Shown here one piece after another: positions 1 through 64,000 of a stretch of DNA of 64,000 nt. A program made the position numbers and the translations under genes. Location: positions 3,457,001 through 3,521,000 of the forward strand of contig NZ_CP088251.1 of NCBI RefSeq assembly GCF_021117405.1. Reading direction: 5' to 3'. The notes beneath the pieces were generated by a model. The model was not told where the DNA came from, ran no database searches, and worked only from the letters and a program-made list of their open reading frames with translations. Within the stretch, counting starts at the first letter, position 1, and every line of letters begins with the position of its first letter. Origin of the DNA: Frateuria edaphi. Its GTDB lineage: Bacteria > Pseudomonadota > Gammaproteobacteria > Xanthomonadales > Rhodanobacteraceae.

Positions 1-221
1 GCTGCTCGCCCTTGTGTGCCCGTGCGTTCTCCGGGCACGTCCAAGCTACTCAATTTGCTTAGGACAGCGCAGTACAATTCAACGGCCTGGTCGGCCGCCA
101 TTGCCACGTTATCGGCGGTACGGAGCGTAAAACCCTGACCAATCAGTGCCGCTGCCAGCGTTGCAGCGATCTGCTTGTCTGAAGGGTCTCCGTCGCTTTT
201 GCGGCACCATTCGTTAGCCAT
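1..221 (-). CDS. Hypothetical protein, N-terminal part (runs off the left edge)
   Basis: This is a leftward reading frame that starts at an ATG at 221-219 and stays open to base 1, giving about 73 residues with no stop. A GGGGGA ribosome binding site lies about 7 bases upstream of the ATG. The visible protein begins MANEWCRKSDGDPSDKQIAA and is rich in alanine and polar residues, with no signal peptide or membrane segment. I do not recognise the family. Its place next to recombinase genes suggests it belongs to a mobile element. The 3' end is outside the window, so its length is unknown. Confidence 0.5.
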   Translation of the reverse strand, partial: MANEWCRKSDGDPSDKQIAATLAAALIGQGFTLRTADNVAMAADQAVELYCAVLSKLSSLDVPGERTGTQGRA

Positions 222-915
222 TTGCGTTCCCCCAGACAGTCGATGCGTCACTGAGACGAGGCGCTTTTTGGGCACCTCGATCCGCGGTTGCGCCGGTCCG
301 CTCCCGTCCGTCGACAGCGACTGGCCTATTCTGATTCATCCGACAGAGGCTGTACCTCAAGTCGCCGAAACGGCCTAGATCCGAGATGCCGTCGAGATGG
401 CGGTGGCTTGCCCTTCAAGCCGATGACAGGCGGCCATCGCGGCGTTGAGAGGTCGCCTAGTGGTCGCGGGACCGTCCGTTCACGAGCGAAGCGAACCGAT
501 TTAGGATATCAATCTCAGTAACTCGGGCAACGCAGCTACAGCCCATTGGCATCTGGACAAGCGAGCTCACGCTTGCTTGCCTTCCTTCCGCGTTGTGAAG
601 CCCACGCAATTCACAGGTCCGCGGGAATGTCGAAACGGCGGAGCGGCACAGACCCCGGAAGGACGGTGCGCTGCCACATGTGACAGCTCGGTGAGCTGCT
701 ATCGTGGCTTGCTGTTTGCATTGCGTGCAACCGCCCGCCCGCCGACTTGGCCATGGCCATCAGCCTACCTGGAGGACGGGGCGCCCTTGGCGTTGCTTCC
801 TTTGAGCCGGCATCGACCTCAAGCTTGCATATCCCGTCGAGAAGCCGAAAACGGTGGAGAGGATGAGGTCATCCGCTATCTATTGGCCGGGAGCGGACGG
901 ACATCGAACAGTGGT
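222..915. other. About 690 bases with no supportable gene
   Basis: No frame on either strand combines a plausible start, a ribosome binding site and protein-like composition. The possible reading frames are low-complexity or arginine/serine-rich and look like chance openings. GC content is lower than in the housekeeping part of the window. A short dyad TTGCA-N5-TGCAA lies near 718-732. I see it as accessory or degraded DNA between a partial gene and a pseudogene. Confidence 0.4.
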
Positions 916-1323
916 TCACTTTGCTTCTGAAACCACGCCTTGGACCGCATGCACGTCCATCGCGGGCATTGGGAATGGAAGAGTTGGAGCCTTGGCCTGG
1001 AACCGCCCGATGACGGTAGCCACCGCCCGCATTCCTTGGACACGCAACCCTCGCTCGAAGCTTCGGATGTCCCTGTGACCTGAGATGCGATCTGCCACGG
1101 TCAGCTGGACTGCCTGCCCATGGCACTGAGGGTCGCTGATGTTCGTCACATCCGCACCGGCATAAACCTGCCCACGCACAACAACTTCCTTTCCATCGAA
1201 CGTGACGGGCTCTGCCTGGATGTCACAGACGCTCGCCCGAAGCAGCTCTAAAGCAGATGCCTAAGAAGGGGCTCCCGCCAGCAAGGCGAGCAAAAGGAAC
1301 ACCTGCGACGGTTTACAGCTCAT
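916..1323 (-). pseudogene. Secreted small protein gene interrupted by a nonsense codon in its signal peptide
   Basis: An ATG at 1323-1321, preceded by GGAGG, starts a typical Sec signal peptide (a lysine near the N-terminus, then a hydrophobic FLLLALLAGA core). An in-frame TAG follows at 1263-1261. Reading through it, the same frame continues with an ASA-like cleavage site and a protein-like sequence (CDIQAEPVTFDGKEVVVRGQ) to the stop at 916. The whole frame is 136 codons including the final stop. The conserved-looking mature part and the intact ribosome binding site suggest one point mutation in a formerly intact exported protein of unknown function. A sequencing error at one base would give the same picture. 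Confidence 0.6.
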
Positions 1324-1444
1324 ACGCCCTCCACCGAGATGGCTGAATATCCTGCTCTGCCGGGAAGCCAACAGGGGGGGGGCTCGTCGCGAATCTTAGC
1401 CGTCAGTCAAAGCACGGTTGAACTCTCTGCATGAGGGTTCAACC

Positions 1445-2059
1445 ATGAAGACCATCCAACGCAAGGCACCTTGGAACAAGGGCAAGCTCATCGGGCAGAA
1501 AGCACCCCTCAGGCTCCGTGAGCTCTGGGCCATTCGGGTAAGGCTCCAATTATCCGGCACGGCCCGCAACTTGGCGCTGTTCAACCTCGCAATCGATTCG
1601 AAGCTTCGCGGCTGCGACCTTGTCAGCTTGCGTGTTCGAGATGTCTCGCAAGGAACCGTGGTGTCGAGTCGCGCGATCGTCCTTCAGCGGAAGACCAATC
1701 GCCCGGTGCAGTTTGAAATCACAGAACAGACCAGGGCTTGTCTTTTGGCCTGGATCCACACAGCCCGCCTCAGTCTGGCCGACTACCTATTCCCTGGCGG
1801 CCATAGTCAGGACGCCCACCTCTCAACCAGACAGTACGCACGTATCGTCCACGCATGGGTACGGTCTATCGGTTTGGACCCGTGCAGCTACGGCACCCAC
1901 AGCATGCGCCGCACCAAGGTGGCGCTCATCTACCGGCACACGAAGAACCTGCGCGCGGTACAGCTGCTGCTCGGGCACACGAAGCTTGAAAGCACGGTCC
2001 GCTACTTGGGTGTCGAGGTCGATGATGCGCTTGAGCTAGCCGAGCAGACGGAAGCATGA
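1445..2059 (+). CDS. Minimal tyrosine recombinase / integrase
   Basis: This 204-residue protein is essentially a catalytic domain only. Visible active-site elements are an Arg in the segment SKLRGCDLVSLRV, a Lys in a QRKTNRPV beta-hairpin, the HSMRRT box (H-x-x-R), LLGH, and a C-terminal TVRYLG tyrosine. There is no arm-binding N-terminal domain and barely any core-binding domain, so it is much shorter than phage integrases. I chose the ATG at 1445 because GAGGG lies just upstream and the protein then begins MKTIQRKAPW; an in-frame start at 1418 has no such site. The sequence shows neither its target site nor what it mobilises. It lies next to, but is unrelated to, the island integrase at 2356-3603. 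Confidence 0.85.
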   Translation: MKTIQRKAPWNKGKLIGQKAPLRLRELWAIRVRLQLSGTARNLALFNLAIDSKLRGCDLVSLRVRDVSQGTVVSSRAIVLQRKTNRPVQFEITEQTRACLLAWIHTARLSLADYLFPGGHSQDAHLSTRQYARIVHAWVRSIGLDPCSYGTHSMRRTKVALIYRHTKNLRAVQLLLGHTKLESTVRYLGVEVDDALELAEQTEA

Positions 2060-2355
2060 CCGCTTTCGGCCATCAGCGGCCATGGAGCGCTTGGATCTTG
2101 TGCTGAAGTAGTCGCGCCTCGAAGGCTTTGCAACGGTCTATGCGTGACAGCGCCTTGGCAGCACGCGGAACTGAAAAGGTTGCCAGCGATCAAACGCGCT
2201 GAGCGCCCCAAGGCGAGCAGCCGAAGACTCAGGCACCTAGCGTTGAGAGCCTCGGGGTACGACGGCGAAGTCCTTCAGCTCGGCGATTCGACAGCCCGAC
2301 TTCATGCCTTGCCTGCCTTCCTTCAGCGCCTCGGAGTGGACCAGATGAAGATGCC
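2060..2355. other. Gap between the two recombinase genes; candidate attachment region
   Basis: These 296 bases lie between two convergent recombinase genes and contain no convincing gene. If the island integrase recombines next to its own gene, the left attachment site would be expected here. I looked for a copy of the 3' part of the tRNA-Arg gene at 15372-15448 and did not find one by eye, so the boundary of the island is unresolved. Confidence 0.3.
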
Positions 2356-3603
2356 TCATTGGGTCACCTCCTTATGGCCGTGGCTGCTTACGCCACCATG
2401 GATGGCGCCGGCGATCAGCCGATCGAACGCGGTGCCGTCGCGGCGCACCAGGTTAGGCACATAGCGCGAATAGGTTCGGAACAGCATCTCGGTTGTCGTG
2501 TGGCCGAGCTGGCGCGCGATCCATTCCGGAGCCTCGCCGGCCGCGAGCCACAACGTGGCGCACGTATGGCGCATTTCGTACGGTCGCCGGTAGGGGATCT
2601 CCAGCCGTTCCAGCAAGGGCTTCCACACGCGGTAGACGAAATTGGTGGTGTCCACCGGCCGGCCTGACCGCGTGGGAAACACGTAGGCCTCCGCGTAGGC
2701 AGCAGGATCGCCGTCGTAACCTTCCGGCCGCATGGCTTTAAGTGCCTCGATCACAGGAGCGCTGACCTGCAGGTCCCGTTGCGAGCCGTCCGTCTTGGTG
2801 TACTCGGTGCGGCCATCCTGATAGGTCTCGCGGATCAGGACTTGGCCACGGGCGAAGTCCACGTACTTCCACTTCAGGCCGTTGGCCTCGGCCGACCGCA
2901 CGCCGGTGAAGAAGCGGAACATCAGGTAGGGCTTGTAGTCCGGGCGCACCGCGGCAAGCATTCGGTTAATGTCCTCCAGCGAAAAGGGCTGGATATCCGT
3001 GCGCTTGAGCTTGAGCCGACGGATCTCCGCGCACGGGTTGTCGAGTCCGAAGCGTAGACCCGCCTCGGTCATCACCATGCGCAGCATGCCCACGATGCGA
3101 TTAATGGTGGCCGGGGCGAGCACGCCACGGCGCCGCCCGTGCTTCTGCTCCGGATCGGCCAGCTTGCGACGGAAGTCCATGACCTTTGCACGATCGATCT
3201 GATCCAGGTGGAGCTCACCAAAGGCCGGCATCAGGTGCGTCTTGAAGATGGATTCGACCGCCAGCTTGTGGGTGTGGCGCCACTCCAGGCTGTGCTCAGC
3301 GAACCACTGTTCGGAGAACTCCCTGAACTTCGGGAGATGGCCGATTTGCCGCCGCGGGACCGCGTGCTTAGCCGAGGGCGCAGCGTCGGCGAATTCCTGC
3401 GCCTTCTTGCTGCCGGGAAAGGTTCGGGCGTAATCGAACGTGCCCGAGCTGATCTCCGCTTCAATCCGGGCGAGGACCTTCTCCATCTGCCGCCGGTTCG
3501 AGGGCGTATCGGGGAGCGCCGCGTACTCGCGGCAGCGGACACCGCGGTAAAGGAAATCGAAGTAGAGGCGCTTGGTATCGGGGCGAAACCGCACACTACC
3601 CAT
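2356..3603 (-). CDS. Island integrase (tyrosine recombinase with N-terminal arm-binding domain)
   Basis: This is a 415-residue site-specific recombinase. Residues about 1-70 (MGSVRFRPDTKRLYFDF onward) resemble the short arm-type DNA-binding domain of DUF3596 phage integrases. A SAM-like core-binding domain follows (about 100-210), then the catalytic domain. Catalytic elements visible are the Arg in FFTGVRSAEANGL, the Arg in YEMRHT (Tyr replaces the usual first His of that box, as in some integrases), QLGH, and the nucleophilic Tyr in TYSRY. The start ATG overlaps the stop of the upstream excisionase-like gene by 8 bases, which implies translational coupling. It is the most likely enzyme for moving the defence island to its right. 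Confidence 0.9.
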   Translation of the reverse strand: MGSVRFRPDTKRLYFDFLYRGVRCREYAALPDTPSNRRQMEKVLARIEAEISSGTFDYARTFPGSKKAQEFADAAPSAKHAVPRRQIGHLPKFREFSEQWFAEHSLEWRHTHKLAVESIFKTHLMPAFGELHLDQIDRAKVMDFRRKLADPEQKHGRRRGVLAPATINRIVGMLRMVMTEAGLRFGLDNPCAEIRRLKLKRTDIQPFSLEDINRMLAAVRPDYKPYLMFRFFTGVRSAEANGLKWKYVDFARGQVLIRETYQDGRTEYTKTDGSQRDLQVSAPVIEALKAMRPEGYDGDPAAYAEAYVFPTRSGRPVDTTNFVYRVWKPLLERLEIPYRRPYEMRHTCATLWLAAGEAPEWIARQLGHTTTEMLFRTYSRYVPNLVRRDGTAFDRLIAGAIHGGVSSHGHKEVTQ

Positions 3604-3829
3604 GGCAGAGGGCGCCCGAAGCCATCGGGATGGAGATGTCGCGCTCTTCGGCGCGACGGAGCATGTCCCGCTCAATGTGCTCCCAGATGTAGAGGATCTT
3701 CCTTCCGCCAAAGGGTCGGAAGTAGTGCACGCCCTCCAGGAGCACGGTGTCCTTGAGGCGGTTACGTATGGTTCGCGGGTCGTACTGGATCCGAGTAGCC
3801 AGCTGCTCGGTGGTCAGGTAAGTTTGCAC
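3596..3829 (-). CDS. Excisionase-like / AlpA-like DNA-binding protein
   Basis: This is a 77-residue protein directly upstream of the integrase and overlapping its start. Its N-terminal part (LTTEQLATRIQYDPRTIRNRL) has the shape of a MerR/AlpA-type winged helix-turn-helix, followed by a basic HYFRPFGGRKILYIWEHI segment. Small proteins of this kind usually direct excision or activate int. Gene order, length and overlap all support a recombination-directionality role, but that is inference from context. A promoter lies upstream at 3889-3916. Confidence 0.7.
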   Translation of the reverse strand: MQTYLTTEQLATRIQYDPRTIRNRLKDTVLLEGVHYFRPFGGRKILYIWEHIERDMLRRAEERDISIPMASGALCHG

Positions 3830-3863
3830 GTTGGTTCTCCCGTTGACTGTGGTCGACAGGCGT

Positions 3864-3878
3864 CGTCGTTAAGCGACG
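3864..3878. promoter_or_regulatory. Putative operator O1 (CGTCG-N5-CGACG)
   Basis: This is a perfect dyad, CGTCG TTAAG CGACG. It lies just downstream of the leftward promoter at 3889-3916, where a bound repressor would block transcription of the xis-int pair. A related dyad sits at 3925-3940. Binding by the HTH protein encoded at 3959 is inferred. Confidence 0.5.
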
Positions 3879-3888
3879 CTTGTTGCCG

Positions 3889-3916
3889 ATAATAGTCGAC
3901 GGGTGCTGCTTGTAAA
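3889..3916 (-). promoter_or_regulatory. Promoter for the excisionase-integrase pair
   Basis: On the minus strand, TTTACA (3916-3911) and TATTAT (3894-3889) are separated by 16 bases. Each differs from the sigma-70 consensus at one position. It faces the genes at 3829-2356 and lies between the two dyads O1 and O2. Confidence 0.6.
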
Positions 3917-3924
3917 CACCGTTT

Positions 3925-3940
3925 GTCGCTTTTAGGCGAC
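3925..3940. promoter_or_regulatory. Putative operator O2 (GTCGC-N6-GCGAC)
   Basis: The dyad GTCGC TTTTAG GCGAC lies 19 bases before the start of the HTH regulator gene. It shares its half-site sequence with O1. The position suits autorepression of the rightward defence operon; this is inferred from symmetry and position only. Confidence 0.5.
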
Positions 3941-3958
3941 GTGATTCAGGATGCATTC

Positions 3959-4222
3959 ATGATCCGGTTTCGGCTAGCTGAGCTCATCGCGGACAAGGCG
4001 TTCAAAGAACGCCGCGTGGTATCGCTCACCGAGGTCGCGGAAGCCACGGGCGTCCACCGAGCCACGTTGTCCAAGATGGCCAACCAGCCAGGGGCCAACA
4101 TCGGCACGGAGGTCATCGACAAGCTATGTCGATACTTCGACTGTCAGCCAGGTGATTTGCTGACCTACGTTCCACCTGAGCCCTCAGTAGCCTCGAGTAG
4201 GACGGAGAGCAGTCCTCCGTGA
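3959..4222 (+). CDS. HTH (XRE/HTH_26-type) transcriptional regulator
   Basis: This is an 87-residue Cro/C1-type repressor. The HTH is visible around residues 23-45 (SLTEVAEATGVHRATLSKMA), followed by helices ending in YFDCQPGDLL, the usual end of this small domain. The ATG at 3959 has GGAT upstream and starts the protein at the predicted first helix. Its stop overlaps the GTG start of the next gene by 4 bases (GTGA). It is the first gene of a rightward operon containing hsdRMS and mcrBC. It faces the leftward xis-int pair across a 129-base region holding two related dyads, so it probably controls both. Confidence 0.85.
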   Translation: MIRFRLAELIADKAFKERRVVSLTEVAEATGVHRATLSKMANQPGANIGTEVIDKLCRYFDCQPGDLLTYVPPEPSVASSRTESSPP

Positions 4223-4884
4223 CCATAGGGCAGCTGTCCTTCCCGCTACTCCGCCTTACGCAGCCTCTGGCGCTCCCAGATCTTTTTGACATCCCTCTCG
4301 ATGACACCACCTGGGAGCCAGGCCGCTACCAAGGGAACCAACCAGAGCGCCGACCATCATCTTTTGGGTCGGTAGGCCGAGCGTTAGTGCCAAAGGAGCG
4401 TTGGCATAGCCTCGAGGCGGGTGAGCGTGGGATTTACATCCTTGGATTCAGTGTTCCCGAACCCGCCGTTTACGTTGGTCTGGCGGTGGGTGAAACGTTT
4501 CTTTCGAGGCTGCGCAAACACCGGGCGAAGGTGACCGCCTCCAACGTTGGCGCTGGCGTGTCCCACACAGGGGGATGGAAACCCTTTGCCACCTCCCGGT
4601 ACCACTACCACACCCGACATGGCCTCCAGGACACACTGGCCGATGCCGTGGTCATGCTTGGCCGCTGCGAAGTTGCCTCCGGCACATCGCTGAGAGAGTC
4701 ATGCAAGTGGTATGAGTCGCGCCTCATTCGGGATGGGGAGCCACGACATACGTTGATATCTCTGCTATTGGGCTCAACAAATGCTCAAAGACTCAATGCA
4801 AACGGCGGGAGCAAAGCCGTCGCTTCGATCGGGGGCGGTCATATATCTCTAGGTCGAGGCGTATCGATTTCCGTCAGCGCTTGA
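4219..4884 (+). CDS. GIY-YIG-like domain protein of unknown role
   Basis: This 221-residue protein starts at a GTG overlapping the stop of the regulator gene. The central part matches the GIY-YIG nuclease plan: GIYILGF at about 71-77, YVG at 85-87, a downstream RLRKH (about 97-101), and a glutamate in KWYESRLI (about 166), where the family has its metal-binding Glu. The first 60 residues are proline-rich and unassigned, and the tail is glycine/serine-rich. It might nick or cut DNA as part of the defence operon. The motif match is by eye and the catalytic assignment is uncertain. Confidence 0.6.
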   Translation: MTIGQLSFPLLRLTQPLALPDLFDIPLDDTTWEPGRYQGNQPERRPSSFGSVGRALVPKERWHSLEAGERGIYILGFSVPEPAVYVGLAVGETFLSRLRKHRAKVTASNVGAGVSHTGGWKPFATSRYHYHTRHGLQDTLADAVVMLGRCEVASGTSLRESCKWYESRLIRDGEPRHTLISLLLGSTNAQRLNANGGSKAVASIGGGHISLGRGVSISVSA

Positions 4885-4972
4885 AACCCAGCTGTCCCGG
4901 TATGGCGCAGGCCCTTTGCTAAGCTTAGAGGCGATCTGCCTCCACTTGGGGCGATCAGACAGGGGGCCATCT

Positions 4973-7444
4973 GTGGTTACAGGGACGAAGCTCAGCGAGC
5001 GCGACGTTTGTACCAAGCTCATTACCCCGGCGCTGGTCAGTGCCGGGTGGGACGTGCAGACGCAGATCCGCGAAGAAGTCAGCTTCACCAAGGGCCGCAT
5101 CATCGTACGGGGCCGGCTGGTTACCCGCGGCAAGGCCAAGCGGGCCGATTACGTCCTCTATTACAAGCACCTGCCATTGGCGCTTATTGAGGCCAAGGAT
5201 CACGTTCACGCCGTCGGTGACGGCATGCAGCAGGCCTTGGGCTACGCCGAAACGCTGGACATTCCCTATGTGTTCTCGTCGAACGGCAAGGGGTTCGTGT
5301 TTCACGATCGCAGTGGCGCATCGGCACAGCCCGAAAGGTCGTTGGCGCTAGGCGACTTTCCGAGCCCCACCGAACTGTGGAATCGTTACTGCGCCTGGAA
5401 AGGACTCGCCCCGGACGAGGAGAGCACCGTCCTGCAGGCGTATTACGAAGACGGCAGCGGCAAGGAGCCGCGCTACTACCAGCGCAATGCCATCAACGCG
5501 GCCGTCGAAGCCATCGCCAAGGGGCAGAGACGAATCCTGCTGGTCATGGCAACCGGAACCGGCAAGACCTATACCGCCTTCCAAATCATCTGGCGGCTGT
5601 GGAAAGCCGGGCAGAAGAAACGCATCCTGTTCCTGGCCGACCGCAACGTGCTGATCGATCAGACCATGGTCAACGACTTCCGCCCGTTCGGGCCGGCGAT
5701 GGCCAAGCTGAGCACCGCCAGCAAGACCATTGAGCGCGCGGACGGCAGTGAGGTCGAGCTCACCCTGGCGCTGGACAAGAAGCGCCGCATCGATCCCGCC
5801 TACGAAATCTATTTGGGCTTGTACCAAGCCATCACCGGACCGGAAGAACAGCAAAAGCTGTTCCGCGAGTTCTCCTCGGACTTCTTCGACCTGATCGTCA
5901 TCGACGAGTGCCACCGCGGCAGCGCCGCCGAGGATTCCGCCTGGCGCGAGATTCTGGAGTACTTCGGCAACGCCACTCAGATCGGCCTGACCGCCACACC
6001 GAAGGAAACCGAGTACGTCTCCAACATCCACTACTTCGGCGAGCCGGTTTACACCTACTCGCTCAAGCAAGGCATCAGCGACGGCTTCCTGGCGCCGTAC
6101 AAGGTCATCAAGGTGCACCTGAATGTCGACGTGCAGGGCTACCGGCCCAAATCGGGCGAGACCGACAAGCACGGTTATCTCATTGACGACCGGCTCTACA
6201 ACGAGAAGGACTTCGACCGCACGCTGGTGATCGACGAGCGCACCCAGCGCGTGGCAAAGTGGATCTCCGACTACCTCAAGCAGAGCGGCGACCGCTTCCA
6301 GAAAACCATCGTGTTCTGCGTCGACACCGAGCACGCCGCGCGCATGCGCCAGGCGCTGATCAACGAGAACGCCGATCTGGTGCAGCAGAACGCCCGCTAT
6401 GTCATGCGCATCACCGGGGACGACAGCGAAGGCACCGCCCAGCTCGGCAACTTCATCGACCCGGAGTCCATCTACCCGGTCATCGTCACCACCTCGCGCC
6501 TGCTCTCCACCGGCGTGGATGCGCAGACCTGCCGCCTGATCGTTCTGGACCGCGAGGTCGGCTCCATGACGGAGTTCAAGCAGATCGTCGGGCGCGGCAC
6601 CCGCGTGCACGAGGACACCCACAAGTACTACTTCACCCTGGTGGACTTCCGAAAGGCCACCAACCACTTCGCCGATCCCGACTTCGATGGCGAGCCGGTG
6701 CAGATCTACCAGCCCGCCGAATACGATCCGCCGGTGCCGCCGGACGACATTCCGCACGATGACGACGGCACGCCCTTGCCACCCGAGCCCACCGACGAGG
6801 AAACCATCGTCGACCGCCCGCCACCGGCAATCCCGCCACCCGGCGTGGATGACGGCCAGCCGCGCAAGTACTACGTCAAGCAGCGCCCGGTCACCGTGGT
6901 GCTGGAGCGCGTCGAATACCTCGACGAATCCGGCAAGCTGGTCACCGAGTCGTTGCGCGATTACAGCCGCAATGCCATCCGTCGGCACTTCACCAGCCTC
7001 GACGCCTTCCTGCGCCGCTGGCGCCAAGCCGAGCGCAAGGAGTCGGTGATTGCCGAGCTGGCCGAGGAGGGTCTGCTGCTGGAGCCGCTGCAGGAAGAAG
7101 TCGGCAAGGATCTGGATCCGTTCGATCTGATCTGCCACATCGCTTTCGACCAGCCGCCGCTCAGCCGCCGCGAGCGCGCCGACAACGTGACCAAGCGCGA
7201 CGTGTTCACCAAGTACGGCCCGCAGGCGCGCGCCGTGCTGGAAGCGCTGCTCGCCAAGTATCGCGATGAGGGCGTGGTCACCGATCTAGACAATGTGCGG
7301 GTGCTGGAGATCCCGCCCTTCAACGCAATGGGCACGCCCATCCAGCTGATCAAACCCTTCGGCAGCAAGGCCGGCTTCGAACGCGCCGTGCACGAGCTGC
7401 AGAACGCCCTCTACGCCAGCGAAACCCAGCAGGAATCCGCTTAA
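4973..7444 (+). CDS. hsdR: Type I restriction enzyme, R subunit (HsdR)
   Basis: This 823-residue motor-nuclease subunit cuts unmodified DNA after ATP-driven translocation in complex with HsdM and HsdS. The N-terminal PD-(D/E)xK nuclease shows Asp59 and a LIEAK motif (Glu73, Lys75). The superfamily-2 helicase follows with TGTGKT (194-199), DECH (311-314), GLTATP, and QIVGRGTR as motif VI. A proline-rich linker leads into an EcoEI-type C-terminal domain. I chose the GTG at 4973 because AGGGGG lies 6 bases upstream; an upstream TTG at 4916 lacks a ribosome binding site. The gene lies 88 bases after the GIY-YIG-like gene and 3 bases before hsdM. All key motifs are intact. Confidence 0.93.
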   Translation: MVTGTKLSERDVCTKLITPALVSAGWDVQTQIREEVSFTKGRIIVRGRLVTRGKAKRADYVLYYKHLPLALIEAKDHVHAVGDGMQQALGYAETLDIPYVFSSNGKGFVFHDRSGASAQPERSLALGDFPSPTELWNRYCAWKGLAPDEESTVLQAYYEDGSGKEPRYYQRNAINAAVEAIAKGQRRILLVMATGTGKTYTAFQIIWRLWKAGQKKRILFLADRNVLIDQTMVNDFRPFGPAMAKLSTASKTIERADGSEVELTLALDKKRRIDPAYEIYLGLYQAITGPEEQQKLFREFSSDFFDLIVIDECHRGSAAEDSAWREILEYFGNATQIGLTATPKETEYVSNIHYFGEPVYTYSLKQGISDGFLAPYKVIKVHLNVDVQGYRPKSGETDKHGYLIDDRLYNEKDFDRTLVIDERTQRVAKWISDYLKQSGDRFQKTIVFCVDTEHAARMRQALINENADLVQQNARYVMRITGDDSEGTAQLGNFIDPESIYPVIVTTSRLLSTGVDAQTCRLIVLDREVGSMTEFKQIVGRGTRVHEDTHKYYFTLVDFRKATNHFADPDFDGEPVQIYQPAEYDPPVPPDDIPHDDDGTPLPPEPTDEETIVDRPPPAIPPPGVDDGQPRKYYVKQRPVTVVLERVEYLDESGKLVTESLRDYSRNAIRRHFTSLDAFLRRWRQAERKESVIAELAEEGLLLEPLQEEVGKDLDPFDLICHIAFDQPPLSRRERADNVTKRDVFTKYGPQARAVLEALLAKYRDEGVVTDLDNVRVLEIPPFNAMGTPIQLIKPFGSKAGFERAVHELQNALYASETQQESA

Positions 7445-7447
7445 CCC

Positions 7448-8905
7448 ATGTCAGCCCGCACCACCGTCAAATCCATCCAGGACCTCATGCGCCAGGATGT
7501 CGGCGTCGATGGCGACGCCCAGCGCCTCTCCCAACTTTGCTGGATGTTTTTCCTCAAGATCATCGACGACCAGGATCAGCAGCTAGAGCTGATGCAGGAC
7601 GGCTTCACCTCACCCATTCCGCCGCGCCTGCAATGGCGCAGCTGGGCCGCCGATCCCGAGGGCGACACCGGCGACACGCTGATGGCCTTCGTCAACGACG
7701 ACCTGTTTCCCGCGCTCAAGGAGCTGCCCGCGCTGGGCAAGCAGGCCAACCGCGCCCGCGTCATCCGCAGCCTATTCGAGGACGCCTACAATTACATGAA
7801 GTCCGGCCACCTGATGCGTCAGGTGATCAACAAGATCAACACCGTAGACTTCAACGATCTGGCCGAGCGCAAGCACTTCGGCGAGGTCTACGAGCAGCTG
7901 CTCAACGATCTGCAGAACGCGGGCAACGCCGGCGAGTACTACACGCCGCGCGCGGTCACTGCCTTCATGGTCGACCGCATCGACCCGCATCCCGGCGAAA
8001 AGCTGTTTGATCCCGCCTGCGGCACGGGCGGCTTTCTCACCTGCGCCATTCGCCACATGCGCGACCGCTACGTGAAATCCGTGGCTGACGAAAAGGCCCT
8101 GCAAGCGGGCCTGCGCGCGGTGGAAAAAAAGCCGCTGCCGCACATGCTGTGCGTCACCAACATGCTGCTGCACGGCATCGAAGACCCCAGCTTTGTGCAG
8201 CACGACAACACCCTGGCCCGGCCCTACATCAGCTGGGAGCAGAAAGAGCGCGTCGACATCATCCTCGCCAACCCGCCGTTCGGCGGCAAGGAAGAGGACG
8301 GCATCGAATCCAATTTCCCCGCGCACTTCCGCACCAAGGAAACCGCCGACCTGTTCCTGGCGCTGTTCATCCGCCTGCTCAAGCCCGGCGGCCGCGCCGC
8401 CATCGTGCTGCCGGACGGCTCGCTGTTCGGCGAGGGCGTGAAAACGCGGCTCAAGGAACATCTGCTGGAAGAGTGCAACCTGCATACGATCGTGCGGCTA
8501 CCCAACAGCGTGTTCAAACCCTACGCCAGCATTGGCACCAACCTGCTGTTCTTCGAAAAGGGCAGCCCCACGCAGGACATCTGGTACTACGAGCACCGCG
8601 TGCCCGAAGGCCAGAAGGCCTACTCCATGACTCGGCCGATCAGGGTCGAGCACCTGCAGGATTGCGTCGACTGGTGGGGCGGAGCGAGTCACGAAGGCCG
8701 CGTGGAAACACCCCAGGCATGGAAGGTCACAGCGGACGAGGTGAAGGCTCGCGGCTACAACCTCGATATCAAGAATCCGCACACCGAGGCCGAAGATCAC
8801 GGCAACCCGAAAGCCCTGCTGGCCGAACTGGATGCGGCGGAAGCCGAGGCGGCGCGGTTGCGCGAGCAGCTGAAGGTGATCCTGGCCGAGGCGCTGGCGC
8901 GATGA
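7448..8905 (+). CDS. hsdM: Type I restriction-modification, DNA N6-adenine methyltransferase (HsdM)
   Basis: This 485-residue protein methylates adenine at the site chosen by HsdS. It has the N-terminal helical HsdM domain (about 1-150), then the SAM-binding motif DPACGTGGF (about 188-196) and the catalytic NPPFGG (about 274-279). The C-terminal helical region ends in a coiled-coil-like segment rich in Ala/Glu/Arg. The length is normal for the family. The start lies 3 bases after hsdR and the stop overlaps the hsdS start by 4 bases (ATGA), so all three subunits are co-translated. Confidence 0.95.
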   Translation: MSARTTVKSIQDLMRQDVGVDGDAQRLSQLCWMFFLKIIDDQDQQLELMQDGFTSPIPPRLQWRSWAADPEGDTGDTLMAFVNDDLFPALKELPALGKQANRARVIRSLFEDAYNYMKSGHLMRQVINKINTVDFNDLAERKHFGEVYEQLLNDLQNAGNAGEYYTPRAVTAFMVDRIDPHPGEKLFDPACGTGGFLTCAIRHMRDRYVKSVADEKALQAGLRAVEKKPLPHMLCVTNMLLHGIEDPSFVQHDNTLARPYISWEQKERVDIILANPPFGGKEEDGIESNFPAHFRTKETADLFLALFIRLLKPGGRAAIVLPDGSLFGEGVKTRLKEHLLEECNLHTIVRLPNSVFKPYASIGTNLLFFEKGSPTQDIWYYEHRVPEGQKAYSMTRPIRVEHLQDCVDWWGGASHEGRVETPQAWKVTADEVKARGYNLDIKNPHTEAEDHGNPKALLAELDAAEAEAARLREQLKVILAEALAR

Positions 8906-11184
8906 ATAGCGAAGGCTTTCTTGCTGCTCTAGCTCATGCCGGCGATGGACCTGCGCAGATTCAGCAGGTGCGCAAGGTCATCATCGCACTCGCGATCTCG
9001 GGAAAGCTGACGAACTTCGATCGCGCGATCGGTTCCGCACAAGTAGTAGATGTAGATCGGTCAGGCGCTTTCGTCCTGGCGGCGGGAGGATCACCACGCC
9101 GAAAGAAATCGGTCGTCACGATCAATCAAGACGATCTCCCAGAGGGCTTTGACGAACCCAGTCGCTTCATTCGTCTGGGCTCAGTGGCAACGATTGAAAA
9201 GGGGCGCACCGGCATCAGAGGAGCGCCACCCGGACCGTACCCGATGGTCGTCACCGCTGCCGAACGGATGACGAGCGATCACTATGACTTCGACGGTGCC
9301 GCTGCAATCGTGCCGCTGGTGTCTTCCACAGGACATGGCAGGGCAAGCTTGCACCGCCTTCACTATCAAGAGGGGCGGTTCGCGTTAGGCACCATTCTTG
9401 CGGCGATCTTCCCTCACGATCCGCAAAAGCTATCGGCTCGCTTTCTCTACGAATATCTGACGACTTTCAAGGATGAACTACTCGTCTCGCGCATGATCGG
9501 TACAGCAAATGTCTCGCTAAGCATCGGGAAAATAGCTGAAGTCCCTGTGCCACTTGTCGACCGCTCGACCCAGAAGCAGGTCGACGAGCTGATGGCGCTG
9601 TGCGACCAGCTGGAAGCGGCGCGGGCGCAGCGCGAGGCCACGCGCGACCGGCTGGCCGCGGCAAGCCTGGCCCGCCTGAACGCGCCCGATCCGGACACCT
9701 TCCCCACCGACGCCCGCTTCGCCCTCGACGCCCTCCCGGCCCTCACCGCCCGCCCTGACCAGATCAAGCAACTTCGCCAAACCATCCTCAACCTCGCCGT
9801 CCGCGGCAAGCTCGTACCGCAAGACCCTTCGAACGAGCCGGCAACATCCTTGCTGAAAAAAATTGCCTCACTTCGATCCAAGAAGCTTGAAGGGGGCTAT
9901 CCGAATGAAGTTGAAGCTCGTGCCCAACTTAAAAAGTCGCAAACGCAACGTGTGCCGGATCAGCTAGCTCCGCCTCCCGCTGGTTGGACATGGGCGACAT
10001 TGATGCAGTGCTCGATCCTTGTCGTTGACTGCAAGAACAAGACTGCGCCTTACGCGAAATCCGGCATTCGCTTGATCCGAACAACGAACGTGCGCGATGG
10101 CCAGATGAACAACATCGACCAGAGGTATGTTGACCAGCGTACATACGAGGAGTGGAGCGCCAGGTGCACACCCGAACCAGGCGACGTGTTGATAACCCGG
10201 GAGGCCCCCATGGGCGAGGTCTGCCTGATTCCTCCGGGCGAAAGAATATGTCTCGGCCAGCGAATGATGCTTGCTCGCTTGCCAGACGACTTGATGGATC
10301 CGCGCTTCATTCTCTATTCACTCCAAGACCAGCGACTGATGGATCGGGTTCAAGACAAGCCTATCGGAGCAACGGTTCAGCATCTCCGCGTGGGTGGCGT
10401 TGAAACACTGCTTATGCCAGTCCCTCCTCTAGAGGAGCAACGCCGTATCGTCGCCAAGCTCGACGAGCTGATGGCGCTGTGCGACCAACTGGAAGCCAGC
10501 CTCACCACCGGCGAAGCCGCCCGCAGCCAGTTGCTCGAAGCGTTGCTGCATGAGGCGCTTGCTCCCGCTCCCACAGCAAGTAGCGAACATCCACGCGCCG
10601 CCGTGAGTGGCTACGTGGTCTCGCGTCTCGCCCACAGGCGGAACTTCGGCCGTACGGCGCACATGAAGCACCTCTATCTGGCCGAGTCGCGCCTCGGCCT
10701 GAAGCTGGGAGGCCGCTACATGCGCGAAGCAGCCGGCCCACTGGATACCGGCATCTACGAGTTGGAGAAGCAGGCGGAGGCCGCTGGCTGGTACACCCAC
10801 AACGTCGAAAAGCTTCCCTCCGGCAAGGAGAAGGTGAGCTACGTGCCCGGCAAGGCTCTCGAGGCTTTGGTCGAAGAAGGCGCCGCCGTGCTTGGACCTT
10901 CGCGCGAGGAGATGGATCGGCTGATCGATCTCATGGGCGGTTTGACGACCGAGCAGGTCGAGATCATCGCCACGCTTTTTGCCGCCTGGAACGACGTCCT
11001 AATCGATGGCCACACCCCGGATGACGACTGGATCGTCAAAGAGGTACGCGAGCACTGGCACGCCAGCAAGCGGCGCTTCGCGCCAGCCGAGCTGCACAAA
11101 TGGCTGGGGTGGATGCGTCAGAACGACGTGATCCCGCTCGGCCACCCGCCTCGCACGATGCAACAAACCACGATGGAGCTTTGA
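8902..11184 (+). CDS. hsdS: Type I restriction-modification specificity subunit (HsdS) with a long C-terminal extension
   Basis: This is a 760-residue protein, whereas typical HsdS proteins have about 400-600. It has two target-recognition regions (about 85-215 and 345-510). Each is followed by a conserved helical repeat, visible as DELMALCDQLEA near 225 and again near 515. The paired IQQVRKVIIALA / IKQLRQTILNLA segments mark the two half-subunits. From about 565 to 760 there is an additional domain (LYLAESRLGL onward, with TTEQVEIIATLFAAWND) that is not part of the classic fold. It looks like a helical or winged-helix module. The recognition regions are AT-richer than the conserved parts, as expected for exchangeable domains. 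Confidence 0.9.
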   Translation: MNSEGFLAALAHAGDGPAQIQQVRKVIIALAISGKLTNFDRAIGSAQVVDVDRSGAFVLAAGGSPRRKKSVVTINQDDLPEGFDEPSRFIRLGSVATIEKGRTGIRGAPPGPYPMVVTAAERMTSDHYDFDGAAAIVPLVSSTGHGRASLHRLHYQEGRFALGTILAAIFPHDPQKLSARFLYEYLTTFKDELLVSRMIGTANVSLSIGKIAEVPVPLVDRSTQKQVDELMALCDQLEAARAQREATRDRLAAASLARLNAPDPDTFPTDARFALDALPALTARPDQIKQLRQTILNLAVRGKLVPQDPSNEPATSLLKKIASLRSKKLEGGYPNEVEARAQLKKSQTQRVPDQLAPPPAGWTWATLMQCSILVVDCKNKTAPYAKSGIRLIRTTNVRDGQMNNIDQRYVDQRTYEEWSARCTPEPGDVLITREAPMGEVCLIPPGERICLGQRMMLARLPDDLMDPRFILYSLQDQRLMDRVQDKPIGATVQHLRVGGVETLLMPVPPLEEQRRIVAKLDELMALCDQLEASLTTGEAARSQLLEALLHEALAPAPTASSEHPRAAVSGYVVSRLAHRRNFGRTAHMKHLYLAESRLGLKLGGRYMREAAGPLDTGIYELEKQAEAAGWYTHNVEKLPSGKEKVSYVPGKALEALVEEGAAVLGPSREEMDRLIDLMGGLTTEQVEIIATLFAAWNDVLIDGHTPDDDWIVKEVREHWHASKRRFAPAELHKWLGWMRQNDVIPLGHPPRTMQQTTMEL

Positions 11185-11187
11185 CCC

Positions 11188-13716
11188 ATGGCCTTCAGCA
11201 CGGACGACACGTTGTGGCGCGAATTTCTCCAGGTTTGGCCGCTCGAACGGCTCCGCACCATGACTCTGGCCGAGTACACCACGGCGGGTGACAAGGACTG
11301 CTTCGTCTATTGGCTGGAGTTCCGGTTGATCGATTACGGCAGCATCGCCGGGGGCTCCGCGTTCAAGTTCGGGATCTTCTCCCGCAAGGACACCGTGGCG
11401 CGCGAGGGTGACACCTCGCTGGCTTACGACGAGCACTACGGCTGGTACCGCCGATTCGGCAAGTCGCCCGAAGAGGCATTTCAGGCGATCCGTGGCCACG
11501 TGGTCGCCGTGGCCGAGGCTGCTCGTGATGGCCGCCTCGACGAGATCGACAGCAGCCCGCTCGGCGCGGCCTATCGCTGGAAAGTTGCCTTTCACTATCA
11601 GCCGCTGCAGAACCCGAGCATTCCCTGCGTATACGTACGCAAGCCTCTTCTGCACTTTCTCGGCCTACCCGCGTCGGATAGCACGACCGCTCAAAGTGAC
11701 CTCTACCGATCGCTAGCGAAGTTGCGCCAGGCGGACGAGAGCATCTTCGCGTTCAGCGAACGGCTCTGGAAAGACTGGGTGGCCAACACACCGTTTGTCG
11801 TGAGGCTGAGCGAGGGGGCCATCAAGAACGGCTACCTCGCTGTCAATCTCATATCCGCTCCCTTCCCCGAGACCATGTACGGCGGCAAGACGCCAGCGGA
11901 CGCCGCCGACACGGCACATTTCCGCACTGACTCCGGGCTTGAGTTCGACACCGACATACGCGTTGTAGGGCCCGGCAGTGGTCGACTGCGCCATCGATTA
12001 GGCAGCTACTTCAAGGACATTGGTGCAGCCGCAGGTGACGTCATCACCATTATTCAGGACGGCGATGGGACGTACCAGTTGTTTTCAAAGGTGGCGAACC
12101 ATACAGCCGGGCCGGTGGTACCGGTCGCAGCAACCTCCACCCCTACCTCGGCGAAAGAGACCACGACCGAGCGGCCTCCTTTGAACCAGATCCTTTTTGG
12201 ACCGCCGGGAACGGGAAAGACCTACCAGGCCATCGAGAAGGCCCTGGAAATCCTCGACCCTTCATTCCTATTGCGGTTGGGCTACGACGAAAGCGACGAG
12301 CGCCGCAAGGAACTCAAGCAGCGCTACGACGAACTGGCAAACGAGGGGCTTGTGCAGTTCGTGACGTTCCACCAGAGCTTCAGCTACGAGAACTTCGTCG
12401 AGGGCCTGAGCGCCAGCTCTGATCCGGATACCAGGCAGATTCGCTATGACGTGGAAGACGGCGTCTTCAAAGAGCTTTGTGCGTCCGCCCGTACGCGGCT
12501 GGTACGCAAGAGCGAGGACGCCCCACTGGAACTTTCGGAACGGCGCATCTGGAAGTTGTCGTTGGGCGACGCCAACACCGAGGGACACATCTACGAAGAG
12601 TGCATGGAGAAAGGCCTTGCCCTGATGGGCTTTGGCAACAATGCAGACTTCTCTAAGTGCCAATCCCGCGAAGATATCCAGAGGGTGTTTGCCGCCTCCG
12701 GTGAACCGCTTTCGCTTGGCGATTACCCAATCACGGCCATCAACACGTTTGTCCGCCAGATGAAGAAGGGCGACCTCGTTGTCGTGAGCGAAGGCAACTT
12801 GAAGCTCCGCGCCATAGGCGAAATTACCGGCGACTATCAGGTGGTCGCTCGTGAAGATGACAACTACTCTCAGGCGCGGACCGTACGCTGGCTTCGCGCC
12901 TATAAGCCCGGCCTACCCTACGGCGCGTTGATGGAGAAACGCTTCCAACAAAAGACGACCTATGAACTGCACCGGGGCTCCATCAACCACGACAAGCTGC
13001 GGGCACTGCTGAAGGCGGAGGACAGCGCGGCGTTTGCCGATCATCCACGTGTATTGATCATCGACGAGATCAACCGAGGCAATGTCTCGCGAATCTTCGG
13101 CGAGCTGATTACGCTGATCGAACCCTCCAAGCGCGCAGGTGCTGCCGAGGCGCTGGAGGTCTTGCTGCCCTATTCGAAAGATCCATTCAGCGTGCCGGAT
13201 AACGTGTACCTGATCGGCACCATGAATACGGCAGACCGTTCGCTGGCGGGCCTCGACATAGCGCTTCGTCGACGCTTCGTCTTCGTGGAAATGCCGCCCA
13301 GGCCGGACAAGCTGACCGGCATCAAGGTGGCCGGGATCGACGTGTCGGCTGTCCTCGAGACGATGAACCGCCGCATCGAGATCCTGCTCGATCGCGATCA
13401 CCAGCTCGGGCATGCCTATTTCATGTCGCTCGAGAACAGCAACGACTTGTCGAGGCTGTCGAGCATCTTCCGACAACAGGTCATCCCGCTGCTTCAGGAG
13501 TACTTCTTCGAGGACTGGCAGCGCATCGCGTGGGTACTGAACGACCATCGCAAGGAGAAGGGATTCCGTTTCGTCGTGCCCGCCGGGTATCCCATGGACT
13601 CGTTGTTTGGCGACACCGGGGAGTTGGTACCGGACGCCAAAGCGTGGCGATTGGACGAAGAAGCCTTCGACAAGCCGCAGAGCTATCTGGGCATTCTCGG
13701 TGGCGTCAAGGGCTGA
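11188..13716 (+). CDS. mcrB: McrB-like AAA+ GTPase with an EVE-like domain inserted in the motor domain
   Basis: This 842-residue protein is the motor of a modification-dependent restriction system. The first ~330 residues are an N-terminal domain I cannot assign, possibly the DNA reader. The motor shows GPPGTGKT (about 337), the McrB-typical FVTFHQSFSYENFVEGL, Walker B with the McrB signature IIDEINRGN (about 622), and GTMNTADRS. Walker A and Walker B are about 285 residues apart, far more than in E. coli McrB. The extra part (about 450-570, RIWKLSLG ... FVRQMKKGDLVVV) resembles an EVE/PUA-like modified-base pocket. It starts 3 bases after hsdS and ends 4 bases before mcrC. Confidence 0.85.
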   Translation: MAFSTDDTLWREFLQVWPLERLRTMTLAEYTTAGDKDCFVYWLEFRLIDYGSIAGGSAFKFGIFSRKDTVAREGDTSLAYDEHYGWYRRFGKSPEEAFQAIRGHVVAVAEAARDGRLDEIDSSPLGAAYRWKVAFHYQPLQNPSIPCVYVRKPLLHFLGLPASDSTTAQSDLYRSLAKLRQADESIFAFSERLWKDWVANTPFVVRLSEGAIKNGYLAVNLISAPFPETMYGGKTPADAADTAHFRTDSGLEFDTDIRVVGPGSGRLRHRLGSYFKDIGAAAGDVITIIQDGDGTYQLFSKVANHTAGPVVPVAATSTPTSAKETTTERPPLNQILFGPPGTGKTYQAIEKALEILDPSFLLRLGYDESDERRKELKQRYDELANEGLVQFVTFHQSFSYENFVEGLSASSDPDTRQIRYDVEDGVFKELCASARTRLVRKSEDAPLELSERRIWKLSLGDANTEGHIYEECMEKGLALMGFGNNADFSKCQSREDIQRVFAASGEPLSLGDYPITAINTFVRQMKKGDLVVVSEGNLKLRAIGEITGDYQVVAREDDNYSQARTVRWLRAYKPGLPYGALMEKRFQQKTTYELHRGSINHDKLRALLKAEDSAAFADHPRVLIIDEINRGNVSRIFGELITLIEPSKRAGAAEALEVLLPYSKDPFSVPDNVYLIGTMNTADRSLAGLDIALRRRFVFVEMPPRPDKLTGIKVAGIDVSAVLETMNRRIEILLDRDHQLGHAYFMSLENSNDLSRLSSIFRQQVIPLLQEYFFEDWQRIAWVLNDHRKEKGFRFVVPAGYPMDSLFGDTGELVPDAKAWRLDEEAFDKPQSYLGILGGVKG

Positions 13717-13720
13717 GCAG

Positions 13721-15016
13721 GTGCGAGAGCACGTCGTCGTCAGGGAATACGCTCGGCTAACCACGTCCGCCGTTACCGATGCGTCGCTCGACGTGGCCCG
13801 CGTACCGGAATCGGCCTTCGACTGGCTGTGCAGGGAAAGCGCTCGACTGCAGAGGTCGGGCGCTGCGCTGGTACAGGTGGACGATCGCCGCTGGTTGCGG
13901 CTGGACAGCTACGTTGGCGTGATTGAGACCCCTTGCGGCACGCGCATCGAAATCCTCCCGAAGACAGCGGAACACGGGGACAACCGCGAGGCGGCCCGCA
14001 GGTTGCTGCGCAAGATGCTGGCTCGTTGCCTCGATGTACCTACCCGTGAGACGTCGCCGACCGACATCCAGACCTTCGACGCGCCACTCACCGAATGGGT
14101 AATGGGCCAGTTCCTGCATTCGCTGGACCGGCTGGTCAAGCGCGGCCTGCGCTTCGACTACCACCGCGTGCAGGAGGAGCAGCGCTTTCTGCGCGGGCGG
14201 CTGGACCTACCACGCCAACTCCGCCAGCCGCCGGGACGTGACCACCTGTTTCAGATCGAGCACGACGTATTCGACGCCGACCGCCCCGAGAACCGGTTGC
14301 TGTGCTCGGCGCTGGATCGCGTCTGCCGGCTTACCCGCGACGCCGGCAATTGGCGCCTGGCGCACGAGCTGGCGACTTTCCTCGCACCGGTACCCCGCAG
14401 CCGAAACGTCAACGACGACTTCCGTCGTTGGCGCACTGATCGGTTGCTGGCGCACTACCAGCCAGCACGCCCATGGTGCGCGCTGATTCTTGGCGAGCAC
14501 ACCCCGTTATCGGTATTGGGCGGGTGGCATGGCACCAGCTTGCTTTTCCCGATGGAAAAGATTTTTGAACGCTACGTGGAAGCCTGCCTGCGCAAGACCC
14601 TGCCGCCGGACGCGACGCTCAAGACGCAGGCATCCAGTGGGTATCTGTGCCGGCACAACAGTCAGAACTGGTTCCAGCTCAAACCCGACTTCCTCATCAA
14701 ACAGGGCGAGCAAACCTGGGTTCTGGACACGAAATGGAAGCTGCTCGATCAGTCTTTGGGCAACACCAAGGAGAAGTACAGACTCAGTCAGTCCGACTTT
14801 TACCAGCTGTTTGCGTATGGCCACCGTTACCTGCCTGCCGCAGGACAGATGCTGCTGATCTATCCCATGACGACCCGCTTCGACCTTCCCTTGCCGATCT
14901 TCACTTACTCCCAAGAGCTGCATCTGAGGGTAGTGCCGTTTGATCTTGAGAAAGGACGCATCGCAGTAGGGCCGGGAGAGGCTTGGCGTCTACCTTGGGT
15001 TCGCGAGTTCGCGTGA
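13721..15016 (+). CDS. mcrC: McrC-like nuclease subunit
   Basis: This protein of about 431 residues partners with the upstream McrB-like motor. The N-terminal half matches McrC (VGVIETPCGTRIEILPK, followed by an FLRGRLD segment). The C-terminal half holds the PD-(D/E)xK nuclease, visible as LKPDFLI followed by WVLDTKWK, and a YQLFAYG helix. I chose the GTG at 13721, four bases after the mcrB stop; a GTG at 13700 inside mcrB is an alternative without a clear ribosome binding site. It is the last gene of the defence operon, and no terminator is evident directly after it. Confidence 0.88.
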   Translation: MREHVVVREYARLTTSAVTDASLDVARVPESAFDWLCRESARLQRSGAALVQVDDRRWLRLDSYVGVIETPCGTRIEILPKTAEHGDNREAARRLLRKMLARCLDVPTRETSPTDIQTFDAPLTEWVMGQFLHSLDRLVKRGLRFDYHRVQEEQRFLRGRLDLPRQLRQPPGRDHLFQIEHDVFDADRPENRLLCSALDRVCRLTRDAGNWRLAHELATFLAPVPRSRNVNDDFRRWRTDRLLAHYQPARPWCALILGEHTPLSVLGGWHGTSLLFPMEKIFERYVEACLRKTLPPDATLKTQASSGYLCRHNSQNWFQLKPDFLIKQGEQTWVLDTKWKLLDQSLGNTKEKYRLSQSDFYQLFAYGHRYLPAAGQMLLIYPMTTRFDLPLPIFTYSQELHLRVVPFDLEKGRIAVGPGEAWRLPWVREFA

Positions 15017-15107
15017 TCCCCCCGTCTTACGCGGGACTGGATTCACGTCAAAAAGAAAGTCGCCAGACAAAGCAACCGACGCGGACCGCCTCTTCACGAG
15101 GTGATCT

Positions 15108-15218
15108 GTCCCGTGGGCCATTGGTCACCGACCACAATCAACAGGATGCATCTCGCCCGGGAATGTCCCGCTTGTGTCCCGAACGGCCTCTTACGCAAGA
15201 TTTCGTCCCGTGGGCCAT
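15108..15218 (+). repeat. Direct repeats around GTCCCG; candidate integrase arm-type sites
   Basis: Two identical 14-base copies of GTCCCGTGGGCCAT lie 97 bases apart, with two further GTCCCG copies between them. They lie between the end of the defence operon and the tRNA-Arg 3' end. An att role is inferred from position and repetition only. Confidence 0.45.
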
Positions 15219-15261
15219 GGATCAATTCCGGGGGCTCCTGACGCGAGCCGCCAAAGCTCAA

Positions 15262-15289
15262 AGGCCCTGCCGAGTATTCGACAGGGCCT
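15262..15289 (-). terminator. Hairpin downstream of tRNA-Arg
   Basis: AGGCCCTG pairs with CAGGGCCT, with an additional CGA/TCG pair inside and a GTAT loop. Read leftward, as tRNA-Arg is transcribed, the stem is followed by TTTGAGCTTT. The T-tract is interrupted, so it is a moderately good intrinsic terminator. Confidence 0.55.
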
Positions 15290-15371
15290 GAGGCTTGCTG
15301 GGAAACGGCTTGCGCCGCTTGCGAGCCACCGCGCTACATCCGGAACGGATGAGGCGATGACCTATGGCAGA

Positions 15372-15448
15372 TGGCGCGCCTGGAGGGATTCGAACCCCCG
15401 ACCAATGGCTTCGGAAGCCACTACTCTATCCGGCTGAGCTACAGGCGC
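15372..15448 (-). tRNA. tRNA-Arg, anticodon CCG
   Basis: Seventy-seven bases including the encoded CCA. The acceptor stem GCGCCTG/CAGGCGC pairs over 7 bases with discriminator G. The D arm AGCTCAG is present, the T arm contains GGTTCGAATCC, and the anticodon loop TTCCGAA gives CCG, which reads CGG. The 3' end faces the island, the usual arrangement for integration into a tRNA gene. Confidence 0.95.
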
Positions 15449-15610
15449 GTGGTGTTGCGGGGTGCGCGGGATCGGAGCTCGATCCTCGGCGGACCGGCAG
15501 TATAGCGGAGTTGGGTGGGGAGGTTCATGCCGTTCCTTCGCCCCGTCGCAGCGGTACGGATCGACCTGGCAAGGATGGGCGGAGCGCGGAGTCGGGGTAC
15601 CGCCTCACGC

Positions 15611-15640
15611 TCCCCCTGCCCCTCCGAGAGGGAGAGGGGC
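15611..15640. repeat. Dispersed palindromic repeat, copy 1
   Basis: The imperfect hairpin CCCCTGCCCCTCC / GGGAGAGGGG belongs to the same family as copies at 15692, 31085, 37874, 42394, 57906 and 58021. It lies between tRNA-Arg and the M61 peptidase gene. Confidence 0.6.
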
Positions 15641-15691
15641 TTTTGGTTTCGGCATGGAGGGGCCTTGGGCAAGCTTGGCCCCTCACCCCAA

Positions 15692-15714
15692 CCCTCTCCC
15701 CCGAAGGGAGAGGG
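15692..15714. repeat. Dispersed palindromic repeat, copy 2 (best-preserved)
   Basis: The perfect 9-base arms CCCTCTCCC and GGGAGAGGG enclose the loop CCGAA, preceded by CCCCTCACCCCAA. It lies 13 bases past the stop of the leftward M61 gene and could also help end that transcript. Confidence 0.75.
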
Positions 15715-15726
15715 AGCGGCGTGCGC

Positions 15727-17625
15727 TTACAGCGGCTTGATCAGGTCGGACAGGGTGTCCGGCTTGCTGTCGTCGCGAACCAGGTGCGGGTACTTGAGGC
15801 CGCCGTGGTAGTCGATGCGGACGGTCTTGTATTCGTCGAAGTTCTTTACCAGCAGTTCGACCGGCTGGCTCTTGTTCTTCGCCGCGGCGCTGACCGCGTC
15901 CTTGACGGCGTCGGCGGAGTACTCCTTGCCGTTGACCGCGACGATGGTCATCGCGGGCGAGAGGCCGGCCTTGAACGCGGGGCTGTCCCACAGCACGTCG
16001 CCGATGGAGCCGTCCTTGCCGAGCGACAGGCCCAGCGAGTAGGTCAGGTCGGCCGCGTGGCGGCGCGATTCCATCGCCTTGACCGCCTTGGACGGCTTGT
16101 CGGTGTAGACCAGTTTCCAGCCGTGCGAGGCGATGCCGCCGATCAGCGGACCATGGCCGTCCAGGCGGGTGCGCAGGTAGCTCGTCCAGTCATACGGCGC
16201 GATGTCGTTGAGCGTCTTCACCACGTCTTCGAAGGTGTAGGTATTGACGCTCCAGTCGCCGTTGTTCATGCCGAAGAAGGCGCGCGCGAAGTCGTCGATC
16301 TTCTTCTTGCCGCGGGTGAGCTCACGCAGCTTGCCGTCGACGTCCAGCCAGATCATTGCGCCGGCCGAGTAGTAGTCCTCGGACGCCTGGTAATTGCGGT
16401 AGGGCAGCGGGCGGCGCTGGGCGATGGTCGGGTCGTTGGTGGTGTCCTGCACGTTGCGCCAGCTGGCCAGGCCCGGGCGGCCCTGGTCGTAGGTGGCGGC
16501 GACGAGAGCGAACATGTCCAGCGTCTCGTCCTTGTTCCAGAGCCCCGCGCGGGCGGCGATGACGTTGCCCCAGAACTGGGTCTGGCCCTCGTACACCCAC
16601 AGCAACGTGTCGCTCATCGGCACGTTGAAGTTGGGCGTGGTCAGATCCGCGCCGCGGCGGTATTTGCCGTCCCAGGAATGGTTGAACTCGTGCGAGAACA
16701 GGTCGCGCGCGTAGACGTTCTTGTCCCATTCGGTGAAGTAGTCGGCGCCCACGCCGTCTTCGCTGGAGCGGTGGTGCTCCAGGCCGTTGCCGCTCATCTT
16801 GTCGCTGAGCGAGACCAGGAAGTCGTAGTGGTCGTAGTGGTGCGCGCCGTAGAGCTTGTACATCTGCTGGACCAGCTCGCGGTGCGGCTTGATCTGCTCG
16901 GGCTTCATCTCGAGGTATTTCGGATCGTCGGCGACGAAGTTCATGAACACCGGCGTCTTGGCGCCCGGATCGAGATCGACGCGCTTGAAGTACTTGCCGG
17001 CGTAGATCGGCGAATCGACCAGCGCGTTGTAGGTCAGCGGCTTGTAGGTGACGGTGTCGCCACTGGTGGAGGCCACTTCCAGCGCGGTGCCGGCCTTCCA
17101 GCCCGCCGGGTAGGTGACGCTGCCCTGCGCGCTGATCTTGCGGATGTTGTAGCCGGCCGGGTACAGGCTCATCGCATCCCACTGCAGGTTGAGCATTTCC
17201 GGCGTCATCACGACGCGGCCCTGGCGCGGGTCCTGCGGCGAGAGGAACTCGAAGTAGGCCTGCACCTCCGTGGCGCCCTGCGGCACGTCGACATGGAAGG
17301 CGTAGACGTTGAGCGGGTCGCGGGTCCACGGCAGCACCTTGCCGTTGGCCTTGATGACCAGGCCGGCGAACTTGTCGATCGGGCCGGTCGGCGAATGGTG
17401 GCCGGGGATCCACTGCGGGAACAGCAGGGTCAGCGGGCCGGCTTGTGCGGGGATCGTCTCGTTGACACGGAACACGCGGTGGGCGAGGTCGGTGGCGTCG
17501 ACGGCGATCTTGAGGGTGCCGTTGAAGGGTGCGTCGCCGATCGCCGGCACGTCGGCGAAGGCGGGCGCGGCGACCAGCGCGAAGCCGGCGAGCAGCAGGG
17601 CGGATGCAAGGGGTTTGGTTTTCAC
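15727..17625 (-). CDS. M61 family peptidase with PDZ domain (exported)
   Basis: This 632-residue zinc aminopeptidase of the glycyl-aminopeptidase type acts in the periplasm. Residues 1-24 are a Sec signal peptide (KPLASALLLAGFALVAAPAFA). A beta-rich N-terminal domain follows (about 30-230). The catalytic domain has the HEFNH zinc motif near residue 313 and a downstream YEGQTQFWG segment with the likely third ligand. A PDZ domain (about 530-610, IVAVNGKEYSADAV) closes the protein. It lies directly downstream of a paralogue on the same strand, separated by 136 bases. The presumed substrates are short peptides. Confidence 0.9.
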   Translation of the reverse strand: MKTKPLASALLLAGFALVAAPAFADVPAIGDAPFNGTLKIAVDATDLAHRVFRVNETIPAQAGPLTLLFPQWIPGHHSPTGPIDKFAGLVIKANGKVLPWTRDPLNVYAFHVDVPQGATEVQAYFEFLSPQDPRQGRVVMTPEMLNLQWDAMSLYPAGYNIRKISAQGSVTYPAGWKAGTALEVASTSGDTVTYKPLTYNALVDSPIYAGKYFKRVDLDPGAKTPVFMNFVADDPKYLEMKPEQIKPHRELVQQMYKLYGAHHYDHYDFLVSLSDKMSGNGLEHHRSSEDGVGADYFTEWDKNVYARDLFSHEFNHSWDGKYRRGADLTTPNFNVPMSDTLLWVYEGQTQFWGNVIAARAGLWNKDETLDMFALVAATYDQGRPGLASWRNVQDTTNDPTIAQRRPLPYRNYQASEDYYSAGAMIWLDVDGKLRELTRGKKKIDDFARAFFGMNNGDWSVNTYTFEDVVKTLNDIAPYDWTSYLRTRLDGHGPLIGGIASHGWKLVYTDKPSKAVKAMESRRHAADLTYSLGLSLGKDGSIGDVLWDSPAFKAGLSPAMTIVAVNGKEYSADAVKDAVSAAAKNKSQPVELLVKNFDEYKTVRIDYHGGLKYPHLVRDDSKPDTLSDLIKPL

Positions 17626-17761
17626 GGAAGGGGCTCTCCGGTGGTGGCGCTCGAAGCTCGCCGTTCGTTCCGGGCGCGGCGCGGCAAGTGATCGCCGCGT
17701 GCCGCTCCTTCGGCTTCGGCCCTGCGGGCCTGCGCTCGGGCGAACGGTGAGGGTGGATGGG

Positions 17762-19660
17762 TTACTTGCGCGGGGTGGTGATCACGGTCAGCAGGTCCTT
17801 GCCGTCGGCGCGGACCAGGTGCGGGTATTTCAGGCCACCGTGGTAGTCCACCTTGACGGTGGTATAGACGTCCACGTTCTTGACCAGCAGTTCGACCGGC
17901 GCCTTGCTGGTCTTCGCTGCCTTGACCGCGTCCTTCAGCGCGTCGGGCGAGTAGTCCTTGCCGTTGACCGCGACGATGTCCAGGCCCGGCACCAGGCCGG
18001 CCTTGAACGCAGGGCCATCCCACTGCACGTCGTAGATGTTGCCGCTCTTGGACGCGGATAGGCCCAGCGAATAAGCCAGGTTGACGTTGTGGCGCAGCGA
18101 CTCGGCGGCCTTGGTTTCGGCGTTGGGCGCGTCGGTGTAGACCAGCTTCCAGCCGCCGCGCTCGATGCCGTGCTCGGGCAACTGGTCGCCGGTGTAGTCC
18201 AGGCGCGTGCGCAGGAAGGTTTTCCAGTCGTACGGCTGCACCTGGTTGAGGGTGTTCACCACGTCGTCGAAGGTGTAGGTCTTCGTCACGTAGCTGCCGT
18301 TGTCCATGCCGAAGAAGGCGCGGGCGAAATCGTCCAGCGAGTGCTTGCCGCGGGAGAGCTCGCGGATCTGCGTGTCGACGTCCAGCCACAGGAGCTGGCC
18401 TTCCGGGTAGAAGTCGGTGCCGCGGCGGTAGTTGCCCCAGCCGCCACCGCCGTAATAGGTCAGCGGCGCGGCGTCGGCGGTGTCCTGCAGCGAGCGCCAG
18501 GCGCGGCCGGTGCGCGCGGACATGGCGGCGGCGATGTCGGCCATCGAGTCGCGGTACTGCTCGGCCGTCCACATGCCCGAACGGGTGGTCAGCACGCCGG
18601 CCCAGTAGTCGGTGAGGCCTTCGTAGACCCACAGCAGGTCGTCTTCCTCGACCGTGTTGAAGTCCGGCGCCCACAGCTTGGCCGGTCGGCGGAATTTGCC
18701 GCACCAGGAATGCACGTACTCGTGCGGCATCAGGCTGGCCATCAGCGCGTAGGACTTGTCGTCCGTCAGCATGTCCGCCGGCAGGCGGTCGTCGCTGGAC
18801 TGGTGGTGCTCCAGGCCGAAGTGGCCGGTGTGGTCGGACAGCGTAAGCAGGAAGTCGTAGTGCTGGTAGTGGTGCGCGCCGAACAGCAGGCCCGCCTGGT
18901 CGACGAGCTCGCGATGCTGCTTGAGCTGTGCGTCGGTGAGCTTGACCTGGTCCGCCTCGTCGGCCACCACGTTCAAGTGCACGGGGACGTCGCCCTTGGG
19001 GTCAAGGTCCACGCGGTTGAAATGCTCGCCGGCGATCAGCGGCGAGTCGACGAAGTTGTTGAAGCTGACCGGCTTGAACGTGGTGCTCGCGCCGTTGCGC
19101 GCCTGCACGTCCATCGCGGTGGCGAACTGCCAGCCCATGGGCAGCGTCACGGTCGGCTTGATCTGGATCTGCCGCGTGTAGTAGCCCGCCGGATAGAAGG
19201 CGACCTGGTTGAACTCCACGTCGACCAGGTTCGGCGTGGACGAGGCGCTCGCGCCGAACATGCCGCCTTCGCCCGGGGAGAGGAACTGGAACTCGAGCTC
19301 AAGCGCGCTGGCGCCCTCGGGCACGGTCATGTGCAGCGAGTACATGTCGCGCAGGTCGCGGCGCCACGGTACGCGCTTGCCGTTGGCGGTGATGATCAAA
19401 CCCGCGAGGTTGTCGATCGGGCCGGAGGGCGAATGCTCCCCGGGAATCCACTGCGGGTAGTACAGCGTGAACGCACCCGGCTTGGCCGGAATGGTTTCGT
19501 GCACGCGGAAAATCTTCTTCGGCGCGTCGGTGAGGTCCACCTTCAGCGTGAGCATGCCCGGATAGGGCACGTCCTGCGCCGGCGCGTGGCCCGCCTGCGC
19601 AGCCATCGAGAAGGCCGCACCCAGCGCGACCACCAGCAACTTCGATCGAACGTCTTTCAC
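17762..19660 (-). CDS. M61 family peptidase with PDZ domain, paralogue (exported)
   Basis: This 632-residue paralogue of the protein at 15727-17625 has the same layout: signal peptide (KLLVVALGAAFSMAAQAG), beta-rich N-domain, zinc motif HEYVH followed by SWCGKFRRP, YEGLTDYWAG, and a C-terminal PDZ domain (IVAVNGKDYSPDAL). I chose the GTG at 19660 because AGGGGA lies upstream and the signal peptide then starts correctly; an upstream ATG would add an arginine-rich stretch. Both copies end in nearly the same motif (YHGGLKYPHLVR), which supports tandem duplication. Confidence 0.9.
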   Translation of the reverse strand: MKDVRSKLLVVALGAAFSMAAQAGHAPAQDVPYPGMLTLKVDLTDAPKKIFRVHETIPAKPGAFTLYYPQWIPGEHSPSGPIDNLAGLIITANGKRVPWRRDLRDMYSLHMTVPEGASALELEFQFLSPGEGGMFGASASSTPNLVDVEFNQVAFYPAGYYTRQIQIKPTVTLPMGWQFATAMDVQARNGASTTFKPVSFNNFVDSPLIAGEHFNRVDLDPKGDVPVHLNVVADEADQVKLTDAQLKQHRELVDQAGLLFGAHHYQHYDFLLTLSDHTGHFGLEHHQSSDDRLPADMLTDDKSYALMASLMPHEYVHSWCGKFRRPAKLWAPDFNTVEEDDLLWVYEGLTDYWAGVLTTRSGMWTAEQYRDSMADIAAAMSARTGRAWRSLQDTADAAPLTYYGGGGWGNYRRGTDFYPEGQLLWLDVDTQIRELSRGKHSLDDFARAFFGMDNGSYVTKTYTFDDVVNTLNQVQPYDWKTFLRTRLDYTGDQLPEHGIERGGWKLVYTDAPNAETKAAESLRHNVNLAYSLGLSASKSGNIYDVQWDGPAFKAGLVPGLDIVAVNGKDYSPDALKDAVKAAKTSKAPVELLVKNVDVYTTVKVDYHGGLKYPHLVRADGKDLLTVITTPRK

Positions 19661-19858
19661 TTTCGCTTCCCCTGGCGAGCATCGGCGGCGCGCACGCCGC
19701 GCCGTCACCTGCCAGGCCGGGGTAGAGACACCGCCCGATAGCCGACATGACAGTCATCCGATGGTAGGACGAAGGTCACGCCCCTCCCCCTGCCAGAGGT
19801 CACGCCGGACGGGTCCACTGTCGCGTGCAGCGGCAGGCCAGACATTCCGCAGAGGGTT

Positions 19859-19892
19859 GGCCCACCATCGCCGCCTGGCAGCGGGGTGGGCC
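19859..19892. repeat. Inverted repeat GGCCCACC / GGTGGGCC
   Basis: The 8-base arms are separated by 18 bases and lie just after the stop of the leftward amino acid permease. A similar sequence begins near 62399. It may be a dispersed repeat or a transcript-end hairpin; no T-tract is visible. Confidence 0.5.
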
Positions 19893-19930
19893 GAAGCCCA
19901 TCCTGCGGCCGCACCGTCGCGACGACTCCG

Positions 19931-21421
19931 CTACCGCTCCTGCCGCTCCAGGTTGCTGTGCCGCGCGCCGTAAAAGAGGTAGATCGCCAGGCCAAGGACC
20001 ATCCACGCCACGAAGCGCCAGATCGTGATGGCCGGCAGCCCACCGAGGAAGTGCAGGCGGCCGTCGGTGATCCAGGGCCAGCCGACGATCAGGAACAGCG
20101 AGAACAACATGCCGGCCGGCGCGATCAGCCACAGCGCCGGCGTGCGGAAGCTGCGCTCGAGGTAAGGTTTGCGCACGCGCAGGATGAGCACCGACGCGCA
20201 GATCACGATGAATGCCGAAAGCGTGCCGATGTTGACCAGCTCGGCCACTTCGCCGATCGGCAGGAAACCGGCGACCAGCGCGGTGAACACGCCCAGGATC
20301 ATGGTCGGGCGCGCGGGCGTGCCATATTTGGGGTGGATTTGCGAAAACCACTTCGGCAGCAGTCCGTCACGCGACAGGGCGAACCAGATGCGCGCGGCAC
20401 CGAGCATGAAGGCGAACATGACGCTGGTGATGCCGGCGATCGCCGCCACCGAAATGATGCCGCGCACCCAGTCCAGCCCCAATGCCTTGAACGCCGCATC
20501 CACTGGCGCCGGCGAGTTGAGCTGCGCGTACGGCACCATGCCGGTGAGGACCAGCGAAACCGCCAGATACAGCGCCATCGACACGGCCAGCGACAGCAGC
20601 ACGGCGCGCGGCAGGTCGCGCTGCGGGTTCTTCGCCTCCTCGGCCGCGGTGGTCAGGGTGTCGTAACCGAACACCGCGAAGAACACCACGCTGGACGCGG
20701 CCAGTACGCCGCCCCAGCCGAAATGGCTGCCAGCCGCGTCAGTGACCACCGGCGGGATGAACGGGTGCCAGTTGGCGGTATCGACGAAAAACGCGCCGAC
20801 GCCGATCACCAGCGCCACGCCGAGCACCTTGATCACCACCACCGCCGTATTGAAGCGTGCGCCCCATTCGGTCTTGACCATGAGCATCACCGCGATCAGC
20901 AGCGAGATGGCCGCGGCGATCACGTTGAACACGCGGCCGTTGTCCGGATGCAGCGGGTCGTAGGCGCCCTGCGCCCACACCGGCAGCTGTACGTGGAAGA
21001 CCTGCTCGATCAGCGCCTGCACGTAACCGGACCAGCCGATCGCCACCACGCCCACGATCAGCGCGTACTCGATCAGCAGGTCCCAGCCGATGATCCAGGC
21101 GAACAGTTCGCCCAGCACCGCGTAGCCGTAGGTGTAGGCGCTGCCGGTGACCGGGATCATGCCGGAGAACTCAGCGTACGCGAGCGCGGCGCAGCAGCTG
21201 CCCAGGCCCGCGACGATGAAGGAAAGGATCACCGCCGGACCGGCGTTGACCGCGGCTTGCTGTCCCGCCAGCACGAACACGCCCACGCCGATGATGGCGC
21301 CGATACCGATCGCGGTGAGCTGCCAAAGCCCCAGTACGCGACGGAAATCCTTCGAGCCGCCTGCTTCGGACTGCAGCTGTTCGACTGACTTGTGACGCAC
21401 CAGCTTGGCAAGAAAGCCCAT
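19931..21421 (-). CDS. APC-superfamily amino acid permease (cationic amino acid transporter-like)
   Basis: This 496-residue inner-membrane transporter has about 12-14 hydrophobic segments. The family's first-helix glycine motif is visible in IGIGAIIGVGVFVLAG, and FGYDTLTTAAEEAKNPQRDLP after the sixth or seventh helix is typical of the CAT/YfnA group. The substrate is probably an amino acid, but the sequence does not say which. I chose the ATG at 21421 because AAGGGGA lies 6 bases upstream. It is monocistronic in appearance and ends near an inverted repeat at 19859-19892. Confidence 0.88.
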   Translation of the reverse strand: MGFLAKLVRHKSVEQLQSEAGGSKDFRRVLGLWQLTAIGIGAIIGVGVFVLAGQQAAVNAGPAVILSFIVAGLGSCCAALAYAEFSGMIPVTGSAYTYGYAVLGELFAWIIGWDLLIEYALIVGVVAIGWSGYVQALIEQVFHVQLPVWAQGAYDPLHPDNGRVFNVIAAAISLLIAVMLMVKTEWGARFNTAVVVIKVLGVALVIGVGAFFVDTANWHPFIPPVVTDAAGSHFGWGGVLAASSVVFFAVFGYDTLTTAAEEAKNPQRDLPRAVLLSLAVSMALYLAVSLVLTGMVPYAQLNSPAPVDAAFKALGLDWVRGIISVAAIAGITSVMFAFMLGAARIWFALSRDGLLPKWFSQIHPKYGTPARPTMILGVFTALVAGFLPIGEVAELVNIGTLSAFIVICASVLILRVRKPYLERSFRTPALWLIAPAGMLFSLFLIVGWPWITDGRLHFLGGLPAITIWRFVAWMVLGLAIYLFYGARHSNLERQER

Positions 21422-21676
21422 CGGATATCCCCTTGAAAACAAGCGGGCATCATAGCTTGGGGGTTGCACGTGGCCGCAAGCCGTGTTCGGCTGTTGGCAT
21501 CCATCGTTCCGTCTGGAAGATCTCTGTCGGGAGATGGCGGTGTGCGGGCATCAGCTACAGCGATGCTTGATCACCTCACGCACGCCTTCGGGCGCGACCG
21601 CCTGCCGCCCTCCGCGATGGCCTTCCTGCCCACGCGGTCGCGGGGCGCTCTCGCAATGGATCGGTCGGGTCTGGGG

Positions 21677-22972
21677 TCAGTGGATTCCCACCGAGGGGCC
21701 TTTCGCGGCCGACGCCGGGTGCGTTCCCGCGACGGACGGCGCACGCGTCGGAATGAGCCAGGGCAATGCCAGGGCGGCCAGGCCGAAGATCCCCATCATC
21801 GCCATCGCGAACCGCGGGTCCAACTGCGCGACGCCGAACCAGCGACCGGTCGCCCAGGGCAACAGTGCCGTGGCCAGCACGCGCACCGCTTCGATCCAGC
21901 GCGCGGCGCGTCGGCCTTCCATCAGTGCGCCCAGCACGGTGAGGCTGCCGACAAGATAGGCCGCGTAGGCCAGCAGCGTCGACAGGCTCGCGCGAGCGCT
22001 GAGGTCAAGGAAGTGCGTGGCCATGCCCAGCAGCAACGCGAACTGCAACAGGCAGTAGAGGGTCAGCGCGCGCGGCATCGGCGGATCGAAGCGCTCGCGC
22101 CGGATGTCGAACGCGGGCCTGGGGAAACGCGCAGCCACGTCCGCCGGGCGCCAGCCTGGCGGCTTGAGCCAGACCAGCGCCTTGTCGCGCCAGCGTCGCG
22201 CATGCCACATGTCCTTCGCCGCCGCCCAGTACACCTCGGCGTTCGCCCACAACGGATTGAAGCTGCGTAGCGGGGCGCGGGTGCCGTACACCGGCGGGTC
22301 CGCATCGTCTTCTTCGACGAAGGTGCCGAACAGCCGGTCCCAGATGATCAGGATGCCGCCGTAGTTGCGGTCCAGGTAGCGATCATTGACCGCGTGGTGC
22401 GCACGGTGGTTGGAGGGCGAGCAGAACACGCGGTCGAACCAGCCCAGCCGGCCGACCTGTTCGGTGTGCACCCAGAACTGGTAGAGCAGGTCGATCAGCG
22501 CGACCACCACGAACACTTCGGTCGGGATGCCGGCCAGCGCCATCGGCAGGTAGAACAGCCAGCCCAGCAGCACGCCGCTGCCGGTCTGGCGCAACGCGGT
22601 GGAGAGGTTGTAGTGCTCGCTCTGGTGGTGCACCACATGGGCAGCCCAGAGGACGTTCACCTCGTGGCCGGCGCGATGCAGCCAGTAGTAAAGAAAGTCG
22701 TAGGCAAGCAGCGCGAACAGCCACACGGCGATGTTGCCGGCGGGCAGGTCAATCGGGGCGACGTGCACGGCGACCCAGGCGTAGATGCCGATCGAGAGCA
22801 GCTTGCCGAACACGCCCACGACCTGGGAGATCACGCCCAGGCCGATGCTGCTGATCGCGTCGCCGATGCGGTAGGCCGCACGGCCACGCCAGCGCGCCAC
22901 CAGCAGTTCCAGGCCGATCAGTGCGAAGAACACCGGCGTGGCCCAGGTGATGATCAGTTCCTGCACGTGCAT
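21677..22972 (-). CDS. Sterol desaturase / fatty acid hydroxylase family membrane protein
   Basis: This 431-residue membrane di-iron oxygenase carries the family's three histidine clusters: HRAGH, HVVHH and HRAHH, all within residues about 95-205 between hydrophobic helices. A long C-terminal region of further membrane segments (about 290-410) makes it larger than the ~270-residue core family. It probably hydroxylates or desaturates a lipid; the substrate cannot be told. The gene stands alone between the permease and the TonB-dependent receptor. Confidence 0.85.
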   Translation of the reverse strand: MHVQELIITWATPVFFALIGLELLVARWRGRAAYRIGDAISSIGLGVISQVVGVFGKLLSIGIYAWVAVHVAPIDLPAGNIAVWLFALLAYDFLYYWLHRAGHEVNVLWAAHVVHHQSEHYNLSTALRQTGSGVLLGWLFYLPMALAGIPTEVFVVVALIDLLYQFWVHTEQVGRLGWFDRVFCSPSNHRAHHAVNDRYLDRNYGGILIIWDRLFGTFVEEDDADPPVYGTRAPLRSFNPLWANAEVYWAAAKDMWHARRWRDKALVWLKPPGWRPADVAARFPRPAFDIRRERFDPPMPRALTLYCLLQFALLLGMATHFLDLSARASLSTLLAYAAYLVGSLTVLGALMEGRRAARWIEAVRVLATALLPWATGRWFGVAQLDPRFAMAMMGIFGLAALALPWLIPTRAPSVAGTHPASAAKGPSVGIH

Positions 22973-23071
22973 GGCGCTTGCGGCGAACGCCGTCCCCGAG
23001 TGGCGGTCCAGGCATTCATCCTACCGCGCGGCAAGGGGGGCCGGTGGCGAAGCGCGACCGGTTGCGTGCAC

Positions 23072-23102
23072 AAAAAAAGGGCCGCAGGTAAACCTGCGGC
23101 CC
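23072..23102 (-). terminator. Rho-independent terminator of the TonB-dependent receptor gene
   Basis: On the minus strand GGGCCGCAGGT and ACCTGCGGCCC form an 11-base perfect stem with a 2-base loop (23102-23079), followed by a run of seven T. It lies 45 bases past the stop of the receptor gene. This is the strongest intrinsic terminator in the window. Confidence 0.92.
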
Positions 23103-23147
23103 CGGTGCTGCAACGGACTGCGGACAGTCCGGATGTTACTTACGACC

Positions 23148-26100
23148 TCAGAAGTCGTACGACACGCCGAAGCGGACGTAACGCGGGGTCTGCGAGCTGT
23201 ACGGACGCTTGTAGCTGGCGCTCGTCGAGATCGGGTAGACCTGCGTGGTCTTCTGGCTGTCGAACACGTTGTAGACCATCACGTTGAAGGCCAGGTGCTT
23301 GTCCGCCCACTCCGGACGGTACTCGGCGCTCAGGCTCAGGTTGTAGGTCCACGGGTTGCGGCTGTCGCCCGGCGAAGACGGAACGCCGTCGCAGAAGTGG
23401 TAGTACGGACCGTAGCCCAGGCCCGGATTGGTCTGGTCGGCGCCGTAGTAACCCAGGCAGGTACGCGGCATGCCCGACAGGATCGCCAGGTTGCCCGACA
23501 CCATCACCTCAGGCGTCAGCTGGTAGGAGCCGTACGCCTTGATCTGGTGGCGACGGTCGTTGGCCAGGGCGCCGTTGGCGTAGTCCATGGTCGCGGCGTA
23601 ATCCCAGTCCACCGTGGCCGACACGTCGGTCTGGCCGATGTCGGTACGGACCTGGCCTTCGGCGTTGCCGTAGCTGCGCGAGAACAGGTAGTCGACCTTG
23701 CCGTACCACTTGCCGTCGAACGGATGCTCCAGGTACAGGTTCAGGCCGTAGTACTTGCGCTTCATCGTGGTGTTGAAGGCGAAGTCGCCACGCCAGGTCA
23801 TCGGCACCTCGTAGTAGCCGCCGCCAAGCTTCGGCACCAGGAAGTTCGAGGTCGAACCCGGGTTGATCAGGAAGCTGGCCGGGATCTGGCTGGCGTCGTA
23901 GGTCGCCGGGTCGATGCCCATCGCGTTCATCTTGGCGATGATCGAGACGTTGTCGCCGATGTCGTCGATCGCGTTGCGCAGGTTGCGGAAGGTGCCCTTG
24001 GCGCCCCACACCCACGAATCGCCCAGCTTCTTGTCGAAGCCCAGGATGTACTCGTCCTGGTACTCGGACTTGAGGTTGGTCGACGCGGCGGTCTTGGGAT
24101 CGCGCGGGAAACCGTACTCGCCGTTGTTGGACAGCGGCTCGCCGGCGCCACGGCTGGTGTCGATCGGGGTCAGGCCGGTCGGGACGCCGTTGGCGTCGAT
24201 GCCGGTGTAGGTGTAGTACACGCGGGTGTACAGCGAGGTACCAGCCGAACGCAGCGCGACGGAAGTCGGCAGCGCCAGGTAGTAACGACCGGCGTTACCG
24301 TAGACCTTGAAGCTGGAGTCGCCGTTGACGTCCCAGCTGAAGCCCACGCGCGGCGCCCACTGCGGCTTGGTCAGCCGCAGGAACGCGTCGCCGCCGCCAC
24401 CGTAGTTGGTGAACTGGTCGTTGCGCAGGCCGATCTTGACCATCCAGCGGTCGTTGACCTGCCAGGTGTCCTCGATGTACTGCGCCTTCTGGTCCACGCG
24501 GACCGAGGCGTTGTCGTGGTAGCGGTACTGGGCGACGTAGAAGCCGCTCTCACCACCCGGCTGCGAGCCGGTGTTGGCGACCCACGGCGAATTGCGCCAG
24601 TCGGCACCCGGCTGCGCGGTGCCCGGACCACCGATGATGTAGGTGTCCGCGTCGCCGTCCATGGTGTTGTATTCCCAGGCATAGCCCAGGCCGGCGTCGG
24701 GGAACTTGGTGCCCGCGTCGATGTTGGCCTGCTTCTGGTTGTCGATACCGGCGGTGATCGTGTGATCGCCGAGGTGGTAGCTGACGTCCAGGCGCAGGTT
24801 GGTGGTGGTCGAGCGGTGACCCGGCAGGTTGATCGTCGACACCGTCTGGTTGTTGGTGATCGGGTTGCCGCCGTTGATCGCCGGATTCTGGTCCTGCGCA
24901 CCGAAGATGTACGGGTTGGTCGGATCGTAATCCGGCGTGTTGCTGTACCAGGTGCCCTTCATCTTGCCGTACATCGCCGACACGGTCAGGTCGTCGGTGA
25001 TGTAGCTGGTGAACTTGGCGGAGTACATGTCCGCGCCGTTCTTGGTGTGGGTGTCGTTGCTGTTGAAGTCGCCTTCGGTCAGCGTGTCGTAATCGAAGCT
25101 GTTGAAACGGCCTTCATACGAGGACTTGCTCGACGCGCCGGTGACTTCGAGGATGTTGCTGTCGTTGATGTTCCAGTCCAGCTTGCCGTACCACTTCGGG
25201 TTGTCGTAGCGGTAGTGGTCGGTGAACGGGGCAACGTTCGAACCGGTGGACTTGCCCTGCTCGCGCTCCGCCTCGACGGCGGCGAACATGAACAGCTTGT
25301 CCTTGATCAGCGGGCCGCCGACGTAACCGTCGACCGTGGTCACCCAGGTCTTGTTGTCCTGGCGGTACTGGCGCAGGGCACCGTCGGTGCCGTCGGCGTT
25401 GACGTAGTGCCAGTTCTTCGGGTCGCCCTTGAGCTGGCTCGGGGTCCACTGGACCTGGCCGCCGAAGTGCCATTCGTTGGTGCCGCGCTTGCCGACCTGG
25501 CTGATCACGCCGCCGTCGGAACGACCGTAGGCCGCACCGTAGCCGCCGCTCAGGATTTCCTGCTGGTCGATCGCGCCATACGGGAGGCTGATGCCGCCGA
25601 AGCCGCTGAGCGGATCAGTCGTGTTGAAGCCGTTGATGTAGTAGGCGTTCTCGGTGACCGAGGAACCGCCGAAGGAGACCACCTGGCCGCCCAGCGGGCC
25701 CTGGAACAGCGAGCTGCCCTGCACCACGCCCGGGGCCAGCAGCGCGATCGCTTCGGCGCTGCGCGCCAGCGGCAGCTTGGCCAGCTGCTCGGCGGTGATG
25801 ACGGTGCGCGAGTCCACGCCGGTCACGTCGATCGTCGGCAGCGCGTTGGCGCTGACGGTGATGGCGGACAGGTTCTGGGCATCAGCCGCGCCCGCCGCAG
25901 CGAACGAGACCTGCGTACCGGCACCCACGCGCAGGGTGACGTCCTTGCGGGAATCGACGTTCTGGCCGTTCTGGCGCAGGGTGACGGTGTAGTCGCCCAG
26001 CGGCAGCTGGTTGGCGACGAAGTGACCGGAAGCGTCGACCGCGACTTCACGCGAGAAACCGGTGCTGTTCTGGATCAGGACGGTCTCGCCCTGGGCGGCC

Positions 26101-26225
26101 GGTGCATCACCGAAGATGCTGCCGGTGGTCGCCTGTGCAAAGGCAACGCCGGCGAAGCCCACGCTCAGGGCGACGGCGAGGGCCGTCCGGCGGATGGCCG
26201 GGCGATTGGCAACTTGCAAGCTCAT
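23148..26225 (-). CDS. TonB-dependent receptor, Oar-like, with carboxypeptidase-regulatory-like N-domain
   Basis: This 1025-residue outer-membrane protein has a signal peptide at residues 1-30 (ALAVALSVGFAGVAFAQ), a CarboxypepD_reg-like beta-sandwich (about 33-110), a plug domain (about 125-240, with AEQLAKLPLARSAEAIALLAPGV), and a long 22-strand barrel rich in Tyr/Asn/Gly. It ends in a terminal phenylalanine (VSYDF), as outer-membrane barrels do. No inner-membrane partner lies next to it, so the ligand is unknown. GGGGAG precedes the ATG at 26225, and a short dyad (26236-26251) lies just before that site. Confidence 0.93.
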   Translation of the reverse strand: MSLQVANRPAIRRTALAVALSVGFAGVAFAQATTGSIFGDAPAAQGETVLIQNSTGFSREVAVDASGHFVANQLPLGDYTVTLRQNGQNVDSRKDVTLRVGAGTQVSFAAAGAADAQNLSAITVSANALPTIDVTGVDSRTVITAEQLAKLPLARSAEAIALLAPGVVQGSSLFQGPLGGQVVSFGGSSVTENAYYINGFNTTDPLSGFGGISLPYGAIDQQEILSGGYGAAYGRSDGGVISQVGKRGTNEWHFGGQVQWTPSQLKGDPKNWHYVNADGTDGALRQYRQDNKTWVTTVDGYVGGPLIKDKLFMFAAVEAEREQGKSTGSNVAPFTDHYRYDNPKWYGKLDWNINDSNILEVTGASSKSSYEGRFNSFDYDTLTEGDFNSNDTHTKNGADMYSAKFTSYITDDLTVSAMYGKMKGTWYSNTPDYDPTNPYIFGAQDQNPAINGGNPITNNQTVSTINLPGHRSTTTNLRLDVSYHLGDHTITAGIDNQKQANIDAGTKFPDAGLGYAWEYNTMDGDADTYIIGGPGTAQPGADWRNSPWVANTGSQPGGESGFYVAQYRYHDNASVRVDQKAQYIEDTWQVNDRWMVKIGLRNDQFTNYGGGGDAFLRLTKPQWAPRVGFSWDVNGDSSFKVYGNAGRYYLALPTSVALRSAGTSLYTRVYYTYTGIDANGVPTGLTPIDTSRGAGEPLSNNGEYGFPRDPKTAASTNLKSEYQDEYILGFDKKLGDSWVWGAKGTFRNLRNAIDDIGDNVSIIAKMNAMGIDPATYDASQIPASFLINPGSTSNFLVPKLGGGYYEVPMTWRGDFAFNTTMKRKYYGLNLYLEHPFDGKWYGKVDYLFSRSYGNAEGQVRTDIGQTDVSATVDWDYAATMDYANGALANDRRHQIKAYGSYQLTPEVMVSGNLAILSGMPRTCLGYYGADQTNPGLGYGPYYHFCDGVPSSPGDSRNPWTYNLSLSAEYRPEWADKHLAFNVMVYNVFDSQKTTQVYPISTSASYKRPYSSQTPRYVRFGVSYDF

Positions 26226-26235
26226 GCAAAACTCC

Positions 26236-26251
26236 CCAAAACCTGTTTTGG
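26236..26251 (-). promoter_or_regulatory. Small dyad overlapping the leader of the TonB-dependent receptor mRNA
   Basis: CCAAAA-CAGG-TTTTGG, read on the minus strand, abuts the GGGGAG ribosome binding site of the receptor gene. In RNA it could form a 6-base stem that partly blocks translation start; in DNA it could be an operator. No family-level evidence is available. Confidence 0.35.
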
Positions 26252-26465
26252 AATAGAAGGACTGAGGCCATCGTTATGCCTCGTGGCAACGAGCACGATC
26301 GTCCATCCGCGTCCGAAAACGGTTCACAAGGAGTGCCTGAGGGAAGCCAGCAACCGCATAGGGGGATCGGTGCTGGCGAGACAGGCTTTGTGGGGAAGCG
26401 GGGCTCGTTTGACTGAACCTTAAGGTGCCCACAGCAAAAATTCAACATTTGTTGTAAAGGCGTTA

Positions 26466-27488
26466 TTAACGCACCGCGGACCGACCCAGTGCGGGGTCAT
26501 CGGTAAAGAACGCATCGACGCCGGCCTCCAGGTGCGCGCGGATCTCCTCGATCGACCCCGCGGCATTGCGCGCACCCGGGTCTTCGCCGCGCCACAGCGT
26601 GCGCGGCAGGAACACGTTTTCCGGACGGAAGGTCCACGCGTGCACTTGGAGTCCCGCTGCATGGGCATCGTGCACCAGTGACGTCGGCGCACCGAGGCGG
26701 CCCTCGTCGTCCAGCGGCAGGATTGCGCGCGCGTTCGGGCCGATCGCATCGGCCCAGGTCGCTACCTCGCGCAGGCCGTCGGGCGTGAGCAGGTCGGCGT
26801 AGCGCAGGTGGCCACCTGCGACCGCGACATCCCACGGTTGCGTCTGCGGCTCGTCGATGAGCTGCAGCAGGCGCACGTTGGGCAAGTCGCCCAGGCAGCG
26901 GCGCAACGCGCGCAGGTTGGCGAGCTCGAAGGACTGGATCACCACCGGCACGCTGCGCGTGCAGGCATGCGCCCCGAGCGTGTCGAGCAGACGCTGCTCC
27001 ATCGGCAGGCCCCGGCGCTGGAACCAGGTGCCGTGCTTGATCTCCGGGATCAGTCCGACCACCCGCCCCTGCCGCGCACCCTCGATCGCCAGCAGTTCGA
27101 TGACTTCCTCCAGCGTGGCGATCGGGTATTGCCCGTCGTGGGCGGTGCCGCGCAGGTCGGGCAGACGCTCGCGGGTGCGCAAGGTCTTGAGTTCGGCCAG
27201 GGTGAAGTCTTCGGTAAACCAGCCCTCGACCGCGACGCCGTCGACGACCTTGCGCGTGCGTCTGGCGGCGAAGCGCGGGTGCGCGGCCACGTCGGTGGTC
27301 GCGCCGATCTCGTTCTCGTGACGGGCCACCAGCACGCCGTCGCGCGTCATCACCAGGTCCGGCTCGATCAGGTCGGCGCCGTCGCCGATGGCGCGCGCGT
27401 AGGCGGCCAGGGTGTGCTCGGGCAGATGCGCGCTGGCGCCGCGGTGCGCGATGACCAGGGGGCGCGGAATGAGGGGACGTTCGCTCAT
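26466..27488 (-). CDS. glpQ: Glycerophosphodiester phosphodiesterase
   Basis: This 340-residue enzyme hydrolyses glycerophosphodiesters to glycerol-3-phosphate and an alcohol. The GDPD fold is shown by IAHRGASAHLPEHTLAAY (residues about 13-30, with the family's HRG), EPDLVMTRDG, RHENEI, and PEIKHGTWF. There is no signal peptide, so a cytoplasmic location is likely, unlike classical periplasmic GlpQ; the symbol is by family resemblance. The start is the ATG at 27488. A perfect 13-base palindrome (GCGTTATTAACGC, 26460-26472) covers its stop codon. Confidence 0.88.
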   Translation of the reverse strand: MSERPLIPRPLVIAHRGASAHLPEHTLAAYARAIGDGADLIEPDLVMTRDGVLVARHENEIGATTDVAAHPRFAARRTRKVVDGVAVEGWFTEDFTLAELKTLRTRERLPDLRGTAHDGQYPIATLEEVIELLAIEGARQGRVVGLIPEIKHGTWFQRRGLPMEQRLLDTLGAHACTRSVPVVIQSFELANLRALRRCLGDLPNVRLLQLIDEPQTQPWDVAVAGGHLRYADLLTPDGLREVATWADAIGPNARAILPLDDEGRLGAPTSLVHDAHAAGLQVHAWTFRPENVFLPRTLWRGEDPGARNAAGSIEEIRAHLEAGVDAFFTDDPALGRSAVR

Positions 27489-27567
27489 GGCATGCGACCG
27501 CGGGATAGGTTTCAGTCCCCCGGCTCCGATGCGCCAAGGAGGGTTGGAGACCACCCTACGCGATCGC

Positions 27568-28677
27568 TCACAGCTTGAGGTAGAGCCGGCGCCGGTCCAT
27601 CGCCCACGCGATCGCCCACCACAACGCCACGAAGGCGATCGCCCAGGTGAGCGATGCGATCCACGGACCGGCCAGCGGCGCGATCCAGCCGGCGAACAGA
27701 TGCCGGTACAGCGGCTCCTGCCAGCCCAGCGCGGGTAGCGCGATCTGCAGCAGTTCGGAGCCGGCATAGGCGGCGATCGCATTCATGCCGAAGCGGCGGC
27801 CCAGCGCGGGCCAGCCACGCAGGTCGACCAGCCAGTGGAACGCCAGCAACGCCAGCATGGCCAAGCCGCCGGTCCACAACACGAACGAGGGCGTCCACAG
27901 GTTCTTGTTGAGCGGCATCCACGACGACCAGCCCGCACCGAACGCCAGCGCCACGAGGCCCGCGGCGAGCAGCCGCCCCGGTTGCCGCGCGCGCAGCCAC
28001 GCGCCCGCGCACAGGCCAAGCAGGCTGCTGGCGATCGCCGGCAGCGTGGCGGGCAGGCCTTCCGGATCGTGCACCTGCCCGGTGGCGGGGTTGTGATCCC
28101 ACACGTACTGCCCGAAGACCGCGCCATCGATGCGGTCGACGATGTTGTTCCATTCGTCCAGCGTGCCGCCCGCCAGCAGCAGCACGGTGTAGCCGGCCAG
28201 CAGCGTCGCGATGGCAAGCCACCAGGCGCGTCGCGGCGTGTAGATGGCGAACGCGGCGACCACCGCGAAGCACACGCCGATCCGCTGCAGCACGCCCGGC
28301 CAGCGCATCTCGCGCCCCGGCAGCCACCACGCCGCCAGCGCGTTGATCGCCAGCCCCAGCGCGAGGATGCGCAGCGCCCGCCACAGCGCCGCATTGAGCA
28401 GCCGGTCGGACGCCACGCCCTGCTCCAGCCGCGGAAGAATCGCCAGCGCCACGGACACGCCCATCACGAACAGGAAGAACGGGAACACCAGATCGGTCGG
28501 CGTGCAGCCGTGCCACGCGGCGTGCTCCAGCGGCCAGTAGACGTGCCCCCAGTCGCCCGGATCGTTGACCAGCAGCATCGCCGCCACGGTGCAGCCGCGC
28601 AGGGCATCCACCGAGGCCAGGCGGCGGGCAACATGCTGCCCCGTCGAGGGCGCCGGCTGGTCCATCGTCATCGCCAT
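27568..28677 (-). CDS. nagX: NagX-like membrane acyltransferase (DUF5009 / heparan N-acetyltransferase-like)
   Basis: This inner-membrane protein of about 369 residues has roughly 10 hydrophobic helices. The N-terminal RLASVDALRGCTVAAMLLVN motif and WHGCTPTDLVFPFFLFVMG match the COG4299 family, whose bacterial members occur in N-acetylglucosamine gene clusters under the name NagX. The biochemical role is not settled; acetyl transfer to or from an amino sugar is inferred. I chose the ATG at 28677, inside the gap left by the hexosaminidase gene, which stops at 28689. Two nearby in-frame ATGs (28671, 28665) are alternatives. Confidence 0.82.
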   Translation of the reverse strand: MAMTMDQPAPSTGQHVARRLASVDALRGCTVAAMLLVNDPGDWGHVYWPLEHAAWHGCTPTDLVFPFFLFVMGVSVALAILPRLEQGVASDRLLNAALWRALRILALGLAINALAAWWLPGREMRWPGVLQRIGVCFAVVAAFAIYTPRRAWWLAIATLLAGYTVLLLAGGTLDEWNNIVDRIDGAVFGQYVWDHNPATGQVHDPEGLPATLPAIASSLLGLCAGAWLRARQPGRLLAAGLVALAFGAGWSSWMPLNKNLWTPSFVLWTGGLAMLALLAFHWLVDLRGWPALGRRFGMNAIAAYAGSELLQIALPALGWQEPLYRHLFAGWIAPLAGPWIASLTWAIAFVALWWAIAWAMDRRRLYLKL

Positions 28678-28688
28678 CGCGTGCACCG

Positions 28689-30965
28689 TCAGCGCGGGGC
28701 GTCCAGCGATAGCCGTCCAACCGCGTACAACGGCCCGTCGCCGGGCGCGGTGAAGGCCATGCACAGGTCGTGCGCTCCCCGCTGACGCTCGAAGTGCGCG
28801 TCGAGCGCGAAGCGGCGCGGCGCGGCGGTCGGGTCGGGCAGCGGCAGGGTCGCCAGGATGTCGCCCTCGCAGCTGTCGCGACGGATCACCAGCTCACCGA
28901 ACGCGGTAGTCCTGGGCCGCTGCACTACCAGCGTGGCTTCATGCGCGAGCGCATAGTTGTTGGGCAGCCGGGCCAGTTCCACGTGCAGCGCCTGCGCGCC
29001 ATCCAGCGGCGCGGCGGGCCACACCTGGCATGCGTTGAACAGATTGATCGTGTAGACCGGCCGCCGCGACGTGGCATCGGGCAACGGCTGCACACGCAGG
29101 CGGAACGGATTGCCCGGGCAGTTGACCAGCGTGTTGCCGTCGCGCGCATACAGGTCCGCCGCGTCGAAGCTGCGCACGCGCCGCGCCAGGATGCTGCCAT
29201 CCGGCGCAAACGTGGTGGCGCGCACGGTCAGCGGCAGCGTCACCGCCAGCGGCTTTGCGTAGGCCGGTGAATCCGGATTGGGCGCGCTGCCGTCCAGCGT
29301 GTAGCGCATAGTGCCGAAGCCGGACTGGTTGGCCAGCGTGAGCGTCGTCCTGCCATGGGCGCGCGCGGCCGTTTCGTCGATCGCCATGGAAGGCGCGAAG
29401 GCGCTGTCGGCCCAGGTGATACCCGCTCGGCGGTAGCGCTCGAGCTGTGCTGGCAGGCGCGCGAGGAAGCCCTCCCAGTCATGGCGCGCCGGCGGCGTCC
29501 ACAGCACTTCGGATAGCGCATCCAGCCGCGGGAACACCATGTACTGGACATGCCGCATGTCCGGCATGTGCTCGGTCCAGACATTGGCCTGCGCGCCCAG
29601 TATGTGCCGCGCCTGCGCCGCATCGAGCGCGGCCGGCACCGGTTCGAACGCGTAGATGTCGGCCAGGCTCTTGGGCGGGATGCGTCCGGTGGCCTCGTCG
29701 TCGCTGCTGCTCTGGAGCTGGTCGAAGTAGAGGTCCGGCGAGGGCGAGAGCACGACGTCGTGGCCCAGCTTCGCCGCATCGACCGCGCCTTCGGTGCCGC
29801 GCCAGGACATCACCATCGCGTCGCCCGGCACACCGCCCTGCAGGATCTCGTCCCAGCCGATCATGCGGCGCCCGTGCCGCTTCAGGTAGTCGCCCAGGCG
29901 GGCCATCATCCAGCTCTGCAGCTCGTCCTCGGTCTTAAGGCCCAGCGCCTTCATGCGCGCCTGCACCGCGGGCGAGGCCTGCCACTGGTCCTTCACCGCC
30001 TCGTCGCCGCCCAGGTGGATCCAGCGCGAGGGAAACAGCGTCATCACTTCGTCGAGCACGCTCTCCAGGAAATGGAGCGTGGGCTCGTCGACGTTGTACA
30101 GCGTGGTGTTGACGCCCCAGTCCGGCGACACCGCGATGCGCTTGCCGGTTACGCCGAACTGCGGATAGGAGGCGACCGCCGCGGTGGCGTGCCCGGGCAG
30201 GTCCAGCTCCGGCACGATGGTGATGCCGCGCGCGGCGGCGTAGGCGACCAGCGCGCGGATGGTCTCCTGGGTGTAGTAACCGCCGTAGCGCGCCGGCTCA
30301 CCGTCCTCGCCCGCGGCCGGCGGCGTGCGCCACGCGCCGACGCGCGTGAGCTCGGGCCAGCGCTTGATCTCGATGCGCCAGCCCTGGTCGTCGGTCAGGT
30401 GCCAATGCAGCACGTCCAGTTTGTGCAGCGCCATCTGGTCGATCAGTGCGCGGATCTCGTCTGGGGTCTGCATGTGCCGGACCGAGTCGAGCATCAGTCC
30501 GCGCCAGGCGAAGCGCGGCGCGTCGGCGATGTGCAGCGCGGGGACTGCGTCCTGCCCAGCCTCGTCCAGCAACTGGTAAAGGGTGACCGTGCCATGCAGC
30601 AGTCCCGCATCGTCCGCGCCGACGATGCGGATGCCATCGACACCGACGTCGAGCGTGTAACCGCCGGCGGCCAGACCGGCATGCACATCGCGCACCAGCG
30701 CGATGGCGCCCGCGATGGGCGCGCCTTCGGCCAGGGCAAGGCGGGGCCCGTGCGTGCGAACCAATTGGGACATCAGGAATTGGGCCGCATGGCGCGCACC
30801 GTCGTCATGGGCGGGGATGCGCAACGGCGTGGCCGGTGCCAGCCTGAATTGGCCGTTGGCCAGGCGCAGCTGCGCGGGCCGCGGGATCAGCGAGGGTTCG
30901 ACCGCTGCCGCGGAAGCGGAGGAGGCGGCCAGGCCCAGGAGCAGGCCGAGTAGCAAGCGGTGCAT
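28689..30965 (-). CDS. Beta-N-acetylhexosaminidase, GH20 (exported)
   Basis: This 758-residue enzyme removes terminal N-acetylglucosamine from chitooligosaccharides or muropeptides in the periplasm. It has a signal peptide (residues 1-19, RLLLGLLLGLAASSASA), a GH20b N-domain (about 25-145) and the catalytic barrel (about 150-490). The catalytic Asp-Glu pair is in HLGGDEAVKDQW, and HWHLTDDQGWR is present. A chitobiase-type C-terminal region follows (TMRYTLDGSAP onward) and then a beta-sandwich. The ATG at 30965 has GGAG 7 bases upstream. It lies between nagX and a TonB-dependent receptor in the same orientation, matching NAG scavenging. Confidence 0.93.
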   Translation of the reverse strand: MHRLLLGLLLGLAASSASAAAVEPSLIPRPAQLRLANGQFRLAPATPLRIPAHDDGARHAAQFLMSQLVRTHGPRLALAEGAPIAGAIALVRDVHAGLAAGGYTLDVGVDGIRIVGADDAGLLHGTVTLYQLLDEAGQDAVPALHIADAPRFAWRGLMLDSVRHMQTPDEIRALIDQMALHKLDVLHWHLTDDQGWRIEIKRWPELTRVGAWRTPPAAGEDGEPARYGGYYTQETIRALVAYAAARGITIVPELDLPGHATAAVASYPQFGVTGKRIAVSPDWGVNTTLYNVDEPTLHFLESVLDEVMTLFPSRWIHLGGDEAVKDQWQASPAVQARMKALGLKTEDELQSWMMARLGDYLKRHGRRMIGWDEILQGGVPGDAMVMSWRGTEGAVDAAKLGHDVVLSPSPDLYFDQLQSSSDDEATGRIPPKSLADIYAFEPVPAALDAAQARHILGAQANVWTEHMPDMRHVQYMVFPRLDALSEVLWTPPARHDWEGFLARLPAQLERYRRAGITWADSAFAPSMAIDETAARAHGRTTLTLANQSGFGTMRYTLDGSAPNPDSPAYAKPLAVTLPLTVRATTFAPDGSILARRVRSFDAADLYARDGNTLVNCPGNPFRLRVQPLPDATSRRPVYTINLFNACQVWPAAPLDGAQALHVELARLPNNYALAHEATLVVQRPRTTAFGELVIRRDSCEGDILATLPLPDPTAAPRRFALDAHFERQRGAHDLCMAFTAPGDGPLYAVGRLSLDAPR

Positions 30966-31084
30966 GCGTGGGCTCCATGGCAAAAAGCGGACCCGGCAAG
31001 CCGCCGGGCCCGGGCGGGGAGTTTGCCAAACTCCAAATGATCAGGACGCGGGCGGAACGCTCGTCGCGCTCCGCCCCCGCCCAC

Positions 31085-31103
31085 CTTCTCCCGAGGGAGA
31101 GGG
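31085..31103. repeat. Dispersed palindromic repeat, copy 3
   Basis: CTTCTCCC-GA-GGGAGAGGG lies just past the stop of the TonB-dependent receptor gene at 31115, with imperfect arms. It is the same family as 15692-15714. Confidence 0.6.
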
Positions 31104-31114
31104 TTTCCGGCGCG

Positions 31115-33829
31115 TCAGAACTTGAAGCGCAGGTTGAGGTAGTACTGCCGGCCGTTGACGTAGAACGCGTACGGCTGCTTCCCGTAGGCGGCGTTCTGCG
31201 TGTAGTACTTGAGCTTGGGATTGTTGAGGTTCATCGCGTCCAGCGACAGCGACATCCAATCGGTCAGCTGCACGCCGACCGACGCGGCCAGGTTGCCGAT
31301 GCCCTGCTGGAAGTAGGTGTCGGTGCGACTCACGCCGGCGTAGAACTCCGAGCGGTAGGTGTAGCTCACGCGCGCGTTGAAGCGCTGGTTCTCGAAGTAG
31401 CCCGACACGTTGTAGGTGTTCTTCGAGGTGCCCTGCAGCGGCACGTCGCCGGTGGCGTGGGCGTCGGCGTAGGTGTAGTTGGCCTGCACGCCGAAGTTGT
31501 CGCCGATCGGCTGGATGTAGTTGAGCTCGACGCCGCGCACCTTGCCGTCGACGTTGTGCGGCACGCTGATCAGGTAGTCGTTGAAGACGTCCTGGCCGGC
31601 CGCCTGGCTGGCCTGCATGTCCTTGAAGGTGCGCACCTCGTTGCCGAAGTTGACGTAGTCCTTCAGGTTCATCGCGTACACGCCGGCCGACACCAGGCCA
31701 CGCGGCGAGAAGTACCACTCCAGCGCGGCATCGAAGTTGCTCGATACCAGCGGCTTGAGCTTGGGATTGCCGCCGCTGCCGGTGTGGGTCAGATCGTCGG
31801 CGGAAACGTAGCCGGCCAGCGCGGAATAGTCCGGCCGGGTCATCGTCTGCGAGGCGGCGAAGCGCAGCAGCACGTCGTCGGTGAGGGCGAACTTGAGGTT
31901 CGCGCTGGGCAGGAACTTGTCGTAGCTGGTCTGATAGGTGTTCCAGTAGTAGTCGCCGAAGGCCGAGCCGGTGATCGGGCCGGTGACCGTAGTGGCCTCG
32001 GCGTCCGGCGCCGTGCTGGTGTAGCCGATGTTTTCCTTGGTCTTGATGTAGCGCACGCCGACGTTGCCGCTGGCGATGCCCGACTGGAAGTTCAGCTGAA
32101 GGTAGGCGGCCGAGTCCTTCTCCTCCACCTTGTAGACATCGTTGAAGTAGAAGCGCGAGACCGGATCGCGGTTGGCGAAGGCGTCATCGATGGCCGCCAG
32201 CTGGCCGGGCGTCCAGTACCAGATCGGGCCGGGGAAACTGCCACCCAGCGAGCTGCCGAAGTCGCCCGGGTAGTGCTGCACGTTGGTCGGATAGGCGGCC
32301 GGGTCGGTCCAGTTGGTGGCGAAGTCCGGGCCCTGGGCGATCTCGCTCGGGTTCTGCCGCGTGTGCTTGGCGTAGCGCGCGCCGAACTGCAACGAGCTGA
32401 TGGCGCCGTCGTCGAAGGCCAGTTCGCCGTCGAACTGCGCCCAGTCCTCCTTGTCCTTCACCTTGATGCCCTGGCCGCCGAAGATCCAGCCCATGTCGGG
32501 GCGGATGCCCGAGGTCGAGCTGTTGTCGCCGCCGAGCGTCCAGTTGATCGGCTTGTCCAGGCCGCGCATGTCCCAGCTGGCGCCTGCGCCGGCTGCGGTG
32601 CCCAGTTCCATCACGTCCTGGGTCGGGCTGGAACCGGTGCCGCGGGTGGTGCCGACCTGGCCTTTGAGCGTGAGGTGGTCGGTGACGCGCCAGTCGGCGT
32701 CGAGGGTCAGGTACTTCGATTCGGACTGCGCGCCCGGGCGCGAGATCTGGTCGTACACGCCGTAGGCGCCGGTGCCGCCGCTGATCGAGCCGCTGGTGAC
32801 CACGTTGTTGTCGATCGAACCCGGGGTCAGCACGCCACCGTTGGCCAGCGCGCTGCTGGCCCACATCATGTAGTTGCGGTTGAAGTTGTCGGCCTTGAGC
32901 TTGGAGTAGAAGCCGTTGAGGTCGAGCGTGAGGTTGTCGGTCGGCTTGAACTCGATGTCGATCACGCCGCCCTTGCGCTCGCGCTGCTGTGTGAACAGCA
33001 CCGCGCCGATTTCGTTGGGGTAGTAGACGGTGTTGCCGCCGATGGTGGTGGGCAGGTAGCCGCCGACCACTTCCTGGCCGTTGCGCTGCAGGCTGCGCTT
33101 CTCGTAGAAGGCCTGCACCATCACGCCGGCGGTGCCGCCGTCGTTCTTCCAGTTGAACAGGCCGCTGAACTGGGGCTTGGTATCGCCCGGCAGGTCCGAA
33201 TACACGCCGCCGATCGACGCCTCGGCCGTCATCGGCTTGGCGAATTCCAGCGGCTTGCGCGTGATGATGTCGACCGAGCCGGCGCTGCCGCCCTCGACCA
33301 GGTGCGCCTCGGAACTCTTGTAGACCACCACCTGGTTGACGATTTCCGAGGGCAGCAGGCTGTAGCTGACGCTGCGGCCGACGGTCTGCACCTGGCTCAG
33401 CACGAACCAGTCGCCGGTGCCGATCGAGTGGCCGTTGACCAGAGTCTGGGTCAGGCTGGGCGCGGTGCCGCGCAGGCTCACGCGGTCGCTCTCGTCGAAG
33501 CCGCCTTCGCTGGCGCTGGAGGAGCTGATGTTCACGCCGGGCAGGCGCTGCAGGGTGTCGGCAACGTTCTTCGCCGGCAGCTTGCCGATGTCTTCGGCGG
33601 TCACGACCTCGACGTGCGAGTCGAACGCCTTCTTGGTTTCCAGCGATTCGGTTTCGGCATTGCGGATGCCGGTGACCGTGACGGTGCCCAGCTGCTTGAC
33701 CTTGTCGCGGTCGGTGCGCGGGGTTGTGGCGTTGTCGCCGGTCTGCGTGGCGTCCTGGGCGTGCAGCGCGCCGGCCAGGCAAAGGCTGGCGACGATGCTT
33801 GCGGCTAACAGCGTTTTGCGGTGTGACAT
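31115..33829 (-). CDS. TonB-dependent receptor of the N-acetylglucosamine/chitooligosaccharide cluster
   Basis: This 904-residue outer-membrane receptor has a signal peptide at residues 1-25 (TLLAASIVASLCLAGALHAQ). The segment VKQLGTVTVTGIR is typical of the Caulobacter-type receptors of sugars, followed by the plug (AEDIGKLPAKNVADTLQRLPGV) and the barrel, ending in LNLRFKF with terminal Phe. GGAGGGGAG precedes the ATG at 33829. It lies between glk and the hexosaminidase in the same orientation, so it probably imports GlcNAc oligomers. The substrate is inferred from neighbours only. Confidence 0.92.
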   Translation of the reverse strand: MSHRKTLLAASIVASLCLAGALHAQDATQTGDNATTPRTDRDKVKQLGTVTVTGIRNAETESLETKKAFDSHVEVVTAEDIGKLPAKNVADTLQRLPGVNISSSSASEGGFDESDRVSLRGTAPSLTQTLVNGHSIGTGDWFVLSQVQTVGRSVSYSLLPSEIVNQVVVYKSSEAHLVEGGSAGSVDIITRKPLEFAKPMTAEASIGGVYSDLPGDTKPQFSGLFNWKNDGGTAGVMVQAFYEKRSLQRNGQEVVGGYLPTTIGGNTVYYPNEIGAVLFTQQRERKGGVIDIEFKPTDNLTLDLNGFYSKLKADNFNRNYMMWASSALANGGVLTPGSIDNNVVTSGSISGGTGAYGVYDQISRPGAQSESKYLTLDADWRVTDHLTLKGQVGTTRGTGSSPTQDVMELGTAAGAGASWDMRGLDKPINWTLGGDNSSTSGIRPDMGWIFGGQGIKVKDKEDWAQFDGELAFDDGAISSLQFGARYAKHTRQNPSEIAQGPDFATNWTDPAAYPTNVQHYPGDFGSSLGGSFPGPIWYWTPGQLAAIDDAFANRDPVSRFYFNDVYKVEEKDSAAYLQLNFQSGIASGNVGVRYIKTKENIGYTSTAPDAEATTVTGPITGSAFGDYYWNTYQTSYDKFLPSANLKFALTDDVLLRFAASQTMTRPDYSALAGYVSADDLTHTGSGGNPKLKPLVSSNFDAALEWYFSPRGLVSAGVYAMNLKDYVNFGNEVRTFKDMQASQAAGQDVFNDYLISVPHNVDGKVRGVELNYIQPIGDNFGVQANYTYADAHATGDVPLQGTSKNTYNVSGYFENQRFNARVSYTYRSEFYAGVSRTDTYFQQGIGNLAASVGVQLTDWMSLSLDAMNLNNPKLKYYTQNAAYGKQPYAFYVNGRQYYLNLRFKF

Positions 33830-33923
33830 GGTGCTCCCCTCCAGTCGGATCAGCAGCACGCGCGTCGCGGTGATGCTGGTTGGTTGCAAGGGCTTGCGCC
33901 CGTTTGTTATGCGGTCTCGAAGC

Positions 33924-34955
33924 TCATCCCGGTTCGACGTGGCCGGCCAGGGCCAGGCCGGCCGCGCCGATCACGCCGTGCTGGCCGTGCTCCATCAGTC
34001 GTACGGGAACCTGTTGCAGGTACGGGCGCATCACGCCCTTGTTGAAGAAACGCTCGCGGAAGCGGCTGGCCAGCAGCAGCTGGCGGATCTGCGGCAGGAT
34101 GCCGCCGGCGAGGAACACCCCGCCGCGCGCGCCGTAGAGCAGCACCAGGTCGCCGACGAAGCTGCCGAGCAGGCCGCAGAACACCTCCATCGCCTCGACC
34201 GCCACGGCGTCGCTCCGCATCAGCGCCGCGTGGGTGATCGCGGCGGGTTCGGCCAGCACGGCGGGCGTGCCGCGCAGCGTGCCGATCGCGCGGTAGAGGT
34301 TGCGCAGGCCGGGGCCGGACAACGCGTGCTCGAAGGCGACGTGCGCGCGCTCGCGCGCAAGCAGGCGCAGGATCTCGATCTCGCGCTCGTTGCCGGGCGC
34401 CAGCGCGATCTGTCCCGCTTCGGTGGCGAGCACGGTCGCGTGCGGCTGGCCCGGCAACAGCACCGCCGAGCCGAGGCCGGTACCCGGGCCCATCACCAGC
34501 ACCGGCCCGCGCTGCGGCGGCGCGCTGGTCTCGATCACCGGCAGCGTGTCGGCGTCGGTGAGGAACTGGGTGGCCCAGGCAACCGCCTCGAAATCGTTGA
34601 TGACCGCCAGGTGGTCCAGCGCCAGGGTTTCGCGGATGTCGCGGATCGACACCGGCCAGGCAAGGTTGTCGTTGACGATCGCGTCGTCCAGCACATAGCC
34701 GGCGCTCGCCACCACGCACTGGTCGATCGGCGCGGGCGCATCGAGGTAGGTGACGAAGTGCTGCAGCACGGCGGTGAGGCTGGGCCACTCGGCGCAGGCG
34801 TAGCGCTGGTAGCGCAGCACGGTGACCGGGCTGGCGCCGTTGGGCTGGCGACTGAGCAGGCCCACGCGCGCATGCGTCCCTCCGACGTCGGCCGCCAGCA
34901 GCAGGGACTCCTGCCTCAGGCGCTGCGGACTCCTCGAGTTGGCGACCTCGGCCAC
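33924..34955 (-). CDS. glk: Glucokinase (GlcNAc kinase role possible)
   Basis: This 343-residue sugar kinase of the bacterial Glk family phosphorylates glucose with ATP. Visible are LAADVGGTHARVG (phosphate-1), the INDFEA sugar-binding Asp, MGPGTGLGSAVL, and GIL in the C-terminal part. The GTG at 34955 is chosen because GGGAGGA lies just upstream and the protein then starts about 20 residues before the first motif. The gene is first in a leftward unit with the receptor and hexosaminidase. No other sugar kinase is visible in the GlcNAc cluster, so it may also phosphorylate GlcNAc; this is inference. Confidence 0.9.
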   Translation of the reverse strand: MAEVANSRSPQRLRQESLLLAADVGGTHARVGLLSRQPNGASPVTVLRYQRYACAEWPSLTAVLQHFVTYLDAPAPIDQCVVASAGYVLDDAIVNDNLAWPVSIRDIRETLALDHLAVINDFEAVAWATQFLTDADTLPVIETSAPPQRGPVLVMGPGTGLGSAVLLPGQPHATVLATEAGQIALAPGNEREIEILRLLARERAHVAFEHALSGPGLRNLYRAIGTLRGTPAVLAEPAAITHAALMRSDAVAVEAMEVFCGLLGSFVGDLVLLYGARGGVFLAGGILPQIRQLLLASRFRERFFNKGVMRPYLQQVPVRLMEHGQHGVIGAAGLALAGHVEPG

Positions 34956-35007
34956 GACTCCTCCCTTTGCACTCTGGCACGGCGTCGCTGGACGTCGGCG
35001 GGGGCGG

Positions 35008-35036
35008 AGTCTGGACAGCGATGACAACGTTGTCAA
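35008..35036 (-). promoter_or_regulatory. Promoter for glk and the receptor-hexosaminidase unit
   Basis: On the minus strand TTGACA (35036-35031) is a full consensus -35 box, followed after 17 bases by CAGACT (35013-35008), a weak -10 box. The operator at 35022-35035 overlaps the -35 box, so repressor binding would exclude RNA polymerase. Confidence 0.55.
35022..35035. promoter_or_regulatory. LacI-type operator TGACAACGTTGTCA (NagR-like)
   Basis: This is a perfect 14-base palindrome with the central CG step typical of LacI-family sites. It resembles the TGACA-N4-TGTCA motif reported for NagR regulators of proteobacterial GlcNAc regulons. A LacI-family gene lies at 36726 in the same cluster. 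It overlaps the -35 box of the leftward promoter. Confidence 0.75.
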
Positions 35037-35263
35037 CGCGTTTTGGCGGCATTTTTGGAAGGTGGGTTTACGCGCCGCAACATGGATCGACGAACTAATG
35101 GCCGCGACATATGAAAAACTCGCGTCAAAGCCGCGATGCAGCTCACTTTGGCCGCTTTGCTCCGGCTTTGAGCGCGATGGCGCAGTGCGTCAGCGACACG
35201 GCGGATAGGCCATTGGTTGGTGCCATAAATGGGCGCGCTGGAAAGGCTCGCGACAGACATAAA

Positions 35264-35292
35264 TTGACAACGATGGCCAGCGAGGCCATAAA
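35264..35292 (+). promoter_or_regulatory. Promoter for nagP with a half-operator
   Basis: TTGACA (35264-35269) and CATAAA (35287-35292) are 17 bases apart. TGACAACG (35265-35272) inside the -35 region repeats the left half of the 35022 operator; the right half is degenerate (ATGGCCA). The predicted leader is about 60 bases. Confidence 0.55.
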
Positions 35293-35358
35293 GCCGGCCG
35301 GGGGAGCGCCCGCTGACGGCGCTCGCATCGCCATGCGTTTGCCTGACGGGAGCCGTCC

Positions 35359-36660
35359 ATGTCGTCCACCACGCTCGCGACCGATCAACCCAGGCCCTCG
35401 GCGCTGGGGCCGATGCTGGTGATCGGGCTGTTGTTCTTCATCTTCGGCTTCGTGACCTGGCTCAATGGGCCGTTGATCGCCTTCGTCAAGCTCGCCTTCC
35501 AGGTGGAAGACGTCTACGCGTTCCTCGTGCCGTTCGCCTTCTACATTTCCTATTTCGTGTTCTCGCTTCCGGCGTCGATGGTCTTGCGGCGCACCGGCAT
35601 GAAGAAGGGCATGGCGCTGGGACTGTTCGTGATGGCCGTCGGCGCGATGGCGTTCGGCCAGTTCGCGACCATGCGCATTTTCGCCGGCGCGTTGGTGGGC
35701 CTGTTCGTGATCGGCGCAGGCCTGTCGCTGCTGCAGACGGCGTCCAATCCCTACATCAGCATCCTGGGACCGATCGAAAGCGCGGCACAGCGCATCGCGG
35801 TGATGGGCATCTGCAACAAGGTGGCCGGCATCCTCGCGCCGATCCTGATCGGCTCGCTGGTGCTGGCCGGCATCGGCGACATCGACGCGCAGGTCCACGC
35901 GGCGGCCACGCCGCAGGCGCGCGAAGCGCTGCTGGATGCGTTCGCCGCGAAGATCCATGCGCCCTACCTGGGCATGGCCGTGCTGCTGGCGCTGCTGGCG
36001 ATGTGGATCGTGCGATCGTCGCTGCCGGAGATCCGCCCGGCCAGCGCCAACAGCGAGCAGGCGGATGATGCCGACACCAGCATCCTGGGCTTTCCACACC
36101 TGTGGCTGGGCGTGCTGTGCCTGTTCGTGTACGTGGGCGTGGAAGTGATGGCGGGCGACGCGATCGGTACCTACGGCGCCGGGTTCCACCTGCCGCTGGA
36201 CCAGACCAAGTTCTTCACCGCCTTCACCCTGGGCGGCATGTTGCTCGGCTACGTGGCCGGCCTGGTGCTGATCCCGCGCATCATCTCGCAGCAACGCTAC
36301 CTTGCGGTGTCGGCGGTGCTGGGCGTGCTGTTCAGCGTGTGCGCCTATCTCACCCGGGGCTATGTCTCGGTCGGCTTCGTGGCGGCGCTGGGGTTCGCCA
36401 ACGCGATGATGTGGCCGGCGATCTTTCCGCTGGCGATCAACCGGCTGGGCCGCCACACCGAGGCCGGCTCGGCGCTGCTGATCATGGGCATCGCCGGCGG
36501 CGCGGTGGTGCCGCAGCTGTTCGCACACCTGAAGACGCACTACGACTTCCAGTTGGTGTTCGCGGCGCTGATGGTGCCCTGCTACCTCTACATCCTGTTC
36601 TACGGCTTGCGTGGTTACCGCGTGGGCCTGCGTGATGGCGATGGCGCGCGCCCGCAGTGA
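35359..36660 (+). CDS. nagP: N-acetylglucosamine MFS transporter NagP
   Basis: This 433-residue inner-membrane permease of the FucP/NagP group has about 12 helices. Visible are FFIFGFVTWLNGPLIAF at the first helix and LQTASNPYISILGP, which mark sugar:H+ symporters of this group. It imports N-acetylglucosamine released in the periplasm. GACGGGAG precedes the ATG at 35359. It is the first gene of a rightward unit with a LacI-type repressor, NagB-II and NagA. Confidence 0.9.
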   Translation: MSSTTLATDQPRPSALGPMLVIGLLFFIFGFVTWLNGPLIAFVKLAFQVEDVYAFLVPFAFYISYFVFSLPASMVLRRTGMKKGMALGLFVMAVGAMAFGQFATMRIFAGALVGLFVIGAGLSLLQTASNPYISILGPIESAAQRIAVMGICNKVAGILAPILIGSLVLAGIGDIDAQVHAAATPQAREALLDAFAAKIHAPYLGMAVLLALLAMWIVRSSLPEIRPASANSEQADDADTSILGFPHLWLGVLCLFVYVGVEVMAGDAIGTYGAGFHLPLDQTKFFTAFTLGGMLLGYVAGLVLIPRIISQQRYLAVSAVLGVLFSVCAYLTRGYVSVGFVAALGFANAMMWPAIFPLAINRLGRHTEAGSALLIMGIAGGAVVPQLFAHLKTHYDFQLVFAALMVPCYLYILFYGLRGYRVGLRDGDGARPQ

Positions 36661-36725
36661 AGGCACCGCCACGCCGGCGTGGCGGTGGGCTAGGATGGCG
36701 CGCCAGCCCTGCGGAGAACCCGTCG

Positions 36726-37757
36726 TTGCGTCACGCCACCATCAAGGACGTCGCCAAGCGCGCCGGCGTGTCGCTGAAGACCGTATCGCGGGTGATCAAT
36801 CGCGAAGCCTCGGTACGCGAGGACACGCGCGAGAAGGTCGAGCGGGCGATCGAGGCGCTGGGCTACCGTCCCAACCTCTCCGCGCGCAGCCTGCGCGCGG
36901 CGCATTCCTATGCGATCGGACTGGTCTACGACAATCCGAACGCGCACTACGTCATCAGCATGCAGAACGGCGTGCTGTCGGCCTGCCGCGAGCGCGGCTT
37001 CGGCCTGCAGATCCATCCCTGCGATTCGACCTCGCCGCAACTGGCCGAGGAGCTGTGCGCATTGGTGCGCCGCTCCCGCCTGGCCGGCCTGGTGCTGGCG
37101 CCCCCGATGTCCGAGCAGCCGCAGCTGATCGCCACGTTGAAGGCCCACGACATCGCCTTCGTGCGCATCCTGGCGGCGCGCACCGATCCGGCCGACGGCT
37201 CGCCCTGCGTCTGGGTGGACGACCGCGACGCGGCGTATGCGATCACCGAGCATCTGATCCAGCTTGGCCACACGCGGATCGGCTTCCTGTGGGGCGAGCC
37301 GCATCATCGTTCCAGCCCCGAGCGCTACCAGGGCTATGCCGATGCACTCAAGGACTACGGCATCGCGCTCAACAAGAAGCTGATCCTGCCGGGACGCTAC
37401 GCGTTCGACGACGGCTTCCGCGGGGCGCGCAAGCTGCTGGCGCTGAAGGAGCCGCCGACCGCGATCTTCGGCAGCAACGACGAGATCGCTGCTGGCGTGC
37501 TGGCGGCGGCACGGTCGGCCGGGCTGGACGTGCCGTGGGATCTGTCGATCGCCGGCTTCGAGGACAACCCGTTTTCCAAGCAGGCCTGGCCGGCGCTGAC
37601 CACCGCGCGGCAGTCGACCGCCGAGATCGGGCGGCATGCGGCGTTGCGCCTGATGGCCGAACTGCAGCAGGGCGCATCGGCGCCGGATACCGGGAACGAG
37701 GGATTCGTGCCGGAGCTGGTGGTGCGCGGGTCGACGGCACCGCCGCGGAAAAGCTGA
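36726..37757 (+). CDS. nagR: LacI-family repressor of the GlcNAc regulon (NagR-like)
   Basis: This is a repressor of about 343 residues. The N-terminal HTH (ATIKDVAKRAGVSLKTVSRV) is followed by the hinge helix (NLSARSLRAA) and a periplasmic-binding-protein-like effector domain (about 60-335). I chose the TTG at 36726 because GGAG lies upstream and it puts the HTH at residue 4, as is normal for LacI proteins. A GTG at 36657 overlapping the nagP stop would add 23 proline/arginine-rich residues. The effector is probably GlcNAc-6-P or a related sugar phosphate (inferred). The likely target is the operator at 35022-35035. Confidence 0.88.
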   Translation: MRHATIKDVAKRAGVSLKTVSRVINREASVREDTREKVERAIEALGYRPNLSARSLRAAHSYAIGLVYDNPNAHYVISMQNGVLSACRERGFGLQIHPCDSTSPQLAEELCALVRRSRLAGLVLAPPMSEQPQLIATLKAHDIAFVRILAARTDPADGSPCVWVDDRDAAYAITEHLIQLGHTRIGFLWGEPHHRSSPERYQGYADALKDYGIALNKKLILPGRYAFDDGFRGARKLLALKEPPTAIFGSNDEIAAGVLAAARSAGLDVPWDLSIAGFEDNPFSKQAWPALTTARQSTAEIGRHAALRLMAELQQGASAPDTGNEGFVPELVVRGSTAPPRKS

Positions 37758-37873
37758 AGCTTCGTTCGGGCAGGACCTCCCGCCTCGTGCCCTCCCCGCC
37801 CAGAGGCTGGCGTGAGGTCTCCTCGCCGCCGCACACCCCTACTTTCTCCGAACGCCCACCCACCCTTCGGGCG

Positions 37874-37894
37874 CCCTCTCCCGGAAGGAGAGGG
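37874..37894. repeat. Dispersed palindromic repeat, copy 4
   Basis: CCCTCTCC-CGGAA-GGAGAGGG lies in the 167-base gap between the LacI-type gene and nagB-II, inside an apparent transcription unit. It may influence relative expression of the downstream genes. Confidence 0.65.
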
Positions 37895-37924
37895 AACGCG
37901 CATGCGCATTTCCCCGGGATCCCC

Positions 37925-38959
37925 ATGAAATCACCCCATGACACCCTGATGTACCAGGAGGCGCAGTCGGCCGCCGACGTGATCGCGCACCAGCTCGCCG
38001 CCAACGCCGGGCTGCTGACCGAGCTCGGCGAGCGGCTGCGCACGCAGCCGCCGCGCTGCATCGTCACCTGTGCGCGCGGCAGCTCCGACCATGCCGCCGC
38101 CTACGCGAAGTACGTGTTCGAGACACGCCTGGGCGTGGTCACCGCGTCGGCCTCGCCGGCGGTGAGTTCGATTTACGACGCGCCGCTGCAACTGGACGGT
38201 GCGCTGTTCCTGGCGATCTCCCAATCGGGCAAGAGCCCGGACCTGCTGCTCAGTGCCCAGGCAGCCAGGGCGGCCGGCGCGCAAGTGGTGGCGCTGGTCA
38301 ACGACACCGATTCCCCGCTCGCGCGGTTGGCCGACACGGTGGTGCCCTTGCACGCAGGTCCCGAGCGCAGCGTCGCGGCCACCAAGAGCTACCTGGCCAC
38401 CCTCTCGGCGGTGCTGCAGCTGACCGCCTGCTGGAGCGGCGACGAGGCGCTGCACGGCGCGCTCGACCGGCTGCCCGGCGACCTGCGCCAGGGTTGGGAG
38501 GCGGACTGGCGCGCGCTCGGGGAGGGCCTGCGCGAGGTACACAACCTGTTCGTGGTCGGCCGGGGCTACGGCTTCGGCGCCGCGCTCGAAGCCGCGCTGA
38601 AATTCAAGGAAACCTGCGGCCTGCACGCCGAGGCCTTCAGTGCGGCGGAAGTGAAGCACGGACCGATGGCGCTGGTCGGCACCGGCTTCCCCGTGCTGGT
38701 GTTCGCCCAGGAAGACGGCTCGCTGGAGGGCACCCTCGCGGTCGCTGCCGAGTTCCGCGCGCGTGGCGCGCGGGTCTGGGTGGCCGCGCCCGGCGCGAGC
38801 GGCCCCGACGCGTTGGCGCTGCCGGCCGGCGTGCCGGCGATCACCACGCCGCTGCTCGCGGTGCAGAGTTTCTATCGCGCAGCCAGCGCGCTTTCACTGG
38901 CGCGCGGCTACGATCCGGATGTTCCGCCGCACCTGCGAAAAGTCACGGAGACGTTGTGA
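37925..38959 (+). CDS. nagB-II: Glucosamine-6-phosphate deaminase, SIS type (NagB-II)
   Basis: This 344-residue enzyme has two SIS sugar-isomerase domains and no glutaminase domain, so it is the deaminating relative of GlmS. It converts glucosamine-6-phosphate to fructose-6-phosphate and ammonia. Visible are ARGSSDHAA and SQSGKSPD in the first SIS domain, RGYGFGAALEAALKFKE, and AEVKHGPMAL in the second. The stop codon overlaps the nagA start by one base (TGATG). No strong ribosome binding site precedes the ATG at 37925. Confidence 0.9.
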   Translation: MKSPHDTLMYQEAQSAADVIAHQLAANAGLLTELGERLRTQPPRCIVTCARGSSDHAAAYAKYVFETRLGVVTASASPAVSSIYDAPLQLDGALFLAISQSGKSPDLLLSAQAARAAGAQVVALVNDTDSPLARLADTVVPLHAGPERSVAATKSYLATLSAVLQLTACWSGDEALHGALDRLPGDLRQGWEADWRALGEGLREVHNLFVVGRGYGFGAALEAALKFKETCGLHAEAFSAAEVKHGPMALVGTGFPVLVFAQEDGSLEGTLAVAAEFRARGARVWVAAPGASGPDALALPAGVPAITTPLLAVQSFYRAASALSLARGYDPDVPPHLRKVTETL

Positions 38960-40113
38960 TGCTTCAGCCCCTACTCGCCCTGGTCCACGGTCGCGTGCTG
39001 ACCGACGAGGGCCTGCGCGAGGATGTCGTGGTGCTCGTGCGCGAAGGCCACGTGCTCGCGCTGGCCGCGCCCGACGATCCGCGCGTGGCGCAGGCGCAAC
39101 GCCACGACCTGGCCGGCGCGCTGCTGCTGCCCGGCTTCATCGACGTGCAGGTCAACGGGGGCGGCGGGCTGTTGTTCAACGACGCGCCCACGGTGGAGGC
39201 GCTGCGCGGCATCGCCCTGGCGCACCGGCGCTTCGGCACCACCGGCCTGCTGCCTACCCTGATCACCGACACCGCCGCCAAGATGCGCGCGGCGCTGGAC
39301 GCCGTGGACGCGGCGATCGCGCAATCGGTGCCCGGCATCCTCGGCATCCACCTCGAAGGTCCCTTCCTCGCCCCCGCGCGCAAAGGCATCCACGATGCCT
39401 CGCTGTTCCGCACGCCCGACACCGATGACCTGCTCGCGCTCACCGCGCAGCGCCGCGGCGTGGTCATGCTGACCCTCGCGCCCGAGCAGGTGGCGCCGCC
39501 GGTGATCGCGCGCCTGGCCGAGGCCGGCGTGCGCGTGGTCGCCGGCCACACGGGCGCCGACTACGCCACCACGCGCGCCGCGCTGGATGCGGGCGTGTGC
39601 GGCTTTACCCATCTCTACAACGCCATGACCCCGCTCACCAGCCGCGAGCCAGGCGTGGTCGGCGCGGCGCTGGACGATCCGGCCAGCTGGTGCGGGCTGA
39701 TCGTCGACGGCCACCACGTGCACCCGGCCTCGCTGCGCATCGCCATCAACGCCAAGCCGCCGGGCAAATGCGTGCTGGTCACCGACGCGATGCCGCCGGT
39801 CGGCAGCGCGCGCGCGGAGTACGTGCTCAATGGCCAGACCATCGTCGCGCGCGACGGCATCTGCATGAACGACTCGGGCGTGCTCGCCGGCAGCGCGCTG
39901 GACATGGCCGGCGCCGTGCGCAACACGGTCAACCTGCTCGGGCTGCCACTGGCCGAGGCATCGCGCATGGCCAGCACCTATCCGGCCGAGTGGCTCGGAC
40001 TGGAACAGACCCACGGCCGCATCGCGCCCGGCCAGCGTGCCGACTTCGCCGTGCTGGACGACACGCTGCACGTGCGCGAGACCTGGATCGGCGGCGAACG
40101 CCGGATCGCGTGA
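38959..40113 (+). CDS. nagA: N-acetylglucosamine-6-phosphate deacetylase
   Basis: This 384-residue metal-dependent amidohydrolase removes acetate from GlcNAc-6-phosphate in the cytoplasm. Motifs visible are PGFIDVQVNGGGG, the HLEGPFL metal ligand, AGHTGA, the THLYNAM histidine, DGHHVHP and the catalytic Asp in VTDAM. The length is normal for the family. It directly follows NagB-II, the next enzyme of the pathway, and is the last gene of the rightward unit. Confidence 0.95.
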   Translation: MLQPLLALVHGRVLTDEGLREDVVVLVREGHVLALAAPDDPRVAQAQRHDLAGALLLPGFIDVQVNGGGGLLFNDAPTVEALRGIALAHRRFGTTGLLPTLITDTAAKMRAALDAVDAAIAQSVPGILGIHLEGPFLAPARKGIHDASLFRTPDTDDLLALTAQRRGVVMLTLAPEQVAPPVIARLAEAGVRVVAGHTGADYATTRAALDAGVCGFTHLYNAMTPLTSREPGVVGAALDDPASWCGLIVDGHHVHPASLRIAINAKPPGKCVLVTDAMPPVGSARAEYVLNGQTIVARDGICMNDSGVLAGSALDMAGAVRNTVNLLGLPLAEASRMASTYPAEWLGLEQTHGRIAPGQRADFAVLDDTLHVRETWIGGERRIA

Positions 40114-40244
40114 TCGACGGTCGACGCGGCCGGCCGAACTGACACCGGCGCCGCTGCCGCAACGACCGCGAGGCGCCCCCACGGCAATCCGTGCCGCAGT
40201 CCCGCGGCCGCGGTCCGGCATCCCGTCCCGATGGACCACAGCGA

Positions 40245-42341
40245 CTACGGTCGCGACGGCGCGAGCCCCGCCGCCTGCAGGTCGCTGCCGGCGATGCGCA
40301 GGCTGCGCGCGAGATACTCGCGCAGCACCGGATCCAGCGGCTCGGGCGCGGCGCCGCCCAGATGGCGATGCAGCATCAGCACGATCAGGTAGAGCTGCGC
40401 CTCGCGCGCCACCGGGTCGGCGTTGGAATGTCCGGCATCGGCATCGACCAGCAGGCTCACGTCCTTGCCAAGTTGCTTCAGCCGCGCGGCGTAACCCAGC
40501 ACGCCGCGGATCGCCACGCGGCGGTCTTCGCCACCGGCGTACAGCAGCAGCGGCCGGTTCATCTCCCGCGCATGGGCCAGCGGCGCCTGCGCATGCAGGC
40601 GCGCCATCGTGGCGGCGTCGCGGGGGTCGAGCGAAAGCGCGGCGAGCCAGGAATCGAGAGGGATGTAACGCGCCAGCGCCAGCGCCTCGGTGGTGCGCCC
40701 GACCCAGTCAAGGACCCAGGCGAAGTCCGGCGGCGGCACCATCGCCACGCCCACCTTGAACAGCTGCGGCTGGAAGGTGACGCCCAGCAAGGTGCTGTAA
40801 CCGCCGAAGGACGCGCCGATGATGCCTACGCGATCGGCATCGCCGATGCCCCGGCCGAGCAGCCAGCGCGTGCCTTCGACGATGTCCTGCTGCACCCGCC
40901 CGTTGCCGAAGTCGCCCTGTGCCGCCATCGAATAGCGCCGGCCCAGACCGGTGGAACCGCGGAAGTTCGGTTCGAACACCGCGTAGCCGCGATTGACCAG
41001 CGCCTGCACGAAGCCACCGCCGAACTCGTCCGGGCGCGAGGCGTTCCAGGGTCCGCCATGCACCAGCACCACCAGCGGCAGGCGTGCCGGGTCGACGCCT
41101 GGCGGCAGCCACACGAAGCCGTGCAGGCGCATGCCGTCGGAGGCGTTCCACGCGAGCGGCAGCTTGCGCGGCATCGCCGCCTCGGGCAGCCACTGCGCGG
41201 GACGGCCGTCGCGATCGGCCAGCGGCGCAAAGGCGAGGATGTCGCGCAGCCCGCCGGTGCGCACGTCGTACAGGTGCCAGCGCGCGCCGTGCAAGGTGCT
41301 GGCCTGCTCCTGGACGAGCCAGTGCGTGGCGCCGATGGCGACCTCCAGATTGCGCCCCGGATAGCGTGCTTCGAGCGTGGCCAATGCGTCGTGCGCCGCC
41401 GCGTCGAGTCCATGGCTGGCCGCCACGGTGCCGCGGTAGCTGGCGATGCGCGGCGTGCCGTCGGCCGGGTCGAGCGCGAGCGTGTCCAGATCGGCCTCGC
41501 CGCGTGGGTCATCGTGCAGCGTGGTCAGCGTTCCATCCGGCTCCAGCCGGCGCAGGCCGTCGAAACCGTCGCCGAGGTCGCTGCGCAGGAGCAGCCGGCC
41601 CCGTGTGTCGACCAGCGGCAGCGGCGCGCAACGATGCAGCCCGGTACAGCGCAGGACCTCGTGCAGGCTCCCGGATGCATCGACGCGGTGGAACACCAGC
41701 GCCGCACCTTCCACGCGCTCGACGAAGGCCAGTCGTCCGCTGCGCTCGAGCGTGGCATCGACCAGTTGCCGCGCGTCTTCCCGCAGCAGCGTCCGATGCC
41801 CCTGCATGTCCACCCGCACCAGGCGCCAGCGCTCGGGTGCGTCCAGCGAGGCCGGTACGCGCTCGCGCAGCAGTACCGCGGCCGGCTGCAGCGGGTCGAT
41901 GCGCAACAGCTCGCGCTGTTCGCGTCCGCCCAGCGGCGCGACCAGGCGCGAACCGCCCTGCCCCGCGGCAGCCACGGCGAACAGCTGGGTGGGCGAGGCG
42001 AGCAGCAGCCAGCGGCCGTCCTGCGACCAGTCGATCTGCCTGGCGTCGGTGCCGCCCAGCAGGCGCCGGGGTTCGCCGCCGTCGGCCGGCAACACCCACA
42101 GGCTGCGGTGGCCGGCCTGCTCGCGCAGGTAGGCGACCTGCCGCCCGTCGGGCGACAGCGCCACGGCCGGGGTCGCGCTGCGCACCAGGAAAGTGGCGCG
42201 GGGGTAGTGCGGCGCGACCGGACGGGCGCGTTCGCGCGCGACGGCCGCATGGAGCGCGTCGTCCGCTGCGCGGCAGGGCAGCGCCGGCAGCAGGAACGGC
42301 AGGACGCACAGGAGGCGCAGAAGTTGGATGGTCGAGCGCAT
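40245..42341 (-). CDS. S9 family prolyl oligopeptidase-like peptidase (exported)
   Basis: This 698-residue serine peptidase has a signal peptide (residues 1-25, LLRLLCVLPFLLPALPCRA). The N-terminal half is a WD40-like/beta-propeller region (about 60-400), and the C-terminal alpha/beta-hydrolase domain carries the nucleophile in GASFGGYS, the Asp in GGEDRRV and the His in DAGHSN. A VLVHGGPWN oxyanion region is also present. It probably cleaves peptides in the periplasm. GAGGAG precedes the ATG at 42341. It is transcribed away from nagA and has no obvious operon partner. Confidence 0.9.
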   Translation of the reverse strand: MRSTIQLLRLLCVLPFLLPALPCRAADDALHAAVARERARPVAPHYPRATFLVRSATPAVALSPDGRQVAYLREQAGHRSLWVLPADGGEPRRLLGGTDARQIDWSQDGRWLLLASPTQLFAVAAAGQGGSRLVAPLGGREQRELLRIDPLQPAAVLLRERVPASLDAPERWRLVRVDMQGHRTLLREDARQLVDATLERSGRLAFVERVEGAALVFHRVDASGSLHEVLRCTGLHRCAPLPLVDTRGRLLLRSDLGDGFDGLRRLEPDGTLTTLHDDPRGEADLDTLALDPADGTPRIASYRGTVAASHGLDAAAHDALATLEARYPGRNLEVAIGATHWLVQEQASTLHGARWHLYDVRTGGLRDILAFAPLADRDGRPAQWLPEAAMPRKLPLAWNASDGMRLHGFVWLPPGVDPARLPLVVLVHGGPWNASRPDEFGGGFVQALVNRGYAVFEPNFRGSTGLGRRYSMAAQGDFGNGRVQQDIVEGTRWLLGRGIGDADRVGIIGASFGGYSTLLGVTFQPQLFKVGVAMVPPPDFAWVLDWVGRTTEALALARYIPLDSWLAALSLDPRDAATMARLHAQAPLAHAREMNRPLLLYAGGEDRRVAIRGVLGYAARLKQLGKDVSLLVDADAGHSNADPVAREAQLYLIVLMLHRHLGGAAPEPLDPVLREYLARSLRIAGSDLQAAGLAPSRP

Positions 42342-42393
42342 GAGCGTCTCCTCGGGCGTCGGACGCTTCGTGGGTGGTGCGAGGCAGGAGCGA

Positions 42394-42442
42394 CCCTTCA
42401 CCCAACCCTTCCCCCTTCCTTGATGCGAGTCGGGGGAGAGGG
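42394..42442. repeat. Dispersed palindromic repeat, copy 5 (long loop)
   Basis: CCCTTCACCCAACCCTTCCCCC ... GGGGGAGAGGG flanks a 13-base TTCCTTGATGCGA-like loop, between the S9 peptidase and the ABC permease gene. It is an imperfect copy of the family. Confidence 0.5.
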
Positions 42443-42470
42443 CGCGGGTCCGGGCCGGCGGGAAAGCGGG

Positions 42471-44315
42471 CTACGCGGCGGCCGGTTCCAGGCGCGTGCG
42501 GGGCGCGGGCTCATGGGCCGGATAGAGCAGCCACAGGCTGGCCAGCGCCGGCAGGCCGATCGCGCCGCAGGCGACCACCCAGGCGACCTTCCCCAGCAAC
42601 GACAGCGGGCGGAGGCGCACCAGCCACAGCGCGGCCAGCGACGCCACCAGCATCAACGCGCCGGCCAGCCACAGGATCGCCCGCGGCCTCGGTTCCGGGT
42701 TGGCGACCTGCATCGGATCGGGCGCGGCGAACAGGCCGGTCACGCCCTGGCGCAACGCATACAGCGCGGGCGAGGGCCACCACGACTGGTAGCGGAACCA
42801 TGCCGGGTAGTCGAACGCGATCGGCCGCCGCGCCGCGAGCGTGACGCGGCCGTCGTCGTGCACCCAGGTGACGGTCTGGTACGGCGCGGCGCCCGCCATC
42901 GTGTAGTCGTAGTTGGTGTATGCGTTGGAGACCAGGTAGCCGTCGACCAGCTCGATCAGTTCCAGGTTGTGCAGGCCGCCGGGACCGCCGGGAATGGGCA
43001 TGCGCTGGCGCGGACGGAGCAGGTTTTCGCTCGCCACCACGTCGCGGCCGTCGAAGAAATACAGCGCCCGGTTGCTTAGGGCGACCAGGTTCTCGCCGAC
43101 CGGCGCGGTGGCAAGCAGCCACTCGCCGTCCGGCAACCGGATGCGCGGGAACACGCGGCCGGTTTCGCTCACGTAGTGGTAGAGCATGTTGCCGGCCAGC
43201 AGGCTGCGGTCTTCCTTCGGCTGGCCGGGGAGTCCACGGGTGGCCACGGCTGGCGCGGGGAACGCCGCGTTGGCGTCGCCCACGCCGAGCGTGCCGACGG
43301 CACGGCCGCCGGCGATGCGGTAGCCGGACAGGCGCATGCGGTCGTGGCTGAAGGTCCAGCGCACGCCGCGCGCCGGGTCGTCGAAGTCGACCGGCGCGGC
43401 ATTGGTGAGCGCACCGCGAACCGGCACCTCGTCGAGATCCGGCGCGATCGCCACCACGTCCGACAGCGCCACCTGTTCGCGCCACAACGGCGCTTCCGGT
43501 GCGGTACTGGCCGCCAGCCCGGCGAGCATGCGCTGCTGCGGCGTCATGCGCTCGGTTTCGTTCTGGCCGCCGCGCGGCGGCGTGTCGGTGTTGTTCGGAT
43601 GGGTGCCCTGCACCATCCAGATGACCTGCGCGCCGACCTGGACCACCACGATGATCGCCACATAGACGGCCATTTGCAGCGGCAAGGCCAGCAGCACGGT
43701 CGCCCCCAGGCTTCGCGGCGGCGCCGACAGATCCGGCTTGAACGACGCCACCGCCATCGCGGCAAGCCAAGCCAGGGCGAAGACCTGCATCAGCAACGCC
43801 CACGCACCGCTGGCCTGGCTGGCGACCGGCACCAGCAGCAGCACCAGCGCGGCGACCGCGCTGCGCGGGCGGCCCAACATGCAGCAGGCACCGGCGAGGT
43901 AGCCGCAGGCGGCCAGCGACCATGCCGCCAGCGGAAGCAGCCAGTGGCGCAGGTCGACCACGCGCGCGGTAAGCCCGGCCTGGTAGGCGGCGGCCAGCAG
44001 CACCGGCAGCGCCACCGCGACTGCCAGCCACACCAGCCCCGCGCCGAGCAGCGCGGTGGCGATGCGCCCCGGTGCGAGCGGGCGGTGCAGCAGGTTTAGC
44101 CACACGTTCGGGCGGCGATAGCTGCCCATCTGGTAAAGCCCCAGGAGCACGCCGGCCAGCACGTCGACACCACCGAATACGCGGTAGACGAAGATCGGCT
44201 GCTGGGCCAGGTCGACCAGGCGGGTGAAGAACAGCAGCACCAGCAGATGCACCGCGAACGCACCGAGCGCCCAGCCGCGGAAGCGCAGCAGCTCGGCCTT
44301 GATCAGGTCACGCAT
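42471..44315 (-). CDS. ABC transporter permease with a large extramembrane domain
   Basis: This 614-residue membrane protein partners with the ATPase encoded immediately upstream. About six N-terminal helices (residues 15-235) form an ABC-2-type core. Then comes a soluble domain of about 300 residues (about 240-545) rich in Asp, Gly and aromatic residues with a beta-propeller-like repeat feel (LYFFDGRDVV, ELVDGYLVSN). Two C-terminal helices follow. The soluble part is unusual for ABC-2 permeases. The gene starts 10 bases after the ATPase stop. The substrate is unknown; YtrA-type regulation suggests a role in envelope stress. Confidence 0.75.
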   Translation of the reverse strand: MRDLIKAELLRFRGWALGAFAVHLLVLLFFTRLVDLAQQPIFVYRVFGGVDVLAGVLLGLYQMGSYRRPNVWLNLLHRPLAPGRIATALLGAGLVWLAVAVALPVLLAAAYQAGLTARVVDLRHWLLPLAAWSLAACGYLAGACCMLGRPRSAVAALVLLLVPVASQASGAWALLMQVFALAWLAAMAVASFKPDLSAPPRSLGATVLLALPLQMAVYVAIIVVVQVGAQVIWMVQGTHPNNTDTPPRGGQNETERMTPQQRMLAGLAASTAPEAPLWREQVALSDVVAIAPDLDEVPVRGALTNAAPVDFDDPARGVRWTFSHDRMRLSGYRIAGGRAVGTLGVGDANAAFPAPAVATRGLPGQPKEDRSLLAGNMLYHYVSETGRVFPRIRLPDGEWLLATAPVGENLVALSNRALYFFDGRDVVASENLLRPRQRMPIPGGPGGLHNLELIELVDGYLVSNAYTNYDYTMAGAAPYQTVTWVHDDGRVTLAARRPIAFDYPAWFRYQSWWPSPALYALRQGVTGLFAAPDPMQVANPEPRPRAILWLAGALMLVASLAALWLVRLRPLSLLGKVAWVVACGAIGLPALASLWLLYPAHEPAPRTRLEPAAA

Positions 44316-44325
44316 GTCGCCCTCC

Positions 44326-45231
44326 TCATGCCGCGGCCGGCATCGCGTGGTTCTTGGCCAGGAAGCCGTTGACCGCGCGGTCCAGGCTCACCGGCATGCT
44401 CTGCACCGTGCGCGCACCGGCGCCGCGCAGGAATTGCGCGAACGCCTCGTCCTGGTCGAGCACCAGGTAATGGTGCAGGCCGTCGATGCGCTGCACCTGC
44501 AGCAGGCCCGGCACGCTGGCCGGCGGCGGGCCGGCGAACGGAATGTCGGCGACCCAATGCGTGACGCGCGCGCAGAACTCCTCCGGCGCCGACATGTGCG
44601 CGAGGCGTCCCCGCTCGAGGATGATCAGGTTCTCGGCGACGCGCTCGATCTCTTCCATCTGGTGCGAGCAATAGATCACCGTGCAGGACTCGGCCGCGCT
44701 GGAATACATCAGCGATTCAAGGAAGGCGCGCTTGGCCACCACGTCCAGGCCCAGCGTGGGTTCATCCAGCACCAGCAGTTCCGGTGCCTGCGCGAGGGTC
44801 AGCGCGAGGTTGAAGCCGGCGCGCTCGCCGCGCGAGAGCTGCCCGACCTTCTGCTCGGGCAGCACGTGGTAGTGCCCGATCACCTCGTCGTAGGCGCGCT
44901 GGTTCCAGCGCGGATACTGGTGGCGCTGCATGGCGGCCACGGCCGAGACGCGCATCCAGTTGGGCAGCGTGTGTTCCTCGTTGACGAAGCCGATGCGGCC
45001 GCGGTCCTCGGGGGTCAGCCGCTGGCTGTCGCGTCCGAGGATGCGCGCGCTGCCGCTGGTCGGCGGCAGGAAGCCGAGCAGGATGCGGAACAGCGTCGAC
45101 TTGCCGGCGCCGTTGGCGCCGACGATCGCGTGGATGCGGCCGGCAGCGATGGACAGGTCCAGCGCGTCGAGCGCGAGTTTGGTGCCGTACTGTTTGGTCA
45201 GGGCGCGGGTTTCGATGACGTGGTCGGTCAT
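44326..45231 (-). CDS. ABC transporter ATP-binding protein (YtrB-like)
   Basis: This is a 301-residue ATPase. Walker A is GANGAGKST (about 37-45), the signature LSRGERAGFNLAL is preceded by a Gln-loop segment (IGFVNEEHTLPNW), and Walker B is LLVLDEPTLGLD. The signature begins LSRGE instead of LSGGQ, which is allowed in this subfamily. A C-terminal domain (about 215-300) follows. It lies between a GntR/YtrA-type regulator and a permease, the standard order of ytr-type operons. Confidence 0.9.
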   Translation of the reverse strand: MTDHVIETRALTKQYGTKLALDALDLSIAAGRIHAIVGANGAGKSTLFRILLGFLPPTSGSARILGRDSQRLTPEDRGRIGFVNEEHTLPNWMRVSAVAAMQRHQYPRWNQRAYDEVIGHYHVLPEQKVGQLSRGERAGFNLALTLAQAPELLVLDEPTLGLDVVAKRAFLESLMYSSAAESCTVIYCSHQMEEIERVAENLIILERGRLAHMSAPEEFCARVTHWVADIPFAGPPPASVPGLLQVQRIDGLHHYLVLDQDEAFAQFLRGAGARTVQSMPVSLDRAVNGFLAKNHAMPAAA

Positions 45232-45253
45232 GGCTCAAGGGTTCTCGGGCAGG

Positions 45254-45661
45254 TCAGGCGCTTTTTCGGGACAACACCTGGAGCGCGCGGTCCAGCCGCG
45301 CCAGCGCGCGGTCGGGCGGGTAATCGAGCGCCGCCACTTCGTGCACGAAGGCCTGGATCGCCTCGTCCATGCGTCGGTCGCGCTCGCCGTTGGAGAGCCG
45401 CTGGCGCGGCCTTGCGACGAACAGGCCCAGTCCCTGGCGCGACTCCAGCCATCCTTCACTGGTGAGCTCGGCGTAGGCCTTGGCCACGGTGTTGGGATTG
45501 ATCGTCAATTGCTGGGCCAGGCCGCGCACGCTGGGCAGCTGGTCCCCGGGGCTGAGTTCCGCGGTGGCGATCTTCATGCGCACGCCGTCGACGATCTGCT
45601 TGCTGATCGGGCGCGCGTCGCCGGTGGCGATCTGGAGCATCAGGGCCTGGCTGCGGGGCAT
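45254..45661 (-). CDS. GntR-family regulator, YtrA subfamily
   Basis: This 135-residue repressor has a winged HTH (about 20-85, with LPSVRGLAQQLTINPNTVAKAYAELTSEGWL) and a short helical C-terminal region, as in YtrA proteins, which lack an effector domain. It starts at the ATG at 45661; an internal ATG at 45640 is possible. The dyad CTGTACT-N9-AGTACAG just upstream is the expected operator type, and the gene leads the ABC transporter operon, so autoregulation is likely. Confidence 0.9.
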   Translation of the reverse strand: MPRSQALMLQIATGDARPISKQIVDGVRMKIATAELSPGDQLPSVRGLAQQLTINPNTVAKAYAELTSEGWLESRQGLGLFVARPRQRLSNGERDRRMDEAIQAFVHEVAALDYPPDRALARLDRALQVLSRKSA

Positions 45662-45676
45662 CTTCGTCTGTCCTGT

Positions 45677-45699
45677 CTGTACTGTGTGTAGTAGTACAG
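45677..45699. promoter_or_regulatory. GntR/YtrA-type operator CTGTACT-N9-AGTACAG
   Basis: This perfect 7-base dyad overlaps the -10 box of the regulator-ABC operon and lies 16 bases before the regulator's start codon. Sequence and position are typical of a YtrA-type autoregulatory site; binding by this regulator is inferred. Confidence 0.75.
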
Positions 45700-45719
45700 T
45701 CGTCCTTGCGGCCTGTCAA
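45691..45719 (-). promoter_or_regulatory. Promoter of the GntR-ABC operon
   Basis: On the minus strand TTGACA (45719-45714) is consensus and TACTAC (45696-45691) is a weak -10 box after 17 bases. The operator at 45677-45699 covers the -10 box. Confidence 0.6.
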
Positions 45720-45815
45720 GCGCCGCAGGCCGGGACAGGACAGCGCAGCGCCGCCCTTCGCTCCGTCGATCTGCTACGTTCCCGGCCCTGCCCGTTTGCT
45801 GCCGGACGTTTCCCG

Positions 45816-47855
45816 ATGTCGCTCCGCCCGCTGTTGCCCCTGCTCGCCGCCGTCGTGCTCGCCGGTTGCGCCTCCAGCCCCATCGCGCCCGCCGTGGCAC
45901 CCGATGGCACCCGCGCCGACGTGGCGATCCTAGAAACCACCGACGTCCATGCGAACGTGCTGAGCTGGGACTACTTCAAGGCCAAGGACGACCCAACGGT
46001 TGGCTACGAGCGCGTCGCCACGCTGATCCGCCGCGCACGCGCCGAATTCCCCAACAGCTTCCTGTTCGACAGCGGCGACACCATCCAGGGCACCGTGCTG
46101 GCCGACTACCAGGCAATGGTCGCGCCGCTCGGCTGCGCGCAGGAATTGGCCATCTACCAGGCAATGGACGCGGTCGGCTACGACGGCGGCACCGCCGGCA
46201 ACCACGAGTTCAACTACGGCCTGCCGTTCCTCTCGCAGGTCACCGGCACCCCGATGGAGATCGACGGCAAGCGCACTGCGCATTGCTCGGGCCCGCACTT
46301 CCCGCTGGTGCTGTCCAACGTGTTCGACGCGAAGAGCGGCCAGCCGATCTTCAAGCCGTGGACGATGGTGAAAAAGACCATCGAGGCCTACAGCGCCGAC
46401 GGCAGTCGCCTGCAGGTGCCGCTCAAGGTGGCGATCATCGGCTTCACGCCGCCGCCGATCCTCAAGTGGGACCAACGCAACCTGCAAGGCAAGGTCACCG
46501 TCAGCGGCGTGGTCGAGGCGGCGCGGCGCTACCTGCCGCAGATCCAGGCGCAGCACCCGGACCTGGTGGTGGCGATCCTGCACGGCGGGCTCAACACCGC
46601 GCCGTACACCAGCGACATGGAGAACGGCGGCTGGTACCTGGCCGGCGTGCCGGGCATCGACGTGCTGCTGCTGGGCCACTCGCATACCGAATTCCCGGGC
46701 CCGCGCTACGAAGGCATGAAGGACGTCGACGCCAGGCGCGGCTTCGTGCGCGGCAAGCCGGCGGTGATGGGCGGCTTCTTCGGCAAGGACCTGGGCGTGA
46801 TCAAGTTGGCGCTCGAGCGCACGAACGGTCGCTGGACCATCGACCGCGACGACACGCACAGCGAGGTGCGCCCGATCTGCCCGCGCAAGAACCAGTGCGT
46901 GCCGGTCGACCCGACGATCGCGCCGCTGGTGGCGCAGGCGCACAATGCCACGGTGGCCTACGTGAACACGCCGATCGGTGAGGCGAAGCTGCGCCTGTCG
47001 AGCTATTTTTCCGACGAGGGCGACATGACCGCGCTGGCGGTGGTCAACGCCGCCCAGCGCGACTACGTGCAGCGTGAACTGCCCAAGCTGCACCCCGAAC
47101 TGGCCGGCGTGCCGGTACTCGCCGCGGCGGCCGCCTTCCGCACCGGTTTCGGCGGTCCCGACGACTACACCGACGTGCCGCCCGGCCCGCTCACCCTGCG
47201 CAGCGCGGCGGACCTGTACTTCTATCCGAACACGCTCGCCGCGGTGAAGACCGATGGTGCGGGCGTGAAGGCGTGGCTGGAGAAATCGGCCGCACGCTTC
47301 AACCGCATCGACCCGGCCAGGACCGGCGAGCAGGCGCTGATCAACACCCACGTGCCGGGCTTCAACTTCGACCAGATCCAGGGCGACCTCGCCTACGTGA
47401 TCGACGTGAGCAAGCCCGTCGGCGAGCGCATCGTGGAGCTCCGGTACCAGGGCAAGCCGGTGACGCCGGCGCAGCCGTTCATCGTCGCCACCAACAACTA
47501 CCGCGCCAGCGGCGGCGGCAACTTCCCCGGGCTCGACGGCAGCAACACCGTGCTCGCTTCGCAGGATGGCGTGAGAGAGATCGTCGCCGCCTGGCTCAAG
47601 CGCATCGGCACGCTCGGTCGCGCCCAGCTGCCCGGCGCCTCGTGGCGCTTCGCGGCGCTGAAGACGCGCGGCGCGGTCACCTTCACCGCCGCTGCGGGCA
47701 AGCAGGCCATCGCCGCCGCCGATGGTGCGACGGGCATCCGCCAATTGCGCGAGAACGGCGACGGCACGGCGACTTACGCGATCGACCTGGCCGGGCCCGT
47801 GCCGCCCAAGGTCGACGGTCAGCCGCGCCATCGCCGTCGCCATGCCGGCCACTGA
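45816..47855 (+). CDS. cpdB: CpdB-like 2',3'-cyclic-nucleotide phosphodiesterase/3'-nucleotidase lipoprotein
   Basis: This 679-residue two-domain metallophosphoesterase salvages nucleotides in the periplasm. The N-terminus has a lipobox (VVLAGC) so it is probably a lipoprotein. Metal-binding motifs are [30 protein letters not shown] and GHSHTEF. A C-terminal 5'-nucleotidase substrate domain follows (about 370-560, ending in [15 protein letters not shown] and [15 protein letters not shown]). I chose the ATG at 45816 because it starts the signal peptide. Its 3' end overlaps the thrB start by 14 bases, an unexpected pairing with threonine synthesis. Confidence 0.9.
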
Positions 47856-48783
47856 GCCTTCCCCATCGGTCGCCAGCGCCTTCGCCCCCGCCTGCGTGGG
47901 CAACGTCGGCGTGGGCTTCGACATCCTGGGCCACACGCTGGCTGGCGCCAGCGACCGCGCGCAGGTCAGGCGCATCGACGAGCCGGTGGTGCGCATCGCC
48001 GCCATCGAGGGCATGGTGCGCGACCTGCCACTGGAGGCCGAACGCAACACCGCCGGCGCCGCGTTGCTCGCGCTGCGCGCCGGACGGGCTCTTTCGCACG
48101 GCTTCGAGCTGACCCTGCACAAGGGCATCGCGCTGGGCTCCGGGATGGCCGGCTCGGCGGCCTCGTGCGTGGCTGCGCTCATCGCCGCGAACGCGTTGCT
48201 GGATGAGCCGCTCCCGCGCGAGGCGCTGTACGGCTTCGCGATGGACGGCGAGGCGGTGGCCAGCGGCGGGCGCCACGGCGACAACGTCGGTCCGCAGTTG
48301 CTCGGCGGCCTGGTGCTCGCGACCGCCACGCGGCTGGTGCGCATCCCGGTGCCGGCGGCCTGGCATTGCGCGTTGGTGCATCCGCATTGCGTGCTGGAAA
48401 CGCGCCGCGCGCGCGCGGCGCTGGCTGGAAGTTACGCGCTGTCCGATTTCGTCACGCAAAGCGCCAACCTCGCGCAGGTGATCGCCGGCTGCTGGCGCGG
48501 CGACGCGGTACTGGTGCGCGAGGGCCTGAAGGACGTCCTGGTCGAACCGCGCCGCGCGCCGCTGGTACCCAACTTCCCCCGCGTGCAGCAGGCCGCGCTC
48601 GACCACGGTGCGCTGGGCGCCAGCATCTCCGGCGCCGGCCCCAGCGTGTTCGGCTGGTTCGAGGACGCACCCCGGGCGACCGCCGCCGCCGACGCGATGC
48701 GCGCCGCGTTCGCCGAAGCCGGCCTGGACAGCGACGTGCTGGTCGGCCCCATCGACGGCCCGGGCGCGCAGCTGCTCGCATGA
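47842..48783 (+). CDS. thrB: Homoserine kinase
   Basis: This 313-residue GHMP kinase makes O-phosphohomoserine, the penultimate step to threonine. Visible are [17 protein letters not shown] at the N-terminus, the ATP loop [14 protein letters not shown] (about residues 95-108), and the C-terminal [12 protein letters not shown]. The ATG at 47842 lies inside the 3' end of the cpdB-like gene. The stop overlaps thrC by 4 bases (ATGA). No thrA (aspartokinase-homoserine dehydrogenase) is present here, although the three genes are commonly together in relatives. Confidence 0.93.
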
Positions 48784-50099
48784 GCGCGCTGCGCTACCTG
48801 AGCACGCGCGGGAGGGCGCCCGCGGCCACCTTGAGCGAGGCGATCGCCGCCGGCCTGGCGCCGGACGGCGGGCTGTACGTGCCCGAACGCCTGCCGTCGA
48901 TCGACCTGGCCGCATTCGATTCGCTCGGCGACCTGGCCGCCACCGCAAGCACCCTGCTCGCGCCGTTCTTCGCCGGGGATCCGCTGGCCGACGCCCTGCC
49001 CGCGATCTGTGCCGAGGCGTTCGCCTTCGATGCACCGCTGCGCCCGCTCGCGCGCCCGGACGCGTCGCTGCTGGAGCTGTTCCACGGCCCGACCGCCGCT
49101 TTCAAGGACTTCGGCGCACGCTTCCTCGCCGCCTGCCTGCGCCGGCTGCGCGCGGCGGATGCGCCGCCGCTCACCATCCTGGTCGCCACCTCCGGCGACA
49201 CCGGCGCCGCGGTGGGCGCCGCGTTCCACCAGGCCGGCCCCGGGCCGAGCGGCGTGCGCGTGGCGATCCTCTACCCCGACGGCCGCGTCTCGCCGCGCCA
49301 GGCGCACCAGCTGGGGAGCTTCGGCGACAACGTGCACGCATTGCGCGTGGCCGGCAGCTTCGACGACTGCCAGCGCATGGTGAAGGCGGCCCTCAACGAC
49401 CCCGCGCTCAGGCGCGAGGTGCCGCTCAGTTCCGCCAACAGCATCAGCCTCGGCCGGCTGCTGCCGCAGATGAGCTACTACGCGCACGCCGCCCTGCGCT
49501 GGCACCGGAACCACCGCGCGCCGCTCGGTTTCATCGTTCCGACCGGCAACCTCGGCAACGCCCTGGCATGCCTGTGGGCGCGCCGCATGGGCCTGCCGAT
49601 CGGCGACATCCGGCTGGCCTGCAACGCCAATCCCACGCTGCCGGAGTTCTTCGCCGGGGCCGATTACCGGCCGCGCGATGCCGCCGCGACCCTCGCCAAC
49701 GCCATGGACGTGGGCGCGCCCAGCAATTTCGAGCGGCTGCGCTGGTCGTTCGACAACGACGACCACGCCCTGCGCCATGCACTCTCTGCCCGCAGCGTCG
49801 ACGACGCCACCATACGCGCCACCCTGCTGCGCCACGCCCGCGACCATGGCGAAATCGTCTGTCCGCACACGGCGACGGCCCTGGCGCTGCTTGAGGAGGA
49901 GCCGCAAGGCGACGCACATCACTGGGCGGTGGTCGCGACCGCGCATCCGGCGAAGTTCGAAGCCGTGCTGGAGCCTCTGCTCGGCCAGGCGGTCCCGGTG
50001 CCGCCCGCGCTGGCCGCCATGCTCGGGCGTCCGTCGCAGGCGGCGCCGATGCCCGCGGAGGACCAGGCCCTCGCTCAGTGGTTGCGCAAGCTCGCCTGA
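48780..50099 (+). CDS. thrC: Threonine synthase
   Basis: This 439-residue PLP enzyme converts O-phosphohomoserine to threonine. The N-terminal LRYLSTRG is typical. [13 protein letters not shown] contains the PLP lysine (about residue 108), and [10 protein letters not shown] and [13 protein letters not shown] bind the phosphate of PLP. It overlaps thrB by 4 bases, consistent with translational coupling of consecutive pathway steps. All family motifs are intact and the length is normal for the longer, enterobacterial-type enzymes. Confidence 0.94.
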
Positions 50100-50238
50100 C
50101 CGGTCATCCGCGGAGCGGGAACCACGAGGGAGCCGAGGGCGTTCCGGCATGTGACGAACGGCATCCGGCCGAACGGGCTATTTACGGGAGGGCGGCAAAG
50201 CCCTGACGCTGCGCTTCGTCCACAGGCAAGGAGCGCAC

Positions 50239-51111
50239 ATGAAACAGTTCTTCCGCGATCGGCAGGGATCACTGCGCAACGGGTGGTGGATCCTCCTCTT
50301 CCTCGCCTTGTTCGTGGCGAGCCAGCCGGTCTACACCCTGGCGTCGAAAGCGGTGCAACGGCTCGGCGTGGACAAGCCGTGGCTCGCGCCCCTGCCGGTG
50401 GTCTTCCTGCTGCTGGTGACCTGGGCCTGTTTGCGATTGCGCAGGCAGCCCCTGGCCGCGGTCGGACTGCGACTGGACCTTGCCTGGGCGCGCGGGGCTT
50501 TCGCCGGGGCGGCGCTCGGGTCTGCGCTGATCCTGGCCGTGGCGGGCCTGATCGCGCTTTCCGGCGGCGTCCGCTTCCATCTCGATCCGGCCCGCAGCGT
50601 CCGCGCGCTGGCGATGGGCGCGTGGGCGTTCACATGGGTCGCGCTGCTGGAGGAGCTGCTTTTCCGCGGTTTCGTGTTCCAGCGACTGGTCGACGGCATC
50701 GGTCGCTGGCCCGGGCTGCTGGCGATGGCGGCGCTGTTCGCGCTCGCGCACTGGGGCAATCCCGGCATGGAGGGGCCGACGCTGGCCTGGGCCTCGATCG
50801 ACACGGTGCTTGGCGCGCTCCTGCTGGGGCTGGCCTACCTGCGCACCGGCTCGCTGGCGCTGCCGATCGGCATCCATTTCGGATGGAACTGGGCGCAGGG
50901 CGCGCTGCTCGGCTTCGACGTGAGCGGCTTCGGCCAGGCCGGCTGGCTGCTGCCGGAAATGCTCGGTGGGCCGCAGTGGCTCAGCGGCGGCGCGTTCGGT
51001 CCGGAAGCGAGCATCTTCGCGGTGCTGGTGGACGCCGTGGCGGTGTGGCTGATGTGGCGCTGGAGCGGCAGCGCGAGCGCGCGTGAGGCCATGCTGGCGC
51101 CGTTGGGGTAA
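50239..51111 (+). CDS. CPBP-family intramembrane metalloprotease
   Basis: This 290-residue inner-membrane protein has about 7-8 helices. It carries the CAAX-protease/bacteriocin-processing motifs: LLEELLFRG (EExxxR), FALAHW (FxxxH) and GIHFGWNW (HxxxN/D-like). The target is unknown; relatives process prenylated or bacteriocin-like peptides or act in immunity. AAGGAG precedes the ATG at 50239. It seems monocistronic, convergent with the diguanylate cyclase gene. Confidence 0.88.
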   Translation: MKQFFRDRQGSLRNGWWILLFLALFVASQPVYTLASKAVQRLGVDKPWLAPLPVVFLLLVTWACLRLRRQPLAAVGLRLDLAWARGAFAGAALGSALILAVAGLIALSGGVRFHLDPARSVRALAMGAWAFTWVALLEELLFRGFVFQRLVDGIGRWPGLLAMAALFALAHWGNPGMEGPTLAWASIDTVLGALLLGLAYLRTGSLALPIGIHFGWNWAQGALLGFDVSGFGQAGWLLPEMLGGPQWLSGGAFGPEASIFAVLVDAVAVWLMWRWSGSASAREAMLAPLG

Positions 51112-51147
51112 TCCATACGGACGTCTGGACGTCCGCCGCCCGCCGGC

Positions 51148-52257
51148 TTAGAACAGGTCAATACTGCCGGTGCTCATCGACTCGGCCACCAGCGCACCCT
51201 GGCGGACCAGTTCCTCGTAGCCGTGGGTGCGGTTGCGGCCGTGCTCCTTGGCGAAGTACAGCGCCTTGTCGGCGCGGTCGATCACCGTCTCCGGGTAGTC
51301 GCCCATCGCGGCCAGCGCGTAGCCGACGCTGACGGTCACGTGGCCGACCTGCGGGAACAGGTAGCTCGCGACCCGCTCGCGGAAGCGCTCCAGCGCGCGG
51401 CGGGCCTCGGCCTCGTCGTGGCCGGCCAGCAGGATCACGAATTCCTCGCCGCCGAAGCGGAACAGCACGTCGCCCTGGCGGAAGCTGGCGCGCATCTGCT
51501 GCGCCAGCAGCAGGATCACCTCGTCGCCGTAGATGTGGCCGAAGGTGTCGTTGATCCGCTTGAAATGGTCGATGTCGAAGATCGCCAGCCATACGCCATC
51601 GGACGCGGCGCGCCCGGCGCGGCGTTCGTCTTTTTCCCTGGCCGCGCCCGGGCAGTGGAACAGCCGCTGCAGGTGGCGCTCGAAGGTGCGTCGGTTGTAC
51701 AGGCCGGTCAGCTTGTCGCGTTCGCTCTCGTTGAGCAGGGTGATGTAGTTGGCGTAGATCCGCGCGAAGCCTTCGGCCAGTGCGTGGGCGCCGTCCAGCG
51801 GAGCATCCGATTCGAGCTGCAGCGCGCCCAGCGCGCGTCCTTCGTGCAGGATCGGCACGTATAGGCAATGGCCCTCGGCGTTCGCCTCGGCATGGCTTTG
51901 CTGCTGGTCCATGCAGTGCCAGACCGGGGCGAGCGCGGGATCGTCGGCGTCCGGCGCGCAGGCGCGCAGCGAGAACACGCCCTGCGCGTCGGCGGCACAA
52001 CGCACCAGGCTTTCCACGTGCCGGCCGTCGACCGCGCGCTTGCACAGGACGACCGCGCGTGCCGGCGCCAGCTCGGCCAGCGACAGCGCCAGTCCGTGGT
52101 CGAGCGCGTCGATGTCGCGGTGATGGGTGAAGGCGGCCACCGAGTCGAGCAGGCGCGCCTGCGCCGGCGGCATGGGGCTTCGCAGCGTCGGCGCGGCCGC
52201 GGGCAGGATCCGCGCGGGCGCCGCATTCTGCGCAACGATGTCGTATGCCACGGACAT
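51148..52257 (-). CDS. Diguanylate cyclase with GAF-like sensor domain
   Basis: This 369-residue cytoplasmic protein makes cyclic di-GMP. The N-terminal part (about 30-185) looks like a GAF domain (LCKRAVDGRHVESLVRC, LYVPILHEGRALGALQLES). The C-terminal GGDEF domain (about 195-355) has the active variant GGEEF and, five residues before it, RQGD, which matches the RxxD inhibitory site, so product inhibition is expected. The ATG at 52257 has GGAGG upstream. No membrane segment is visible. Confidence 0.92.
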   Translation of the reverse strand: MSVAYDIVAQNAAPARILPAAAPTLRSPMPPAQARLLDSVAAFTHHRDIDALDHGLALSLAELAPARAVVLCKRAVDGRHVESLVRCAADAQGVFSLRACAPDADDPALAPVWHCMDQQQSHAEANAEGHCLYVPILHEGRALGALQLESDAPLDGAHALAEGFARIYANYITLLNESERDKLTGLYNRRTFERHLQRLFHCPGAAREKDERRAGRAASDGVWLAIFDIDHFKRINDTFGHIYGDEVILLLAQQMRASFRQGDVLFRFGGEEFVILLAGHDEAEARRALERFRERVASYLFPQVGHVTVSVGYALAAMGDYPETVIDRADKALYFAKEHGRNRTHGYEELVRQGALVAESMSTGSIDLF

Positions 52258-52455
52258 ACCCGGCCTCCTGCGGATAAAGGGGCGCTTGCCTTCCGGCCGT
52301 CGCTTGCACGACGGGTACCTTCGCTCGGGGTATCGGCCGCCACGGGGCGTGCTTGAGCGGCGTGTCCCGAACTGTGGCGCAGCACACCTTTTGCGCGCGC
52401 TTGACGGGTGTTGCGCAACGCTGGTGTCCCTCCATCCCCTCCTGGAGCCAGTGCC

Positions 52456-52623
52456 ATGCCGAACAACCCCCAGCATCCCGAACCGCCGATCGCGCAGCCG
52501 GGCAAGCAGCGTCCGGAAGAGGAAATCCGCAACCCGGGCCACGCCAGCCCCGCCCGCGACGCCGACGCCGATCCACTCGGCAGCCCGCTGGACGAGAACG
52601 ACCCGCTGGACCCGCTGCCCTGA
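52456..52623 (+). CDS. Small proline/aspartate-rich hypothetical protein
   Basis: This is a 55-residue acidic protein (MPNNPQHPEPPIAQPGKQ at the start, DENDPLDPLP at the end) with no predicted fold; it is probably disordered. GGAG lies 9 bases upstream of the ATG. Third-codon positions are GC-rich as in neighbouring real genes. It lies between the diverging diguanylate cyclase gene and ubiA. Function unknown. Confidence 0.55.
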   Translation: MPNNPQHPEPPIAQPGKQRPEEEIRNPGHASPARDADADPLGSPLDENDPLDPLP

Positions 52624-52735
52624 GCCTTGCCTGAGTCTTCTCCCGGCCGGGTAGCCTTCGGGCGGACGAGGTTTGCGGGGAGAAAAGCGCCGTGCCGCCC
52701 AGATCCGGGCGAGGCGCCGGGCTAAACTGCCGCGC

Positions 52736-53746
52736 ATGGCTCCTCCTCCCCGCAAGCGCCAGCGCCGCACGCCGCCGACCACGACGCGGCCGCGCCCCGC
52801 CGCACCCGTCCGCCCGATCCGTCCGGCCGACAGTTCGACGCGCGCCACGCGCGTGCTCGACCTGCTGCTGCGCCCGCTGCCGCCGCACTGGCGCGAAAAC
52901 GCCGCCGACTATCTCGTGCTCACCCGCATGGATCGCCCGATCGGCGCGCTGCTGCTGCTGTGGCCGACCTGGTGGGCGCTGTGGCTGGCCGCCGGCGACT
53001 TCCCGCCGTGGGGCCCGCTGGTGATCTTCACCCTGGGCGTGTTCGCCATGCGCTCGGCGGGCTGCGCGATCAACGACTACGCCGACCGCAAGCTCGACCC
53101 ACAGGTGGCGCGCACCGCCGGCCGGCCGATCGCCAGCGGCCGGGTCAGCCCGCGCGAGGCGCTGGTCGTGTTCGGCGCGTTGCTCGCGTTCGCCTTCGTG
53201 CTGGTGCTGTTCACCAACGCGCTGACGATCAAGCTGTCCTTCGCCGGCGCCGCGCTGGCGGCGATCTATCCGTTCACCAAGCGCTGGACCTACCTGCCGC
53301 AGGTCGTGCTGGGCGCGGCGTTCGGCTGGTCGATCCCGATGGCGTTCGCGGCGGTGACCAACACGGTGCCGCCGCTGGGCTGGCTGCTGTTCCTGGGCAA
53401 CATCCTGTGGTCGGTGATCTACGACACCGAGTACGCGATGGTCGACCGCGACGACGACCTCAAGGTCGGCGCCAAATCCACCGCGATCCTGTTCGGCGAT
53501 GCGGACGTGCCGATCCTCGGCATGCTGATCGGCACCTTCCTGCTGGCGATGCTGTTCGTCGGCCAGCGCGGGGAGCTGCCCTGGCCATACTGGCTCGGCC
53601 TGCTCGCCGCCGTCGGCCTGTTCGGCTACCAGCTTTGGCTGATCCGCAGCCGCGCCCGCGACGCCTGCCTGGCCGCGTTCCGGCACAACAACTGGGTCGG
53701 CCTCACCTTGTGGATCGGCATCGTGCTCGGCCTCGCCATGAAATGA
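52736..53746 (+). CDS. ubiA: 4-hydroxybenzoate polyprenyltransferase
   Basis: This 336-residue membrane prenyltransferase of ubiquinone synthesis attaches the polyprenyl tail to 4-hydroxybenzoate. Both Asp-rich Mg-diphosphate motifs are visible: INDYADRKLD and YDTEYAMVDRDDD. About eight helices follow a 45-residue Arg/Pro-rich N-terminal extension that is not part of the family core. An upstream ATG at 52736 gives that extension; a start nearer residue 50 (TRATRVLDLLLRP) cannot be excluded. It stands alone and ends before a hairpin at 53758. Confidence 0.93.
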   Translation: MAPPPRKRQRRTPPTTTRPRPAAPVRPIRPADSSTRATRVLDLLLRPLPPHWRENAADYLVLTRMDRPIGALLLLWPTWWALWLAAGDFPPWGPLVIFTLGVFAMRSAGCAINDYADRKLDPQVARTAGRPIASGRVSPREALVVFGALLAFAFVLVLFTNALTIKLSFAGAALAAIYPFTKRWTYLPQVVLGAAFGWSIPMAFAAVTNTVPPLGWLLFLGNILWSVIYDTEYAMVDRDDDLKVGAKSTAILFGDADVPILGMLIGTFLLAMLFVGQRGELPWPYWLGLLAAVGLFGYQLWLIRSRARDACLAAFRHNNWVGLTLWIGIVLGLAMK

Positions 53747-53757
53747 AGCTGGGGTGG

Positions 53758-53775
53758 GGTGGGCTTCAGCCCACC
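53758..53775. terminator. Hairpin GGTGGGCT-TC-AGCCCACC after ubiA
   Basis: Perfect 8-base arms with a 2-base loop lie 11 bases past ubiA and before the convergent comF-like gene. It could end transcription from both sides, although no T-tract follows. Similar sequences occur elsewhere in the window, so it may be a dispersed repeat. Confidence 0.45.
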
Positions 53776-53879
53776 GTTCCCGCTCCGTGGCGGTGGGTAG
53801 ATGCCCCTCTTATGTCGATGGGCCGCGTGGTGAGGGAGTAGCCGTTCCCCGTCGCGTCGAAGGGCCGCGCGCTCCGAAG

Positions 53880-54602
53880 TCACCGCTGCCGCGACGACGG
53901 CGCCCGGGCCAGCGCCCACACGTCCACCCGCGCCACGCCCGCACGCTTGAGGACCCGCGCACATTCGGCCAGCGTCGCGCCGGTGGTCATCACGTCATCC
54001 AGCAAGACCACGTGCGGGGGCAGCGGCGCGCCGTCGCGCAGCGCGAACGCCCCGTGCACGTTGCGCCGCCGCGCCGCCGCATCGAGCTCGGTCTGCGCCA
54101 CGGTGGCGCGCGAACGGAGCAGTCCGTCGTGGCGCACGGGAATGCCCAGCGCACGACCGAGCGGCCGCGCCAGCTCCAGTGCCTGGTTGTAGCCGCGCTC
54201 GCGCAGGCGCGCACGGTGCAGCGGTACCGGCAGGATCAGCGCCGGCCGCGCGACTGGCGGCACCGCGCGCTGCCACAGCCGGGCCAGCGTGCGACCGGCG
54301 GCCAGGTCGCGGCCGAACTTGTAGCGCGCCTCCAGCCGGTCCAGCGGCCAGCCGTAGCGGAACGGCGCCCACGCCGCATCCCACGGCGGCGGCTTGCGCT
54401 GGCAGGCGCCGCACATCGCCACCGCGCTGGGCAAGGGCAACGCGCAACACGCGCAACAGCTGGTATTGCGCGGCAATTCCGCGGCACAGGCGTGGCAGAG
54501 ATCCAGGCCGTCACCACCGGCGTCGCCGCACAGCAGGCAGCGCCATGGCAACAGCCAGGCATGCAGGCGGGAGAGTGGACGGACAAGCGCTTCCATGCGC
54601 AT
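53880..54602 (-). CDS. comF: ComF-family protein (amidophosphoribosyltransferase-like)
   Basis: This 240-residue protein has an N-terminal zinc-finger region with several CxxC pairs (CLLCGD, CHAC, CCACC, CGAC; residues about 22-68). A C-terminal phosphoribosyltransferase-like domain carries the PRPP loop VVLLDDVMTTGAT (about 196-208) and ERGYNQALELAR. ComF/GntX proteins are needed for uptake of transforming DNA in some bacteria; the molecular role is not settled. The ATG at 54602 is used; an ATG two codons later is possible. Confidence 0.9.
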   Translation of the reverse strand: MRMEALVRPLSRLHAWLLPWRCLLCGDAGGDGLDLCHACAAELPRNTSCCACCALPLPSAVAMCGACQRKPPPWDAAWAPFRYGWPLDRLEARYKFGRDLAAGRTLARLWQRAVPPVARPALILPVPLHRARLRERGYNQALELARPLGRALGIPVRHDGLLRSRATVAQTELDAAARRRNVHGAFALRDGAPLPPHVVLLDDVMTTGATLAECARVLKRAGVARVDVWALARAPSSRQR

Positions 54603-54611
54603 CGGCGGGTT

Positions 54612-54818
54612 TCAGTCCTTGGGCTTGTACAGCGCCGCATCAAGGATCGACCACAGATGGACGATCCAGCCCATCCACACGAACCACAGCGCGACGGCGA
54701 GCACGAACATGATGATCGCCTTGAGCAACCGGCCCTGCACCAACTGGCCCAGGCCGGGAAGGAAGAAGCTGCACACCGCCGCGATGACGTTGCCGGTGCT
54801 GCCCTGACCTGCGCTCAT
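54612..54818 (-). CDS. Small two-helix membrane protein
   Basis: This is a 68-residue protein. The segment VIAAVCSFFLPGLGQLVQGRLLKAI has the LPGLGQ turn typical of TM2-like small membrane proteins, followed by a second helix (IIMFVLAVALWFVWMGWIVH). CGGAG precedes the ATG at 54818. It lies 9 bases before the comF-like start in the same direction, so they may be co-transcribed. Function unknown. Confidence 0.75.
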   Translation of the reverse strand: MSAGQGSTGNVIAAVCSFFLPGLGQLVQGRLLKAIIMFVLAVALWFVWMGWIVHLWSILDAALYKPKD

Positions 54819-54903
54819 CTGCCTGGCTCCGTGGGGTCGGTACGCCGATGGTAGCCGACGGGCGTGGACGCAAAGTCCGTCAACCTGATGCCCATCTCGT
54901 CGG

Positions 54904-54932
54904 TTGACAGACGCAAGGCCCCTTCCCACACT
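54904..54932 (+). promoter_or_regulatory. Candidate promoter of the biotin cluster
   Basis: TTGACA (54904-54909) is consensus and CACACT (54927-54932) is a weak -10 box after 17 bases. It fits a bioB start at 54963. No BirA operator was recognised. Confidence 0.35.
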
Positions 54933-54962
54933 GCCGCGTCCCCACGCGGAGCCGTCGCCCTC

Positions 54963-55964
54963 ATGTTCCCTGCCCCGATCCGCCACGACTGGACGCGCGC
55001 GGAAGTCGCCGCGCTGTTCGCGCTGCCGTTCAACGACCTGCTGCATCGCGCGCACACGGTCCATCGCGAGCATCACGACCCGAATGCGGTGCAGGTCTCG
55101 ACGCTGCTCTCGATCAAGACCGGCGGTTGCCCGGAAGACTGCGCCTACTGCCCGCAGGCACAGCGCTACCAGACCGGCGTGAAGGCCGAGAAGCTGATGA
55201 GCGTGGAGGCCGTGCTCGAGCGCGCACGGGCCGCCCGGGACGCCGGCGCCAGCCGCTTCTGCATGGGCGCGGCCTGGCGCAGCCCCAAGGACCGCGACGT
55301 CGCGAAAGTGGCCGAAATCGTTTCCGCGGTGAAGGGCCTGGGCCTGGAAACCTGCGCCACGCTGGGCATGCTGAGCGGCGAGCAGGCAACCACGCTCAAG
55401 CAGGCGGGCCTGGACTACTACAACCACAACCTCGACAGCGCGCCGGAGTTCTACGACCAGATCATCCACACGCGCGACTACCAGGACCGCCTGGACACGC
55501 TCGATCACGTGCGCTGCGCGGGCCTGAAGACCTGCTGCGGCGGCATCGTCGGCATGGGCGAATCGCGCGAGCAGCGCGCGGGGCTGCTGCAGACCCTGGC
55601 GAACCTGCCCGAGCATCCGCAGTCCGTGCCGATCAACCAATTGGTGCAGGTCGAGGGCACGCCGCTGCATGGCACTGCGGCACTCGATCCGTTCGAGTTC
55701 GTGCGTACCATTGCGGTCGCGCGCATGCTGATGCCGGCCTCGATGGTGCGCCTGTCCGCCGGCCGCCAGCAGATGGACGAAGCGGTGCAGGCGCTGTGCT
55801 TCCACGCCGGCGCCAACTCGATCTTCTATGGCGAGAAGCTGCTGACCACCGGCAACCCCGACGTCGCCGCCGACCGCGCGCTGTTCGCACGGCTGGACCT
55901 GCATCCGCTGGAAGTGGTCGAACACTCGGGCACGGTGCACGCCGACATCCTTCAATCCGCCTGA
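54963..55964 (+). CDS. bioB: Biotin synthase
   Basis: This 333-residue radical-SAM enzyme inserts sulfur into dethiobiotin. The CxxxCxxC cluster motif is in CPEDCAYC (about residue 53), followed by [24 protein letters not shown] and the conserved RLSAGRQQM, which carries the Arg ligand of the auxiliary cluster. I chose the ATG at 54963, the position expected from the family; in-frame starts upstream would add a proline/arginine-rich stretch overlapping a likely promoter. It is the first gene of a biotin cluster. Confidence 0.94.
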
Positions 55965-55972
55965 TCGCCGCC

Positions 55973-57154
55973 GTGCGTCCCGACCTGCTGCAGCGGCTGG
56001 TCGTCCAGACATCCGAACGCGCACAGGCGGACCTGCTGCGCCGGGCGCGCACCGTCGATCACGCCGAAGGTCCCTCGCTGGAGATCGGCGGGCGCCGCCT
56101 GCTCGCCTTTTGCTCCAATGACTACCTCGGCCTGGCCCAGCACCCGCAGCTGATCGCCGCCTTCAAGCGCGTGGCCGACGACGAAGGCGTGGGCAGCACC
56201 GCCGCGCACCTGGTCTGCGGCCACCGTCGCGAGCACGCGATGCTGGAGGAAGCGCTGGCCGACTGGACCGGCCGCGAGCGTGCACTGCTGTTTTCCACCG
56301 GCTACATGACCAATCTGGGCGTGATGCAGGCGCTGCTCGGCCGCGGCGACCTGTGCGTCCAGGACAAGCTCAACCACGCCTGCCTGCTCGATGGCGCCAC
56401 GCTCGCCGGCGCCGTGCTTCGCCGCTACCCGCACGGCGATGCCGCCGCCGCCGCGCGCCAGCTGACCGGCGATGCTCCGGCGCTGCTCGCGACCGACGGC
56501 GTCTTCAGCATGGACGGCGACCGCGCGCCACTGCGCGAACTGGCCGCGCTGTGCCGTCGCGAAAACGCCACGCTGATGGTCGACGACGCGCACGGGCTTG
56601 GCGTGCTCGGTCCCGAAGGGGCCGGCAGCGTCGCCGAGGCGGGCCTGGGCCCGCGCGAGGTACCGGTGTTGATGGCCACCCTGGGCAAGGCGCTGGGTAC
56701 CCATGGCGCGTTCGTCGCCGGCTCCGCCGCGCTGATCGAGGGGCTGACCCAGTTCGCCCGCACCTGCGTCTACACCACGGCCATGCCGCCGGCGGTGGCT
56801 GCCGCGGCGCTCGCGGCGGTGCGGCTGGCACGCGAGGACAACTGGCGGCGCGAGAAGCTCGTCGCGCTGGTCATGCGCTTCCGCACCGGTGCCGCGCAAC
56901 TGGGCTTGCCGCTGGCCGCTTCGGACACGCCGATCCAGCCGCTGCTGCTGGGCGATGCCGCCAGCGCACTCGCCGCGGCACAGGCACTGGAAGCGCGAGG
57001 CCTGCTGGTGACCGCGATCCGTCCGCCCACGGTGCCCGCCGGACAGGCGCGCCTGCGCATCACGCTGAGCGCCGCACACGAGGAGGAGCATGTCGACCGC
57101 CTGCTCGAAGCGCTGGCGGCGTTGCCGCGGGGCGAAAGCGCCGCGCCGGTATAA
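55973..57154 (+). CDS. bioF: 8-amino-7-oxononanoate synthase
   Basis: This 393-residue PLP enzyme condenses pimeloyl-ACP with alanine. Visible are FCSNDYLGLA at the substrate end, GSTAAHLVCGHRREH, DDAHGLGVLG, and the PLP lysine in ATLGKALGTHGAF (about residue 244). A GTG at 55973, 8 bases after the bioB stop, gives the expected N-terminus; no ATG fits. Spacing suggests one transcript with bioB. Confidence 0.92.
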   Translation: MRPDLLQRLVVQTSERAQADLLRRARTVDHAEGPSLEIGGRRLLAFCSNDYLGLAQHPQLIAAFKRVADDEGVGSTAAHLVCGHRREHAMLEEALADWTGRERALLFSTGYMTNLGVMQALLGRGDLCVQDKLNHACLLDGATLAGAVLRRYPHGDAAAAARQLTGDAPALLATDGVFSMDGDRAPLRELAALCRRENATLMVDDAHGLGVLGPEGAGSVAEAGLGPREVPVLMATLGKALGTHGAFVAGSAALIEGLTQFARTCVYTTAMPPAVAAAALAAVRLAREDNWRREKLVALVMRFRTGAAQLGLPLAASDTPIQPLLLGDAASALAAAQALEARGLLVTAIRPPTVPAGQARLRITLSAAHEEEHVDRLLEALAALPRGESAAPV

Positions 57155-57181
57155 TCGGCGACTCGCCGCGCCCCTTCCCGC

Positions 57182-58075
57182 ATGATCGTCAACGTTGCCG
57201 CCTACCGTTTCGTCCCGCTCGCGGACCTTCCCGCGCTGCGCGAATCCCTGCGCGCGCGCGCCGAGGCGCTGGCGCTCAAGGGCACCATCCTGCTCGCGCC
57301 CGAAGGCATCAACCTGTTCCTGGCTGGCACCCGCGAGGCGGTCGACGATTACCTCGGCTGGTTGCGCGGGGACACGCGCTTTGCCGACCTGCCGGTGAAG
57401 GAGTCGCTGTCCGACCAGGTGCCGTTCGGACGCCTGCGCGTACGGCTCAAGCGCGAGATCATCACCCTGCGCGCGCCAGTCGCGCCGCACCAGGGCCGCG
57501 CACCCGCGGTCGAGGCGGCCACGCTGAAGCGCTGGCTCGACCAGGGCCACGACGATGCGGGTCGCGAGGTCGTGCTGCTGGATACCCGCAACGACTACGA
57601 AACCGACGCGGGGCGATTCGCCGGCGCGCTCGACTACCGCGTGCCCAGCTTCACCGCGTTGCCCGACGCGGTCATGGCCGACCGCGAGCGCTATCTCGGC
57701 AAGACCATCGTCTCCTATTGCACCGGCGGCATCCGCTGCGAGAAGGCCGCACTGCATCTGAGCGAGCTGGGGTTGGGCGCGGTGCTGCAGCTCGAGGGCG
57801 GAATCCTGAAATACCTGGAAGAGACCGACGGCAGCCATTGGGAAGGCGAGTGCTTCGTGTTCGATGGAAGGGGTGCCGTGGACCGCCACTTGCGACCGGC
57901 GGAGTTCCCTCGTCCTTCCGGGGAGAGGGTTGGGGTGAAGGGCGGCTCTTGCGGGGAGCCCGCATCTGAAACCGCCGCGCCAGCAACCTTCGCCGCGAGC
58001 CCCGGTCCCTCATCCCAGCCCCCTCCCCCCTTTTCGGCAAGAGCCGGGGGAGAGGACGCAGAAGCCTCGTCATGA
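57182..58075 (+). CDS. trhO: tRNA uridine(34) hydroxylase (TrhO/YceA-like rhodanese) with repeat-derived tail
   Basis: This is a 297-residue protein. The N-terminal ferredoxin-like domain (about 1-95, [15 protein letters not shown]) and the rhodanese domain (about 115-235) with the catalytic Cys in [11 protein letters not shown] are typical of TrhO, which makes 5-hydroxyuridine at the tRNA wobble position. The last ~55 residues (from about 240) are low-complexity and are encoded by two copies of the dispersed repeat (57906-57945 and 58021-58055). They are probably not part of the ancestral protein. It sits inside the biotin cluster and overlaps bioH by 4 bases. Confidence 0.88.
57906..57945. 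repeat. Dispersed repeat, copy 6, inside the trhO coding sequence
   Basis: CGTCCTTCCGGGGAGAGGG followed by TTGGGGTGAAGGG matches the intergenic repeat family in inverted orientation. Here it is translated as part of the trhO C-terminal tail. Confidence 0.6.
58021..58055. repeat. Dispersed repeat, copy 7, inside the trhO coding sequence
   Basis: CCCTCCCCCCTTTTC ... GCCGGGGGAGAGG forms a hairpin at the very end of trhO, just before bioH. It is a long-loop copy like the one at 42394-42442. Confidence 0.55.
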
Positions 58076-58845
58076 CCCTGCATATCGACAAGGTGGGCCA
58101 CGGCCCGCAGCCGCTGGTGTTGCTCCACGGCTGGGCCATGCACGGCGGCGTCTTCGCGCCACTGATCGAAACCCTGGCCGCGCGGTGCACGCTCTACGTG
58201 GTCGACCTCCCCGGCCATGGCCACTCACGCGCCTGCGGCCTGCCGCTGGAACCACGCGCGATCGCCCACGCCATCGCCGCAGTGACGCCGCCGGCCCCGT
58301 GGCTGGGCTGGTCGCTGGGTGGCCTGGTCGCGCTCACCGCGGCACTCGACATGCCCGACCAGGTGCGCGGACTGGCGATGCTTTGCGCCACCCCCAGATT
58401 CGTGCGCGGCGCGGACTGGCCGCACGGCAGCGACGCCGCCCTGGTGCACCAGCTCGCGACGGATCTCGAAACCGATTACCACGCCACGCTCGAGCGCTTC
58501 CTCGCGCTCGAAGCGATGGGCAGCGCCGACCCCAAGGCCGAGCTGCGCCGCCTGCGCGCGGAGGTGTTCGAACGCGGCGAGCCGGAGCTGCGCGTGCTGC
58601 AGGAAGGCATCGGCCTGCTCGAACGCAGCGACCTGCGCGCACGCCTGCCGCAGCTTTCGGTGCCGAGCGTATGGATCGCTGGTCGCCGCGATCGCCTGGT
58701 GCCGCCCGCCGCGATGGCCTGGTCGGCCGAGCGCTGCGGTGGACGCTTCGTGGAGATACAGGGCGCCGGCCATGCGCCCTTCATCGGTCACGCCGGTGCC
58801 GTGGCCGACGCCCTGCAGCCCCTGTTCGCGGAAACCCCGGCATGA
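58072..58845 (+). CDS. bioH: Pimeloyl-ACP methyl ester carboxylesterase
   Basis: This 257-residue alpha/beta-hydrolase releases pimeloyl-ACP from its methyl ester. Visible are [13 protein letters not shown] (oxyanion region), the nucleophile in GWSLGG (about residue 82), the Asp in GRRDRLV and the His in GAGHAPF. Its start overlaps the trhO stop (ATGA) and its stop overlaps the bioC start (ATGA), so all three are translationally coupled. Pairing with BioC matches the BioC-BioH pimelate route. Confidence 0.93.
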
Positions 58846-59720
58846 GCACGTTCCATCTCGACCGCGCGCGCGTGCGCCGCAACTTCGCCCGCGCCGCGGC
58901 GACCTATGAGCAGCACGACGTGCTCCAGCGCGAGGTGCAGGCCGACCTGCTTGGCCGTCTGGACTTCTATCTGCAGGCGCCCGAGCGCGTGCTGGACGTC
59001 GGCGCCGGCACCGGCCGCGGCAGCGCGTTGCTGAAGAAGCGCTACCCGAAGGCCCAGGTGATCGCGGTGGACCTGGCGCAACCCATGCTGCACGCGGCGC
59101 GCAAACACCAGGCGCTGTTGCGGCCGTTCCAGCGCGTCTGCGCCGAGGCCACCGCATTGCCCCTGCCTGACCGCAGCGTCGACGTGCTGCATTCCAACCT
59201 GTGCTTCCAGTGGATCGACGACCTGCCGGCGCTGTTCGGCGAGTGCGTGCGGGTGCTCAAGCCCGGCGGACTGCTCGCCTTCTCCAGCTTCGGCCCCGAC
59301 ACGCTGAAGGAACTGCGCGCCGCCTGGGCCGCGGTGGACCAGCACTCGCACGTCAGCCGCTTCCTGGACATGCACGACGTGGGCGACGCGATGATCAACG
59401 CGGGCCTGCGCGACCCGGTGCTTGACGTCAACCGCTACACCCTCACCTACGGCGAGCCGCGCGCGTTGCTCAAAGAGCTCCAGGGCCTGGGCGCCACCCA
59501 TGCCGACCGCGCGCGCGAACGCCACCTCACCGGCAAGAGCCACTACCGCGGCATGCTTGCGGCCTACGAGGCGATGCGTGTGGACGGGCGTATCCCGGCC
59601 ACCTGGGAAGTGGTGACCGCGCACGCCTGGGGCCCGCCGCCCGGCCAGGCCCGGCGCACGCCCGAGGGCGAGATCGCGACCTTCTCGCTGTCCAGCCTGC
59701 GCGGCTCGCGCCGGCGCTGA
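58842..59720 (+). CDS. bioC: Malonyl-ACP O-methyltransferase
   Basis: This 292-residue SAM-dependent methyltransferase starts biotin synthesis by capping malonyl-ACP. The N-terminal [19 protein letters not shown] is characteristic of BioC. The SAM motif is [11 protein letters not shown] (about 47-57), followed by [20 protein letters not shown] and [12 protein letters not shown]. It overlaps bioH by 4 bases and is the last gene of the biotin cluster. Confidence 0.94.
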
Positions 59721-60025
59721 AGCTCGGCGGCCGATATCCCCTGCCGGCGCGTCTGAGCTCCTGCGACGGAGCCCACGGCCGCGGACATACCGCGGCGGCG
59801 CGCGGCCGACGCGCCCCGCGAGCCGCACGACGGGCAGCAGGTGCGCGTTCATCCATCGCCCCGTCGGGAGCGAAGCGCCATTGACCCATGCGGCGCACCG
59901 CCGCGCGGCGCGCCAGGCCGTGTCGGGGCGGTCGGCGGAGTATTGTGTGAGGGCGCGCCGCTGGCGCCGTCTTCACCCGCGCGCGCCTATGGTGGGCAGC
60001 CTCATCCACTTCCGAAGGAGCCGCG
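59721..60025. other. Intergenic region between bioC and the SDR gene
   Basis: These 305 bases contain no supportable gene. The first half is very GC-rich with CG/GC dyads. A possible -10 box TATTGT lies at 59941-59946 but no good -35 box is 16-18 bases upstream. GAAGGAG at about 60014-60020 is the ribosome binding site of the next gene. Confidence 0.4.
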
Positions 60026-60793
60026 ATGGGGTTGCAAGGCAAGGTCGCACTGGTCACCGGGGCGGCACAGGGCATCGGTCGCGCCATCGCGCTGCGGCTG
60101 GCGCAGGAAGGGGCAGCGGTGGTGATCGAGGATCGCGTCGCCAACGACCTCGCCCGCGAAACCCTCGCGCAGGTACAGGCGACCGGCGCGCGCGCCTGCC
60201 TGATCGAAGGCGACGTCGCCCAGGTCGAGGCCGTCCAGCGCGTGATGGCCGAGGCGGTGGCGCAGATGGGCCGCGTCGACATCCTGGTCAACAACGCGGG
60301 CGTGGAGCGGCGCGCCGGCTTCCTGGACGTCACCGAGGCCGATTACGACCTCGTGCTGGACGTCAACCTCAAGGGCGTGTTCTTCCTCACCCAGGCATTC
60401 GCCCACCACGTGCGCGACCGCGGCGACGGCGGTCGCATCGTCAACATCAGCTCGGTGCACGAGGAACTCCCCTTCCCGCACTTCGCCAGCTACTGCGCCA
60501 GCAAGGGCGGCGTGAAAATGCTGATGCGGGACCTGTCGGTGGAGCTGGCACCCTTGGGCATCACCCTCAACAACATCGCGCCGGGCGCGATCAAGACGCC
60601 GATCAACGCGCACCTGATGAGCGACCCGGCGTTGGTGAAGGCGCTGATGAAGAACATCCCCCTGCAGCGGCTGGGCTCGCCCGAGGAGGTCGCCGGCGCG
60701 GTCGCCTTCCTGTGCGGCGACGACGCCCGTTACATGACCGGCAGTACGTTGTTCGTCGATGGCGGACTGCTGTGGAACTACGCCGAGCAATGA
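60026..60793 (+). CDS. SDR-family oxidoreductase (glucose 1-dehydrogenase-like)
   Basis: This 255-residue classical short-chain dehydrogenase has the cofactor motif TGAAQGIG (about 12-19), the NNAG motif, catalytic Ser in NISSV, and YCASK with the catalytic Tyr-Lys. PGAIKTPIN and [13 protein letters not shown] at the end resemble glucose 1-dehydrogenases, but the substrate cannot be set from sequence. GGAG precedes the ATG. The stop overlaps the trehalase start by 4 bases, so it may act on a trehalose-derived sugar (inference). Confidence 0.88.
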
Positions 60794-62379
60794 GCGACGA
60801 CACCAAACGCAGGAACGAGGAAAACGCGGCCAACGTTCCCAAGGCCGATACGCTCACGCCGGCGGACCGCTACCAGGAACTGTTCATCGCGGTGCAGATG
60901 GGTGGCGTGTTCACCGACAGCAAGACCTTCGTCGACTGCGTGCCGCGCGGCGACCCGGAAGACATCCTGGAGTCCTACCGCGAGCGCTGCGACGACGAGG
61001 GCTTCGACCTGGCCGGTTTCGTGCACGCCAATTTCGATCCGCCCGAAGTGCACACGAGCCACTACAAGTCCCCGCCCGGGCAGTCGCTCAAGGCGCACAT
61101 CGACAGCTTGTGGGACGTGCTCACCCGCCACCCGCGCCAGCATCCGCCCAACGCCTCGATCCTGCCGCTGCCCAACGACTACGTGGTGCCGGGCGGGCGC
61201 TTCGCCGAGCTGTACTACTGGGACTCCTACTTCACCATGCTGGGCCTGGCCGAGAGTGGCCGGCACGACCTGCTCGCCGCGATGGCGAACAACTTCGCCT
61301 TCCTCATCGACACCTACGGCCACGTGCCCAACGGCAACCGCACCTATTACCTCAGCCGCTCGCAGCCGCCGGTGTTCGCGCTGATGGTGGAACTTTTCGA
61401 GGACAAGGGCGTGTGCAAGGCGGTCGAATACCTGCCGCGCCTGCGCAAGGAATACAACTTCTGGATGGCCGGCGCCGAGGAGATGCGCCCGGGCGACGCC
61501 CGCGACCACTGCGTGTGCCTGGACGACGGCAGCATCCTCAACCGCTACTGGGACGAGCGCGACACGCCGCGCGAGGAGTCCTACCGCGAGGACGTGCTGA
61601 CCGCGCGCAAGTCGCCGCTTCCGGCGCACCGCGTGTACCGCGAACTGCGCGCCGGCGCGGCGTCGGGCTGGGACTTCAGCTCCCGCTGGTGCGACGGCAC
61701 CGAGCTGTGCACCATCCGCACCACCTCGATCCTGCCGGTGGATCTGAACGCGTTCCTGTACAAGCTGGAGCGGCAGATCTGCCTGCTCAACCACGCCGTC
61801 GGGCAGCGCAAGCAGGCTGAGAAGTTCCAGCAACGCGCGGAGGCGCGCAAGCAGGCGATCGAGCGGCTGCTCTGGAACGACAAGGCCGGCGCCTACCTCG
61901 ACTACGACTGGCAGCGCGACGAGCCGCGCGAAGCGCTCAACAGCGCCGCGGCGGCACCTCTGTTCATCGGCTTGGCCAGCCGCGAACAGGCCCATCGTAC
62001 CGCCCAGGCCCTGCGTGACCGGCTGCTGCGCCAGGGCGGCATGGGCACCAGTGAACAGGACAGCGGCCAGCAATGGGACCAGCCCAACGGCTGGGCGCCG
62101 CTGCAGTGGATGGCGATCCGCGGCATGCGCAACTACGACATCGACGCCAACGACATCGCCTGCCGGTGGCTGCGCACCGTAGGTGCGCTCTACAAGAAAG
62201 AGAGCAAGCTGGTGGAGAAGTACGTGATCACCCATGACGGCGAAAATGCCGAGGGCGGCGGCGGCGGCGAATACCCGTTGCAGGATGGCTTCGGCTGGAC
62301 CAATGGGGTGACGCGGCGCCTGTTGCACGAGGATCCACGCAACGAGGCGAACGAGGCGAAGGCGGCGAGCCGGTCGTAG
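60790..62379 (+). CDS. treF: Trehalase (GH37), cytoplasmic TreF-like
   Basis: This 529-residue enzyme splits trehalose into two glucoses. Both family signatures are visible: [15 protein letters not shown] (about residues 136-150) and [10 protein letters not shown] (about 427-436), plus the glycine-rich [19 protein letters not shown] near the C-terminus. There is no signal peptide, so it acts in the cytoplasm. A polar 25-residue N-terminal segment and an Ala/Glu-rich tail flank the domain. It is coupled by an ATGA overlap to an SDR gene. Confidence 0.93.
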
Positions 62380-62457
62380 CGCCTCGCAGGGGGCTTTGGG
62401 CCCACCATCGGCCTTGCGGCAGCGCGCGATGGACCGAAACGCGCCCTGGCCATCCGC

Positions 62458-63327
62458 TCAGAGACCGAGCTTTCGCATCAGCGACTGCGCATCGAAGGGC
62501 GCATGCACCTTGGCGTCGTTGTCGAAGTAGCAATACACGTCGCGCGATGCGCGCCTTGGCGGCGGTCGCGTGCTCGCGCGCACCGCATCCTCCGGCTCGC
62601 CGCCCCGCGCCCATTCACGGATGCGTGCGGCCCAGCGCTCCAGCGCCGCGTCGCCGTAGCCGCTGGTATAGAGCTTCTCGTCGCCGTGCAGGCGCAGGTA
62701 CATGAAGTCCGCGGTGACGTCCTCCAGGTAGGGCCAGCGGCCGGCGGTGTCGGCCACCACCAGTGCCACCTTGTGCCGGCGCAGCAGGGCGATGAACGCC
62801 TCGCAGATGAAGCTCTCGTGGCGGATCTCCAGCGCGTGGCGCAGGCGCCGCTTGCGGTCGGGCGCAACGCTGGCGCCGTGCTTCAGGCGATGGTCGTGCC
62901 GACGCGCCAGCGCGGCCGCCTGGTGGGTGTCGCGCGGCAACGCTCCCAAGAAGTGATCGAACAGCGCTTCGTCGAAGCGCTGGTTCGGCGGGCACTGCCA
63001 CAGGATCGGCCCCAGTTTCGCGCCCAGCTCGAACAGGCCCGAGGCGAGAAAGTTGGCGAGCGGCCCGTCGAAGTCGCGCAGCCGCTTGATGTGCGTGATG
63101 AAGCGCGGCCCTTTCACCGCGAACACGAACCCGCGCGGCGTGGCCTCGTTCCAGCCCGCATAGCTGGCCGGCCGCTGCAGGCTGTAGAACGAGCCGTTGA
63201 GCTCGATGCTGCCGACCTGGCGCGAGGCGTATTCCAGTTCGGCCCGCTGCGGCAGGTCCTTCGGATAGAACACGCCGCGCCAGGGCGCGTAACGCCAGCC
63301 GGATATGCCGATGCGCAGTGTCGCCAC
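62458..63327 (-). CDS. DUF72 family protein (YecE-like)
   Basis: This 289-residue TIM-barrel-like protein has RIGISGWRYAPWRGVFYP at the start, ELNGSFY, FVFAVKGPRFITH, ILWQCPPNQRFD, LEIRHESF and the C-terminal DVYCYFDNDA, all hallmarks of DUF72. The biochemical role is not known. I chose the GTG at 63327 because it starts the conserved region with a GGACGG sequence upstream; a TTG at 63363 is an alternative. It is leftward and lies after tag in the same direction, about 100 bases away. Confidence 0.85.
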   Translation of the reverse strand: MATLRIGISGWRYAPWRGVFYPKDLPQRAELEYASRQVGSIELNGSFYSLQRPASYAGWNEATPRGFVFAVKGPRFITHIKRLRDFDGPLANFLASGLFELGAKLGPILWQCPPNQRFDEALFDHFLGALPRDTHQAAALARRHDHRLKHGASVAPDRKRRLRHALEIRHESFICEAFIALLRRHKVALVVADTAGRWPYLEDVTADFMYLRLHGDEKLYTSGYGDAALERWAARIREWARGGEPEDAVRASTRPPPRRASRDVYCYFDNDAKVHAPFDAQSLMRKLGL

Positions 63328-63429
63328 GCTCCGTCCCGTCCGCGGAAACCGCCTTCCATGCAAGCGTCTGGCGGGTGACGCACTGGTGAATCGCTCCCTC
63401 GCGGGCGTCGAAGGTCCCGTGGGCTCCGT

Positions 63430-63984
63430 TCAAACCTGCCGGTGGCGGAAGCAGCCCACCAGATGGTCGTTGACCATGCCGGTGGCCTGCATCAGGGCGT
63501 AGCAGATGGTGCTGCCGACGAAGCGGAAGCCGTCCTTCTTCAGCGCCTTGCTCATGCGGTCGGAGGTGGGAGTGGTGGCGGGCACCTCGGCACTGGTGTG
63601 CCAGCGGTTGCGCACGGGCTTGCCATCGACGAACGACCACAGGTAGGCATCCAGGCTGCCGTGCGCCTCGATCGCCTTCAGCGAAGCGCGGGCGTTGTCG
63701 CGCGTGGCGGTGACCTTGAGGCGGTTGCGGATGATGCCCGGGTCGGTGAGCGCCTGCTCCAGTTCGCGCTCGCTCATGCGCGCCACGCGCGCGATCTCGA
63801 AGCCGTGGAAGACCTCGCGGTAGCGCTCGCGTTTGGCCAGCACCGTGCGCCAGGACAGCCCGGCCTGCGCGCCTTCAAGGCAGAGGAATTCGAACAGCAG
63901 GCGGTCGTCGTGCAGCGGCACGCCCCACTCGCTGTCGTGGTAGGCGCATAGCAGGTCGTCGGTGGCCCAGGCGCAGCGGTGCAT
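63430..63984 (-). CDS. tag: DNA-3-methyladenine glycosylase I
   Basis: This 184-residue base-excision repair enzyme removes 3-methyladenine. It starts MHRCAWA and contains YHDSEWGVPLHDD, LCLEGAQAGLSW and LTDPGIIRNRLK. Cys4, a His near 16 and the C-terminal DHLVGCFRH give the four zinc ligands typical of Tag. The ATG at 63984 is the start. It lies at the right edge of the window and appears complete. Confidence 0.95.
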   Translation of the reverse strand: MHRCAWATDDLLCAYHDSEWGVPLHDDRLLFEFLCLEGAQAGLSWRTVLAKRERYREVFHGFEIARVARMSERELEQALTDPGIIRNRLKVTATRDNARASLKAIEAHGSLDAYLWSFVDGKPVRNRWHTSAEVPATTPTSDRMSKALKKDGFRFVGSTICYALMQATGMVNDHLVGCFRHRQV

Positions 63985-64000
63985 GTGGATCCCTTCGATG

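Follow-up and report, generated by a model that had tools for sequence, protein, structure and literature searches.

Where a complete type I restriction-modification (R-M) system runs directly into an McrBC pair, as it does in Frateuria edaphi, the question arises of whether the two have been joined into one defence unit and, if so, how far that unit extends. An original prediction, made from the letters of the window (the whole stretch of 64,000 nucleotides analysed here), had proposed a single seven-gene operon led by a repressor gene and restricting unmodified and modified DNA together. We consider it probable (roughly 0.77) that the locus is a five-gene cassette on a 67.7-kb tRNA-Arg island, whose genes would be co-expressed to give two complementary layers of restriction, and its best reading is as a modular dual-restriction operon.

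Table 1. Features of the locus, in window coordinates (C1, contig of the same genome).
Feature	Position	Strand	Remarks
Short Xer-like tyrosine recombinase	1418-2059		
Tyrosine integrase (IntP)	2356-3711	-	profile match, Arm-DNA-bind_2
xis-like small protein	3596-3829	-	overlaps integrase frame
Two inverted repeats	3860-3940	.	shared GTCGC/GCGAC; between xis and HTH
HTH regulator	3959-4222	+	HTH_26 match
GIY-YIG-like protein gene	4219-4884	+	motif residues, without family match
hsdR	4973-7444	+	GTG start at 4973; EcoAI-family type I restriction subunit (translocase and nuclease)
hsdM	7448-8905	+	N6-adenine methyltransferase; N6_Mtase match; ANPPFGG motif by eye
hsdS	8902-11184	+	specificity subunit; Methylase_S match; internal repeats and C-terminal extension
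HsdS internal repeats	9578-9617 and 10457-10496		two of 40 nt, 95% alike
HsdS C-terminal extension	10567-11181		about 205 aa
mcrB-like AAA+ gene	11188-13716	+	AAA_5 match; Walker A GPPGTGKT, insert, Walker B LIIDEINR, NTAD (NxxD)
Insert in McrB AAA+ domain	12493-13008	+	between motif FHQSFSYE and Walker B
mcrC	13721-15016	+	nuclease partner; GTG start at 13721; PF10117, 5e-114
32-bp repeat in tRNA-Arg 3' end	15369-15400	.	identical copy at C1:3404674-3404705
tRNA-Arg (ccg)	15372-15448	-	attachment site

The seven co-directional genes were recovered with the coordinates and spacing first proposed, the gaps being, in order, -4, 88, 3, -4, 3 and 4 bases; the 88-base gap before hsdR falls to 31 if an upstream TTG at 4916 is used as its start. 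HsdR passed the EcoAI-family model NF046051 with 1155.7 bits (cut-off 550) and carries, by eye, MATGTGKT and IEAKD, and HsdR, HsdM and HsdS together make up a type I R-M system of the EcoAI family in one locus. McrC shows by eye the residues PDFLI...DTK, and as a PF10117 protein with PD-(D/E)xK residues adjoining an McrB AAA+ GTPase it completes a type IV McrBC pair; the NCBIfam McrB and McrC equivalogs were also matched, with scores below cut-off. Profile matches bear out the identities first given to the HTH protein, the complete type I system and McrBC, whereas the label "GIY-YIG-like" comes down to motif residues and "EVE-type" to weak matches in relatives of McrB. The unit has 58-64% G+C in 1-kb bins, against 64-75% beyond 16 kb. 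At the hsdS-mcrB junction no plus-strand promoter-like or terminator-like site was found in a scan that is itself uninformative, since it returned fewer sites in all than shuffled sequence: a sole promoter-like site, pointing toward xis-int, versus 2.6, and 6 terminator-like sites versus 11.5.

The limits of the unit can be read from its relatives. A single DNA match of 9,975 nt at 90% identity links window positions 4980-14952 to Rhodanobacter lindaniclasticus (L049), running from the eighth base of hsdR (counted from the GTG at 4973) to inside mcrC and leaving the HTH and GIY-like genes outside. Rhodanobacter sp. FW104-R8 (L048) has the same outer match limits, with 86-94% DNA identity in the longer matching pieces, different HsdS recognition regions, and an FRG-domain gene between hsdR and hsdM; a copy of that gene, 66% identical, occupies the same place in genome G267 (L164), where DNA homology of the unit also starts at hsdR. 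Both Rhodanobacter loci keep the order hsdR-hsdM-hsdS-mcrB-mcrC, and no HTH or GIY-like relative was found in either. These match limits identify, on sequence grounds, these five genes as the conserved unit: the packed, co-directional joining of a complete type I system with McrBC stands as first proposed, while a seven-gene extent is not supported. The five genes and their order are common to the three loci; both Rhodanobacter units start about 240-285 bases past a tRNA-Met, whereas the unit in the window ends 355 bases from tRNA-Arg.

That all seven genes form one regulated system, the HTH protein repressing the operon and a GIY-like nuclease serving as a working subunit, is a reading we consider unlikely. 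It would fit the 4-base overlap of the HTH and GIY-like genes, their co-directional reading into hsdR, and a weak HTH relative (28%, 5e-6) directly upstream of a same-strand hsdR in L126; against it stand the start of DNA homology at hsdR in L048, L049 and L164 and the relatives of both genes. Among the collected loci, HTH relatives at E 1e-3 were confined to the locus itself, L074 and L126, and a further one (L189) came from a plasmid search. In L189 (HTH 49%, xis 60% and IntP 44% identical) and L074 (36%, 67% and 46%), as in the window, the HTH gene is divergent from the integrase with the xis-like gene between, in the same place beside the integrase. The claim that a repressor leads the operon is unsupported, because these best-matched HTH relatives are divergent from a xis-int pair; the gene is missing from L048, L049 and L164, and L126 is a weak counter-example to a regulator that is not conserved at the head of the unit. 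The HTH regulator thus probably belongs to the integrase module rather than to the conserved unit, and the inverted repeats between xis and HTH are possible candidate operators. HTH relatives also occur on two Halomonas plasmids, where according to the listed annotation R-M genes are not directly beside them; on one, a DNA methyltransferase lies 2.8 kb away. As for the GIY-like protein, GIY/GVY, YVG, R, H, E and N are retained in one 34% identical relative; it has no Pfam match, PF01541 (GIY-YIG nuclease) included, and solved structures gave chance-level matches only. In the order sample, 397 genomes besides our own yielded one relative (L190, 40%, in a stretch holding no relative of other window proteins); the class sample (359 genomes besides our own) yielded none, nor did plasmids and phages at 1e-5 or viral contigs in a scan sensitive to close relatives only, so that the gene appears nearly unique in the genomes searched.

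The recombinase pair and tRNA first noted beside the operon are present (Table 1), and the island to which they belong is real: the two copies of the 32-bp repeat, 67.7 kb apart, are its ends. The congener G184, with its outer flank 200 bases from the tRNA, presents a near-empty site, and in G344, G022 and G399 about 3.8, 9.2 and 2 kb separate the two. The short Xer-like recombinase occurs twice on the island, in the window and at L183:1124-1729 (84% protein and 77% DNA identity). A complete Wadjet JetABCD lies at the island's far end (C1:3405123-3411771; L182:1124-7772), and L182:14118-19720, also on the island, holds two long adjoining co-directional open reading frames of 877 and 991 aa, with no PADLOC match at 1e-5.

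Such a setting invites another account, in which two independent defence systems are neighbours because islands collect defence genes, their co-expression having no function; we rate this as possible, at somewhat below an even chance. The Wadjet at the island's opposite end is in its favour, as is other cargo in such operons: L048 and L164 have the FRG gene between R and M, and L180 has a Fic gene. So is the finding that the type I and McrBC halves also occur apart. In an order sample of 398 genomes (McrB relatives at E 1e-30, near HsdM relatives at E 1e-100), 22 genomes, our own included, carry an McrB relative and 14 a near HsdM relative. Only one of the 13 others with a near HsdM (G105) has a full adjacent McrBC. 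In G267 (L164) the order R-FRG-M-S ends in an mcrB stub of 52 residues, 64% identical (L164:11699-11857), with no McrC match in the locus, a partial loss. The remaining 11 have no McrB match at 1e-4 in the stretch examined; in two of them (L167, L171) the sequence ends too soon after hsdM for a decision, and one (G253) carries an McrB relative on another contig. Conversely, among 20 of the 21 other McrB genomes (all but G124; several contigs are short), 4 (L028, L030, L039, L042) have a co-directional HsdM upstream within about 3 kb.

Counts taken around McrB argue against mere co-housing. The best 80 of 217 McrB relatives gave 76 loci after removal of L101, L118, L124 and L125, in which no McrB open reading frame was called; upstream sequence reaches 3.5 kb or more in 66 of the 76 and falls short of that in 10. 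An hsdM lies co-directional within 3.5 kb upstream in 18 of these 76, where 2.85 would be expected from uniform placement of the 28 hsdM matches, kinship ignored; that is, 18 of the 28 hsdM matches in these loci are directly upstream and co-directional. The remaining 58 have no hsdM directly upstream, within the upstream lengths just given. The commonest neighbour-gene clusters are hsdS (21 loci), a 1036-aa cluster (21 loci; HsdR domains in both members scanned) and hsdM (18), the next reaching 7. The hsdS-to-mcrB spacing (listed gap less 3 for the stop codon, with longest-ORF starts) is -4 in six loci (L061-L063, L065, L075, L081), 3 in L048 and L049 and -1 in L056, and these six overlaps, like the same five-gene block beside different tRNAs, speak against independent systems. 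Read by hand, the order R-M-S-B-C is found in L048, L049, L056 and L121 (L052 being cut by the contig end), and M-S-B-C-R in 14 loci, several with genes between C and R; of these, L062 reaches its contig end ahead of R, and in L054 mcrB is preceded by a 2.7-kb gap. In L063 mcrC is followed by a 1032-aa gene that encodes HsdR. L058 has B-C-M-S-R, and further arrangements exist.

On a quick McrB tree (77 rows), adjacency of hsdM and mcrB changes at least 13 times; M-S-B-C-R requires 9 changes, of which starred branches force 5, against a mean of 13.1 for shuffled labels, and R-M-S-B-C requires 4, of which 3 are forced (shuffled mean 5.9), these counts not separating gain from loss. Three Halopseudomonas-type McrB loci are near copies, and both arrangements cluster on the tree, needing fewer changes than they do when labels are shuffled, which argues that part of the association is inherited; the pairing has in part been passed down and in part been re-made or lost. 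The case first set against a single unit, that of independent halves adjacent only by chance, thus holds in that both occur apart and fails in that the two are adjacent far more often than uniform placement would give, and are so on separate branches of the tree. One further pairing stands at the same tRNA-Arg: in congener G398 (L180:3665-15889) the genes directly after it encode HsdR (1169 aa), Fic, HsdM (identified by tblastn only), HsdS, McrB, McrC and an ASCH protein. Identity to the window proteins is 29% for HsdR and 34% for HsdM, which argues that this R-Fic-M-S-B-C locus is a distant, separately assembled composite, not a copy.

The five-gene cassette is not without precedent. The immigration control region of E. 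coli K-12 (EcoKI hsdRMS, symE, mcrBC) has the same co-directional R-M-S-B-C order on one strand, and what Bell et al. 2024 (PMC11090510) write of the K-12 McrBC branch describes it as often associated with type I R-M, usually with all genes in one direction and potentially as one operon, so the contrast with E. coli drawn in the original prediction was overstated. Going by that description, the window shares with the branch the frequent, one-directional link, the GTPase-domain insert and NxxD. K-12 differs in detail: symE stands in a 730-base interval from hsdS to mcrB, and hsdR and hsdM are 200 bases apart, whereas both gaps in the window are 3; the window HsdR is of the EcoAI family, and its McrB has an N-terminus without a Pfam match and an insert in the AAA+ domain. 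In the RptR-RMS-DarTG-M48 island of EPEC, as the RptR paper (PMC12255303) presents it, a small regulator likewise precedes a type I operon that carries defence cargo; there the cargo, DarTG2, is between S and R, and RptR has no close structural relative according to its authors, while the regulator in the window is not shared by relatives of the unit. Because the pairing is known from E. coli and is in print as common, the locus is a good new example of a composite, not a new kind. It contributes a block with sharply defined borders, an intermediate stage of loss, and another, distantly related composite at the same tRNA. It also offers a naturally portable, compact cassette in which restriction of unmodified DNA is paired with that of modified DNA. 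With the block at another tRNA, the mcrB stub and the distant R-Fic-M-S-B-C locus, whether the halves are selected as a pair or co-housed becomes testable in a simple cloned cassette.

In the dual-restriction operon that we favour, the five genes would be read as a single transcript, and their co-expression may benefit the host as follows. HsdM2S would mark host DNA with m6A at sites set by HsdS, and unmarked incoming DNA would be cut by HsdR; McrB would read a modified base through its N-terminal domain, its AAA+ insert or both, and would recruit McrC to cut hypermodified or foreign-methylated DNA that escapes the type I enzyme. McrBC would be a modular cargo, gained and lost just 3' of hsdS. 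The N-terminal domain of McrB is PD-T4-1-like by PADLOC and has no Pfam match. The solved McrB proteins nearest by sequence are 6ut3 (the Thermococcus McrB) and 6hz4. PADLOC PDC-S02 matches all 41 aligned McrB inserts and Pfam EVE 6 of the 41 (best 0.0089), the window's not among the six; hhalign of the insert profile against 23 EVE proteins aligned a short GD...GEITGD stretch at 5.9% probability, and a PDB profile search for an EVE nature gave implausible weak matches only. The insert is probably an EVE-like modified-base reader, this being a weak assignment. Among EVE architectures in defence, EVE-McrB is given as the commonest in Bell et al. 2020 (PMC7641849), and the account of McrB GTPase domains in Bell et al. 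2024 (PMC11090510) has them often carrying inserts, likely specificity domains. Membership of the CoCoNuT systems was rejected: as defined in that account, NxD replaces NxxD in their McrB, whereas the window McrB and three relatives have NTAD (NxxD).

McrBC might instead guard the type I system, acting when that system is blocked or when cell DNA gains a foreign modification, by analogy with guard modules between hsdS and hsdR; this we think improbable. In L067 an AAA_13 protein, of a family that includes the guard PrrC, lies just before B-C-R. Position also agrees, McrBC lying in the M-S-B-C-R loci where DarTG2 does in the EPEC island. The RptR paper (PMC12255303) suggests that the interval between hsdS and hsdR may be a hotspot of defence cargo. 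We see no sensor that would link McrBC to HsdM or HsdR, however, and most McrB relatives of the sample (58 of 76) do not have an hsdM directly upstream.

Most speculative, and very unlikely in our estimate, is that effectors of a second line (McrBC here, DarTG2 and others elsewhere) dock at a conserved slot just 3' of hsdS, with McrBC coupled functionally or physically to HsdM2S and the type I specificity subunit, with its C-terminal extension, helping to direct or license a modification-dependent nuclease. An McrBC-specific docking role for the extension was rejected: it is not specific to McrBC, because L165 carries it (48%) with no McrBC match beside it. The extension matched no Pfam family and is modelled in PADLOC as PDLC03196; the PADLOC type I methyltransferase model PDLC03039 also matches it, near its C-terminus.
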